Origin: Paragonimus westermani
Lineage: Eukaryota > Platyhelminthes > Trematoda > Plagiorchiida > Troglotrematidae
Assembly (NCBI GenBank): GCA_008508345.1
Contig: QNGE01000876.1
Location: 25,210 to 89,209, forward strand
DNA length: 64,000 nt
Direction of reading: 5' to 3'
The notes beneath the pieces were generated by a model. It was not told the origin of the DNA and did not search any database. It saw only the letters and a program-made list of their open reading frames with translations. The position numbers were made by a program, and so were the translations under genes. Below are positions 1-64,000 of this stretch, one piece after another (within the stretch, counting starts at the first letter, position 1; each line of letters starts with the position of its first letter).

Positions 1-750
1 GCGGATCGAGATAATCGCGTGATAAATACGGCAGAGATACGGGATGGATCGTTGGAGGACAGAATGACATATAATGGCTTTCGCTACACGACGGAACTGA
101 TACATGGTGTCTAGAGCGACTGGAGTATCCTCAGAAGAGTATGGTGTGCAAATGAGTGTTTCCGTTTCTTGTCGTGCTCAGACGCTTAAGTAGTGTGTTG
201 GTTTCTCCAATACAGTAACCTTTCTGTTGTCCGCTTTCTGGATTCACATCACTAGTATCCGTTGCGATTAGACAAACAAAACTGGGGATATTATCTGAGA
301 TCACATATTGGGATTCGGTTAGGCACTCTGTGGTATCCGTCTACCTGTAATGAGAAGTCGTCCCGTCACCAAAGATGCATTGGGTGCATTGACGACTCAG
401 TATAGCGCGGTAAACAACAAGATAGTCAGTTTAGACGACGAGGCGCGCTTACAGGTCAGGCCTGAGCGCTTTAGTTTACATTTCACGACTTATCACACGG
501 TTTTGTCTCCTGATTTGGATTTCCAAATGAGTTAATTGGACCAGTTACTCCGAGTTTTATAAACGACCAACCCCCATAAGGGATAGTTAAACGATTTGTT
601 TACTAACCCAGTCCGAAATGGAGAATGGCAACTGAACATGAAAAGTGCAAGTCCCTGATCACCAGTTACATTCAGGAGAATGTGTGACCGCTCCATGACC
701 ACGCTATCCGAATGTCAAGACTAAGGGTTCTGTTGTCTAAATTCAGATTG

Positions 751-1022
751 AGATCACAGTACTCATTAAACCTGCAAGGCGATATTTTAGATTACTGATG
801 AGTAGTCGGGGATTTGGTTTATTTTCAAGCTGACCATCACTCACATTTGATGGCAGCGTTCCCATTCAGATAGACTTTCCAGCCAGCCTCTTTCGAAAAG
901 TAGCACTAGACTCGAGTTTCCCTCTCATTCGAGCGATGGTCAACTTGAAAATAAACCAAATCCCCGACTACTCATCAGTAATCTAAAATATCGCCTTGCA
1001 GGTTTAATGAGTTCTGTGATCT
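751..1022. repeat. 88-base inverted repeat with 96-base loop
   Basis: Arms 751-838 and 935-1022 are reverse complements with two mismatches by my alignment. The loop (839-934) is a reversed copy of the 3' end of the hammerhead element. Transcription across it would give a long hairpin. Confidence 0.9.
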
Positions 1023-1256
1023 CGACCTGTCTCGGAAGTCCTAATCGCGGGGTTATCGATTGGAGTTAACAGGCAGTAACTGTGTCTCCTCTCGAGACGA
1101 TCGGGCAACCTGATCATTGCTCACAAGCGAGAGTGGTTGAGCGTTCAGATTTGATGATTCGGTCGTGCCTAATGTGAGGTCAATGGCGCAGTGGTTAACA
1201 CGGTTGCCTCATGATTGGAATGCCCGGAGTTCAAATCCCGGCCGTGGCAAGGATAT

Positions 1257-1300
1257 GCACTATGACGAGCTCTAATGAGAGCGAAACTCGAGTCTAGTGC
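1257..1300 (+). pseudogene. Hammerhead ribozyme with a core deletion (copy A)
   Basis: The region keeps helix II (GCTCT/AGAGC with loop AATG), GAAA, the ACTCGAGT palindrome, the GTC cleavage triplet (cleavage after 1294) and the helix I strands GCAC and GTGC. Compared with the copy at 23829, one C is missing before TGACGA, so the invariant C3 of the core CUGANGA is lost. It is predicted to be inactive unless helix I slips, which would still place A at position 3. Confidence 0.75.
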
Positions 1301-3092
1301 TTCTTCTCGAAAGAGGCTGGCTGGAAATTCTATCTGAAGGCGAACGCTGCGATCAAATGTGAGTGATGGTCAACTTGAAAATAAACCAAACCACCGACTA
1401 CTCATCAGTAATCTAAATTCAGATTCTTTCTGTAGTTTAGGTGAAAACACATGGGTTGTCTTCTTACCTAAGGACAAATTTTGGGTGCACTTATAATTAG
1501 TGTAGGACGTTCCTATGACTCATCAACATAGACGATGTCACTTCTAGCGTGTTGCTACCAAACGGGCTGTCAGAATTGTTTTTCTATATCTAAAGTGAAC
1601 CAGATGGTGACTGATAAGAATACGGTGCACCGCAAACTCCTAATCCTAACAGCCCACAGTACAAGGACCGTAGGGAGGGAGGGTATACTGAACTATTTCA
1701 GTAAAATTATCGCAGATGTCATCTCCACTTCCTCAACTGCGTTTTTCAATCGTTTAACGTTTGGATGACTTTAGAAAATTGTGGCAAATTGATGTTTGTC
1801 TTCGGTTTAAGGAAAGACGGTTCATGGAAACACTATATTTACAGTGTAATAACAGACAAAACCAGTTTTTCCGTCGTTTCACTTTATATTTGATATTTCC
1901 CCTTTTACTGCCTATCGTTAACTCCATGTTCGTTATTGGATGTCTGAGTGTGATGAGACATTTTACGAAATGTCCCGAAGTAGTTGAGGTCAATATGCAC
2001 AAACGACCGCTACAAGAATCGAAGGCACACAACATGTGCACAACATTTTAAAACGCAATATTTCTTTTCACGGATGAGAGGTAATGTGTACGGAAACCTT
2101 ACTGATGGTAGTTCTTCAGATTCACGTCCAGATTGGGGCCATACACAGATATTAATTTGCGAAATTCTTGAGCGTAACATTAAGTCAATATGAACGGTTG
2201 CCCCACTTAAACACGGTATCCACAAAATTTAGGTGATGTTTTTTCTTTCCGCATCTCAGGTTCTGTTCCCCCTCCGCATCATCTGGTAATGCATAGCGTG
2301 TGTCAAGTAGGACTCATATTGGTTCATCAACAGACCTCACCAAGAATGCGCAGACCATAGGTACAGGCGAGGTTACTGTTGACTGAGAGCCACAACTCTC
2401 AATTCATCTATGACCGAATGAGACCTGTGGACCCTTGTATAATTTTGTGTGAGATGCTCGTTAGGAAGCGGTGACTTCTTTTCTCTGAGGGAGAAGCAGG
2501 ATTTACGAACCCTTGATTAAACGATTCGTTTCCCGGTGCTTGTGTGCCAACTTATGTTGTTCAGTCACACTGAAACAAACAGGTCGGATGCCGGCGGCTT
2601 TGACATGACAGCACATCTCCGCTTCACTTCAAACTGTGACTGGCAGTACCTGTTTGCATACGCCCAAACTGATTGCATCATATTGCTTCGCTCTGGTGAC
2701 CCTGACTGCATATGCTTATGTTACCAGTGTTTCAAACTTACACTCAAAGATCTGTTTTCCGGTTGAGGTTTAGAGTCGTCTCAGTCTTTGGTTTGTTTCT
2801 AATTCCCAATAACAGTTCACTAACTGTCAGTTATTTCACACTGTTATTGATACGAGTATACTAGCGCCTGTAGCGTGTCATCTGCATGATGTTGGATACG
2901 AGGGTGGTCCTACACATTGCATGGAAGAACATAACTCAATATCACGAGTAAAGTAGTACACTTTCCAGGACAAAACACTATGAGCGAAACGACTGCACGT
3001 AAGACAGGGATACAACAAAACGAATAATGGCCAGCTGTCTTGTTCTGACAGGGGCGGTAAATATCAGTATGACTATAATTCAAATCACGTAC

Positions 3093-3374
3093 CAGGTATT
3101 TTCAAGTTTAGTTCGCACTGACTACCCACATGAGTAACATCAGCTAACTCGCGTTGCCTCGTAATACGTTCCATCATACGCAAGGACGGTTCTCCACCTA
3201 CGTGGACCACATAGGGACTTCCCTGCACAAGCTGATCCGCGTATTTCACGTTGATAATGTACGTCCCAGGTTCCGTTGGTCTGTATGTTACCAAACAAGT
3301 TCCATCATGGTTATCGTGGCATTCGATATCTGCTTTGCTCGGGCCCTCGATAGACAAACTCAAACTGCCATATC
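3093..3374 (-). CDS. FLN: Filamin exon: rest of repeat 19 and start of repeat 20
   Basis: The translation is [74 protein letters not shown], then [13 protein letters not shown]. YIINxKxADxxVxGSP and the basic MxERITRxR segment followed by GSxCxLNLKIPG match the repeat 19/20 boundary of vertebrate filamins. In vertebrates the repeat-19 CD face binds integrin tails and migfilin. The acceptor CTTCACAG precedes 3374 and the donor G|GTACGT follows 3093, phase 1. This is the last filamin exon in the window; repeats 20-24 must lie further left. Confidence 0.96.
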
Positions 3375-6300
3375 CTGTGAAGTGACAAGAAGAAAAGGCA
3401 GCATTCAACTTGGACAAATGTTGTGAACAGATAAACTTACTGGGATTAGATCTACACAAACTTGAACGTGATAGATGCATATACACTGTCGTTAGTTAGA
3501 TGGAAGACGTGAGCCAAGAACATTACACGGACATAGTGATAGCGCGATTGTTGCTCACTTGATCGACTCCACTCATTCTGTCAGTAAAAAAGAAGCTTTT
3601 CGGATTGTTTACCGAGTGCCAAGGAATCGATCAAAAATGTTGAGATTTCGAATGTTGACCGTTGCCGAAGCCATCAGCATCCGACTGCGCAACAATGACC
3701 TCTGTGCACAGAAGAAGTTCGTGCGGACACTTAACCTACCGTGGCCCACAATCAAAAAGCCTACGATATGGAACAGTGACTGCGTAATTGATAACCAACA
3801 CGCCGCCCATGACCTATATTGACCGTTTTTCTGACTCACACTAGTCAGTGTTTTCATATTTATCGTGTTGTAATTAGCCTGATGATCAAACACAGAAAGC
3901 AAGTCTTCGTTACTCTGTCGTTCTCATGACTTCGAACGAACAGTGATAGACATCGATTTTTGGGGATTGCTTCTATTCATGTCACGTCACTTATAAACAC
4001 TTATAAACCTCAGAAGAAATCTACCTTAAGTGTACCATATTGTGGAAAACATGGTCGCATTAGAGTTGTAGGAGCCCAGGTTGACAGGATAGCTAAAAGT
4101 CCCAGTTCGTCATCCGGCAAACGGAGCTAATGTCACATGAATGTCTAGTGCGTCGATGTACCAGAGCATTAAATGTATAAACAGTATAAAGTAGCCTCCG
4201 TTTATATGAAAAAAAACTTGATACCTCGTTTATGAGTGAACAGTGGTGTATACAGTAGTGGTAGCCGCCGGGCTGCGGTAATATTGGATTATGGTTGACC
4301 AGTATCTTATTGTAATTTACGGCCTTGTTTCAGTCATTTAGGTTGTTTGGCTCAACCACACTTTCAAACAACTTGTTTTACTTCACACTCTTTTATGAGC
4401 ACATTCGATGTAGTAGCTAACTTTTCTTCTAATTGGCTTGTGTTGATCGACCTCCTCTCACGTAGCACTACTCTAAAGGTGGACGCTGACTGGCTTTAGT
4501 TTCTTCAACGTTCAACCACATCACAGTCAGAACTGACGGCTATCGTGCTCCTTGGATCAATCGGCAAACGCGCGCGTTTTGGAAACCAAGTTCAACGACT
4601 GGTTCGAGTAGTCTAATACACGCAGACGGAAACTTTGATATGACGTCTTAGATCAACTCATTAGAGAGTCTTAATTATCATTAATTTTGGAAGAGACTCA
4701 AAAGCGGTTCAAAAGCGACAATCACTATACCAGCTGAACTATGAAACTGCGTCAGGAACTCGGAAATTTCGCACTTGGAATCTGTCACCCACTGTCTCAT
4801 ATGGAATCAACCGAATGATCCAGGAGATTGACTTCCCTAGCACAACTCTTCATTAAGTTCACGTTGGCATCCACCACCGTCACTGTTGACCGATGATTCC
4901 TCACAATTGGACCCTTTCTAAATTATGAAACCTGCCAAACTACTCACTGCCAAAAATGAGTTAAAGCATTGTGCTAGTAGGTAAATACTGAATTGTAAAT
5001 TGTGGTCGTTTTCCAGGAAGTTTTGTTGACTGTCATGTAGTCGTGAGTTTAATTCACTTACAGGCACCGTGTTAGTACTGGCTCCACAAGTATGCTTCAT
5101 GGCCTCATTGAAATGCAGAAACCGTAATGAAAAACTATAAGCCTCAGTGCCATTTTAGCACCAGCGAGTGTCACGGTAAAAGTGCAGGCTGAACACCTCG
5201 TTGATACGATTAGTCGCAGAATGCACACTTTCTATGTCAAACCAGTTGACATAATTGCAAGTCATTATAGTCAACAGCTGTTTGACATCTGCTTATTTTT
5301 AATGAATTAGCAAAACCAGCATCAAAAACGATCGCATAACGCCTCAAGACCACCTTGGCACCTGGATTGTCAGAGAAAATCCGCCCGACCTGCCTCTTTT
5401 GTTCTGTTGCATTGTTTCTGTACGTTCCTGATAGGTAATTCAAGGTGGATTAAATTCAGATGATATCAGTTCGATCGTAAGACTTTAGTCAGTAGATAAT
5501 AGCTGATGGTAACAGCCTCAATGTATACTCCCAATAGTTTTGAGCGGATTTGGATCGAAAACAGAAGTTAGCCAGTCTAGCATGCACTCCATAGCTCAGC
5601 CATGTTTTTACGACGTGGGACGTATGCAACCAAGTATTGTTCTGCTGGAAGGCTACAGTTCTTTGCATATACGGCGTGATAAATTCTATCTAATATGTCG
5701 ACATAGAGAAGGATATTGTGTTCACTTTTCACAATGGCGAGGTTATTCGGTTTTCAGTCAAACTATGTCCCATACCATCACTGATTGCTCAGCACCGGTC
5801 TACTTCAGAAAGTACACATAGTCCAATTAACTACTGTGTCAATGCTACTCCCATTTACCAGGGCTACCCAGAGCGAATTTCTTCACGTCATTAATGTTCA
5901 CAGGACCTCATTTAGAAGTTAGTTTTACTAACCGACGTAAGTTACCACTTCCTTTACGTAAGACTGGTTTTGTTCAGAATTCATGTGAAGTGGCACGTTT
6001 ATCCCCGGATAGTCCAATCTGGAATGTCCATAAAATGCCCTCCACATGGTTTTGTGGAGAGTTCTGAAAGAATATTTGGTTTCCACGGAGAATAACTCCT
6101 CGTCGCAATCAAGGTTAGGCAAAGGACTGTTAATTAGGTCAACTCAAATGCCTCATCTTTTACCACCGTTCATACGTGGAGACGAATCTCTTAGCAAACA
6201 GTTGACAACTCACATTTATTCTTGAAATCGAGTAATAATCTCGTATGTGCTCCGCTACATTTGGTAAAGAAAGGGAATGTAGCCTTACAAATCCGTTGGA

Positions 6301-9300
6301 TGTTGCGCCTCACGGAATCGTAAAGGTAGAAGCAATTCGTTTTCACAGAATGCCTCCACCTATTACCAATATGACTTTGCATTCATCAGTCACCTGTAGA
6401 TTTCTCCAAAGGGAGCCAGGATTCAAGTGGCTACAAGCTCCACGGCCGACGTGTACTCACTTCGCTCGACGTCATTTCCACCAGGCGTTTGATTCATCTG
6501 GTTTGTGCAAACGGGTTCGGACAATGAGTGTATCTCAAAGCTCTGGAACAGTCTCATGTTTTGCCATCTTCCATTTAGTGATTTTTTTTCTCAAACTCAC
6601 CACAAACAAACGAGAGCTGAGTAATGTTCCCCTATTACGACGTGTAGTCGGTTCAGACGGTCGACTACAAACATGTCTGCTCTGTGATTTAAGGGATGAA
6701 TTCCAGTTTTGTCACAGAGTTCACCAGGGACTTGTTAAAGAATGAGAAAGTTATATGCTTTTACATCCAGGCAAACATTGACCAATCCATGGGCTCGAAT
6801 AGATGTAGCTTAAACATACTGATTCACCCTTGTTTAACCAAAGAACTATTATGGTGAACTTATATTGGGAGGTCTTTAGATGTAGAAAACAGCATTGGCT
6901 CAAGGTCTGAAACAAAATTACGTTGGGGAAAGTCAGTGTCATTGAATGACATCGTGGTTTTCTCGAGGCATATGATGAACACGTGACCCCACGCGCCTGT
7001 TTTACAAACCAACGTGAGCCGCACTCACGTCAGTTTCACGTTTATTGAACAGACATTCAGGAAACACTGATGACATTAGATGTGGTTGTGCACGTCACTT
7101 TGTGAGAACCTGTGGACGATACTAGTCAGTAAACGTCGTAAATGACAGATGATACAAGAAATCAAATGCTACTTACGTTTGAAAAGTTTCAACCTCATAC
7201 AACTGGTGTCAGAGAAGTGCAGTGCGCATTTCGTCTTTAATCAAATCTGCTGGACATTCATTTGCCCCCAAATTAATAACTAGTAGAAGCTATTGGGCCT
7301 GTAAAGAATAGGAATAGAACGATGTGTTAGCCTAAATCATGAAGTGTTTTCAAGTGCAGCACTCCCAAGTGCTTAACGCATATTGACATGTGGCTACTTT
7401 TAAACACAGAATTCCAGCTTCTCTGAGTGTTTGTTCATCAGGATGTGCATCCACTAGCGTGCTGTTACATTGGCTGTCGGGCGTCATCAGGTCCTTTATG
7501 TGTTCAAAAGCAATCTGTCTTCACACTGAAACTATCAGACTGTTATTTTTCGAATACCTTCCCAACCAAATTTTTCAGTCATAACGATCCATCTAATCCC
7601 ATAGACGATAATTCCCATCTGGTAGATATGTTTCCATGTTTACGCTTAGTTTTGGGGACAGATATAGATCGGGATGTACGAACCGATACTCCACCGAACA
7701 ACAACCGTGATTTATATCACTAACTTTTTTGAATGTGAGTTGCCGACTCTGTTGACAAATCAGTTTTCACCAACTATTTACTGGCCATCTCAAGGCTGAG
7801 GTCGAGTCAAATTTGTTTTGGGTATGCGACGAAGCTTGGATTAGCTTGGATTCGTAGCGGTTCGCTGATATATGGCTTTCGGTGCACCCTGGATTGGCAA
7901 ACAGTTGTGTCACAACTCGAGTATGACACTGATTATTTGGAATTAGATGACAGATGGTCTGTCTGAGAAAGTGAATTACTATTAGAGAAGTGTTATTGTC
8001 TATTCAGTCTCCTAAATCGCAATGAGGATAGCGGAACACTTAAAGTTATATTACGTTTTGGTGGCTTGTTTGTACTTGGGTGATTGTTAATTAGCTACCT
8101 TTTCAGCCGGTGAGTGACCACACATCCAGTCGACCTGGATAAAACACTTTACAAGAATGGTCTTTCTATATTAAGTTTGCTCGTTCAAACTTACCCATCA
8201 TCACGCCACGTTGGTAGAAGATCCACAACCATCACTTGCTGTCATACGATAAGGAATGTTTCTCGAACAATGTGGTCTCTCAGGTGTTCCAGTGTGAAAT
8301 TTCCATCCAGTTTGATGTGATGCAAACAGTAGAACGTGTATGACCAAGAATATGGAGTGTACGAGAAAGTAGAGTGCCTACATACATACATTATCTAAAA
8401 ACTTTACTGAACTGGAAAATCACCGCAGTTTGTCTAAGGTGAGCGACCTGGAGAAAGGCGCTTGCAACACCACGCCTAACTTACCTGCATTGCGTGTGTC
8501 CACCGTGAACTGACAATTCTGATTGGCAGTTCCTTCACGAAGGCCATTTCCATAGACGCGAACTTTTGAAGCGTTACCGATCTCGCTTTCGCCCACATAA
8601 ATTTTGAATGGACTGTTCGCAATATGTCGTCCGTTTCGAAATACGTTTACGTAGTGGTCGCCGATTTCACGCGGTGTGAAAGAAATACCTAGGGATAAAA
8701 CAGTGTGAAAACTTGATTATTTATCATTACTAACGCCTGAACTTATGGTGTAATTTGATCCACGTACGTGATCTTCAGTCTTTATATAATCGATAGGAAG
8801 TATCAGACATTGGCTGTGTTGCTTACGCTGGTTTTCCAGTCATTTATCAATTGTGTATGGCTTCATATCGACTGCGCCAATATCTGTTACTTAATGGCAA
8901 AGCGTCAGACACTTGCATCTGGCGCACGTGATGCAATTTTCATGTCACCCTCAAAAAGCCTGACATTCGTCAGCCTGAACATCAATGTTAGGAAACAGCT
9001 ATAGAACCGAACCTCTGCCAAAAACAGCATTCCACGGGGCCCATGTTGGTCAAATATTTTGCTCGTGAACAACGCAGTATCGGCGTGTTCGCTGCTTTAC
9101 GCCAACGACACATATCTCTGATAAGCTGTAGAATGTTCAGAAGACGTTGAAACTTTGCAGAACAACTTGAATCGTGCCACGGAAACTAAACTGCCGATTA
9201 ACGTTAACAAGTGTAAGGTCATGCACATCCGTTAACAACACTGTGCCCCCTCTCAATCTGGCAACACCGGTCCGCTCATATTTATATACGGGATGGAGAC

Positions 9301-12300
9301 CAAGGGATAGACCTATGGCAGACAATCAGTTTGTATACAACTTGTATCATCATGACTGAAAAAGCAAGATGACGTTGTATTTCTCAAAAAAACATTTTGG
9401 AACCTTCCATCTTGTAGTTTTTCCTACTATATTTGCCCCATAATCCACCAACACCGGAAAACGAACAGATCTGTTGCCCTTATCTTAAAAGTTTTTGTGT
9501 TCACTAATAGTTTACAGAGATTGGTCACTAGAAGAGCTGTAGGGTTCAGGAAAATCCCGTATCCAGGAAGACTAGTGGAATCACGTCAATTCTTAGTGTA
9601 CCACAGACACCTCAGATGAGACTTAATTCTTAACCACGAAATACTGCACACCTCCACCCAGTAAACCGGGAGGACCATCTGAGAGGTCATTCGCGGAAGT
9701 TGGATTATGGAACAGACAGGCTATTGTGTGGACAGAACGGCTTTAGAATTAAGACCTGTTTGCACCGGAGCATACTTCCCAAATCTGTGGTCCCGAATGA
9801 ATCGAATGCGTATTAAAATTCTATTCGATCTTCACACGCGGGGAGGACAGCTTGCGTTAAAACCACCTTCCTGACTCATCCCCATAGGCCATTAAATGTG
9901 TATATCTGACGAAAGGCTGTTTCAGCACACTTTAGTATGTGTTGACGAAATGACTGTACTTCAGTAAATTCACTGAATTTTCTCTCATTCATCCCAACCG
10001 TTGAACACGACTACCCCAACACGGAGACAGAAGAGCGTATGCAACGGCCCATTTTCCCTCCTGTAACAACCGATGTGCTTTATGAGTAGTTGAAACAAGC
10101 AAACCGAAATAAGGATTGTTCATAGTAAGATACGGCATCTATAACAGTCTCACAGCATCTTCTTCGCCGAATACGGGCATGATGACTCACCATTTATGTC
10201 GTTGCAAAAACAGCTTCACACTCCCCTATTTACGATATCACTGTTGTTCTCCCAGTTTGTTCACAGTGGTAATTATGAGCAGCTTCCGAGCCAAGTTTAT
10301 GCCTAAAGCTTGTAATACAGTAAAGCATTCAAGATGGCCTCAACCAGCACATTTTCTCGAATCTTTAATATGGTTTGTCAGTTAGCACTTCTTGTACAGC
10401 ACACACGGAACGTGCTATCAACCTCATTAATATCATAACTATTACAGTCATAAAAATGAAACCATGCGAGACTTCTTCCTGTGGGTTTCTCCCATACCGG
10501 AGCGTCGATACCTATTTGTTACTTGGTTTGCTAACACGACTAACTGACATTCCGTCAACTGATAACGAGCTACGCCACCTTACATTTATAGTTATTTATC
10601 ATAGAAGTCTCCTGCGACCCACCAGTGTTCAAGAAGAAAAGCACGAAACACAACAGCCGCAGTTCTGTTACTTTCGTTTTGGTTAGTTTTATCGTCATAA
10701 TAAAGGTCCTCCTTTGATTCCGCTGAAATGACTTCAACCCTATATCGTGGCCAAACTGAGTTTCAACTATCTGACTGAATAGTGGCAGACGGCATGACCG
10801 TTTTGATTAAAATTATGAGCATATTACAATCCGATGTAGGGTTGCAAGACCTGCAACAATGTCAGGAACCTTAAGTGCTCCACAATATGTGTGATGATTC
10901 AGGCTGGCTAATATCATCTGCACAAAGGATTTAATAAACAGATCTTTAGAAGTGGAATGATGGTGAAGTCATGCAAGGCCACAGGTGGTCTAGAACGATT
11001 GACTGGGCTGCTGGTCTGACGGTACCAGTTGTGTATAACCAACACTCTGGCATACCGCTAGTCCCAGTAGATACCAATGTGGTGGAGAACGGCTGCTCCA
11101 AACCAGTTTGCGATCCAACACCACGCATGCGGGAAGTCCGTACTATGATTCGACTGTGGGGAGAGAAGTGAATCAGCAAGGGAAAATAGTTATGTAGTGT
11201 ACAGCCTGCTGGTTGCAAACGTATCCTAACGTTCTTCCCTTGCACCCGTTGTCGATAGGCCCATTTTGGCACGTCAACCAGTTCGCCATGCCGCGTAGAC
11301 TGTAGGCTGAGTACCAAGTGGACAGCGGTGCAGCATCAGATAAAGTCACGTGACTCGGGCATGGACATGCTGGTCAAAATCTCCACCGCTCCGTGCTTAT
11401 GCCGTGCCTTGGTGCTTAAGTTAGGGTGAGTAGTATCACTGATCCTCTCGCCCGCGCATCATTTCGCTCGGAGGCCTAGACGGAGACGGGACAATGTGTG
11501 TAGAATTACAACCGAGGCCAGATGACATGACTACTTCGTTCCTTTAGACAGATAGCGTCATTACGGCTCCCCAAGGTCAACGCGGCTAAGTGGCTACAGC
11601 GAAACCTGTGATCGCAAAATGACAGTTACCAGAGTGGTCACATGATCCTGCTTGTGTTAGCTTGAAAGTCCACACCATCCAGACTGCATGCTGGTCGTTC
11701 AGACCTTCCTCGAATAGAATGGGGCTATAGCCAGCAAAACACGCCTCTTGAAAGCTATACGATTGAAAGAAAAACGTTCGTTTTCCCACCGAGCCAGCTT
11801 TCACACACTTGACGAGGTGTTTTTTAGGCATATACTGATAATCTCAAGTCTATTTGGATTCGAAGACTAAGATATCCAATGAGGTTTACAAAATGTTAGC
11901 AGCAACACAGCTGGGCTGCAACCATCTTGATTGTCTCTGTTGTAGGAACTCTAGGCAGGCTCCTACTTTCGAAGCTAGCATCCCATCGTACACAGTGGAT
12001 GTAACAACTCATGATCCACTGACTGTAGTCAGTAAGGTGTGCAACGCTAGTGTTACAGACACAGTATCATGTGAGTCAGTTTCTTTAGGAGAGAAATCAA
12101 AGAGAGTTTCCTCGGTTGCTCCGAAAAAGCTAATGCCCATTACTACTGGCAACCTACCAATACCTTGCAGAGAAATACAACCACATTCAGAGGGTCTTCG
12201 TCCGGTCCACCTGAGAAGTCCGGTTGTGGTGTTTGGGAGGGCTGCGCTAATGCTGAGCTCCTCTGCTCGAGAGAAGTCTGGAATTGTTCAGACCTTTCCG

Positions 12301-15300
12301 GAATGTGCCGTGCAAACATGACCGAGAGCTCTGATGAAGCCTTTGTACCAAAATGGACGTTAGTCCATGCGTCTCGAACTCTATCACGAGGTTAACAATA
12401 TAAATAGATTTGCCACATGCTGACAAACCCTGGGTAGCAAGGGTCGTGCCTTTTTCATGAGATTTGACTGAAGACGTTCTCCTGGTTTCGCGAAGGTTGC
12501 TGGACCACTTAGGGCCCAGGTGTACCCTGGTGTACCATTGGATGAACGCCAAAGGTGCTAGTTCTCTAAAAAGAAAACTGGAATCGCTGACCGGCCTCGT
12601 AATGTTACAATTCGGGGTGTCCCCGAATCTACCGGCGACGACCTGAAACGCGGAAAGAGTCAGTGGCGATTCCTGTCAGTTGCACTTGGACTTACTATCG
12701 TCCCAGTGCCAACTATTACGGTGTTTGGCAACCCAAGCCAGAATCGAACGGACCTCGAACACGACTGTTCAGAATTACTGTCAATTCGGAATGGATAGCA
12801 TCGCACATAGTGGAGCGGTTCCGCAATCGGCGTTACCTCACTCCTGGCGGGACTTCGCTTCATCTCAACTGTTCAAAAGAGAAGCAGGATTTAATAATCG
12901 TCAATCAACTCGAGCGCACAAGTCGCTATGCCGCGTTTACTAAGGATGTAGTAATTTTGAAAACACACTGGAGCCGGCTACCGTGGAATCGGTCACTTTC
13001 ACCAGCACTTAGCTTAGTAAGTAAACTGTCACAGCCTCGCGAACATTGTACGTCCGTGAAACCCCAGGTTGTTACAACGGAGTCGTGGATCAGCACTCCC
13101 TACCTAGATTCTGAGCTCTTATCTAGAGGATGTAATTACTTTCCGTATAGGTAGCACTGAAGGCAGATGAGGGGGATCTGGCCTTTATGTCCACACTTTT
13201 CTACAGGCCTTCGTTGTCAACAACCCAGTATTTGTAGGGAATCAGGAAACCGTTTGGTGCTCGATTCGCTTGAATTGTTCGATTCGTCGGCTTGTGGGGG
13301 TCGTCTGTCGTCCACCACCTTCAGATAATTCAAAAAGCAAACTCATTATGTGAAGTGGAAGTTTCACCTACCCTAGAACTTTCCCTTAGTCCTTTAATGT
13401 GCGATTTCAATTTGCCTGAAATTAATCTTCTGGATTTTTCACACATAGGTGTTGAAGCTTCCATCTGCACGACCTTTCAACACACTCGGAGCACTGGGCT
13501 TAACAGAACACATCTCCGATTTCACTCGGTGGCTTACTGATCATAACCCGTCGCGGATGGATCACGCATTCACCGACGACGATTCAATGGTCAAATGCCC
13601 TACCATCACTGTACCATTCGGACTCAGTGATCACGCGGTCGTTTTATTCGACTTCGTTTGCAGCACGAACCTAGTCAGCTGAACGGTTAACAACCACGGA
13701 GACTTCCGGAAAATAGATGTGGAGAAATTACATGGTTACTTAGAAACGCAGTCCTGGGTGAACTCCACTTCCCTTCACTCTATAGATGATCTCTGTGAAG
13801 AGCTTATCACCATCCTTTCTGCTGTCGTTAGTGAATCTAAACCATTATCATGCACAAAACGGAGCAAAGCTCTTGGTCATCTACGCTCTCGCATACTCAA
13901 GCTTACTCTGGAGAAACGGTATGTTTGGACGTGCTATCAGTTGTCGGGATCTGAAGTTGACCAAAAGATATATTACCTTGAGGAGTCGGTGTACATCGCC
14001 AGTTCGAAGTAACCGACTTGCGGAACGCCTCATAGCTGATCCAAATAGCCCCTTCCGATTTGTAGCATCAAATCGCGAGGCGAAAGCTGCAGTTTCATGA
14101 CTCTCAAGCCCATCAGGCCTTACGAGCTCTGATACCGAGGCCGATGGAGTCCCCGCTGAGGTTAAGAGCAGTGTTTTCGTACAGTTGTCCTCAGTTCCTT
14201 AAATTCGTCTTGACACTAAAATTGATGGCACTTACCCTGTGGATGCTTCCTCTACGGCGATGTTGGCTAAACTCAGGTGCTCCGGAGACATCTTTTCTGG
14301 CTTCGACGGTATACCTCCCAAGGCCTAGCGTGAAGCGGCCGGAGAGCCTGCTGATCCACTTAGCTTATTGTTTACACAATCCGTCTTGCAAAGGACAGTA
14401 CCTAGCTGCTGAAAAATCGAGAACATCACACCTGTTTTCAACGGCGATAGACGTAACTGTCCCAGTGATTGCAGAACACTTGGTTTGTTATCAAGCGTCT
14501 CATAAATTATCGAGGCGCTTGTAAATGACCCACATTATAAGCACCTCACTTCTCGCAAGGTTTTCTCCACAGCATAACACGGATTTCGCAAGGGCCGTTC
14601 GTGCACCACAAATCTACCGGTGGCCACTGATCAGTGGACCAGGGTAGTTGTTCTTGGCAATGAAATAGACACCGTATATCTGGATTTCTCAAAGCATTCG
14701 ACTGCGTGGACCATGCTATTTTGATCGGCAAGCTTTCCTACTATGGGGTACGAGGCATTCTTCTCAAGTGACTTGAGTCGTATCTTGCTAAACGTCTGTA
14801 CACGGTGCACGTTGGTGATGCATCCTCCACCTGCAGACCTAATCTCAGTGGAGTAACCCTGGGTTCAACCACTGGCCCCTACTATTTCTGGCATATATCA
14901 ACGATCTCCCTCCTTAAATCACCTCCCCGTTACTACCGTTTGTTGACGACGTCAAAATTTGACGAGTTGCCAACACTACCCACTGTTCGCTCATCCTACA
15001 GAAGGGTCTGGACATTCTGTTTAGTCAGTCTCGAGTGAACCGTCTTGAGTTAAGTATTACTAAGTGTACATTTGTACACATTCCCAGGTATCTAAACACC
15101 ATGCATACGTGCCATCGTCTAATCAAACTCAAATGCGACGCTGCACTGGTTCAGTTCATCAATAGGACCGTACACACAGCTCGCTCCGACTCATTCACAC
15201 ACAGTTCGGGCAATGATACGCGAACCTAAAATCTCTCACGGTATCCCGGCCCTGGTGCACTTCCCACAGAAATTGATTCGCATCCTGTGCGCCCATTCGC

Positions 15301-18300
15301 GGAAAAACACCCCTGTCCCCGTGCAGGAATTACAGCGCCTGCGGCACCGCTGTTCTCGGTGTGGGCATCTGGGGCACAAGCACGACTTCTGTCTACCCGG
15401 ACACTGCTAAAGAAGCTGTTCGCGTGAGTGCTTGGCGATTTTTGTGTTAATAGAACGTTGGTAGCCACGTTCCCTGCCATATTTACTCCCTTCTCATTGA
15501 TTCGTCGGTTTATGTTGAAATTCTTTCTACCGACTACGAGCCTTTCTTACAATCTGACACTGTCACTCAAGTTACGCGCGTTACAACACATTTCTCCCGT
15601 GAATGTCGATCTTGGTGTATTATTAAATCTTGGTGCCGTTTGCTTGTAAGAACTTGTTCCCGCGTGATTTGTCTTCCTTACTTTCCCCTGCCGGACCTTC
15701 GGTTATATGTACCCTGGTTTCATTTTCGCTTGACCGCTTCGCCAATCAGCGACCGTTGCATTTGATTATATTTACGCGAACCGTTAGTCTCGGAACTTGT
15801 ACACTTAGTGGATTCAATATCGAGGTTTGTTGTTGTCTTCCACTGTTCGGTTTATCATATTGTTTTTGGATATCAACACCTTAATAATAAGAAACTCGCC
15901 AATACGACCGTCTTCATTTATGGTTTCGAATTTATTGACGCTCTTTACTTACAGACGCGACTATCGTGGATCCAGCATATCGATAGGCGNGTGCTTTATT
16001 GGACGCCTTCTCGCTACAATATTGACCACGTTCTGACGATGCTTTTGCTAGATTTTCTGTCACCTCTACGAATCCTGCGTTTGTTGTTTCTACTGACTGA
16101 ACAGTTCATCAAGAAAATGTCAAAAGGTTTTTTTAGGTGTATCCTTATTGATCGTCTATCTGCAAAACAGCTAATGCGAACTAGCAATATTTGGCCGGTC
16201 TACTGTTGTTGTCATCGACCACCTTTTCAATAAACAGAGGTGATTGGATACTCAGAGCATGTTGCCTGTGAAGTTCACTCCGCAACTGTTTCCTTCAGAA
16301 AACTTAACACTGGAAAGTTCCATCCTTCGAGTTGACTGCACATGTAGGCCCCGATGCGGAGGACTACAAATTTACCTGTCCTGCATGATATTAAACCGGC
16401 GGCTTTAGTTCGACGGAATAAAGTTCGGAATAAGCCAGGCCATGCAAAGTTGATGTCTTCTGGTAATCCCTGTCGGTTAGATCGACTCTTACGTACTATC
16501 GCGGAGCGCCATTTACTAATTTCGTCAGTCAGGGAGGGCTGTGTGAGGGAATTAACAGTAGTGGCAAGATACTCGCTCATTATCAATTCGTCTGTTAGTT
16601 TGGTTTCACAAACGAATGTATATATGGTAAAACAGTACTTCCGAACCGTAAACAGAACGGATATGATAAAACATACTGTGCGTTGTATTGGCGCACATTA
16701 TTAAGTTAATCCTTGGTTGAGTCACAACCAGTTAAAACCAAATGAGTTACCGGTTTCACAACGTTTCTGTGCTAAAAAGTGGTTTACATAACCGCAAAGA
16801 ACGTCTGCGGGCAGAAGCGTTGCTGATCGCTAATACGCCACAAGCGGTGAATCGATCCGATGGCCCGGAATTGTCAGCCGTTTGCCAGAATTCACTGAGT
16901 GGACAAGTGACACCGCGTGGAAAATTTTTACGGCACCTCTGTCACGCAATCCATTCCAAACAGTTTGCACGTATGCAGATTAAATGCATATATGCACACA
17001 CGCAAATACAGCACAATAACTATCTATCCTTATTTGCACCTGGGCTCATCACGTGATGACCTCAGTGAACCGTGAACCTATACATCCTACTGGTAGCCTA
17101 TCTACACACCGCGTGCTAAACACACAAACACGTGCCAGCTGATGACCTCATTTGAAACTTGTATAATGTGAATCTTCTGAGTTAAATCGCAAAATAAAGG
17201 CTCTCAGAGAGGATCAAAGCTGATAACCCTTTTGGTTTTAACCCGTTGTGGTCTAACCAAGGATCCACTTACTATTGTGTGGTAAGATGTTTTAAGGAAC
17301 TTTCGTACAGTTGTCCACGATCATACACACTTGTATGGTATGTTTATTCGGTGCTGATTTTTACACGGGTTTCTTATTGGCACTAATGGCTCATCAGTAC
17401 CCAGTGGGATCTTCGGTTCATAAACCAGTTGACAGACAATTGTAAATGCTTGGATAATCTACATCCTACATACAAAAGGACGAGCGATCTGTACTAACGG
17501 TGATTTCTACAATTCCGAGAAACAGGTTGCGTTTGATGATCTACAAGAACAATAACACTCCAAATGACTCACTTTCTACGATACGAACCACAGGTATCAT
17601 GCATGTTTTTAGTTGATTTAGTGGTTAAATCTTGATGTTCATGAACTCCTGGTAGTTCCTCACATTTTTCAATCCTCAGTTATATGCCATTTACAACAAA
17701 CAATTTCTAGTCGTCGTGTCTACATGAAAATGAGGATGTTTAGACCTTTTTCGATCCCACATATACACTACATTTGATGAACCGGAATCCAATATTTCCA
17801 ATGAAACATTTGTGTCAAAGTGTGCCCTGTTTGGAGTCGTGATATAACTGAATCTTCCTGTTTTTTCCAGACATATATTGACTGCATTTGATGGAATTCG
17901 ATCATCAGCAGCACTAAACAACACTAAACAACAATAGTAGGGGACTTAACGCGCATTTTTACCACCAACAGTGAACTATCACCAGATCAATTCACAGAAA
18001 GAGTAGGAGTGACCTTCGCCTGTTCGTTCCGCTCGGTATTTGTATTCTACCTAACCTCGAGCATAGTCGAAGGACCGTAATTCCCAGAGTGCAAGATGGA
18101 GCACACCCGAACTCGCAGATTCATAAAAGAACGTAATAGTGGAAGATTTTTACTGAAAATGAGAATAACGTAAGTCGTTTACGGGTGAAGAAGTTTAAAC
18201 TGGCCAACCGGCGTTCTGTCAGACTCGGGCCTCTAACACTGGGTGTTTGGTTTTGGAGTCAAAGATAGCGTCCGTTCACACATTCAAACCACGTTTGTTG

Positions 18301-21300
18301 CTCAGAGTAAAACACGGATTTCAAACAGACACGACTGACGATTTCTCTACCAACGCGCAGGTTTGGGATCTACAAACGTTCGTTCACGTTACCTCTTGAG
18401 TGCATACATTTTAAAGGAGAACAGGCGACTAGCTAAACACAGAGTATCGAATAAGCATCGACGGATACTCGGTTGGTAAGCGAACGCTGGTGATGAACGA
18501 ATGGGTACGGACTATGTAGTCCAGCTTGAGGCATCGATTAATACCTTCTTTTCTTCGCTTTTATCGAAGTTACAGGGCACGAACTGAAATGGTGTAATCC
18601 CAAGACGAATAATAGACGTTGATAAAAAATGTGTGAAAGCGTATGGAATCAATTGGGATACAGCTCACCTAAGTGACCATTGGGTAAACGTTTCAGCGTA
18701 GATGGTTGTTCTTGTCCTGATGGACTTCGGACCGTAGCGACCAGGTTGTAAATGTCAGTTTCTGTGATACGCAAGGGCATTTCACTAGTCGTGCCGACGC
18801 ACACTTGGTTGAGCCTCCTTGTTTCACCTGGACAGGATGTGGGCAAAAATGAGCAAGTTGGGGTTTAGTGTGCAGCTCTGACTAATGCTACTACTGATAT
18901 TCCTGACAAGTAGTCTGAGATGCAGAATATCACAAGTACAGCATCACTTATAGTTTGATATATCTTTCGGAAGGATCAGTCAGAAAGACAGTACAATAGT
19001 TCGCTCTATTAACCTCGAAAAAGCTAATTACTTTAGCATGTTTGAGAAGTGCGACCACAAGAGTGTCCTGTATAACCCACCTACCAGTCTGAGCGCCACC
19101 GTGTCCACACGGTACGGATGGGATTAACCAGTAGGTTTTGTTCAGGTCAATGTTGAATCAATTGAGTGGAAGTTAAAATATTCTTCTGACAACTGTGAAG
19201 ATGAAAGTTTAAATCTCAGTCTTTGCATAAAACTAAACAACCGGAGAGTTCTGGTCTCGGAAAAATTCTTCTTGAAACGAACTAGCCAAGAACTTAAACG
19301 AAGTGAGAAAAGTGCAAAAAATGCATATAATTTAAAACCTGACTAAATATCATTGCCGGATTACCATTACCACTAATGCATATCACACAGGACGGAATCA
19401 TATTGACAGTAGATTGAGCTAAGAATAGTCGCTACAGACATCATTCACCTTTAGCTAAAGCAATGTTTTTCGTCGTATGTTACCCCAGTCCATGCATGTG
19501 AAGCACAAAATCATATAGGTGTTTTATTGGTCAGTGGTTAGAGGATAGTCACGTATCAGACACATTCTGGTTGAGCAAGTTATTTGCGTCACCAGGTAAT
19601 GCAACGGATTCGTGGATATGAACTCATACGTTACATTTGGCAACTCTCAGTGATGCGAATACACTTCGATGATACAGGAGGTCTGATCAACGTAATTTAT
19701 TGGTTATCTTCGTATCACTAGACTATGCTTGTATGAAAGATCACTTACGATGAGATGATCACCACAATTGACACGTTGCTTACTAACGGTGAAGCCGGTC
19801 ATGGAGTGCGTCACATTGAAGGTGAATGTCATTTCTGTTTGAGTGCGCCTATTGATACCACGTTTTGTGTTCAAGCAATCACTGTGTATCAGGTGAACAG
19901 TGTCCGAAATTTTTGCGTTGACCGCTGACCGTTTCGTTAAAAGGAATGACAGATTGCTTCGTGAATTTTCAAGATCAGTTTTTGTGTTCTAAATTCACGA
20001 ATAATGCCAAGTTCCTCAACTTTTTTGATTGTGTTGAGTTGGAATTCGATACTGTCCGCCTTCCCAGAAAAGTTGCAATCTCTGATGAGAACGTTTAAAT
20101 ATGTTATAACGAGAAGACCGTAACAAGTCACCATCGGATTCGTCGAATTATTCAATATCTGAGAATACTCACATTAACAAGGCGGAATAGACTGGACCGC
20201 CATATTGGCCCTAATGTTATCAGACGTTATCCTACTTATGTAACGGGTGGACCTAAAGTAGCTGCGATAACCACATCCTCAAGATATATCTGGTGTTAAC
20301 ACTTTGTGTATTCACCCACAGGTTTGTATAGACAGGGAGGAGGCTCATTGCATATGTCTTCCTGTCCACGTGTTGGTCAGGAAAAAATGAGGTTAGCTGG
20401 TTTACAAAAACAAACAAAGGTGAGCAGAGATTATATTTCTTAGAGGTTTTCTGTTTTGGGGCGTGAGCAAGATACCTTTAACGTCTCTGTTGGCAATAAC
20501 TGAAGCCGATAAGTCACCTGCACAGGCAAATGGAGTGGATATCGTACGTGTAGACCGTTACCCAAAGACATTCACGCACTTGGCGCGGTAATTATGTACG
20601 TACGTGCGTATGACTCCTATCACACAACAACGAAGCAACGCTACGCGGCAAAGTGATCAACAGCGATGTTGTGAAACATCACCTGTTCACAATGTCGCCA
20701 GTAAAGTTCGTTCATTTCTCTCATCATTCTTATCAGCGTAATGCTTATCATAAATGCTCTACTTTCTAGCTGTCAGTGAGTCACACACAGTTTATTGCTT
20801 TTTACAGTCATAACTATATACTGCCCATAACACAGTCATTTCCTCTGAGGGTGGTGGGCGGTATATCAATTCCCCAAAATACCCACATTCCAACACTGGT
20901 TAGACACAAGGAGATACGTGAACACTATGAACATCAGAAGCTGATTCGTATACTTCAAAGCAACCCGCATATTCTTTGTTTGTACTGGCCATCGTTAGAC
21001 AGAGACGATGGCCGAAATGAAGTTATAGCCTTTGTTCTGAGGGTCAAAACTTCATCGTCCACCAGACTACCAACAGGTAAAAGCTTCAGTTGGAGTAGAT
21101 AGATAAAACTCATTGGTCTAAATTGCTCATGAAATAGAATGTCCGGTTTAGTATGACCAGTAGATTGAAATGAGAGGATCGACCACGTACTGGAACAAAA
21201 TGAAAACACTTCACACTGATTGGCGGTTATGGTAGTTAGTTAAGCGTTCCGCAACGAGATTCCGTCCGCGAGTTTCACCTGTCGATTAAAGCACTTCAAC

Positions 21301-24300
21301 AATACGTATCTATGCCTGTACTAAGAACTGAATTCCACAGTTCACGCTTTGCAGGTGTGTAGTTTAATGTCACTCATGTCAGATATTGGTGAACTGTTGC
21401 ATTACATGGTTAAAGCACAGTCACTGAGGTCTGTTCAGCTTGCTGGAACTTGTCAATAGGAGTATTCGTTTTGCGGACTCGATTTAACAACCCAATCACC
21501 CGGAATGTTCAGTCGGGTTAACTATGTTACAGCAAAAGCAACTAGTGTGTCGTTATTCAGTCGGCCGATAGCATGCTTTACAAATTTTCAGCATACTTAG
21601 CGCTAAAACATTTGACAGATTGTCGGTTTACAATATTTTTCGGGGGAAAAGCGAAGACCAAGATTATGGGCATGGTGACCATGGGAGTCTAATGCTTGCA
21701 CATTTAATTTTCCTGCATACATAGTACTGACTTGAGACGGCCACTCACAATCACTTCAGACGAATGCATGAAATGTGAACTAGTGGGACGTACTATAATG
21801 CTGAATATCGAATCAGGTTAATTCTGATGCCTTGTGGTCAATGTGTGTCTGGCAGCTGACGAATTCGGTAGTTTGCGTGAGCCCGGGACGAACGAATTAG
21901 TCTACGCGGTCACAATGCAAACTTGTTTGAGTTGAGCCAACTTCTATGGGTGCAGTCGTTTTATAAGTTTGTTCAATCGATTTGAAAAGGTTTTTCGTAG
22001 GTCGGAATGAAAACCTGTCAATTTTGAATGTTAGTTTTTTTGTAGACTTTTCAACTTTATATCATATTCACTTTTTCTACTACGGTTCATTGCTGTTTTT
22101 GTCTAACAGGAGGAAGGTTGTGGTTAACTTTTGACAAACCGTTTTATTTATATCTCTAATCTTATGGCGCTTGTTACAAAAGTATCGTACAAGAGTCAGC
22201 AGAGTCGAAGCATCATGTGCAGAAACAGATTTGAAAGAGTGGTTGTAACTTTTACGAGCACATATTCGGTTAAAAACCTTCCGAAGTTTATAGATTAGAT
22301 AGGAAAGGTAAACCTGTTAACAAATTACGTAACAGTGTTGAAGAGAGACTAGCAATACTGCCGACTAGTTGGATGAGTCCAATTGGCCGTGTGTCACAAG
22401 ATGATATCACTTCTTGCTAAGAGTTCCGGGAATATAACCGTGAAGCAGCATGCCCGATACAGTCGACTGTTTAAGTGAATGATAGCATGGGTAACGTCTA
22501 AATTTAACGAGATGTCATTCTGAGACTGGGGAAAAATATTACCAAGTAAGTTGGAAGCTGTTTGACTGGTTTGGAAATCGGCATGGATATTGATACAATG
22601 GAACTAACTGAATTAACAAAAATATCCACCAGGCTACCAATCTAAGTCAGTCAATCTCACATCTAGACATTTGCTGAATTCAGATTCAGACGACGGTATT
22701 CAGACCATTCTACCTCTTTCGGTAGTTCATCTTACAAAGTTGACCCTTGATCGTTGCCAAGACAGGTTGCATTGTACATAGAAATACCACCCGGAATCCT
22801 CATACTGGAATATTTCACAGCTTACTGGAGGAATTTCCGTTTTGGAGGTAACAAGAAGAGTAGAAGTATTTGCACCTGCATGAGCTCCGTGGCTGTTTGG
22901 TGTGGCAGATGATTAATGACAAATTGGTTTGGTATATCATGGGCGTTGTGAGAAATAACCGTCGATTAATTTAACTTACAGCGGATCGAACTGTTTTTCA
23001 TTCAGAAGCTCGAGTAACATACGACGATCCAGTGTCATAAGAGAGTTACCATGATAGAGACAACAGTCACACCATCCTCTCATAGTTACTTGATATGAGT
23101 GATTTTCTCCTTTAGTCAGGACGGAAAATAATCACAATTTTCAATCAGTTGCAGTCAATCCAGTGCAAGTCCACTGGTCAAAGCCAATGTGACAATAATC
23201 ACTCACTGTTCGGAACATTGTACAAATTTATGGGCCTTGTCCGAGGTGAACCGTGTGTGTGTGTGTGTGAATTATACGGACTGCTCGAGTATGGGAAGAT
23301 CTAAATGGTGCGCAGACTGATTCTTTTCCCACAAACACTATATTGGATTACATCGTCTGATGTGGGTTGCATTGGTCGTTACCAAAATCCCCCACTCAAC
23401 AGGCTTTGACTAGCTAACAGAAGCTAACCGAAATACTATGTACATACCTACTGACGAGAGACCCCAACGACATGTGATTTTATTACACAGTATTGATTGA
23501 CTTCAATCGACTCAAATTGAAAATAAACCGAATCTCCGACTATTCATCAGTAATCTAAACTATCGCCTTGCAGGTTTAATGAGTTCTGTGATCTCGACCT
23601 GTCTCGGAAGTCCTAATCGCGGGGTTATCGATTGGAGTTAACAGGCAGTAACTGTGTCTCCTCTCGAGACGATCGGGCAACCTGATCATTGCTCACAAGC
23701 GAGAGTGGTTGAGCGTTCAGATTTGATGATTCGGTCGTGCCTAATGTGAGGTCAATGGCGCAGTGGTTAACACGGTTGCCTCATGATTGGAATGTGCGGA
23801 GTTCAAATCCCGGCCGTGGCAAGGATATGCACTACTGACGAGCTCTAATGAGAGCGAAACTCGAGTCTAGTGCTTCTTTTCGAAAGAGGCTGGCTGGAAA
23901 GTCTATCTGAATGCGAACGCTGCGATCACCCATACGGCTAATTACGAATACCAGTTATGCATCAGTTACTCATCAGCTCGCATTTTCTCCTACACGTAAT
24001 CTCATCCGTATACTGTACTGCTCACCAAATGTGGACCAGCTCGATACTGGCATACGCAAAGAAGAAAGGAAGCAAATTCATACTGACTAGGTTGTCCATC
24101 TCTTTTGTCAAGTCAAGGTTGTACTAGCCAGGCAATCTGTCTCAGCTGTTTCTGATCGGATGTTTGGTGAACGAATCGATTAGTTGATGGTGGAAAAATG
24201 TATCCTAATAACTGACATTTTCCAATACTTTGAGAATAACACAAGAACAGTCTATTTGTTACGACGTTAACGGGTTTCAATCAGGTCGGATCGATTTCGT

Positions 24301-27300
24301 TAATCTCTGTGTTAACAAAACGACTCCAGTACATGTGGAAGACGATGTCGTTTCAAGTACAACTCACCACCAATATGAGCTGTAAACGGAGAACCGGGGA
24401 TGTGACGTTCCATGAATTTGATAGAGATTGTATAATCACCAGGAGCCAGCGGAAGATAGCTGACACTACACGTACCATTCTTATTATCGTTGCATTGTAT
24501 TTCGGCCTTGGATGGTCCTTCAACTGATAACGACAGACCACCTGGGAAGAGCGAGAACAGAAATGTCATGCAACACTATGTCTAGAGGTGGCACTTGTCC
24601 ACAACCAAGAAGTGCTTGAACAAAAACTGACACCAACACACTTATTAACACACAAAAACCAACTGTCTTCAAAATCCGTAATGTTGATAGGCACGTTTTG
24701 AACAAGGGGTTCGGGTAAGTGTATATCCAACTGGAATTCTGCTACGTAGAGGAATCCGTTCCCACCTGCGATTTAATGAACAAATGAATGTAAAATTGGT
24801 CGTGCATCACAATGAACGATGAAGTTTTACATGACCACTTGAACCTATCTAATGAATTACCTGCACCAGCCTCTTTGGTCACCAGAGTGAAGTCGGCCAG
24901 TTCACCAGCTCGACCATAGGATAGCCCAGGCCCGTAAGCTGTCACAACACCTGAACCGACAGCTTCCACATAGAACCGAAACGGGCTGCCGGGGATCGGT
25001 TGGCCATTGTAGGTGATTTCTAGTTCATGCAGTCCAGGTTCGTTTGGCTGGAATTGAGCAGTTACCGTTCCGTCACCGTTATCGATCAATGTAGGTTGCA
25101 TCGTACGTCCCGACGGTGTGCGAACCAGTCCTGCACAATGATGAGAGAGACATGGCTTTAACCAGAGTTTAAAGTCATTCGTGTAAAAGCGAACGTTAAG
25201 TCTGATTGTTCCGCTTAGACGTCACTCTATTTCCAATGACTCTGAATGAAAATTTTGGATTTAATATCCTACGGTATGCCGTTATGATGCGTAGCTTTCT
25301 CCAAATGCTCTGGATGACATCGAATACAACTCATTGTGGTCAATGGAGATGAGAGGTAACTCACACTCTCCGAATAAATTCATGGTAGACACATCTGTTA
25401 AACTAGACCGTAATCCCCACAACAGCTAAGGCAAAATTTTATACTTGCATGAAACGAACCGCGTATAAACTGTACATAAACTGCGTTACTGGCCAATTAT
25501 GTCTGATTTACCGTGTTTCTGTTGCCGTAAAATGCACTGATACAAATCCCGTGTAAAGCAAACACTGTACAAACGTTGTGTAATCCACGGACTCATCGGC
25601 CAACCATCTGTTGGTGCACGTTTACCGAGCACGATTGTACAATGAAACTGGATGCCACCCTTCGTAGGCAAATCCACAGTGATTTCTAGCCACGTATAAC
25701 AAGGAAGTGTAAGAGACTTCTACGTACTGAGAAGCGACTGCTATGAACGTCTGTTGTGGAGGTCAGCTTATGTTGATCACGTACCAAGAGAGTTCCACCT
25801 GTATACAGCTATTCTAATAATTTTTCATCAGTAATTAAGCCCTTTTAGAAAGAGCTGTATAATGTTGTGGAGAAACAGAGTGATCTGCGGCAGAATGTCC
25901 CTGCAAAATTTCAGTCCTTGTCTTATTGATTTATATATGTGGAGCGTAGGCATCAGTTCAAAAGGCTGCATATATCAGGGGTTAGTTTATTGTTGAGGGG
26001 ATCACCTACTGTGCACGAACGATTGATGGCATCCGTGTCCAGACTAACTTGTCACAATGACCGAAAACACTTGGGTTTTGAGGCAACACTTGAGGTTCCA
26101 CTTATACACGTACTGTCTGCATTAATCTGGAACCAATGTGCACAAGCAACAAGTTAATACTGTGTGGGATTCGACACAACCTCATACAATTGTGAACAGA
26201 CTACAAACGTATGTGATCACAAGCGGTCTGACTCTCCCATGAAAATGAACTTTTTATGCGCCATTGTCGTCTTGATGAACATGTAGTAGAACGACAGGTG
26301 GACGGGCGGTTAGTTCGCCCATGTGTGACGGCTCGTTCTCTATTGTAAGGTTACCTTACAATAAACGGCTCATTACGTGTGTGAATGAGACACCTTGTAT
26401 TGTTTAAGAGCACGCTGGACCAGTTGTGAAGATGATCACAAGAACAAGCTAATCAGCATCCTAGCACCACTCGATGTAGCCACCAGAGCTTTCGGAAACA
26501 GCTGTTTGGCCAACAATTCTTCAATGGCTCGTATACATTCCTAATGGTTTGTATCTTTGGTCTTTCCACCTTGAATGTCTACGTACAGTGTTCTTGTGCG
26601 GTAAGGTCTTCCTGAGCCCCTGACTTTAACTAACAAGCTTTGGTTCTTCCAAGTGAACTCAGGTGACTCGAATGCGACTGATGTATTCTTTTCCCGTTAA
26701 GAATTTGAAGGTAGAAGAAATTGAGCTGGTATTGCACGATATTTTTCCGTTGGATTTTTACAAGTACATACAACAGACAATTTATCCATCAGTATGATAA
26801 ATTAAATACGGCAGAGAAGCCAAGTGTCAGAGTTCACAATTATAGTCAATATCGCGGTAACGACAACCGTGCATGCGGTTGTCCCTGAACGTACAACATA
26901 AGTTTGAAAATCCGAATAGTAACAGCTTCAGCATAATGCACTGTTCGCCTGACTTTGAGTAGATAATGCAAAATGCCATAGCAGGATTGCACTGGTGTTG
27001 CATCATTAGGATGTGATGTGCGATGGATGATGCAGGCTCTTTGTTTCTATGCTTGTCTATGACGTCATGGGTGTTTGTGTGCTCTGTTTATGAGCCCACT
27101 TCGGACAACGCTCCATGACCAGGGGTCTTAACAACCACGCAGTTCTTTTTAGCAAGGTGGTCCACATCTACGTGCATATTCGTAGATAACATTAGGGTTA
27201 GCTGACTCGGATACCGGTTGTTTCATAGAGGACGTTGGAATGGGGAGAATTTTGAACACAATCACTGGGACGAACACACATATGTTTTCGCGACAGAACT

Positions 27301-30300
27301 AACCAGAGGACGGTGAATTAGTTGGCAAACACAACCCACATAAAGGAAAAGTGGGGAACCGCAGGCTTTTTTCTCTTTTTTTTCTAACGACAAGTGGCTG
27401 TATGGATTTTTTTGAGGTAAATGTTTGATTGCAGGGTGGTTTCCAGCAACACAATTGTTGTATCTACATTCGAGCCCCATCCACTACATGCCTTACGGAC
27501 AATAACAACGGCAGTGAGAACACGTGTCTCAGTAAAAGCGCACAGTATATTGTCGCATTTACAAGCATTCGGGTCATTTTAAAGTGCATGGTCGAGTGAG
27601 CCGTTGGTCGTTAAGGCCGCGACCAATCAGAATACTCTTGGAGCCTTGGCACGAATGTGGGGCACACGGGCGGCCTTGAAGCGGACACAACAACCGTCTC
27701 TTCTTGAATTGTAGGTTGAGCGAAACACAAGTGGATCGGTATTCCGCATTATATACTGTGCTTTGCTGTAACCTCCACTATTTGAAAGTTCAAGGCTGTG
27801 TGGTGTGTCCAGAAACAACTGTTTTGGGGTTGTCGCTACCATGCTAGTGACACTAATTGTGAACTCTGGCAGTTGGCTTACTCTGGTACCTCATTTAACC
27901 ACTCATATGGATAGTTAAATGGTCTGTTTTAATTACTCGCAAAGATGCAGCGAAATCCGTCCGAGCATAAATGTTAAACTACCAGTCAATTGCCTTCCTC
28001 ATTTGAATGCAGTTGTTCTGGTTCAAGTAATCTAATAACGTGGCTCAATCCCTTCTATCATTCGCTATCATATGATACCAAACCGCTGATCAGATGGAAC
28101 CTACTGGTTATATTAAGCCGTAACATTTACAAACGGTAGTGGCTGTGACGCAATAACCAGTTTATGAATGTGGTACACTCACCCTCTACCTGGCTGAAAG
28201 TGGGGCCAACAGGTAACTTGAAATCAACCGGATGATACCCTGTAACCATAGTTGAGGAGTGCAGTGACTGAGTGGTCATATGTTGTACACGTTCCTCCTG
28301 AATATATGTCGGTGGTTGCTTGATGTTTGTAGGGAAAGTGGGAGTAAAAATGAGATTAACAGATTCCACACCTGTGCATTATTTCAATCAGGCGACAGAA
28401 TTAGATAAAATGAATGAGGCACTTAGTCACTTAAGGTGAATTACGGTGGACAGCTGTCCTATTCAAACTAAAGCGAACCCCTCACTTACGCATTAACAGT
28501 GATTTGAAGCAAACCCAATCACATCATTAACTGTTACAGAAGGAAATCGAAATCAGCACGATGTATGCCATTTCGTCTCAGTTATCTCGTTGGCTGTTTT
28601 CTTACTTCTTAAAGAACAACGTCAATGTTATGTCAGTTGATCAAACACTAGAAGACTCCCTTGAAAGAGACTGATCAGTATGTACACTTTCATTCGTTAA
28701 TCCGTATGTTAGGTGTCACGTGTTACATAGACATTTCTACCCGAACTCTGTTTTCCGTCCTCCCACTGGCCTGCTGCATTTTGCCCACCACGTCAACCTC
28801 TATCGACGCGATCAGCTGATGCGTAAACCATTACGAACGCTTAGTTAATACGGTTTGTTTTGATCGGGCATTCCTGGGTCCGCACGTTGCAGTCATACAC
28901 GCGGGCTGTTAGTACTCGCACACACAAAGCTACCTTTGCGTCAGCACCCAATGTTCTGTAAAACCACTAGCAGTGGCCGGTTCACGTAGGCCTTGACACA
29001 CTGGGGACGGCGTTCGTTTGAAGGGGACGTAGTGTAACGCAAAGTGCTGCCGTGTTATTGATGCCACTTTGGCTTTCAATTGTGCAAGTCATGTGCATGT
29101 CTTAGTGAGTCTTTGGTCCATGTGTGTTTCCGTTGTCTCCTTCTACAGGACTATCGTTGGAACTTCTGTTTCGGAAGAATATTGTCCACGGTGTCTCTAC
29201 ATTGCACAAAGTTGATTTACGAGTATGACAGATGCTGGAAGTTAGAACTTCCGACTTATCTGTTGCACTGTGCAAGCCAGGAAGCGGCGAACATTCAAAC
29301 AACTGACTAACAACTATCCAGCGTCGAAGTGCAGCACACGGGTTGGGAGATCAGATACCGGATGGAGTCTCCCTCTCCCTGTTAGTAGGGTCCAATGTTT
29401 GCAATTCGACCAGTCAGCTTATTTCAGATTACTGCCAACAAAAACGACTGCATTCCTTTAGTTCGAACACGATCTTCTCCTTACTACACATGGCGGATAT
29501 TGAAGTTCAAGTGATGATTCGGAACCCTCCGAATTACGATTATTACACGTAGCTTTTTTTGTAAATGAAGGCATATCGATTTACCTCGTACTGTGAATGT
29601 AGAAATAGCGTCATGTTTGAAAATCAGCATTGGGAATATACAAAACAGCTAACTAACTTACCGTATCCGCCATCAGTTCGTCAGCCGTAACAGCCTGAAA
29701 AAAAATTATATCGGACTCGATGTTAGGACATTTATTCAATAGAGAGCATACCAAGTGATTAAATTTAGAGAACCGTCTTGGACAAACATATTCTTTCTAA
29801 TGGCTACCAACCTTTCTTAGAGGTTTATTTGTTCAGCCTAGCAGTGTCAGTTTAACAGCCTTCATTGAAAGGTAAACCTACAATCCGCACACATCAAAAA
29901 TGCCGATAAAATGTCGTTTGGACTGTTTGTATACTACATCTCACTCGTTGAACACTATGTGATTAATGCCACATCGTGTAATGGATTTCTAAAAACCGCG
30001 CGCTTTTGATGATGGCAAAGCAACAGCCCCTACGTAATAAAGTGCTTTCGATTAAATGAAAAGTTGGTGCCCACGTCAGTGTTACCAAATTTCTCACATA
30101 TACCTCTAGAAACCATTCGTGCAACTTCGGATTGATACATTTTATTTCACTCGCGTCATTCTTCTCCCGGAGCTTGCGAACGAAATGTAGACATCTTAGC
30201 AGAGCTGCTGCATTTCTTCCGAAGGGGATAATATGGGCATATTGTTTTACGACCTCGGGCTCTGAGGTTGGTCAAACAAGTGATCGTACAAACGTGGAAA

Positions 30301-33300
30301 ACCAAGGGGCACGCATCGTCCATTGCACATCACACTCTACCGGTGGATCTGCAGTATGCGCCAGCGACCGTGTTGAGTATTCTGCATACAGTGCTATGCA
30401 ACTTACCACTGAGCTATACGAGACACGTGCCATGTTGCGTTGTCAAAACCACTTTTTTACGGAGTTGTCATTATCATGCCAATGAGTGTGACTATGGATA
30501 CTGACGCTGTAGTTTTCATGGTTTTCCACTTCGCTTGTCCGTAGATGACTGTAAACTGTCTGCTGTTTGCATCCGTAATGGTGCCGCCAAACTTGTCCGG
30601 GTAGAAATCTTAAGATTAGCATTCTGCCCCCATTATGCAAAAACTGTCACGACTGATCCAACCTCAGTTGAACACATTGAAATTCATAGGTTTCCGTATT
30701 CAGAGAAACCACCCGCTGGCGAGTGACTAAGACTGATGAATGGTGAATGATAAGTTCGTGGTCAGGCATGTTGAGAGTAACCTACCTTGAATGAAGTTTG
30801 CCTAGAACAGCAGAGTATTCACCACTTGACATTGACCAGTGAATGAAATTCTGAATATTTGAATTGCAGAGTAAGTAACGGCATGATTTATACTATGTCA
30901 CCCTGATGACGGTGATCTGCATTTGTACGTCAAAATGCGAAGTTTTTTTATCACTTTTCTACTCACTACACACACGAAGTATATTTCGCTACTGTAACTA
31001 CCATGGTAGCGATCAGCTGAGGACTTGTTCATGCGTTTTGTCCACAGACGGACGTGTGTTCTAAACCGATATGATCTCAATGATTTGGGAACTTTTTGCA
31101 TGCCAGTTGCGTCTCAAGACGGGTTACTCAATTGGGAACGCTGCAAAATTACAGAAACTGATGGCTATAAACGTCATCTGACTCGGACTCCATAGATTAT
31201 CGGTTACCTGACTACCAAGCCGTTCTGTCACCTATGTACAATCAGATTTCGTGGGTGGTGACATGAGAACTACAGGTGTTACGGTCTTATTGGCTGAGGT
31301 GTGCTGTGCACACGAGTGAAGTCGGGCAGCAGAAGATATTCACCGCTAGGCGTTCTGATTAAATCTTGCAGATGAAACTGAGACGGAACGATCGGGATGA
31401 TCCAGCTATGATACCACTTGCCTAATTCCTGTTAGTACGGAAGGCAATATCACGCGTCAACAGAAAACTATTTTACTCCCTGACCTGTGACGTGTGGTTG
31501 TTCGTCCACATGGCTTGATTGCAAGCAGCGAGAGGAAGGTTTGACGGCTAATGATGCTTGATGGAAAATGATACAGACGCTCTGTTGCCTAGATAGTATT
31601 TGAAAAATGAAGTCAGAAACGCTATGTACCATGACACGTTTCGCTGCATGTTTACGAGTGTTTACTACAGACTGTTAAATTTTAGTAAATCATAACCAAA
31701 GAACTCTCGGTCGTCTATTGGTCCACAGACCCTGCCATTGCAAGGGCATTGAAGGGGTGACGAACAGTTCATTATGAATGCACAGAAGACGAGCCTGTTC
31801 CTCCTGATATTATATCGAAGACGTGGGTTGGCGGTCGTGTAGATGATATTGAACGTGCACAGATCATGCAACTTAGCATTTCTGACTTTACTTTTCAAAT
31901 TTATCATCGAAAAAGACTGCTTGAGCTAGCATTCTCAGGATGGTGCCTTAGTGAATATAAAACAGCAATCATAGTGCCATTGCACAGGCGACTGCGCACA
32001 AAGCAGTAGGTGAACATACATATATCTACACCAACAATCGAAAAATAATTGTTTGACGAAATCAGCTCGCTTAGCTGTGAATACATCTTATGTGGCCTGT
32101 GTTCTGTATTCAAAGTAGTCCGTCTATGATGTCTTGTAACCACTGGAATTCTTGAAGAATTTACTCCTAAATGGAACTGAACAGTACAGCCTGTTTTTAA
32201 GATATGGGTTAAGTGAGTGTTGTTGAACTTGTAAGAACTCTGTGCAGCTTAACTATTTTTCACGAGTAGAACAGTTCCTGTGAACTTTTTCTTTGTAAAC
32301 TACGGTGTAAAACCCCGGGGGAAATATAGGAAACAAGAATCTTTGTCAGTCAGACTGAACTGATCTTAAACACTACTCTCATGAATGAAGGTCAGAGTGG
32401 CAACTCTGGAAGTGTCTGGATCAATTCAACTGCTGCCTAATAGTTTCGGTTGCAGAGAAGAAAATGAGATACATCAAGCTTGGGAATAAGCATGAAGTGA
32501 CAGTTATCTTACATAAATTCTTATATATTCATCCCCATCATTTCCAGGGTGCATTGCTTTCACCACTCACACTTGTCTTTTTGAAACCGACGGTGGTCCG
32601 TTTTCTACGGAACGATAATCATTCCTAGGTCACTTGGAATGGACTACTCATACTATCAGTGTTTAGTAATCACATCAGCACAACAAAAAGAAACAAACGA
32701 TCATCGGCCGTTTACGGGTACGAATAGGACGGCGGATAGCAGAACGCATCGTTTAGTAGATGTGGGACAGGATGCGCAATGCACACTAGCGACACAGTGG
32801 CTAACGAGGAACCTGGAAGCGTAGTTTGCTAATCACGTCTTGCACGCAGGCCACATGGCTGACTCAGCAACCTGCACTGCAATGTCATCTGAAACTGTTG
32901 ACGTACATAAAGCATAGGCTGACTGCTGATTGTTTTTAATTCCAAAAGTACTCCTCAGGCAGTGGTTACGTCCGTGCTGCGATCACTCAAGACACACCAG
33001 TACATCAGTGCACCAAGGGGCTGGAAGGTCAGATGACAGTTGATAAGGCAATGAACACATGCACAAGACCAGTCAACCAACGAACACGCGTACGCAGCCA
33101 AAATGACACAAGACTGACCAGGCTATGTTACTCACTTTTCTGCAAACGAAAGATGCTGAAACGGTCAGTTGTGTTGACCGTTAGGTTGGTACCGTTAATA
33201 CGGCTACTGTCCTTGTTGTGTGAACTCGCCATGTACACGGGCAATGGTTACCTGTGTACGAACCACTATAACACTCGGGATGTTATCACCTACCAACATA

Positions 33301-36300
33301 AGTCTTTTTACCGCGTTTCTAAGTGATTAGATGCTTGAAGATGGACACCGAAAAATATTGTTCTAACTCCCACTAGATAGGGATGATATAATTGTCAGTC
33401 TGGCAGATGGAAAGCCACGGACAGATGGACTGTAGTGGATACCAACCAAGACTGATAGTGAATACGGGTGTTTTGTTCATAACTGTAATGAACTTGTGTA
33501 CAGTATGCACCGGCTTCTGCAACGAACTAATTATTGAAAGTAGCAGCCGTCCGATCACAATATTCATTCGGACGACTACTCTGATTGTGTCTTAATTCAG
33601 GAGATATTTCCATGATTGCTCTCAAAACTGTGTCAACAGCTGCAGTGCTCACAGTTAACTGTTTTCTTTCATAGGTTACTATTGTACCTATCTGTATACA
33701 CCCTTTTATTGAGGTCATTTGTACATTTGTTTGAATGCATACCCAATTTTGCACTTCACTGGTTACCTTGATAACAAATTGGAGTTTCTGCACACCGCCT
33801 TTCTCTCTCCCCACCCATTTTGGATCAGATTTTCGGTCGATAAACTAAGTCAACAATAAAATACCTTAGCCCCGAGTTCCTACTGTCATTTCAACACCCA
33901 ACGTTCTGCTTCTTACTTAGCGTAGGTGATGTTATTTATCCAACACCATCATTTTGTTTCAACCGTACACATACTTCTACGTCTACTTGTTGTCGTTAAA
34001 ATTTTGATTTAATTCTATCACACTGTTGATCGTATGTCATTTCGTTAATTAGACCACTACGTATCCTCTCTTCCTAATAGCGTCTTTTTATCGCTTACAT
34101 TAGTCTGTATTAACAATACTGCTCTCCTATGAAGCTTTCAGCTGTTCTTCATAAAGATATCATACTCCTGGAAAAACACACAAACACATCCCGTATTTGT
34201 TCGGTTCGGACTTGAACACCAGGTCAGATTACGTAATCATGACCACTGTCTAAACAGTCATCAATACTTTGTACAATTGACCTGATCCTTCTGAAACTGA
34301 TAATGAACCGTTCAATCCCCTACTGTACCTGTTCTCACACATCCCGTGGTTGTTAACGCTTCTAATATACTTTCTATAATTGTGGTTATTCCTTAGCTTT
34401 TCTTCAGTTCTACACTATTTTTAAGGAACTAATCTCCTGATCCTATTATCCGCTCCATTTAGAGTGCTCAGTATGCTACCACTTTTTAAACTAATGCTAT
34501 AATGTAATGAGTCACTAGGCTAAACGCCAAGCCCACACACTGCTTTGGCTGATTCCCTCAGGTTCGAACAGTTCAACCGGTAATTTTCGTTCTATGTGAA
34601 GCGATTTTCCTCAATAGACCATCAGCTTTACAAGCTTGACTTGAGACTGAACAAACATGGCCGTTGGTATGCATTAAGTACTAGGTAAGATGGGAACTCA
34701 TATAAGTTTGTCAACCAGTTCGACTCCTCACATTAGAAATCCAAATAAGAATATATTCGATTGTGAATTACATTTGAGACGTTGACATAATTGCAATATC
34801 AAAGTACTATGACCATAGAACGCCTAATGCCTGACTTGAACCGCCTGCCCACTCAGAACAGTGGGGTACTAAAAAGTGTACATAATTCTCAACCATTGGA
34901 ACTACACAATGCTGTTTTCTGTAATTTGAATAGTCACTTATACAATGTTTGTTGTTTCAGTCTCCCATTGGGGTTAGACTGCCCTTCGTCAGATGAAATA
35001 CACCATCCAATTGAACATTTAACTTAGAAGAGGTCTATTTACGAACAATCCGGGCGTCGACCGGACTCGAACTAGCGATAGGAACAACATGCCTAAAAGC
35101 AGCAGACAATCTAAGAACGCAGTAGCTAGGTCACTGTTGCAAGTATACAGTGTCTTAGTCATGTGGTCTACTGTGAAGGAGATGGTTTCGTAGTGCTTAG
35201 AACTCTTCAATAATTTGAGCATATCCTCTTGTGACCACGCTGTCGGAGGTATGCCTGACTTACCCGCTGGTTAAATCGTCCATTAGGCACAAGCTCACCA
35301 CCAAATCTGACTTCGACCAGATAATCTCCCCGAATTGGAGGGGTGTAGTAAACGTGCACTCTGCCATTTGGCGCCTCCTGAATTTCCACGTCGGCTGTCG
35401 CCCCCGATGGGGTCACTATGCGGCAGGTCACCTGACCGATACCGGCCTGAGATGTATTTAGTGTGATCACGCATTCCTGTCCAACCGGAACGCGACTGTC
35501 ATTGCCACCTGAAATTTTTCAGGGATTGCAAAAGCTAATTATTAAATTGAAACCTGAAACATGGAAACATTTCGTTGCGATACACCAAACATGAAGTTTA
35601 TGAACCTTAAATATTGTACTGTATTCCAGAACATAAGCAAGCAGTTTACCTTTAATGCATACTGAATATGACGCGCAGCCCATGAATGTTCTGAATATCT
35701 ATGCTACTTTCTGGGTGTTACTAAGTGTGTCCCCATTAAGCGGCAGACCTGTCCTGCTGTTTAGTATTTGAATATGCGCGGGCTGATGAGTTGAAGTTTA
35801 ACTGTCTGCACAGGTGTCTCATGGTTAGGGCCGGCATCTGTACTGGTATCCCTACTATCCAATTGAGCAGTGGGCGATCGGACAGTTTTACCATGCATGT
35901 GAACTTACAATAGTTCGGTCATTCAAAATGTATTATACCAGTTCAAACATTCATCGCAGTATGGAGTAAACTCTGTTAAACCATCATTTCATTCATTCAC
36001 GTAACTTGGTAAAAATCGTCCGGAATTCCCTCCTAACGGCACATCCTCAAATCAAACTAGTTTGTTCACGGTCAATCCACTGACTCCCACAACTACTGCC
36101 ATTGGAATGGGCGACAAAGTAGTGGTCGTCTGTCACTGAATTCGTCTCCTTACAGCCAAAGATTTTCGTTTCTCCTAAAAGGGTTGTTGCAGGTGATTAT
36201 TTGGTTCTTGTGGTTGACAAGGCGCTGAATCGATTGCGTTTAGTTTGGCTTCGTTACATACACAGGAAACCAAAGTGTGATTTCGATGTACGCTGTTAAC

Positions 36301-39300
36301 CCTGTTCAAAGAGGAAGCAGCGCGTGAATCCAACTCAAGACAGGAGTCCAGTTAATTGATTCTGCTATACCATCTCGAAATTGTTGTGGAATACGATAAT
36401 GGAATACTCGTTACTTGAGGGTTTGATATTACGAGCTAAATGTATAATTTGGAAGCGGAATCCGGTATCCATTAGCCAACCCCTAAATCAATGCTATCAG
36501 TTATATCGGATCGATATGGATAGGGGGTCCTAACTGAGTCATCTGTTATATCAAATGTAATCAATCACTCAAAAACATTCCTGATGATTATTCGAACATT
36601 TCTAATCTCAGAAGCGAGGATAAATGTAGGTTTGTTAGGGAATAACAGTGTTACTTGAATGTGGTAGCAAATTCACAGCCAAGATCAACCGCCAAGACCC
36701 CGTGAACTTACTCTCGATGTGACATAAGTCCGCCCGACCAGATGGAGCAACCGGTACCAGAAACGGGCTTTCAGTGATCTCCTGACCGCCGAACTTCACG
36801 CGCACTGTGTGCCTGCCGACTACCATCGGACGATAATGACACGTGTATGTTCCGTCTCCGTGATCGACCACTTCGAGTTGCAATGGCTGTGCTTCTGGAT
36901 CCTGGATTTGATTAGATGTCAAACTTGTTTTATTTATAGGCAACCTAGTGCATACAAGAGCTCATAACAACGACTAACGCAACAACATGTGATAACCGTG
37001 CGTTGACAGGAAATGCGGTGGACCGACAAAACATCGATGTGTTTTACATGAACAAGTGCACGCAGCATGCGATTTACACAACTTTACAACTGGACGAAAA
37101 GAGGCATCAAATACCTCCACGTCCACAACAAGTGACGTTCCATTTTAGAATATGGCCACTGCATCCAATCACCTTTAAACCTCTAACATTATAGCGAGCA
37201 AGATTCGAACCAAATGTTTAGTTAACATTAAGCTAAACTGAACCTTGAAACACAAAACCAGACAGATACCCTTCGCTTTCCGATTCCGTTAAAAACAGTC
37301 ACAGAAGTAGTTGCTGAACTGATCTCACACACAGGCTCAACCGGGTTCGGTGAGGGCAGCAGGTGATATTGTGCATCCAGAAAGTGGGCTAGTTTGGATC
37401 TCGAACCGTCAATGTGGCCCGTGCGAAAACTCTGCAGATTTTCAGTGATATTTTTCACACCGCTCCTGTACATGCAGTCCACGGTTTTATAATGCGCGTT
37501 CGTTCACCAAACACTTCATGACGAATTCGAACAGGATGACATAAGGGGATACCATATCGCAGGAGCGTCTTTGGCATGAGAATGTGAAACAAGTTGTCCA
37601 CTTTGAAACTTCGCGACACGTGCAAGATACGAAGTCAATTTAACTTTGAGCCACTCTAACAGATGACAGTGTTGATTGCAGCTGCATCTACTTAAACACG
37701 AGAAGCAATTTATGTGGCAGAAATGGAACAGAGGGGATAAAAGGCTGAGTCACTGCCAAGCAGTCCAACATTGAACACCTCTAAATGTGGTATTCTCTGA
37801 TGGCCCAAACCACTGTTATATGTTCAGGGAGAGCTGGTTGTAGCGTTTGTAGCAATCACGGTGGCGGTGTTGATGATAAACCCTGAAAGGTAGGTCTTGT
37901 GTTTTAATAATCAGCGTTTGAATTTCAGTACCGCCCACAACGAACGGCCTACGGGAGGAAATCAAGTGGTATAAGCCTTTTCATGTAAAGATTTTGATAT
38001 CACACCACTGGTACCGTTCACATTCTCATCGCTGTCATACTTTGTCTGGGAGATAACGCAACTACCACAGCTTCAAGAAACAATCGGATACCTTTTAAAC
38101 ACCATAAATGGTAGAGCTCATCAAGTACGCTAGCGATTTCCACAGATCAATTCTAACTGAAACCACCGACCAGTGCTGTGAGATCACGGGGGTAGTCACA
38201 ACGAGCAATGGGCACGTAACACGTTGCTTCCATTTGAATCACATACCTGCATATTTTTTGTATGAACGTTGGTCATCAAACGAGCCTTTGCAGACGATAA
38301 GTATTAGCTGAGAGAGGATCTTACTAATACCTATCACTTCAGCAAACCGGAGGATACGTTTCCGGTTGCTCTGGAGAATCACAGTGAATGGATCATGAAC
38401 GTAGACTCTGCGTTCTGTATGATTCGTGTATTTTGATAATGAGTATGTAGAGTGCTCTCTGTCAACTTTTGTACAAGCGTCTGGAGTTTCCGGTTGCTTC
38501 CAGTCCATGGAAACATGTTCCTTAGTAGAAACAATTTGTCGTCGGAGTGTCCCCTCTATGTAGCTCACACTGCACCTATAAAAACTTCCGTATAATTATC
38601 GGACTTCTTCGTGGCTAACGTTGAAGCTGCACCTTGTGGAAGGTTATCAAAACCAGTGTTAAAAGGTGCTACATAAAGGATATCTCAGCCATTTTCAGGA
38701 CCTAATTGATCTGAATATGTTACTCATGAAGTTATACCAAGTTCTTCAAGCCTGAAGTTAATTGGAGGGGGAAATATCTTCCTTTCTTAGACATTCCCAT
38801 AATCAGAACATAGGAGGATCTACGAGAGGCCTACTTGGAAAGGATGGTGTATACGCTTCAAAGACCTTTATCAAGAGTAATGTGAGATAAGCCTGGTTAG
38901 AACGCTTTTCGTGGAACCCACAATCCATACACATAATAGAGTTCACCGCCAGAATTGGAAACATTAACAGATACTCAACAGAACAGTAGGAATCAACAGT
39001 CGAAGAGAACAGATAACAGTGGTACCAAAGAAGACAGTATACTCAGACTTCTCGTTCCTCGTTAGCGCCTGGCCAACATTGATATAAAGGGTTTATCGGT
39101 TAATTCACTCAAAACTCACAATCCTATAAAACTATGTACGGTACAGCTAACCAAAACCTAATACCCGTCGGCTGATAGTAATCCATGACTAGTTGCATTC
39201 ATACAGTCTAGATGGGTATACACAGTGTTTACCTTATTAAGACAACTTAAGATGAATCGAACATAAGAGGATAGAATCAATGTGACCTCTCTGATATGCG

Positions 39301-42300
39301 GCGTGATTTTCAATACGTGGCCTTGTGTTTGTCGAAGCCAAACTGTCTATATGACTGCTGGAGCAAGCAGGCCGTGATAACTATAGGCCGAACGCAATAA
39401 CAGTTACAAACAATTGGAGTTTTTTCGGTTCAAACTTTGCAAGAGCAAAGCAAATTTCTTTTCATTAGAACAAGCCTGCACTGTTCACACTTCCTGAATG
39501 AATAAATGAATCAATAGAATGAGCAAAAAATCCACTGGTTAAGACGATCTGTCATGTTTGGGGAAACAGTAACATATCAGACGTTGGGTGGGATGCTATA
39601 AGGCTTACACAAATTTCAAAGTCACCATCCTGATACATATATTGGCAGTTTACTTTGAAGTGTACATTTTTTAAAATGTAAACATACTTTGTCTTGTACT
39701 GTTAAGAAGACACTGCAACAGATGTATCCATCACCTGACTGTGAGTAATCGGTTGGATCGACTGAGACCAAAAGTTCACCATTTGTGACCCCACAGTTGA
39801 GAAGACAATATTCTAAACTGTAGGCTTTCAAACGACTAACGAATTGTAGATTAATAATCAGTATAATCCGAAATATAGCTGGTTGACTAGTTGGCAGTTG
39901 GCAACATCCATTTGTAGAATTTCAACCTCTGCTAGTCGCACACGGCCAAGGTGAACTGACAATCAATTAGTACTGCTTCGGTTGTTATAAGTTCTCTGTG
40001 AATGCGTTAATTATATGTTGTTATTTGATGCGTCCTGACCTAATGGGGACATTGAATTCTGCTCAATCTCTTGAGCGATCTCAACAATTTTACGCACTTT
40101 GCGAGAAAAACGCTGAGTAAACATTCCACTTGTTAGTAGGCTAAATACGTCCCATATTTTGTTGTTCTTCAGAGACTATGCTACACGACACATACACGCA
40201 GTTTGAGCCTTTGGCGCATATCCACTCTCTACTGCTAACCCTATTGTCCTTTAAATTAAGCTTCTTTGCCGTATACGACTTGCAAAACATGTGTGAGTGC
40301 ATTTAAAATTGCGATGTGCAGAGTTCGCTACTCTCCAAATACCGACTGGTTCAAAAGTAATCGTGGGACACATGGGGAATGATAGGTAAAGATTCAGTCA
40401 CGCCATCTCTTTTTCTCACTGTGGCCGTTCGTGTTTCTTACTGGTCCACCTACACAAATACTTCCACCGAATAATTGGTTTCACGTAAATCGGAACTAAT
40501 TATACCATTCGCGTCACTCGGCTGCAAGGTATTGCCACATTAACTGACCTATAAACGATACGATAACCAGTGCCTTAGGTTGGATTCTCCCCACCGAATC
40601 TACATGGTTTCTGGAAGGGTTCTGATGCGGTAATTATATTACAGTTTCTCGGCTGGGATAGGATAAAATATCTCTAGCGAATCACTCAGCGACCACGTAG
40701 TGGTGATTTCCGATTGAAGTTATCTGTTTACCGTTCATTTTGTCGTTTGAATTAGTTAGCTGTTAATGCGTACCAAATTTCATTCATGTTTACTGATTCT
40801 AGCAGACAAAGTGAGTCTAACTTAAAATACTGATCTATCAATTTGAATTTTTATCAGAAATTTGGGTCATGCTCAGCTCAGATCCATGAATCGAGATCTT
40901 GTCATGTTCCTATGACTTGCTGTTTCACGTGCGATAGGTGGCCTTCGTAAAGGTCAACAGATACTGTCAACTTAGTATTTTTGTTAAATCACCAAATGGT
41001 ATAAATGTCTATGATGAAAGTAGAGCATATGCGTGAATATTTTCTGTAGGTTTTGATTCGGTACTTTAGAGAGAAACTTGACAAGTGGATCTGGATGTGA
41101 ACAACATCGGCTATCAGATCTCCAGGTTTATCATTATGTGATCATATCCTTAAGGTATTTGGTAAAGGTTGAACGGTATATACACATATGATGGGCACGG
41201 TAACTCATGCGAAACGACACAGTCCAGTCAATGTTTACTCACTCACATTGCTTTCTGTAACTTCACTACACTCTGTGACAAATGATGTTGTTTTAGACAA
41301 TTGATATTTTTCTTCAAAAAATGAATTCCTATTCAACTCAGTGGCACACATCTTCTGAGAACACTTTACAGAAACTTGTCTTCTATTATCCACTCATATT
41401 CAAGCATCACTCAGTCTGACCGTAAAACTTAGAGTTTTATTCATGAACTTTTTACAAACAATGAAATTAGATTATTAAATCCAACACTTAAGTTAATTTT
41501 TAACGTTTATTGTAGCTGTATAACCTGTTTTGACTGTTCGTATCACAATTTGCGCCTACAGTTTCTATCATATACCTTCTGGATAGCGTAACTTATCGCA
41601 TTACAAAATACATATATATTTCTTGTCATTCTGTGATATGAAGAACTTGAAATTTTGCGAAATACTATTTAATGTTGACTTTGTTTAAAAGTCTGCAATC
41701 CCGATCTTCCATCGTTCTTATATGGATATTCAGCGCATATTTTTGTCTAATCAGGGGTTGATTAAAATGGGTTTAATTTAATCCAAAATCGAACCTTCTG
41801 TTAATTTTTGGTTACTGATGACCTGATCGTAAAATTTTGTAAAAGTAACCATGCTGTCCCCCAATTCATTTTGCTAAGTGTCGTGGATCACACTGCGATG
41901 GGTTTCCCAACGAACGCGATTACTCAGTAGATAGTACTGGTCTTCAGAATGTTATTTATAACGTTATTAGAACGATTGGTTGATTTCGACTTTTTTCCTT
42001 CAGGTGTCTAGAGCAATAGTATGGTTTTCATGGTAAACTTTACATACGGCTTGAGCTTAAATCTATGAATATTCTTTTGGTGGTCTCCATAGGCGATACG
42101 GTAACTTTCTATTAACTTCAGTTCAAAACCACGCGATTAGTATATCCGAGACAAGTGGAAATCTTGGAATTAATTAATTCTACTAAGTAATAATTCTAGG
42201 TAACCAATGAACAATCGGGGATTTTCTTATTTTCAAGTTGAACAGCACCCACAGTTAATAGAGGGATTATTGGATAGGGTTAACTGACAGTAAATGTGTC

Positions 42301-45300
42301 TCTTATCCAGACGATCGGGCTATTAGAGTACTGCTCACAAGTCGAAGTAGTTTGACGTTTGGATATGATGATACGGTCTTGTCAAGTATGACTTCAATGA
42401 CACAGTGGGCAATACAGTCGCCTTTGGAATGTGTCTACGGAGTTGCGGTCTCAGGCACTGACAAGGCTATGCATCACCGACTAGCTCTAACAAGAGCAAA
42501 ACTCAGGTCTATTCTTTCTTCTCAAAATAGCTAATTGAAAGTTCTCTTTGATTACCAAACCTGAGATGGAGTTCGTGTAATATTTACCTCGAAACTGACA
42601 AAATCCTTTAACTTTCGTCAGTATTCTACAGGTCCTTGAGTGGACTATCATTTTTTCCAGTTACTTTTTGAGTTGACCTTAATATAGGAATGTTTGCCAA
42701 TGTATCTGTCCAAATGATTTGCATTCTGAATCACGTGGGTAGGCAGCCTAACAGTATAATTCGAAAATATCCCAGTGTCATTTGACAACGACCGCACAAT
42801 TATCGCAGTGAAAAAGACTTCGCGAACAACACTTACACCGGTCGGTATTTTTCGAAAAGACATTAGACTCTAGTTGAACTTCCGCCAAATCTCCTCCTTA
42901 GTGCATACCTTTGCTGCGACTGGGTTAAGAGGGCTGGTCATGTCTTCTTGGGGGCAACTGTCTATTGCGTAATTAACATCATCTTAGGCACGACGAAATC
43001 ATCACATGCAAACACCCAGACACATGTTTAGTTTCCCGAAATGTTTTGCTTTTTTCCGCTATTAAGCTGGAACCGATCAGCCATTTATATGGTTGGCCTG
43101 CAAACGAGCAAGCATCGACCAGAAGAGGTTGGGAAGGTTGATGCTGATGAGAACCAACTAGGTCGAAGCAACTGTCCGCCACTTCGCTGGTGATCACTGG
43201 GACTAACTGTTGGCAAATACTCAGACTGCTGAGTAGTGCCCAGTTCGTCCGATCTGTTCGATAGGAGACAGAACAACTGTTCTGTTAACTACAACCGATG
43301 GCCCCATGACTGGGACTTCTTTTCCAGTTGACATCACAAAGCTCATTGGCTTACTGAGTTATATTTTGATTACTGATGTGTACTGTGAAATTTTGGCCGT
43401 AACATCGATGTGCATTACCGACGAGCGATAACAAGAGCGGAATTCAAGTCTAGTGCTTTCTGTCGAAAGAAGTGGCTGGAAAGTTTATGCGAACGTGACA
43501 ATTACGATCAGTTGCAAGTGGCGTTCGATTTATGAGAGCCAAAATTTTCTACTACTCATTAGTAATCTGCTTCACCATGCAATATTTTTGAAACAGCTAA
43601 TCCATTGAATTAATGCTCTGTCCAGCAGACAAATAACACTGGGGTTATTGATCAGGATCATTTTTAAAACTGATAGAGCGCCATCAACAAGGCAGCGGTC
43701 TTGAAAGATAAAAACATCACACAAAAAACACGAAACTAACGGTGACTTCAAGAAATTCTGAACCATATTCTTTTATAAACAATCCGGAAAATTAAAGCGA
43801 TGCTGGTAGTCACTCTGTTTCATGTGGTCGTGCAGTTTTTGTCAGAAAAAGTTTCGGAGGTAACTATGTGATTTCTAATACTACGTTTCTACCTTCTGTT
43901 GTATAACGGAACTTGCAGTGTACATATGTGTAGGCGAAAATTGCGATCTACGCGTAAGCTGCAGCGTAGGCCTTAAACTGCATTGATAACGCTTAGAGCA
44001 AGCCTACCGTTGTGAGCAGTCGAGACTGTTTGAGAAAAAAACACGAGAGATCAACAAATTTCGTGCATTTCCACATCTTTCCTTGTTAACTGTTTAAATT
44101 TAATCTTAAAATGTGTTTCCAGGAACACGTCAAAAATTCATTGAAGAGAATACTGAACTTAAACTAAAGAGTACGTATACATTGATACATTAGTTCAAAA
44201 TTGACAAGACGTTGAACAAAACTAAACGTGTTACAAATGTACAGCCGTATGGCTGCCAGCACCAAAATTTGCGCACATTCATATGGCTTCTGTTTACTGA
44301 AATAACTATAGTGTATCAGAAATATCCTCAATGTCTGTCAACTAACAATCATGATAAGGAATTTTGTTAGAGTTTAGGGTTTGAAAGACGTTGCGTATTG
44401 TCTTGATGAACAGTTGCTTTGGCTGTGACTGGAGTTGGGTTCATCTGATAGCAGACAACATGTGATTACAACACAGACGACGAATGGTGTTAACAACAGT
44501 GTAACAGAACCAGGCAGAATAGGGGAAGACAAAAGTTTTCATCGTCAGTATGTAATATAAACACATAGGTAAAATGCATTCGTGAAATCGGTTAACCGTT
44601 CGCCATTTACCGTAAGCTTTATCACGTTAAAGTGTTTGTAATGCAAAATGCGCTTCAACGAGAGTTTAATTGTATGCAAGAAATGATCAATTCCAACGGA
44701 CAGTCCTGTGCTTTAAATATCCACTGAATACCGATCTTCCTCACATGTGCCAACAGCCGTTAACTGCAGTTATGTGAATTTATCAAGGTTCATGGTAGGT
44801 ATTTAAAGTGCGGCAATTTGTCCGCAAGTCTTATTCGAAGCCAACGCGGATAATTACACCACGCAGTTCTGTAACATGTGTTAGTTCACTTATGACACAA
44901 AACAAGCAAAATCATTCAGATCACGTTTAAACAGAGTGAAAACACGTATGCGGGGTTCTGTATTTCTGTCAGTATTCTATCTCAGTATTTCAATATTTCG
45001 TTTACTTATTTGTTCGAAGCTTATTATCGCAAATTGACTTGTTCTATCAGGCATAACAAACAAACAATGGTTTCAGTATGATGCAATTTCTCATCTTTCC
45101 CTAACCTGATTGTATTACAGACGCTTCACTTGCCCTTCTTCTGTACACTTCCGCTCTGAGGTCATTCAACAGTTGATGACAATGTTTACTGTTTAGGGTA
45201 AAACACATCAGTGATAAGGTGAAAATCGTCACTGTGCCACTTTTGGTACACTCTATCAGACAGAGTAACCAGCTTGCTTGTTACTAAATCGATCTGGTTG

Positions 45301-48300
45301 CTGCTCGTGTTATTTATCGGTTAGACAAACACACAGTTGGCATACCTTGAGTGTTTGTTGTGAACACAATACAACAGTGACCGTGATAAAAAAACTCTGG
45401 TTTTATCCGCTGTCAATCATTTGTTGGTATCAGTTCATTCGATCGACCCTAACAACTTGCTTAGAAGTCTAGTTTGTGAATGATAATGAGGCGTACCTGT
45501 TCTCATGGGTGCGATTCTCATCTGAACCAACCGGATTACGATACGTGCATAAAAGATGTCAATGTGACAGTGTAAATCGCCATCACACTTAATACGTGAT
45601 CTGTTCATCGATTTCAGTCAAACCGGTCCCGTGTTTTCTGTTTGTCACAATATCCTGCTTATATTAATTCCGGTTGTTTGCCTGTGTGACCGAGAAGATT
45701 AACTTCAAGATATTCCACAATATATGCCTTCGTTCGCAATGATGACTCTCGTCAAACGGTTGTAATATTTCACATTCAGCTCTGGCAAATAAGTTATCAA
45801 ATGGCAAATATCACCTCATTATGCAAAGTTAACATTCCCATCGAACAAAGTAAGATATTAATGGAAGTATGGGTGATTTGCTCAACTCACTTTTCCGAAA
45901 AAACAGGTGAGGCTGTACGGTTAATACACTTGCGGTTTAATGCAACTTTAAAACGATTCAACTCACCGAAACGGAAAGTTCTAAATCACCAATGCCTGCA
46001 TCCCTTGTGTCCACATGGAATGAGGTTGGCTGTGTGGCCGGAAGTCCAAGCGGTCTGGATGGATGCACGCCCTCGCCAGTGACCCTAACACGTTGCGGTT
46101 CGAAGGCGGGCAACACATGTTGTGTGAACGGGGATCGTGCCACATGACTTGGTCCCTGCCGTACTTCGATTTGGCACGGACCCTCCGTGTTGGGGACGTA
46201 TGTCACGTCATATACGCCCGGCTGGGCAGCTCGAGGCACAACATGTGCTGGGGTGGATCGACCTAGACGATCAACAGTCGCGACCTAAGGTGAATAGACG
46301 TTACATAGAAGTGTTAGTGTACATACAGCTCCACATTCACGGTAAGCTGCTCAATCAACACATGTGTGGTGTCGTTATCCTGAGTGAGGTCATACGCACG
46401 ATCAGTTAACTATATGCATGGCAAGAAAACATACCATATGAACACTCCATGAAAGTGAGGCAAATTTGATTCCTCATGTGTTTTATCCGTTTGACAAGGA
46501 TGTATGATAGTGGGTTAGTTTATTCAGAACCAACGTAATTTTAGACCAACTGTAAATAACCATATCGAAGAAAATTAAGAATACACAGTTGTTTAGAATT
46601 GTTCCTAGCTGACTATCGACGACGAGGATCAGATTCAGGGCGCAACTCTGCAATGGAGTCTATTTTGGCTTCAGTTTCATTGTAACACTACGTTTGTTGT
46701 CATAAGCCAACCTTAAGAACACGTGTTTACAAACGGCCTCATCCTATGCTAATAGTTGTAGGATACACATGAAAATTATATGCGAACTATATATATATAT
46801 ATATACATTTCGTCGGGCATATGTATATGCATATGGGGTGATACAGACTAGTACAAACTTCAGTCAAAGTGGACAGAACATAGAAACACGCAGGCTTACG
46901 AATCTCGAGACTTTTAGTCAGCTGGATGAATTTCGATCACTGTTAAGGTCATACGTGACCTTGTGGAAATCGAGTCTGTTGTTATTCGGTTCTGAGACAG
47001 GGCAAAAACCTGCAGTATAATCCAACACGTACCTTTTGCTACTCAGAAATATTTGCTATCCACCGTTACTTAAAATGTAACAATTAATTAGACATTTATA
47101 CTGCGTTGATGCAAATCACTTACCTACCTACCTGTTAATTCTGTGTCGTATCACGTCTGCTTATCCCGAAAGCTTCTGTACTCTTCTACATAATAAACTA
47201 ATGACGATTTGTTACGCAGCACAAGCATGTGCTCGATGGGTTTTTCCAAGCTTCTCTCATCTGGCTCCTTGCCTCCTTGTCAGTCTTGAGCCTACTCAAT
47301 TTGGCATCCGGTAAATATTAGGCCATGAATAAGCCTTCTCTTAGGTTGCCGCAAACTTTTGCTGAAGTATTGCAACAATAGTTGTCTGCAAGATTTGTAC
47401 ACTCTGGACTTGGATTTAATGTTTGTAATACTAACCGTTATGACACATTCACTATTTGGTTATTCCAAATAGCTTCCGGAGCCTGTTTGAACAACTCGTT
47501 AGCTTTAGGAACTCAAACGTTGTTATCGTGTAGCTATTCATCTCACATTCTCACTTGTGTACCCAATAGAAGGATCCCTATAATTCCGAAGTTTGTACGC
47601 ATTGTTATGTTGCCCAGAAAGAGCGACGCAAAACAAATGCTAAAAATCCACCTTATATTAGCCTGTCATGAAGTTTTCATCGCCGTCCAGGTTCAGAGTG
47701 AACTTTCTGTTGTTCAGAGCAGAACAGCTACTGCAAGTCAAGTACACTCAACCTTCCAAAATTTCGCACCTCTCGAGTAAACAAAACGTGTTATTGTTGA
47801 TAATATTTGTACTGATGACTGCTAGTATACATTTTTCATTTGAAAAAAGCGCCCGGACCGAATTAATGTGCAGTTTGAATGAGGGGTTGGCATATAAACG
47901 GAACTTGATTTTCAAACTGCTAAACGTCCGAAAGATGTCTAACCCTTGAAAATCCGGGCATTGGCTTTCCACATTTTTTCTGGTAGTTTCATTGTGCTCG
48001 TTCGACAAAATCTCATAATCAGTCCTACGGTATTTTCTGTTCATGAGCTGCATCTTGCAGTCGTGGACTTCTGTTTTAAAACCTTCAAGTCCTGTGCAGT
48101 ATTTTACACTTTCATGGCTTTGTCCTCTAGCTGCGTTTTACTTCACGCTGGGTTCTGGTCAGTTTCGCAAGCTACTGTGCCGGTTACTCCGGCGTACCAC
48201 AAGGACCGAGATCAGAGGCTGTCTTCAGCCTGCCCAGCAATTGGTATATGCCATGGGTTGCGAAAGTTCGGCGGCACAATCTGCCAGTCTAACCTGCCTT

Positions 48301-51300
48301 CGGGTAGCGCTTGTCCGATCGTTAAGTTTGTAGAGTAGGCCAGCTTCCACATGCAATAGGATAGGCAAAATCATGTCACAGAGTGACGATTCACCGCAAT
48401 CCACGCACGTATTGAAGAACATTGAACCTATGCAAGTCTGTAGCAATTAATTCGATCGTAGCAAGGGGCCTTGCGCAATTGGTCATCTAACAGGGTAGTC
48501 CGAAACCCTCAGTATCGGGTATTGACACAGGCAAGTCTCTGTGATCAGAACATGTGGTCAAGCGCTGGGACAAGAAAATTGACTACCTCTAACGCCAGTG
48601 CCCTTTGGGTCAGAGTTACATGCCAATAATCACAACCATTCTAGAACGTCTTCATTGCGAACTGAACAACAATTGGTTGCCAGAACTGTTAGACGAACAA
48701 TGTGGTTTAGCATAACGAAAGGCGTCTCTCTGACTCCTTGCTTAAAATGATGATTATCAGGATAGAATGCCCCTGACAGTCCAGCGGATAACAGGCTCAT
48801 TCTGCAGTTTGTAAGAACATAACGGAGCAAATAAGGAACGTTTGGACATCGACGGTTCCGGCTAACATTGTTTATGTCTGTAACCACTGTATGGTTATAC
48901 AGTTTGGAAGCCACCTCAAACAGCCAATGACAACCACAACACAACCACAGGTCAGTCGCTTTCATACGCTTTCATTACTACGAAAAGACAGGGCAAAACA
49001 AGGCTGTGTTCCGAAATACGGTCAATTAACATTCCCAATAACACTGCCGCTTACCTTCAAAGCGGACAACCTAAGTTATTTTTAAAGCATCTTGTGCATC
49101 ATCAGAGATGTGCATCAGTAAAGCTATTGAACGTACTTGTCTTATCCTTTGTCAATCGGGGTTTCTTGAAACGATCGTTGATGTGTTGGTCATAAAGCCA
49201 TAACATTTTGTGTTTGAACCTATGCATCTTGAGCTTATCGTCTTGGTACTCATACTAAGTTGCTCAATCTCCCCCTAAAAAGCCGGATCATCCGCGAGAA
49301 AATTCCACTTGAGTGACCATCTTGTTCATCATGTACTGCTGTAGGTGATCGAGAACAGCCAAATAAAGCCTTAAACCCTTCAACTTGCAGCGGACGGGCA
49401 AAGTATAACGTTTTATGGCATATAGCACTCCTCGCAATGGGAAGTTTGTCATGTTTTTCGTGCATACATGTGAAACATTGATTTGTAGTTTCGGTAACTC
49501 TGCTAATCCTCTGATCCATCTTAATACGACATCTGTTCAATGATGTTCTGTTGCCCACTTGCTAGTAAATTGAACCCTTATTGGTTATTACTCTCTGGAC
49601 GGCATCACATTACGGGGCAACCTGGCCACATAGGTGTGTAACTTGTGGCTCAGAAAACCTCGCAAGATTGTTTGCTTTGACACCAAGTGGTAAGCAATTT
49701 CACATACTGTGTGGCTCACTCAACGAATCCATGCACCAAGTACAAGCGGCGTTGACGAAATGACGGTCAGACATTTCGAGTGGATGAGATTAGGTCACAC
49801 GTGCTTAGCAGCCAAAGGTCAGCTTCTACTAACCAGAATGTTTGCAGCTTGGTGATCTTTTAAACTTGTCAGTGTGGACAGTGTCAGAAAACAATGCTAT
49901 AGTATGCCAATTTTTAAGCATACGAGATGCAGTTAACTACATAGAATGAGAATGGTGCAAGTTAATTACGGGAACACTGAAAGTTACGAAGTTTGACGAA
50001 TACGACAGTCAAGTGAGCTACTGAAATATCTTTATCCCACTTACAACATTGTGGATATCGGCAATCTGAAAGATGCCCATCCTCTTCAGTCGAGCGTAGA
50101 AAAGTCAGCTACTCAAAGTACCAGATAAGACTACGTAGATAGCCTTCAAAGCATTTCTTGTCTGACAAAACTGACCAGAGTACCGTACCAATTTGCGTTG
50201 AGTAAGCCAACATTTCGATCACATAGTAAATTATGATTCTTACTTGATAACCTTAATCGTGGTGACCATGTAAACCTTCCACAAAGCCCTGCACAAAACA
50301 ACAGCTGTAATCACATCGGAATAGAGTTTGTGTGCGTTTACATGGAGCAGCACCTTTTGCAGAAAAATACACTTTGTGAACCAGTGTCAACCGTTTAGAA
50401 AGAAACGTCCATAAATTTAAAAAAGTAAAATGAATACTTCTATTCATAAAGTCTAGTAAGATTTGTGAGTGAACATGTTTTGGTAAGCCGACGTGCTTGG
50501 GGTAGTGAGTTTTGATTGATATGAAGCAACACAGACGTTTGTTGACCATTCCTTTACCGTTCATCTGTTTGCTCTCGTCTGTGGGCCACAGAAGAGGAAA
50601 CGGTACCGAGTAACTTTTGCTCAACTCCGTTCCGTTAATTTTATGACAGGTTGCTCGTTGTGTGCTAAAGATTCGCAAACCCTAAGTCGGTTCAGTTTCC
50701 CTTCATAAGCATTCTGTTCCTTTTTTCTACCTTTGCGTGGCTAGCCTGCATCCAGACAGCTGATCCTAGTGAATCCTACATTTCTGCAAGAAATTCTAAC
50801 CAGTCAGTTTCCCATTATCAATCTGAGAATCTCTTCAGGTTCACCTGTCTGTTCGGCGTTTCTCACACTAAGCTTTTCAGGGCTGCGAGATGCAAGTGTT
50901 CCTCAATCTTATCATGTTCACCTACGGTTTCATGTATCCTGTCGAAATCTTCCTCATCTAATCCACTTTACTGTGCCGCTGTCGTTCACGTGGACTCACA
51001 TCAATGTGTGCTTGTCTGCTGCTAGGTCATGCACAAAATTCACTTAAAGTGACGGAGGCTAGATGGTGTATCCCTGCCCTGTCGACCACAAAGTGCTGAT
51101 CGACCAGGAATCTTAACGTGGCACTAGAGCTGGAACAAAATCACCTCAGTTCTAGAAAAACCCAAATTCAATGCTATCGATCGTTATCAACATTATAAAA
51201 CCTACTGAAGAATGGATAACAAATGAAGCAATATTCACACACTGGGCCATTTAACCTCCATGATCCCTATACTGTGTTGCTTCTTAAGCAAACATGCACA

Positions 51301-54300
51301 GTGATACTCAATACTTATGTGCTGGTTGAGGTCTATGTGAATTAGAGCTGCATGCATGAGTAATGTAAACTACCTTCATTATCCCAATAATTCGGGTAGG
51401 TCCAGCGGAAACATAATGGGTTAGGGAATCCAGGTATATTTTAGCTGTCATTGTAGTGATAAGGTGCGATAGATCTGCAGAATGTTACTATCTAGGCCAA
51501 GTCGTATGCCCACGGTAACATGCCATTCACTTTGTTCACGGTTGTGTAAGATTTCTTTAAGTAGCGGAAATGTTTGATTTGTATTGTAAAGAATGAACAG
51601 ATAAGTGATGATGTTCCGGTTGATGAGCCAGGTGAGTTCGAGAAGAGTTTATTGAACGTATACCGAAGTCCGTTTGTCAGAAGTTTGCAGTTATATGTGA
51701 AACTAGTTTCGTCAAACAGTGCGACACTTACGTGTACGGGAGCGTCTCCAGCCTGTGACGCATCCACTGTGAACGTAGCTGGCTGTTGTGCCCTGGCACC
51801 ACGTGGTTCCAATCCTGGCCCATAGCATCGCACGCGACTTGGATCGACTCTGTCACGAATGGGCACTTGGAACGGGCTACCTATAATATTAAATAGAATA
51901 ATACCATCGGTTATATGACGTGCGTAAGTGGTTCCTTCACACTTGGTGTGTGTTTACCTTTAACGAAAGCAGAATCAACCAGATTATCAAGTAAACGAAT
52001 AGTTCAGTGTACACATGCGTAAGAGCATTAAACATGTTGTCAGTCCCGATACATCAATTCCTTTTCACACGGATACTGTTGACTGTTTAATGCTTTGGAT
52101 CGTGAATCAACCTTATTGTCGTCGCCAGTTCTTAGTGCGCAGTAAGTTGCACTGAGTGTCGCGTGGCCTATAGAGAATTACAGCTTAGCAAGCAGATCGA
52201 CTTTCCATATAGCCGTGATCGGAAAGCGGTGCGAGATTCCGGTTTCCTTGCTGTTAGGGTTTGCCAATTTTACCTATCAAAACTAAGATTTAACCTCTGT
52301 CCACATTATTAAGGAGCGCCCGCGTTGATCATAATGTCATTTACTACATGTTAAGCACAACAAAACTAACGGTCCTGATCGCTTAGCCACATATTAGTTG
52401 ATAGGTAACGCTAACGTTGTCCAATCACTAACATGGGAAGCCTATTAACGTGACATCACTTATAATCAAGGGCCACTTTTATTAAAACTTCTTAATAAGG
52501 TAGTTATCACACACTACCTTAAAATAATTCATAGACGTTTTGTTCACTGGCGGACAGCAGGTACTTTGGCTGCTATAACTCAAACGTCACCCGTAGTTTT
52601 ATTTACAGCTCTCACATTCAGGTGAGTTTCTAGTCATCCCACAAACGCGAGCGGTAAAGTTCATTTCCGTCAGAGTAGCACATGTACTAGTGGTTAGCTT
52701 CAGCAGTAGAGAAACTCGAGCCATCTGATGTTTTTTGAAGTGGGGTACAGCGGCTTTTGTAAGACGTAATTGGTGTTCAAGTTGATATGAGCTCTGTATT
52801 ATATATTGCATGTTTACCTGAATACAAACTGCAGAATCCTGAAGGAGGGTGTGGTACAGTAGCTGCACACAGCTTACAAAACACATACTGTATGGTACAA
52901 TGTTCTGTAACGCTTCAGTGGGATAGGCAACTTGTACACCCTTGTTAGAGCTCGTCAGTAGCGCTTTCGGGAGATATTCCTATTGACCAGTTCACCACTG
53001 AGTTCACACCGGGCATGATTGCATTATCATATGCAAAGGTACAACCCTATTCTGTTGTAAGTAATGACCAGATATTCCGATAATCCAGATAGACAGCACA
53101 GTTACTGTCTGTCAGCTACAATCACAAACTCAAGATAGGCCGAAAACTTCAATTGTTATTGAATCTGCCAAGAATAATATCTTGATTACTGATGTGTAGT
53201 CAGTTTCAGCTCAAATACCACTCATACTTGGTCATAGTGTGCGTACACGAAGGCGACTGTCTGAAGTTTTGCCAGAGTTCAAAGACTGCGATCAAACAGG
53301 AGTGATTTTAAAATTGAATATGAGAAGATCCCTGATTGCCCATTAGTAACCTAAAATATCTTCCAACAAGTTTACTGAGATCGGATTTTTCAACCCGTCT
53401 AGGAAGTCTCAATGTCGTGGTTATCGATCAAAAGTAGCAGGCATTAAGTGTATCTCGTATCGAGACGACAGGGTAACCTGACCAATACTCATTGCTGGAA
53501 GTGGTTGAGTGTTCAGGCTTGTTTCTTTCTTTGAAAGGAACTGACAGGAAGATCCACCTGACTGTGAAGGCTGCGATCAAACATGAATAATATTAATCCT
53601 GAAACTGAACAAATCTGTGATTGTTAATCTGACAATAATGTACACCACTAAAGAAAGCACCAGCAGTGATATTCAGTGAGTATTACGTGGCTGTTGTAGA
53701 CCACACTCTTGGGACCAACTAAAATGGTTAAGACGCCATTTGCATTTCGGAAATTAGCACATTGGGCAGAATATACGAAACATGTACGATACCCTCTGAA
53801 GTACACTGTCCAGCTTCGAGAGTGGGAGAACTAATCCATTAGTTGGCTCCATGTAGTGTCACAGAACTAAAGCGTGTTTGAAACAAATTTGTGTGATGCT
53901 TATGTTGGTCAATGTTACGCTCACCTTCACTTCATGTGCAATGAACATGCATGTAGCTTGGGCTAATAAGTACCACCTGATATTGCGTTTGCCCTCAATC
54001 AGTGACACTCCGATTAAGTAATTCACTTCTGACCTAGTGTGTTTCGACCTAACCCTAATGATCTTCACTTCAACTTTATTGTCTTGATAATTCCATTTCG
54101 ATTACGACATTCCTGATAAGAACTACCGAGATCGGTTGAGACAGACCATTAGAAACATTTTGAACCCCGTGGTATTTCTCTGAATTATTGTGAGCTTTTA
54201 AGAACAACTCGACTGGATAACGTTAAAATTTTTGGAAATAACTCCTCTGAATATCAGTCATTAAAAATGACAAATCCATGTTTGATTAGTCCCGCTGTCG

Positions 54301-57300
54301 CTTATATAACTCTTGGTGTTTTTACTTCAACGGGACTCACGATAACTGATTCCTTCTGGTCCAGAACCTAGATAAGCTAGCCGATGAAATTTGGTCTGAA
54401 GAGGTCATTGGGGAAGGACTTCTGTAAGAGGCCTTCGTTGAAACTATGTGCTCGAGGCCAACTCCTATACGGTTATGGTGCCTGATGAACTAACCCTGAA
54501 GCCGCACACGGTGTCACACATGCTTACTCATCCCTTGCACTCGTTCAAACACGAGTAGGTGGTAAAATTGTGGAACAATTCAACAGCCTCGGTAAACTTT
54601 CTTTTTTCATGACGCAACTACTTTAGTTATACCTCTGAAGTTACCACTGCCTCAGGATGCGTATAGTTTGGTGCGCACTCAGTGGTTGATAACCTCACTG
54701 CACCGTTGGTCCATTTTACCTAAGATTCAGAAGACACCATATAGACTGGCAAATCAGAACACATTGCCCGAACCTGATAAACTGGGACTTGATGGAAAGA
54801 AAATTCCTGAAACGACTTCACATTCGTATGACATCTAATACCTGTTATACTAACCTACCTATCGAGTTCTCAAGGTAGTCTGCAAGTCTGTCATCCGTTT
54901 TGTGAGTCTTGTTCAGTTTGATCAATTGCCCAAAGAAGACACATTGGTCGTCATGTTTAATCTGATCGATGGCCACAGTGTTCAGACTTCACAGGTGAGC
55001 TGAACTCACGGAATTCACTTAGCTTGCTAGAAAGTGTACTGAGCAATGATTTATAGCACATGACCCGAATGATATAAAGTGAAGGCATAACACATTCTCT
55101 TAGACGTTTCGGTTAGCTCCATCGGAAAAAGCGTGAGACCTGGATTTGGTTCCAGTAAAAGCTCGGAAGTTAGGCGCAATCTTGGCTCAACCAAGATTTC
55201 AACTCGGGTTCACAAACTCATTGTTGATGACCGATCTCTATAGTGAGCAAGATGGAATTATCACATCAGATGAGTTTGTTCATAAGTAGCACTTGGTTTG
55301 CTTGACTGTCATTAACATTACTGTTAGCCCCAATCGATAACTGAACAAAATTTCAGTCTACCAGTTTTTGTGAAAAGGGTTGGCCACAAAGGGTGCAGTC
55401 AGACATAAGAGTTTTTCATCTGGTTTCATGCGAACTCTCCAACTATCCATTAGTAATCAAGTTTAGGTAGAATAACGCTAAGATGAGAAAACAAACTGTT
55501 AGTCCAGACACGCGTATATGCCATAATTGAACTTTAACCGGAGTTAAACTGGAACTAATCCCTCCTTTTTCAATTAAGATCTACTGAATGGTCTGTCTGA
55601 ACACGAGAGCTATGGACAACCGTGACAAACCATCCTTTCAAAACATCAAATATTTTACTATTCATGAGTAGCAACGAATATGAATCTCAAGGAAATGGCT
55701 GAGTAGCACGAGTGTGACAACAGCAAGTTCAACATGTTCCGTTAGATCGCAATACAGGCTCATACCACTGAATTGTCATAATTAAATGAGTTTGTGATCA
55801 AACACTGTACACCAGAGAAACAGGATAAAAATGGGCTTATCTACTCACTCGTATTATCGAATGCACTTACTAAGCCAGACTAAAAGGATGCATCGGTACT
55901 AACCTGGAATGTTCATGTCGTTGAACTTCACAAACACATCATACGATCCAGCTCGAGTAGGCAGGTATTCCACGGTGCATGTGCCATCTTTGTTATCATG
56001 ACATTGAATTTGAGCGTCTGCTGGACCTTCCAACGCCAATCCCAACGCACCTTGACCAGCTCCGTCCAGATCGACTGTGAAACGCTGGAGTTCGTGTGTG
56101 AGTCCACCTTCCAAACCTGGACCGTAAGCACAAACTCGAGAGGGATCACATCCTGGGGCAACGTTAACAGGGAAAGGACTGCCTTGTACAGGTGCCCCGT
56201 CGTACGTGACTTCAATGTGGTGTAGGCCTGTGTAATCGAATATTAGCAGGGTATGCTTAGAATATATAGGTTAGGGACCAGCAACAGTGAATAAGGTAAC
56301 TATGCTGGGTCTCAAGATCCCGTAGCAATGTAAGAATCTGGGTAAACAGTTTGTTTCCTACCCAGATTGGGCAAGAATTCCATTTTATCGCAATGTCTTT
56401 CATCACGTACTCTCAAATCAACATTCTGCCACGTTCGGGGTTGTTTTTACTTAACATCATCAGGTAGAAAGTGTCGAACGGATTTGATGTACACATCTAC
56501 TAGACCCCAAGCTATTATTCTGAAGAACTCCATAGTACAGTGTTTGATTGTAGTTTGCGTTAGAATAAGTTTAGGTATGATTGATGAAATCCACAACTAA
56601 AAGAGGTCGTGGGCAATCAGCCGGTTTCAAGGTGCATACGGCTTGAATTTTGACGTGTCCTTCCTTCTCGGATGATAGAAGGCAATCACCGTCGAAGCAA
56701 TTTATCTGTCCTACAAATTCTACTGTGGTTGAATGTCATTACATTGTGTCTATATAATTTCTATGCTGTCTTATTCAGAGGATCAAAAACGGATAAAACT
56801 TGAAATTACCTTCATCTATTGGCGAGTAGCTGCATTTCCATGTACCGTCCCCGTTGTTCTGCACGAGACAAGCTGTACGTTGTTTATGCGGATTGACTAC
56901 AATAGCCTTGACAAGTCCCCGCCCTTGTGGGTCAACTGGTTTGGCATCCACGGTGAATTTCGCAAACGATTCTTTCAGAACTCCTGCGTAAAATACGAAC
57001 AACGTAGTTTAACGTTCGATATATTTCATAGACGTGTACTGATGAGAAAACCTACCGATGCATTCATGTAACATATTTACGGTTAGACAATGAAGCGATT
57101 TTTGAGATTGTGTGGACAGAGGCTGCCATTAAGTGGTGTGAGGTAGAACAGCTGAAGATATTACTACATGTACTCATGCTTGGATGTGGTCAAACAGATA
57201 ATGAATGATTTACCGCAGCAGCAGCAGCAGCATCGGAGGTTTATTTTGATTGTTAAAGATAACTCGGCCAATGGATCCACTAGGGCAAATAACAGCATAC

Positions 57301-60300
57301 TTTGACTACGGAAATTGTAGCATGCGAAGCATCTCTCAATGAGAATAAACATAAAAGCAATCCGAACACAAACAGGTACAGTCATATCATATGAGACATT
57401 GAAAGCCAGATCTCATGCAATGCATGCGTCGCGGACGAAGGCTTCTTCCACCGGTGTCTCAGGATTATCGTACCAGTTGGTTGTAAACCAGGCCCATAGG
57501 CGTGGACACGTGACACGTCCACGTGCTCGCGTCCAGGTGGTGCTACACGAACTGGGAACGGACTTCCTTTAATGTGAACGTCCTTGTACAAAACATTCAC
57601 CACGTATGGTCCAGGTTCCGTGGGCAGATATTCAACGCCGCATGTTCCGTCACCGTTGTCGTTATAGTTGATTTTCGCCTCTGCTGGGCCCTCGATTGTC
57701 ACACTGAGAGGAGCTGGTGGAGCATCACGACTGTCAATGGTGAAGTGAGCTGGACGTCCGCTTGTTGCGTGATACAACCCATCACCAAAAGCTCGGACCA
57801 AACCGGCTGCCTCAAGCGCACTCATCGGAGCCATAGCTGCTGCATGCTGTTGGCCTGCATTGGACATCGGATAGACCGGCTCGTGAATCGGTGTCTCCGG
57901 CGATGCGTGTGTTCGGAATGGGCTACCTTTAACCGGTATCCCGCCCACATCAATCGCAACTGTATGTGGTCCAGTCACCGTTGGAGTGAAGCTCGGTGTG
58001 AATCCGTCCACTGACTCCGCCATAGTGCACGGAACACGCATGCCTGAGGGGGATGTCACAACGACATTCGGACGGGGTTTGCTGTTCGATGGTGGGCCTG
58101 CACCGGCTGTGATCACGTCGAATTCTGTTGGTTTTCCTACTGGGATATCTATATGGACATATGTGCGCGTCGGTTTTAAAATATGACTAGCTCATGAAAG
58201 TACTTTAAGCAGAAGAATTTATCCTTAAGTTGGATCAACCAGAAAATGGGAGCCAGTGGCGGTTTTGACATTCACAGTGGACTTCAGTAAAATCAGCTTG
58301 CCATACAGCTTAAAAGTGCGTAGGTATTTCTGTCAGAGCACCTTTATAACTAATACATATAGAATGGCTGAATACATTCATGCGACGTAAAGGGGTGTTT
58401 GGTGCCAATTTTTTTAAAAGACACCGATCACATCAGGTCGCGTACTTCCATATACACTAACTTCTGGAAGAATCAATACATTTGCACCGCCCCATTCAGT
58501 TCACTGCAGAATAAAAACAACCCTACACATTTGTAGAATCTGTTTACAGGCCGTAAACATTCCCCAAATCTCATCCAAGGCTGCAAGCAGTCATCCGGTT
58601 TTATTCGAAATTTGGAAGGACGTCTTCCACTCTTCAGAAAGACAAGTTGGTAACGTCATCGTTAATCCTATTATGGTTGACCTAGTTAAGAACAGTTGAA
58701 GTTAGTACGCAGTCCCTAGCGAGCAGCGGACGGGACTGTGTCTCAGTTACGGACCGGGAAATTTTTTTTTCTAAGAGTCGCAACGTTTTCCAAGATATAA
58801 ATATGACTGTGTTGACAGTTCATAAGGTTCTACAGAACAAATGGCGAGCTGTTACTCAGATCAAGACCGAACCTGTTAAATATGTGGACAATCACCAAGT
58901 CTTTGGGGGAGAACTCAGATTGGGAAACCAACGAAAAATTCTCAATACTGGATGTCGATATATAAGAGACCTAACGCCCATAGTTTTGCCGCATCAACTT
59001 AAATGATAGTACAAAGCGAATTTGGATAGTCTAGCTATTTCCGTCGGAAAGCACAGCATGCTGAACGAACTACTTTCTAGTAAGGTGCACTCCATCGTAA
59101 CACACAGTAGTATCACTGGAAGCTTACTATTTACCAGAATCCCAACAAAAACTGACGGACTTGCCCCTGGCTATCAATTTAAATTCCAAATGATGATGCA
59201 GAATTGCTTTCCAGTAAAAGCAGAACAGGAGAATTAAAATCGTTAAGAAAAATGGCAAAAGTTACGGTTAAGGTCGGACTCGAGCTTTCCTTGGCCTGTG
59301 ATTAAGCTAACACGCACAATAAATTATAACCAGAATGGGACCTGAGGACGAACATGAGGAGACCGGGAATTCCATTTCAGTTAAGTCTAAGACGAACATA
59401 TTGACCACAGAACAGTACTGCAAGCGTATGTCGCTGGACGTTTAGATATAAAATCTCGGTTGCGTCTAATATAAACTCATTGGTGTAGTGGCTTACATAG
59501 TCGCCTCAGATGAACTTGAATCGCAGTACAAATTGCAGTCATGGTGAGCATATGGTTTATTGGATTTGTCTGATAAATGTGGAACTCGTGTTTTGAAAAG
59601 AACTCAGGGACACGCCTATCTAGCACCGAAAACTGTGCTCGTAGGCATATGTTGTTGAACTTATGATAATCAGTTTCCTGACTTCTAACTAGTAAGTACA
59701 GTTTTATTGGTCATCTGTTCAGTTGCCCCAAACGAAATACTAGTTACGATTAACATTTACTTGAATGGCTAATCAGAAACTTATAAACCCTGTGTGTTTT
59801 CCTAACCACTTGATTTCGCCAAGTGGCGGAGAGGTGGCAAAACGAGTGACCTCACCACTAGGTGCAGGAAATCTAGCACATACAATCAGCCGTTCTGTAG
59901 ACACAGCTTCAGATTGACTTCGTCTTAGTAACTAGGGAAGATGGTATTAGGGACCAAAACTCATTCTAACACTCACTCCATCTAAACACAAGTGTTTCAC
60001 GAAGATGAGAATAGCTAACCATTTAATAAGGTCGTGATGTGCCAAGAAAAAGTTTGAATAATATGGAAAATTAATAACAGGGCAACACCTTTGGTGTCCG
60101 TTATTTAGATACCAGGAAAAGTAACTCAGAGAAAGGATTTCACTGACCAGCCCCAAAGGTGGCTGCCAAAATCTTATACCGGATAATGTACAATGTTCCG
60201 GTTTACCAGGATATTTTGACAGAACAAAGTTGACTCTATGTGTGAAGGCTTACCATCATGGTTTACCTGATTGTTGGCAGACTGCTTTAGAGATTGGTGT

Positions 60301-62508
60301 TTTGGTTGAAAGATAACTAGCACACACCCTGAGTGACACTCCACAGTCAGCCATGCACCACACAGTTCCACTATAGGACCGTTGTTATTCCAACTGTTGG
60401 TATTGGAAGTATGACAGCTCGTGAGTTCGTTGTATACGATCACCGAATGGGAAATACTTGGAAATTGTTTTAAAATTTTTTCACGACCGCAAAAGTACAC
60501 ACCAACGCTGGCGTGGTCCTTGGGATATTAGCCCGGCTGATTTTGGCTTTGGTGGTTGAGATTTTTCGCGTGATGGTTCACTCATAAGTATGCCGTTACC
60601 TTGAGTTAACTGTCCAGACTTGCCGACCATCCTTTCTGGAAATTAGCTGCATGATTGACAGACTAAGGTAAAAGTTGCCAGATCTGTTCGAATGCTTAGT
60701 TCGCACTACTGCTTTGAAAAGTTGTTTAAAATAAGTCGGTCAAGCATTTGTTGTCAACGTGCCCAGAATCCCTTTTTCCCGTCCACAAAGTATTGCATCA
60801 GCTCTCACATCCTTGAAAGTATTAGCTTCTAGGTCTCTATCGAAAAGTACAACACCGCTTGAATCGCTTGCGCTAAAATAAGGCATGAACTAAGTTGTGG
60901 AACGTGTCTAGCTTGGTAGACCCTATCAACCTCATTAATAGATGGGCTTAAGCGAAAAATCCATGTACGCGGACAGAAAACTACTCCAAGTCAGGAAACA
61001 ACGTGAAATTGGTGTACGACCAACAATATTAGTTCTAGTAAGTCACTATTTTCCGCCACAGTGAGCTTATTTTATATGTGAATGCCTGTGTCCGAGTTGT
61101 ACTTCTCTTTATATAGTGCAATTTCAGTTGGCTTTGCTGCTTTTCATAATTACAATTTTTGCGTGTTTAACGCCGTGTAGCACAAAGCGAAATACATAAA
61201 ATTAATACAATCCTTCTACCTGTCAGACTTCATTGGTGAAGTTGTGCGAACTGTCGATTGTAGTTCTGTTGCACTTTCGAAACTGTCTGTCGTACAACTA
61301 GACTCTTGTCGAGAAGCACCCAACACAACCTAGATAAGATCGGATTGTCAAAACGCAGGTACTAGTTTCTCATGAGAGCTCGTTCCATTCCTTCACAGCA
61401 TCACTAGCTACACGTTAACCACAACCACTCTGTTCCCACTCGAATCGATTCACCTGATATGTGTAGTTGCATTCAGTCAACTACCACAGTAGTCATGGCG
61501 AATTATATATTCGGCGAATCGTTGGAGAATAGTAATAACTACGTTTGTTCGGGAAATATTTTCTGGAAATCCTTGTTCGTTACACATAATCTTCGTTAAG
61601 ACTAGAGTATCTTGCAATGAATATTCTGCCAAGTACATCCTACGCATGAATAAACACCTTTATCGGATAAAAATCACATAAACGGGCAGAATGCCATCTT
61701 CTGGGCCCGTACAATGCAGGTCGCTTTCCGGTCTCGTTTTTCATTTGTTCCAAGCTTCTTTCTATCAGAATAATGGATTTCTTAAACTCTATTGCACGTG
61801 TGCTTTTGTCGCCTGACACTGTCCTTGTCAGCTACTGCAGTACTGCATACAAGTTGGTTTAACAGAAAAGTTGAACAAAGGAGTTTGTTTGTTCTGTTCG
61901 GAACAATTTTCATGAAGATGTCGGTCAAGATTCAGGGACCTAAATCAGGATAAATGGGTTAACCTATCCAGAATAGTTTCATTTACTATGCAGGCTATTT
62001 TAGAGTAAATGTAGAATTCTCTGTTGATTAACTAAACATATGCATCCTAGAAGAACAAATGACACCATAGCTTTCGCACAGTGTCTTCTGTTTTCCAACC
62101 GTCCCATCATTTAAGTTAATGCGACCAATGGGGTTAAAGAAGTATTCAGATTGAGACCATTATCCTCATTTTGAAGCAGTCAGAGCAAATTGCACTTATC
62201 AGTTGCTGTAACAGTACTGAATATCGCTTGTGTTGCATGCGGGATAATCACCGATGTTTGAACGAAATGAAGTCACTCACTCGGACTCAGATTCTCCACA
62301 AGTATCTTTGACATATCAACATTCGGTTTGACTGGTACACGGAACGGGCTACGCGGCACCTCTTGATTGTTGAAAAACACATGGATCGTGTAATTTGGCC
62401 CTGGGGTGTTAGCAGTGTATGCCACACGGAATGTTCCATCTCGCATATCTTGTGTATCCATGGCTACATCACGACCCATTTCGTCGGTCACACTGATTCC
62501 AACGTTAC
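3093..62508 (-). CDS. FLN: Filamin, central portion, 14 exons (partial gene)
   Basis: Filamin is a cytoplasmic actin-crosslinking scaffold made of an N-terminal actin-binding domain followed by a rod of about 24 Ig-like repeats. This window holds a central part of the rod. Exons in transcript order: 62508-62281, 58139-57474, 56983-56810, 56227-55904, 51880-51732, 46284-45967, 36901-36712, 35508-35264, 28297-28183, 25130-24861, 24541-24368, 18827-18669, 8688-8485, 3374-3093. All internal junctions keep phase, totalling 3,498 bases. The repeats show the family signatures: GPGL at the start, DNxDGTC in the D-strand region, YxPxxPGxY and GSPF at the end. From family knowledge, the order and the hinge position match vertebrate repeats 8-20. 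Neither the start codon, the actin-binding domain nor the dimerisation repeat is in the window. The symbol is generic; paralogue assignment is not possible here. Confidence 0.96.
3375..8484 (-). other. Filamin intron, 5.1 kb
   Basis: Bounded by a GTAAGT donor and a TTCACAG acceptor on the minus strand. The longest open frame is 6245-6745 on the plus strand (166 codons), with no recognisable family. No other repeat or RNA gene was seen. Confidence 0.8.
8485..8688 (-). CDS. FLN: Filamin exon: rest of repeat 18 and start of repeat 19
   Basis: This exon has no long ATG frame but reads continuously as [55 protein letters not shown] and [11 protein letters not shown]. ISFxPxExGxHxVxV, NSPFKIxVGxSEIG and ASKVRVxGxGLxEG are direct repeat 18-19 signatures. 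FTVDTRNAG is the repeat-19 B strand. The acceptor ATCCCTAG precedes 8688 and the donor G|GTAAGT follows 8485. Both ends are phase 1 (204 bases). Confidence 0.96.
9062..9860 (+). mobile_element. CR1/Jockey-type LINE, 3' end of reverse transcriptase (degenerate)
   Basis: The plus strand, in several frames, gives pieces typical of the C-terminal half of a LINE reverse transcriptase. These are LLYANDTYL (catalytic Y/FADD box, here YAND, 9098-9109), [12 protein letters not shown] followed by [13 protein letters not shown] (9129-9235), [15 protein letters not shown] near 9.51 kb, and [20 protein letters not shown] near 9.68 kb, which resembles the conserved LRGH-K tail. Stop codons and frameshifts interrupt it, so it is dead. 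It is truncated at the 5' end, as LINE copies usually are. It lies antisense to filamin. Confidence 0.7.
12596..12900 (+). pseudogene. LINE ORF1-like RNA-binding segment
   Basis: One frame reads [17 protein letters not shown] and later [21 protein letters not shown] shifted frame continues [19 protein letters not shown] and [13 protein letters not shown]. This is the pattern of the RRM-like domain in LINE ORF1 proteins (NVxIRGVPES..., then RLxxVTVNS...). At least one frameshift separates the halves. Confidence 0.55.
12998..13680 (+). pseudogene. LINE endonuclease (EEP family) remnant
   Basis: Pieces in order: [21 protein letters not shown] (catalytic Glu region, near 13077); [42 protein letters not shown] (13402-13425, catalytic Asp/Asn); [15 protein letters not shown]; and LSDHAVV (13623-13643, catalytic Asp-His). 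This is the full motif order of the exonuclease-endonuclease-phosphatase domain of CR1/Jockey LINEs. Stops and shifts lie between the pieces. Confidence 0.75.
13690..15160 (+). pseudogene. LINE reverse transcriptase remnant
   Basis: After a connector containing [14 protein letters not shown] and [20 protein letters not shown], the RT domain shows VYLDFSK (14674-14694) with a one-base loss before AFDCVDHAI, then [19 protein letters not shown] (14847-14867, normally SGVPQGS), IND (14897-14905) and FVDD (14939-14950, normally FADD). A thumb-like [16 protein letters not shown] follows. The catalytic Asp pair is present, but frameshifts and stops make the copy non-functional. Confidence 0.75.
15214..15410 (+). 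CDS. ORF with CCHC zinc knuckle, probable retroelement fragment
   Basis: A 65-codon ATG frame begins [17 protein letters not shown] and ends [14 protein letters not shown] plus LPGHC and a stop. The motif at 15351-15392 is a perfect C-x2-C-x4-H-x4-C zinc knuckle with the usual Gly and Gly-His spacing, as in Gag nucleocapsid proteins of LTR retrotransposons. It lies directly after the LINE reverse transcriptase remnant, which would be an odd place for Gag. It may be a separate LTR-element fragment or a zinc knuckle at the LINE C-terminus. It is locally GC-rich. No flanking LTR was recognised. Confidence 0.45.
15411..16230 (+). other. T-rich block downstream of the zinc-knuckle ORF
   Basis: A pyrimidine-rich stretch with several short plus-strand frames and one ambiguous base (N at 15990). 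It could be the 3' untranslated tail of the adjacent retroelement or unrelated intron sequence. No family signature was seen. Confidence 0.4.
16709..17264. mobile_element. MITE-like element with 48-base terminal inverted repeats
   Basis: Ends 16709-16756 and 17217-17264 are inverted repeats, 37 of 48 positions matching by my alignment, both beginning ATCCTTGGTT when read inward. The 556-base size and lack of transposase suggest a non-autonomous DNA transposon. A 104-codon plus-strand frame (16742-17056) starts inside the left repeat but resembles nothing known to me. No clear target-site duplication is visible. Confidence 0.6.
18669..18827 (-). CDS. FLN: Filamin exon: first half of repeat 18
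   Basis: The translation is [38 protein letters not shown], then [16 protein letters not shown]. [15 protein letters not shown], [24 protein letters not shown] is the hallmark of repeat 18, an incomplete Ig fold that in vertebrates packs its A strand onto repeat 19 to mask the integrin site. The acceptor CTGTCCAG precedes 18827 and the donor G|GTGAGC follows 18669. Both ends are phase 1 (159 bases). The intron downstream is the longest of the window (9.98 kb) and is full of transposon remains. Confidence 0.95.
23253..23269 (+). repeat. GT dinucleotide microsatellite
   Basis: Eight GT units plus one base; a short simple repeat in an intron. Confidence 0.9.
23756..23767 (+). promoter_or_regulatory. 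Pol III A box, copy B
   Basis: TGGCGCAGTGGT matches the eukaryotic tRNA-gene A box (TRGCNNAGYNGG-like). Confidence 0.75.
23800..23810 (+). promoter_or_regulatory. Pol III B box, copy B
   Basis: AGTTCAAATCC matches the B box (GGTTCRANNCC) at all but the first base and lies 33 bases after the A box, the spacing of a tRNA gene. The region between holds a CTCATGA loop-like sequence, hinting at a tRNA-Met ancestor (weak). Confidence 0.75.
23829..23873 (+). ncRNA. Hammerhead ribozyme with intact conserved core
   Basis: Reading 5' to 3': helix I strand GCACTA (23829-23834); core CTGACGA (23835-23841), fitting CUGANGA; helix II GCTCT/AGAGC (23842-23846 and 23851-23855) closed by AATG; GAAA (23856-23859); a short helix III formed by ACTCGAGT (23859-23866); the cleavage triplet GTC (23865-23867); then TAGTGC (23868-23873), which pairs perfectly with the first strand. 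The G10.1-C11.1 and A15.1-U16.1 pairs and C17 are all present. Helix I is open, so this is type I. Predicted self-cleavage is after 23867. Helix III can form only two or three pairs in a monomer, but the palindrome could pair between two copies, as in known dimeric hammerheads. Activity is not tested. Confidence 0.85.
24368..24541 (-). CDS. FLN: Filamin exon: rest of repeat 17
   Basis: The exon reads [53 protein letters not shown] and TAHIGGE. This is among the most conserved parts of filamins (EGPSKAEI, [16 protein letters not shown]). In vertebrates the exposed C and D strands of repeat 17 form a ligand-binding face for receptor tails such as GPIb-alpha; whether the flatworm protein binds similar partners is unknown. 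The acceptor TTCCCAG precedes 24541 and the donor G|GTGAGT follows 24368. Both ends are phase 1 (174 bases). Confidence 0.97.
24542..24860 (-). other. Filamin intron, 319 bases
   Basis: The shortest intron of the visible gene, with GTAATT donor and TTCCCAG acceptor on the minus strand. Nothing else was seen in it. Confidence 0.9.
24861..25130 (-). CDS. FLN: Filamin exon: rest of repeat 16 and start of repeat 17
   Basis: The translation is [55 protein letters not shown], then [18 protein letters not shown] and [11 protein letters not shown]. RxPSGxxxxPTxxDNxDGTV, PGLHE and GSPxxFYV are strongly conserved in repeat 16; [10 protein letters not shown] starts repeat 17. The acceptor TGTGCAG precedes 25130 and the donor G|GTAATT follows 24861. 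Both ends are phase 1 (270 bases). The intron to the next exon is the shortest in the window (319 bases). Confidence 0.97.
25131..28182 (-). other. Filamin intron, 3.1 kb
   Basis: Bounded by GTGAGT and TGTGCAG. A perfect 11-base-arm palindrome lies at 26341-26363. Otherwise no recognised element. Confidence 0.85.
26341..26363. repeat. Perfect palindrome, 11-base arms, flanked by a short direct repeat
   Basis: Arms 26341-26351 and 26353-26363 around a single T. A 10-base direct repeat with one mismatch (26328-26337 and 26365-26374) flanks it. It could be the footprint of an excised element or chance. Confidence 0.7.
28183..28297 (-). CDS. FLN: Filamin exon: hinge 1 and first strand of repeat 16
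   Basis: The chosen exon reads [20 protein letters not shown] (the hinge), then [18 protein letters not shown]. The second part matches the repeat-16 start of vertebrate filamins, where a hydrophobic DFxxP segment replaces GPGL. The donor GAGG|GTGAGT after 28183 gives the phase-1 end needed by the next exon; a nearer CAG|GTAGAG would break the frame. The acceptor TATATTCAG before 28297 is chosen because it joins in phase 0 to the preceding exon and has a strong pyrimidine tract. A second acceptor before 28371 would add about 24 Pro/Thr-rich codons but needs an extra upstream exon to keep frame. Hinge 1 is alternatively spliced in vertebrates, so the choice matters. Confidence 0.8.
28298..35263 (-). 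other. Filamin intron, 7 kb, before the hinge exon
   Basis: No exon with filamin similarity was found inside it. A more GC-rich patch at about 28.7-29.1 kb and isolated tRNA-like B-box matches on the minus strand near 34.2 and 35.07 kb suggest decayed repeats, but none could be classified. An optional hinge exon could hide here (see the hinge exon). Confidence 0.7.
35264..35508 (-). CDS. FLN: Filamin exon: repeat 15
   Basis: The exon reads [73 protein letters not shown] and VPNGRFNQR. The run KVTC/QVTC, TPxG, YYTxPxxGxYxxxxRFGGE and VPN matches vertebrate repeat 15, the last repeat of rod 1. The usual SPF is replaced by GRF here. The acceptor TTTCAG precedes 35508. The donor CGG|GTAAGT follows 35264. 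The exon enters in phase 1 and leaves in phase 0. The first codon (S) is split with the preceding exon. Confidence 0.96.
35509..36711 (-). other. Filamin intron, 1.2 kb
   Basis: GTAAGT donor and TTTCAG acceptor on the minus strand. Nothing else was recognised. Confidence 0.88.
36712..36901 (-). CDS. FLN: Filamin exon: rest of repeat 14 and first residues of repeat 15
   Basis: The translation is [53 protein letters not shown] and [10 protein letters not shown]. DHGDGTYxxxYxP and VKFGGxEIxxSPF are diagnostic of repeat 14 in filamins. SGRADLCHI corresponds to the unusual repeat-15 start, which lacks a GPGL motif. The acceptor ATCCAG precedes 36901, although an open frame continues upstream of it. 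The donor GAGA|GTAAGT follows 36712. The exon is phase 0 to phase 1 (190 bases). It lies after the second-longest intron of the window (9.07 kb). Confidence 0.95.
42212..42551 (+). mobile_element. Hammerhead SINE-like element, decayed (copy C)
   Basis: A reversed piece (42212-42251) is followed by a plus-strand unit with recognisable body, A-box-like (ACACAGTGGGCAA) and B-box-like (AGTTGCGGTCTC) traces. The hammerhead region near 42470 reads CCGACTA in place of CTGACGA and AAAA in place of GAAA, so it is inactive. The reversed-then-forward start is the same arrangement as copy A. Confidence 0.65.
43368..43569 (+). mobile_element. Hammerhead SINE-like element, short decayed (copy D)
   Basis: It begins GATTACTGATGTGTACT, jumps to a segment matching the end of the tRNA head and hammerhead (CCGACGA for CTGACGA, GGAA for GAAA, but with GTC-TAGTGC intact), then the tail GAAAGAAGTGGCTGGAAAG, and ends CTACTCATTAGTAATC. 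The two ends are reverse complements. Most of the body is deleted. Confidence 0.65.
45967..46284 (-). CDS. FLN: Filamin exon: rest of repeat 13 and start of repeat 14
   Basis: The exon begins [19 protein letters not shown], then [19 protein letters not shown] and [11 protein letters not shown] to finish repeat 13. Repeat 14 starts [18 protein letters not shown], a diverged GPGL region, followed by [20 protein letters not shown]. The acceptor CCTTAG precedes 46284. The true start lies upstream of the first in-frame GTG and is fixed by the phase-0 donor of the preceding exon. The donor TCG|GTGAGT follows 45967. Both ends are phase 0 (318 bases). Its GC content is clearly above that of the AT-rich introns on both sides. 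Confidence 0.95.
46788..46805 (+). repeat. TA dinucleotide microsatellite
   Basis: Nine TA units in an intron. Confidence 0.9.
48050..48290 (+). mobile_element. Possible LINE reverse transcriptase trace
   Basis: Plus-strand frames give [13 protein letters not shown], resembling the DFSKAFD motif, and about 45 codons later [16 protein letters not shown], resembling SGVPQGSVLGP. The spacing is shorter than the usual roughly 60 residues, and a frameshift is needed between the two. SGVPQG is the stronger part. It has the same orientation as the other LINE pieces. Confidence 0.35.
51732..51880 (-). CDS. FLN: Filamin exon: end of repeat 12 and first strands of repeat 13
   Basis: This short exon (149 bases) reads [30 protein letters not shown] and [19 protein letters not shown]. 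It completes repeat 12 and supplies the A and B strands of repeat 13. The acceptor ATTATAG precedes 51880. The donor CAC|GTAAGT follows 51732. It enters in phase 1 and leaves in phase 0, the first phase change in the visible gene, and the following exon begins in phase 0 to match. An open frame extends well past the donor into the intron, but that extension has no filamin similarity. Confidence 0.95.
51881..55903 (-). other. Filamin intron, 4 kb
   Basis: It contains hammerhead-family copy E (53184-53630) and a short fragment of the element end near 55440-55465 (CCATTAGTAATC). Nothing else was recognised. Confidence 0.85.
53184..53630 (+). mobile_element. Hammerhead SINE-like element, decayed, head deleted (copy E)
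   Basis: It starts GATTACTGATGTGTAGTC in reversed orientation. There follow a unit 3' end (GACTGCGATCAAAC), the start of a next unit (CCCATTAGTAACCTAAAATATC, body to about 53520), a jump over the tRNA head and hammerhead to TTTCTTTGAAAGG, and a last unit end (GCTGCGATCAAACATG). Two unit junctions in one insertion support a tandem origin. Promoter boxes and ribozyme are missing. Confidence 0.65.
55904..56227 (-). CDS. FLN: Filamin exon: end of repeat 11 and nearly all of repeat 12
   Basis: The exon starts [19 protein letters not shown], the last strands of repeat 11. It continues [50 protein letters not shown] and [17 protein letters not shown] for repeat 12, ending at MNIPG just before the SPF motif supplied by the next exon. 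The GPGLEGGL start and GAGxGxLGL strand match repeat 12 of vertebrate filamins closely. The acceptor is TACACAG before 56227. The donor is G|GTTAGT after 55904. Both ends are phase 1 and the length is 324 bases. Confidence 0.97.
56228..56809 (-). other. Filamin intron, 582 bases
   Basis: GTAATT donor and ACACAG acceptor on the minus strand. Nothing else was seen. Confidence 0.9.
56810..56983 (-). CDS. FLN: Filamin exon: first two thirds of repeat 11
   Basis: The translation is [18 protein letters not shown], then [19 protein letters not shown], then [21 protein letters not shown], the NPxxxxT segment and NNGDGTxxCSYxP are the B, C and D-strand signatures of a filamin repeat. The long B-C region ([10 protein letters not shown]) resembles the atypical repeat 11 of vertebrate filamins. 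The acceptor ACGCAG precedes 56983 and the donor G|GTAATT follows 56810. Both ends are phase 1, so the exon (174 bases) could be skipped without a frameshift. The introns on both sides are short (490 and 582 bases). Confidence 0.96.
56984..57473 (-). other. Filamin intron, 490 bases
   Basis: GTACGA donor and ACGCAG acceptor on the minus strand. It contains six GCA units at 57215-57232. Confidence 0.88.
57215..57232 (+). repeat. GCA trinucleotide microsatellite
   Basis: Six GCA units, non-coding, inside a filamin intron. Confidence 0.9.
57474..58139 (-). CDS. FLN: Filamin exon: rest of repeat 9, all of repeat 10, start of repeat 11
   Basis: This is the largest exon (666 bases, 222 codons). 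It opens with [14 protein letters not shown], passes [10 protein letters not shown] and [13 protein letters not shown] to the repeat-9 end [10 protein letters not shown]. An Ala/Met/His-rich linker of about 34 residues (57805-57906) follows before [10 protein letters not shown] starts repeat 10. Repeat 10 is canonical: [42 protein letters not shown]. The exon closes with [11 protein letters not shown] of repeat 11. The acceptor is TCCCAG before 58139. The donor is G|GTACGA at 57474/57473, weaker than the other donors in the gene, and the phase is 1. The coding sequence is more GC-rich than the flanking introns. The long linker is absent from vertebrate filamins at this place and could act as an extra flexible joint (inference). 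Confidence 0.97.
58140..62280 (-). other. Filamin intron, 4.1 kb
   Basis: It contains a decayed hammerhead-family copy at 59399-59625. A sequence near 59819 (AGTGGCGGAGAGGTGGCAAA) is slightly tRNA-like but too weak to call. Confidence 0.85.
59399..59625 (+). mobile_element. Hammerhead SINE-like element, decayed (copy F)
   Basis: Similarity runs through the body, the A-box region (TTGGTGTAGTGGCTTA), the GTCGCCTCA segment, a degenerate B box (ACTTGAATCGC), CATGGTGAGCATATGG, and a degraded ribozyme with CTGATAA and GAACTC. Promoter spacing is kept, but the B box and core are mutated. Confidence 0.5.
62281..62508 (-). CDS. FLN: Filamin exon: repeat 8 (second half) and start of repeat 9
   Basis: The exon reads [14 protein letters not shown], then [19 protein letters not shown], then [16 protein letters not shown] and ends in VENLSP. 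The [17 protein letters not shown] and SPF motifs mark the C-terminal strands of an Ig-filamin repeat. The stretch [10 protein letters not shown] begins the next repeat with a non-standard GPGL region, as in vertebrate repeat 9, which supports the numbering. The acceptor is CACAG before 62508. The donor is A|GTGAGT at 62281/62280. The exon opens with two bases of a split codon and ends with one base (phase 1), which joins TA of the next exon to give an isoleucine in LSPIGKPTEF. It is the most 5' exon recognised here; its upstream partner was not found in 62.5-64 kb. Confidence 0.9.
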
Positions 62509-64000
62509 CTGTGACAGATAGAGCATTAAAGAAAAACCAGAGCTATGATTAGTGTGAGCAAAGCAAAGTCATTGAGTTCAGCAGAATAGTGACTGACTCG
62601 AAAGAGGTGAAGCGCAGTTTACTAGACAACACATTTCGCGGTCTGCTAGTTTTGGTTTCTGTTTTCAAATTGACTTTGGGAAACGAGTGTTTCCAGTAAG
62701 TCAACATTAGCTGCTGATGCCAGTAAAATTATTTTACCTCAACTTTACTGTTTAATCATCATAGGAACCCCCCATTAATGCGAAACTGATGGCTAGCTTG
62801 CTGTATTTTACTAAACTCACCAGTGAACTGCATAACACTTGGGGCACCGTTCAGATTCCTTTAATGTTTGATGCCTCCACGAGCATTCTACGCGCGCGTG
62901 ATTCGTATGTGCACACATACTAACGATTGATTGGAAAGAGCGACTGTAATAGACCTGGCTCCATCAGATTCTGTATGACTGAACGTACGATCTTCCGGTA
63001 GCTACATTTGGTCACATGCGAAAGCAAGTTTCTGGCCAGCTAATAGTATAATCCAAATGAAACGAAACTGCCTACCAAATCTACTTAAGACCTGGTCAAC
63101 AATATGGGCACTTAGTAGGGACAAAATCAGGTTGCATGAAATTTACAGTCAGAAGGACAGTCCGACTGCATGACGAGTGAATCAGACAGGAACCCACAGA
63201 TGACTCGAAATATTGCAGATTCATAAACATTTAAATGTTGTCGATTTATTCAACAAATTCCTAATTCCGCAAACGACATAGTTTAGCAGACAGACGTTAA
63301 ACGGGTCATATTAAAGTTCCTAATGAGTTTGATAGCCGTGACATTTGAAGGATGCAGTTTATTTTGAAGTAAATCGATTGACCTTTGCTTCTCACTGATT
63401 TAGAACTTTGATGAATCCCTGCTCCAATTTTTACAGTAAACAAACGGACGGTCACAGAATGATTGGCATGCACATGTGCCTCGTTAGCCTGAATGACATC
63501 AAATGAGGCAGTAACGGAGATCGAGGGCTTAACCAGGCAGAGCAAGTGGTGCTTTTAGCTGGTGTAGATCAGAACATTAAAGACCACAAAGACGATAGAA
63601 ACAGGCCAGGATTGGGAATGATGGAAGGAGCAGGAGGAAAATCAGGATTATTTAACTCAACCAAACAGGTTTCAGAAAGGATGACGCAGAATGGGACAAG
63701 AGGGGAACGGCACATTAAATTGTAGAACGACACGGAGATGAACGTTTTCAGTCGTTACAAATGTATCTCTCAGCCCGCCATTTACAGACGAAAAACACCC
63801 GTGGTATTTGATTGATCAGCCGGAAACTGATCCCACAAGTAAAAAGAGATGTGAATGACTGATCTAACATGGTGTAAATGGAATGAGCATTCTACTTCTT
63901 ACCATTAGGTTTTTCTTTAAAATATTTCACACAGCGCTTGAACGTCCACAACGTTCATAAGTTTCAAAATATTCCAGCTGCCTACTAACAGACCTAACAC
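62509..64000 (-). other. Filamin upstream intron (partial), right end of window
   Basis: It ends at the CACAG acceptor of the repeat-8 exon. A minus-strand frame at 63306-63545 has a weak FTVKIGAG resemblance to a repeat B strand but lacks the rest of a filamin repeat. No exon is called here. Confidence 0.65.

Follow-up and report, generated by a model that had tools for sequence, protein, structure and literature searches.

A hammerhead ribozyme of Paragonimus westermani resides in a 431-bp non-coding repeat likely inserted by a Penelope-like element

Introduction

The stretch of Paragonimus westermani DNA analyzed here (64,000 nucleotides; the window) contains a hammerhead ribozyme that sits in a 431-bp non-coding retroelement with tRNA-like boxes, probably inserted by the reverse transcriptase and the endonuclease of a Penelope-like element (PLE). 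We consider PLEs the likely movers of this repeat because its copies have two fixed ends and often occur as opposite-facing pairs, which is the PLE pattern. PLEs have been named as a strong candidate for mobilizing animal retrozymes in the accessible text of PMC7229834 and likewise as a likely candidate in that of PMC7761336. Published insertion-level evidence for a PLE-driven insertion of retrozymes was not found in the one open-access library searched, and the family described here is young and numerous enough to address, from insertion ends alone, what moves ribozyme-bearing short animal repeats.

Results

The hammerhead motif in the window

An initial annotation of the window had placed an intact hammerhead inside a SINE-like repeat at 23829..23873 of the plus strand and had proposed a search with the Rfam Hammerhead_1 model as a check. 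This annotation was correct, as an Rfam search of the window gave a match to RF00163 (Hammerhead_1) at exactly these positions, scoring 34.7 bits (gathering score 34) with an E value of 6.2e-5 for 64 kb, and this was the sole match in the window above its family cut-off. A match to RF02275 (HH9) spans 23817-23890 with 35.3 bits, below that family's own cut-off of 52. Direct reading reproduced the annotated helix I of six pairs (GCACTA at 23829-23834 with TAGTGC at 23868-23873) and helix II of five pairs (GCTCT at 23842-23846 with AGAGC at 23851-23855), the latter closed by the tetraloop AATG, while helix III is very short with 2-3 pairs. The core is complete, with CTGACGA at 23835-23841, GAAA at 23856-23859, A15.1 at 23859, U16.1 at 23866 and C17 at 23867, which agrees with the cut that had been predicted after 23867. 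Both by its score above the cut-off and by its complete core, the motif is a type I hammerhead, for which self-cleavage is predicted.

On the same strand, an A-box-like sequence (TGGCGCAGTGG, 23757..23767) of a tRNA-like head and a B-box-like sequence (AGTTCAAATCC, 23800..23810) precede the ribozyme. Both were matched by eye to what we take to be the box consensus, and a promoter role is presumed for them. The B-box-like sequence stands 18 bases before the motif start at 23829, as had been described. ARAGORN did not call any tRNA in the window. A TTTT run at 23877..23880 (plus strand, by eye), 9 nt beyond the predicted cut, is a possible Pol III stop, and Pol III might halt there, ahead of the copying sites described below.

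The 431-bp unit and its copies

The repeat that carries the ribozyme has a non-coding unit of 431 bp, and its copies are single, partly tandem or multi-unit. Matches to many loci and a spacing of 431 bp across several units of a tandem array on contig C223 delimit the window copy to 23512..23928 (plus strand; 417 of 431 bp), and no open reading frame of at least 100 amino acids overlaps 23512-23928. Unit numbering (R) begins just past the second of two preferred 3' ends (site 2), so that R203 and R247 are the first positions of the two boxes, the hammerhead occupies R276-320 and the cut is predicted after R314. The ends of the window copy are atypical (R390 and R375), and no target-site duplication (TSD) is visible around it. 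A second young copy at 744..1417 is a fold-back, composed of a minus arm (744-934, 95% identity) and a plus arm (931-1417, 98%), and its ribozyme at 1245-1318 is without the core nucleotide C3. Comparison with the unit also revealed two old fold-back copies at 42083..42530 (about 72% identity) and at 43230..43568 (70-72%), and an old copy in pieces at 52983..53615 (66-72%).

A DNA search of the 823-Mb assembly gave at least 45 matches with 87-100% identity when 40 of 92 candidates were scored, and the 5' part of the unit gave 1300 first-look candidates genome-wide, which were checked in part. Identical 431-base units are common to five loci (L013, L015, L017, L023 and L028) and, since a unit is identical at separate loci, the repeat moved recently. 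Animal non-LTR retrozymes are described in the accessible text of Cervera and de la Pena (2020; PMC7229834) as tandem units that measure 150-450 bp, carry a type I hammerhead and have TSDs of more than 4 bp. The repeat has this layout of a short, tandem, non-coding unit with a type I hammerhead, and its TSDs (8-14 bp) are longer than 4 bp as well.

Two preferred 3' ends

Insertion ends were counted in 63 loci, the best scorers in two DNA searches, which provide 90 outer 3' ends. The fold-back rate, the lengths and the 5' ends given below describe this sample and are not genome-wide figures, because loci were picked by match score; this choice did not select for the pairing of the two 3' ends. 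Left out of the counts were L001 and L009 (the window copy), L024 (a mixed old array), L025 and L026 (the array of L024), L072 (identical to L022) and L081 (identical to L038). Where a locus had no piece at 85% identity, the limit was lowered to 75%.

At these loci, two sites hold 76 of the 90 outer 3' ends. They lie about 90 and about 117 nt beyond the predicted cut, 27 nt apart, and their ranges, which were defined after the data were seen, together comprise 33 of 431 positions. Site 1 (R396-411) accounts for 39 ends and site 2 (R425-10) for 37, and 14 ends lie elsewhere, one of which (L096) belongs to an arm cut by the edge of the examined stretch. Most ends at site 1 (30/39) are found at unit positions 400-405, that is 86-91 nt beyond the cut at 314, and most of those at site 2 (24/37) at unit positions 430-2, 116-119 nt beyond the cut. 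An earlier tally of all arms with at least 88% identity (n = 77) had given 30 ends at site 1, 36 at site 2 and 11 others, and single-arm inserts (n = 36) divide into 17, 14 and 5, respectively. A consistent poly-A or simple-repeat tail after the 3' ends was absent from the 35 rows read, among which L021 alone looks A-rich.

Copies show 5' truncation and partial tandems, and arms extend past the cut site and past one full turn of the unit, up to 991 nt. Their 5' ends are scattered and do not cluster significantly at the cut or at any other position (P = 0.4). An accumulation of these ends just after the cut was considered and rejected, as 10 of 66 lie within the 31 positions that follow it, and the copies thus bear no direct trace of ribozyme cutting in the genome. 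Three arms (L083, L088 and L075), too few for a pattern, have their 3' ends at unit positions 312-322, near the cut at 314 and not exactly there. In the score-picked loci L091-L095 and L097-L099, the 5' ends are at unit positions 129-153, which may reflect a structural stop or a selection effect.

Fold-backs join the two sites

In 27 of the 63 loci, a second copy on the opposite strand lies on the 5' side, head to head with the first and with the 3' ends outward, an arrangement that we call a fold-back. Both ends could be assigned in 18 fold-backs, 17 of which join site 1 and site 2 (P = 1.4e-4, two-sided binomial test against one half), and the exception, L086, carries site 1 at both ends; the remaining 9 of the 27 have one end unassigned and stand outside this tally. 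Twelve loci were fetched after the pairing rule had been seen, and both fully assigned fold-backs among them obey it, with one more having an unassigned end.

TSDs of at least 8 bp were detected in 19 of the 63 loci versus 28 of 2000 mismatched pairs. They measure 8-14 bp, with exactly 12 bp in 9 of the 19, and are commoner in fold-backs (14/27) than in single-arm inserts (5/36; Fisher P = 0.002). The fold-back at L084 sits within a PLE endonuclease gene, with GGTACTGA on either side, and in the sister PLE copy L070 this gene is continuous and has no insert.

Templates of the copies

In a published general model for animal retrozymes, the element is copied round and round from a one-unit RNA circle that is made by ribozyme cutting and ligation, and we doubt that this model accounts for the present repeat. 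Tandem units, and arms that run beyond the cut and for more than a full turn, up to 991 nt, speak for it. Also, among the 13 arms in which two turns share an overlap of 200 nt or more, the turns differ by at most 0.8% in 3 (L031, L015 and L018), compared to 134 of the 2552 between-locus unit pairs; the turns of L027, which are 2.6% different, show 0 differences at 21 diagnostic sites, and all turn pairs together have a diagnostic mismatch of 0.215 versus 0.289 between loci. In contrast, turns differ by 2.6-16.9% in the other 10 of the 13 arms, and 7 of the 13 show differences at three or more of the diagnostic sites covered. At L010 a 12-bp TSD bounds the insert, but 6 of 21 diagnostic sites are unlike between its turns, and the arms with unlike turns at L013, L023 and L028 each hold a unit that is identical to units elsewhere. 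A nested insertion beside an older copy may explain some of the unlike turns.

The two arms of fold-backs were compared in the same way. All 10 comparisons with an overlap of at least 200 nt (8 loci) revealed differences of 3.9-13.7%, to which age contributes in the older loci, and a single RNA behind both arms was thus rejected as a general rule. In shorter overlaps, some arms are nearly alike: those of L017 differ at 1 of 110 positions and those of L010 at 3 of 145 for one turn. As the long-overlap arms are unlike, more than one RNA or unit was copied at several loci, which cannot be proven for every locus.

Since adjacent units often differ, a one-unit RNA circle cannot be the sole template, and mixed multimers, a change of template or insertion beside an older copy are needed besides it. 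Because neighboring units often differ in subtype, it is probable that many copies were templated by uncut multi-unit RNAs or that the enzyme switched templates. These results call into question whether the main function of the ribozyme is to produce a one-unit RNA circle that is then copied. The minimum-energy structure of the folded one-unit circle did not include the hammerhead, a result to which no weight was given.

Conservation of the ribozyme

An intact core was found in 63 of 78 copies from 49 loci. None of the 21 variants shared among copies in the 431 positions affects the 12 fixed core positions, and the lone one within CUGANGA is at N7, a free position. This pattern is consistent with constraint and is not a proof of it, because 12 positions would be expected to hold about 0.6 shared variants, and because the core positions, with a mean mismatch of 2.7%, are close to the 3.0% over the unit. 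The role of the ribozyme may be the cutting of multimers or a later step, the latter having been suggested for the protein-assisted ribozyme of PLEs (PMC11167929).

Comparison with Penelope-like elements

PLEs form partial tandems and inverted pLTRs, and a tail of about 30 bp may be present at one inverted end (accessible text of PMC3846280 and PMC8969392). In P. westermani, the two genomic PLE copies that could be aligned (L070 and L084) each consist of an inverted 3'-end arm followed by a 5'-truncated forward copy, and the inverted arm lacks the last 21-23 nt of the forward arm. Similarly, the retrozyme fold-backs show a 27-nt tail at one of the two inverted ends in 17 of the 18 fully assigned cases, as described for one inverted pLTR of PLEs (PMC3846280, in part). 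For a purified PLE of Anolis, copying was reported to begin 111-118 nt into the ORF, with a hammerhead that cuts 26 nt into the ORF (PMC11167929). By our subtraction of these figures, the start lies 85-92 nt beyond the hammerhead cut, which is in close agreement with the 86-91 nt of retrozyme site 1. The Anolis PLE has two start sites, with the tail lying between them, and its enzyme cuts and extends both strands (PMC11167929).

The 431-bp unit is non-coding and so has no reverse transcriptase or GIY-YIG endonuclease of its own; the retrozyme is not itself an autonomous PLE but may work with one. In a comparison with one PLE, no autonomous PLE with a retrozyme-like tail was found. Counted by hand and by eye, the two ends of this PLE are about 36 and about 59 nt after a hammerhead-like core, versus 90 and 117 nt in the retrozyme. 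The L070 PLE tail was rejected as a relative of the retrozyme tail, since a fraction of 0.476 of 2000 shuffles aligned equally well. The hammerhead-like core at L070:6276-6304, read by eye in the PLE 3' region, has almost no helix II and is changed in the sister copy L084. A hammerhead of another family (family B, see below) that lies about 1 kb behind two PLE ends was rejected as a PLE part, as the similarity of the PLE copies stops before it.

The closest named relative of a PLE protein from the genome comes from Paragonimus (65%). The PLE fragment of L070 has no Pfam match and no relative of solved structure found by sequence; PF26215 is present in 8 of its 16 protein relatives, and two named relatives are from Paragonimus. 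The one Pfam match to GIY-YIG was discarded as a PLE endonuclease, because its open frame, by eye, resembles the host gene SLX1. In the six short pieces tested, no inverted repeats surround the other PLE fragments. A remnant at window positions 3541-3744 matches PLE proteins (tblastn E value 3.9e-9).

Discussion

Insertion by a PLE could proceed as follows. The tRNA-like boxes would drive, or help to drive, transcription by RNA polymerase III, and the hammerhead would cut multi-unit transcripts after the base equivalent to 23867. A dimer of the PLE protein would cut both target strands and begin copying inside the RNA. Site 1 would serve as the start for one strand and site 2 for the other, frequently with separate RNAs or units as templates, and the ends of the two cDNAs would finally be joined. 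One start site per strand is a sharp rule for testing on purified PLE protein. We tentatively propose, as a wider reading to which we assign somewhat less than an even chance, that the hammerhead SINEs of flukes are parasites of PLEs, that a complete insertion is two-ended with one strand for each of two fixed starts 27 nt apart, often from different RNAs or from units of uncut multimers, and that the conserved ribozyme would hence serve another job than making a template circle.

An origin as a tRNA-derived SINE that is moved by a LINE, with inverted copies made by twin priming and the hammerhead as a passenger, is improbable. The tRNA-like boxes (read by eye), the short non-coding unit and the TSDs are in favor of it, and Sm-alpha has been called SINE-like in print (PMC2770079, in part). 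However, a consistent poly-A or simple-repeat tail is lacking in the 35 rows, and pairing of the two ends in 17 of 18 fold-backs would not be expected. In twin priming, the inverted part and the forward part derive from separate segments of a single RNA, whereas both arms of the fold-backs hold the same 3' region and differ by 3.9-13.7% in each of the 10 long-overlap comparisons from 8 loci.

Spread of satellite DNA by recombination, with no present mobility, would be in line with the array of several units on C223 and with a schistosome relative described as satellite DNA (in a title cited in PMC7229834, seen in its accessible part). We give it very little credence, as the dispersed copies contradict it: the inserts at the examined loci are scattered, their flanks differ, their 3' ends fall at preferred sites, and 19 of 63 loci have TSDs. 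Palindromes are a common artefact of assembly or amplification, but TSDs of at least 8 bp in 14 of 27 fold-backs versus 28 of 2000 controls, the sequence differences between long-overlap arms, and the old, decayed fold-backs of the window make it extremely unlikely that the fold-backs arose in this way.

By layout, we assign the repeat to the animal retrozyme or Sm-alpha kind as a new and young member, with strong insertion evidence for a Penelope-type integration. As in animal retrozymes, there is a short tandem unit with a type I hammerhead and TSDs of more than 4 bp (PMC7229834, in part). In contrast to them, the 431-bp unit has tRNA-like boxes, since according to the accessible text of a review retrozymes seem to be without promoters (PMC7761336). 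Beyond what is described for animal retrozymes are the insertion-level support for PLE-type integration and templates that are often mixed multimers.

Sm-alpha carries Pol III boxes. The combination of a SINE-like repeat and a hammerhead is shared with Sm-alpha and Sj-alpha of schistosomes, a likeness of layout; about 38,500 and 5,000 hammerhead candidates are reported for the two genomes (PMC2770079, in part). The accessible passages on Sm-alpha and Sj-alpha, including those of PMC2770079, describe neither fold-backs nor two fixed ends for them. With PLEs such as Poseidon of Anolis (PMC11167929) and Penelope of Adineta (PMC3846280, in part), the repeat shares 5' truncation, partial tandems, an inverted arm, a short optional tail at one end and TSDs, and with Anolis Poseidon also the presence of a hammerhead. 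Unlike PLEs, it is non-coding and has tRNA-like boxes, and its hammerhead passes the Rfam type I cut-off, whereas PLE hammerheads are of a minimal kind (PMC6155905, in part).

A genome search with Hammerhead_1 gave at least 42 matches among 74 scored candidates, which include two further families. In the old family B (L039, L040, L042-L044, L046-L048, L051, L052, L054, L057, L060, L062 and L065-L068), the consensus of these 18 loci has an A/B-box-like sequence, identified by eye, directly before the hammerhead. In family C (L049, L055 and L058), a B-box-like sequence was seen by eye about 20 nt upstream of the hammerhead in L049 and L058, and L049 scores 47.5 bits with HH9, below the cut-off. 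The association of a tRNA-like head and a hammerhead thus recurs in the genome, because families B and C also have box-like sequences upstream. At several loci, family B copies occur in both orientations. Within the window, a decayed family B hammerhead with an altered GAAA was recognized by eye at 43140-43185 and is absent from the Rfam list up to an E value of 5. The window also encodes filamin domains on the minus strand (24742-25221, 51492-51953 and 57382-58191), with the ribozyme repeat nearby on the opposite strand, and the best named relative of this filamin gene is found in the flatworm Protopolystoma (64%).
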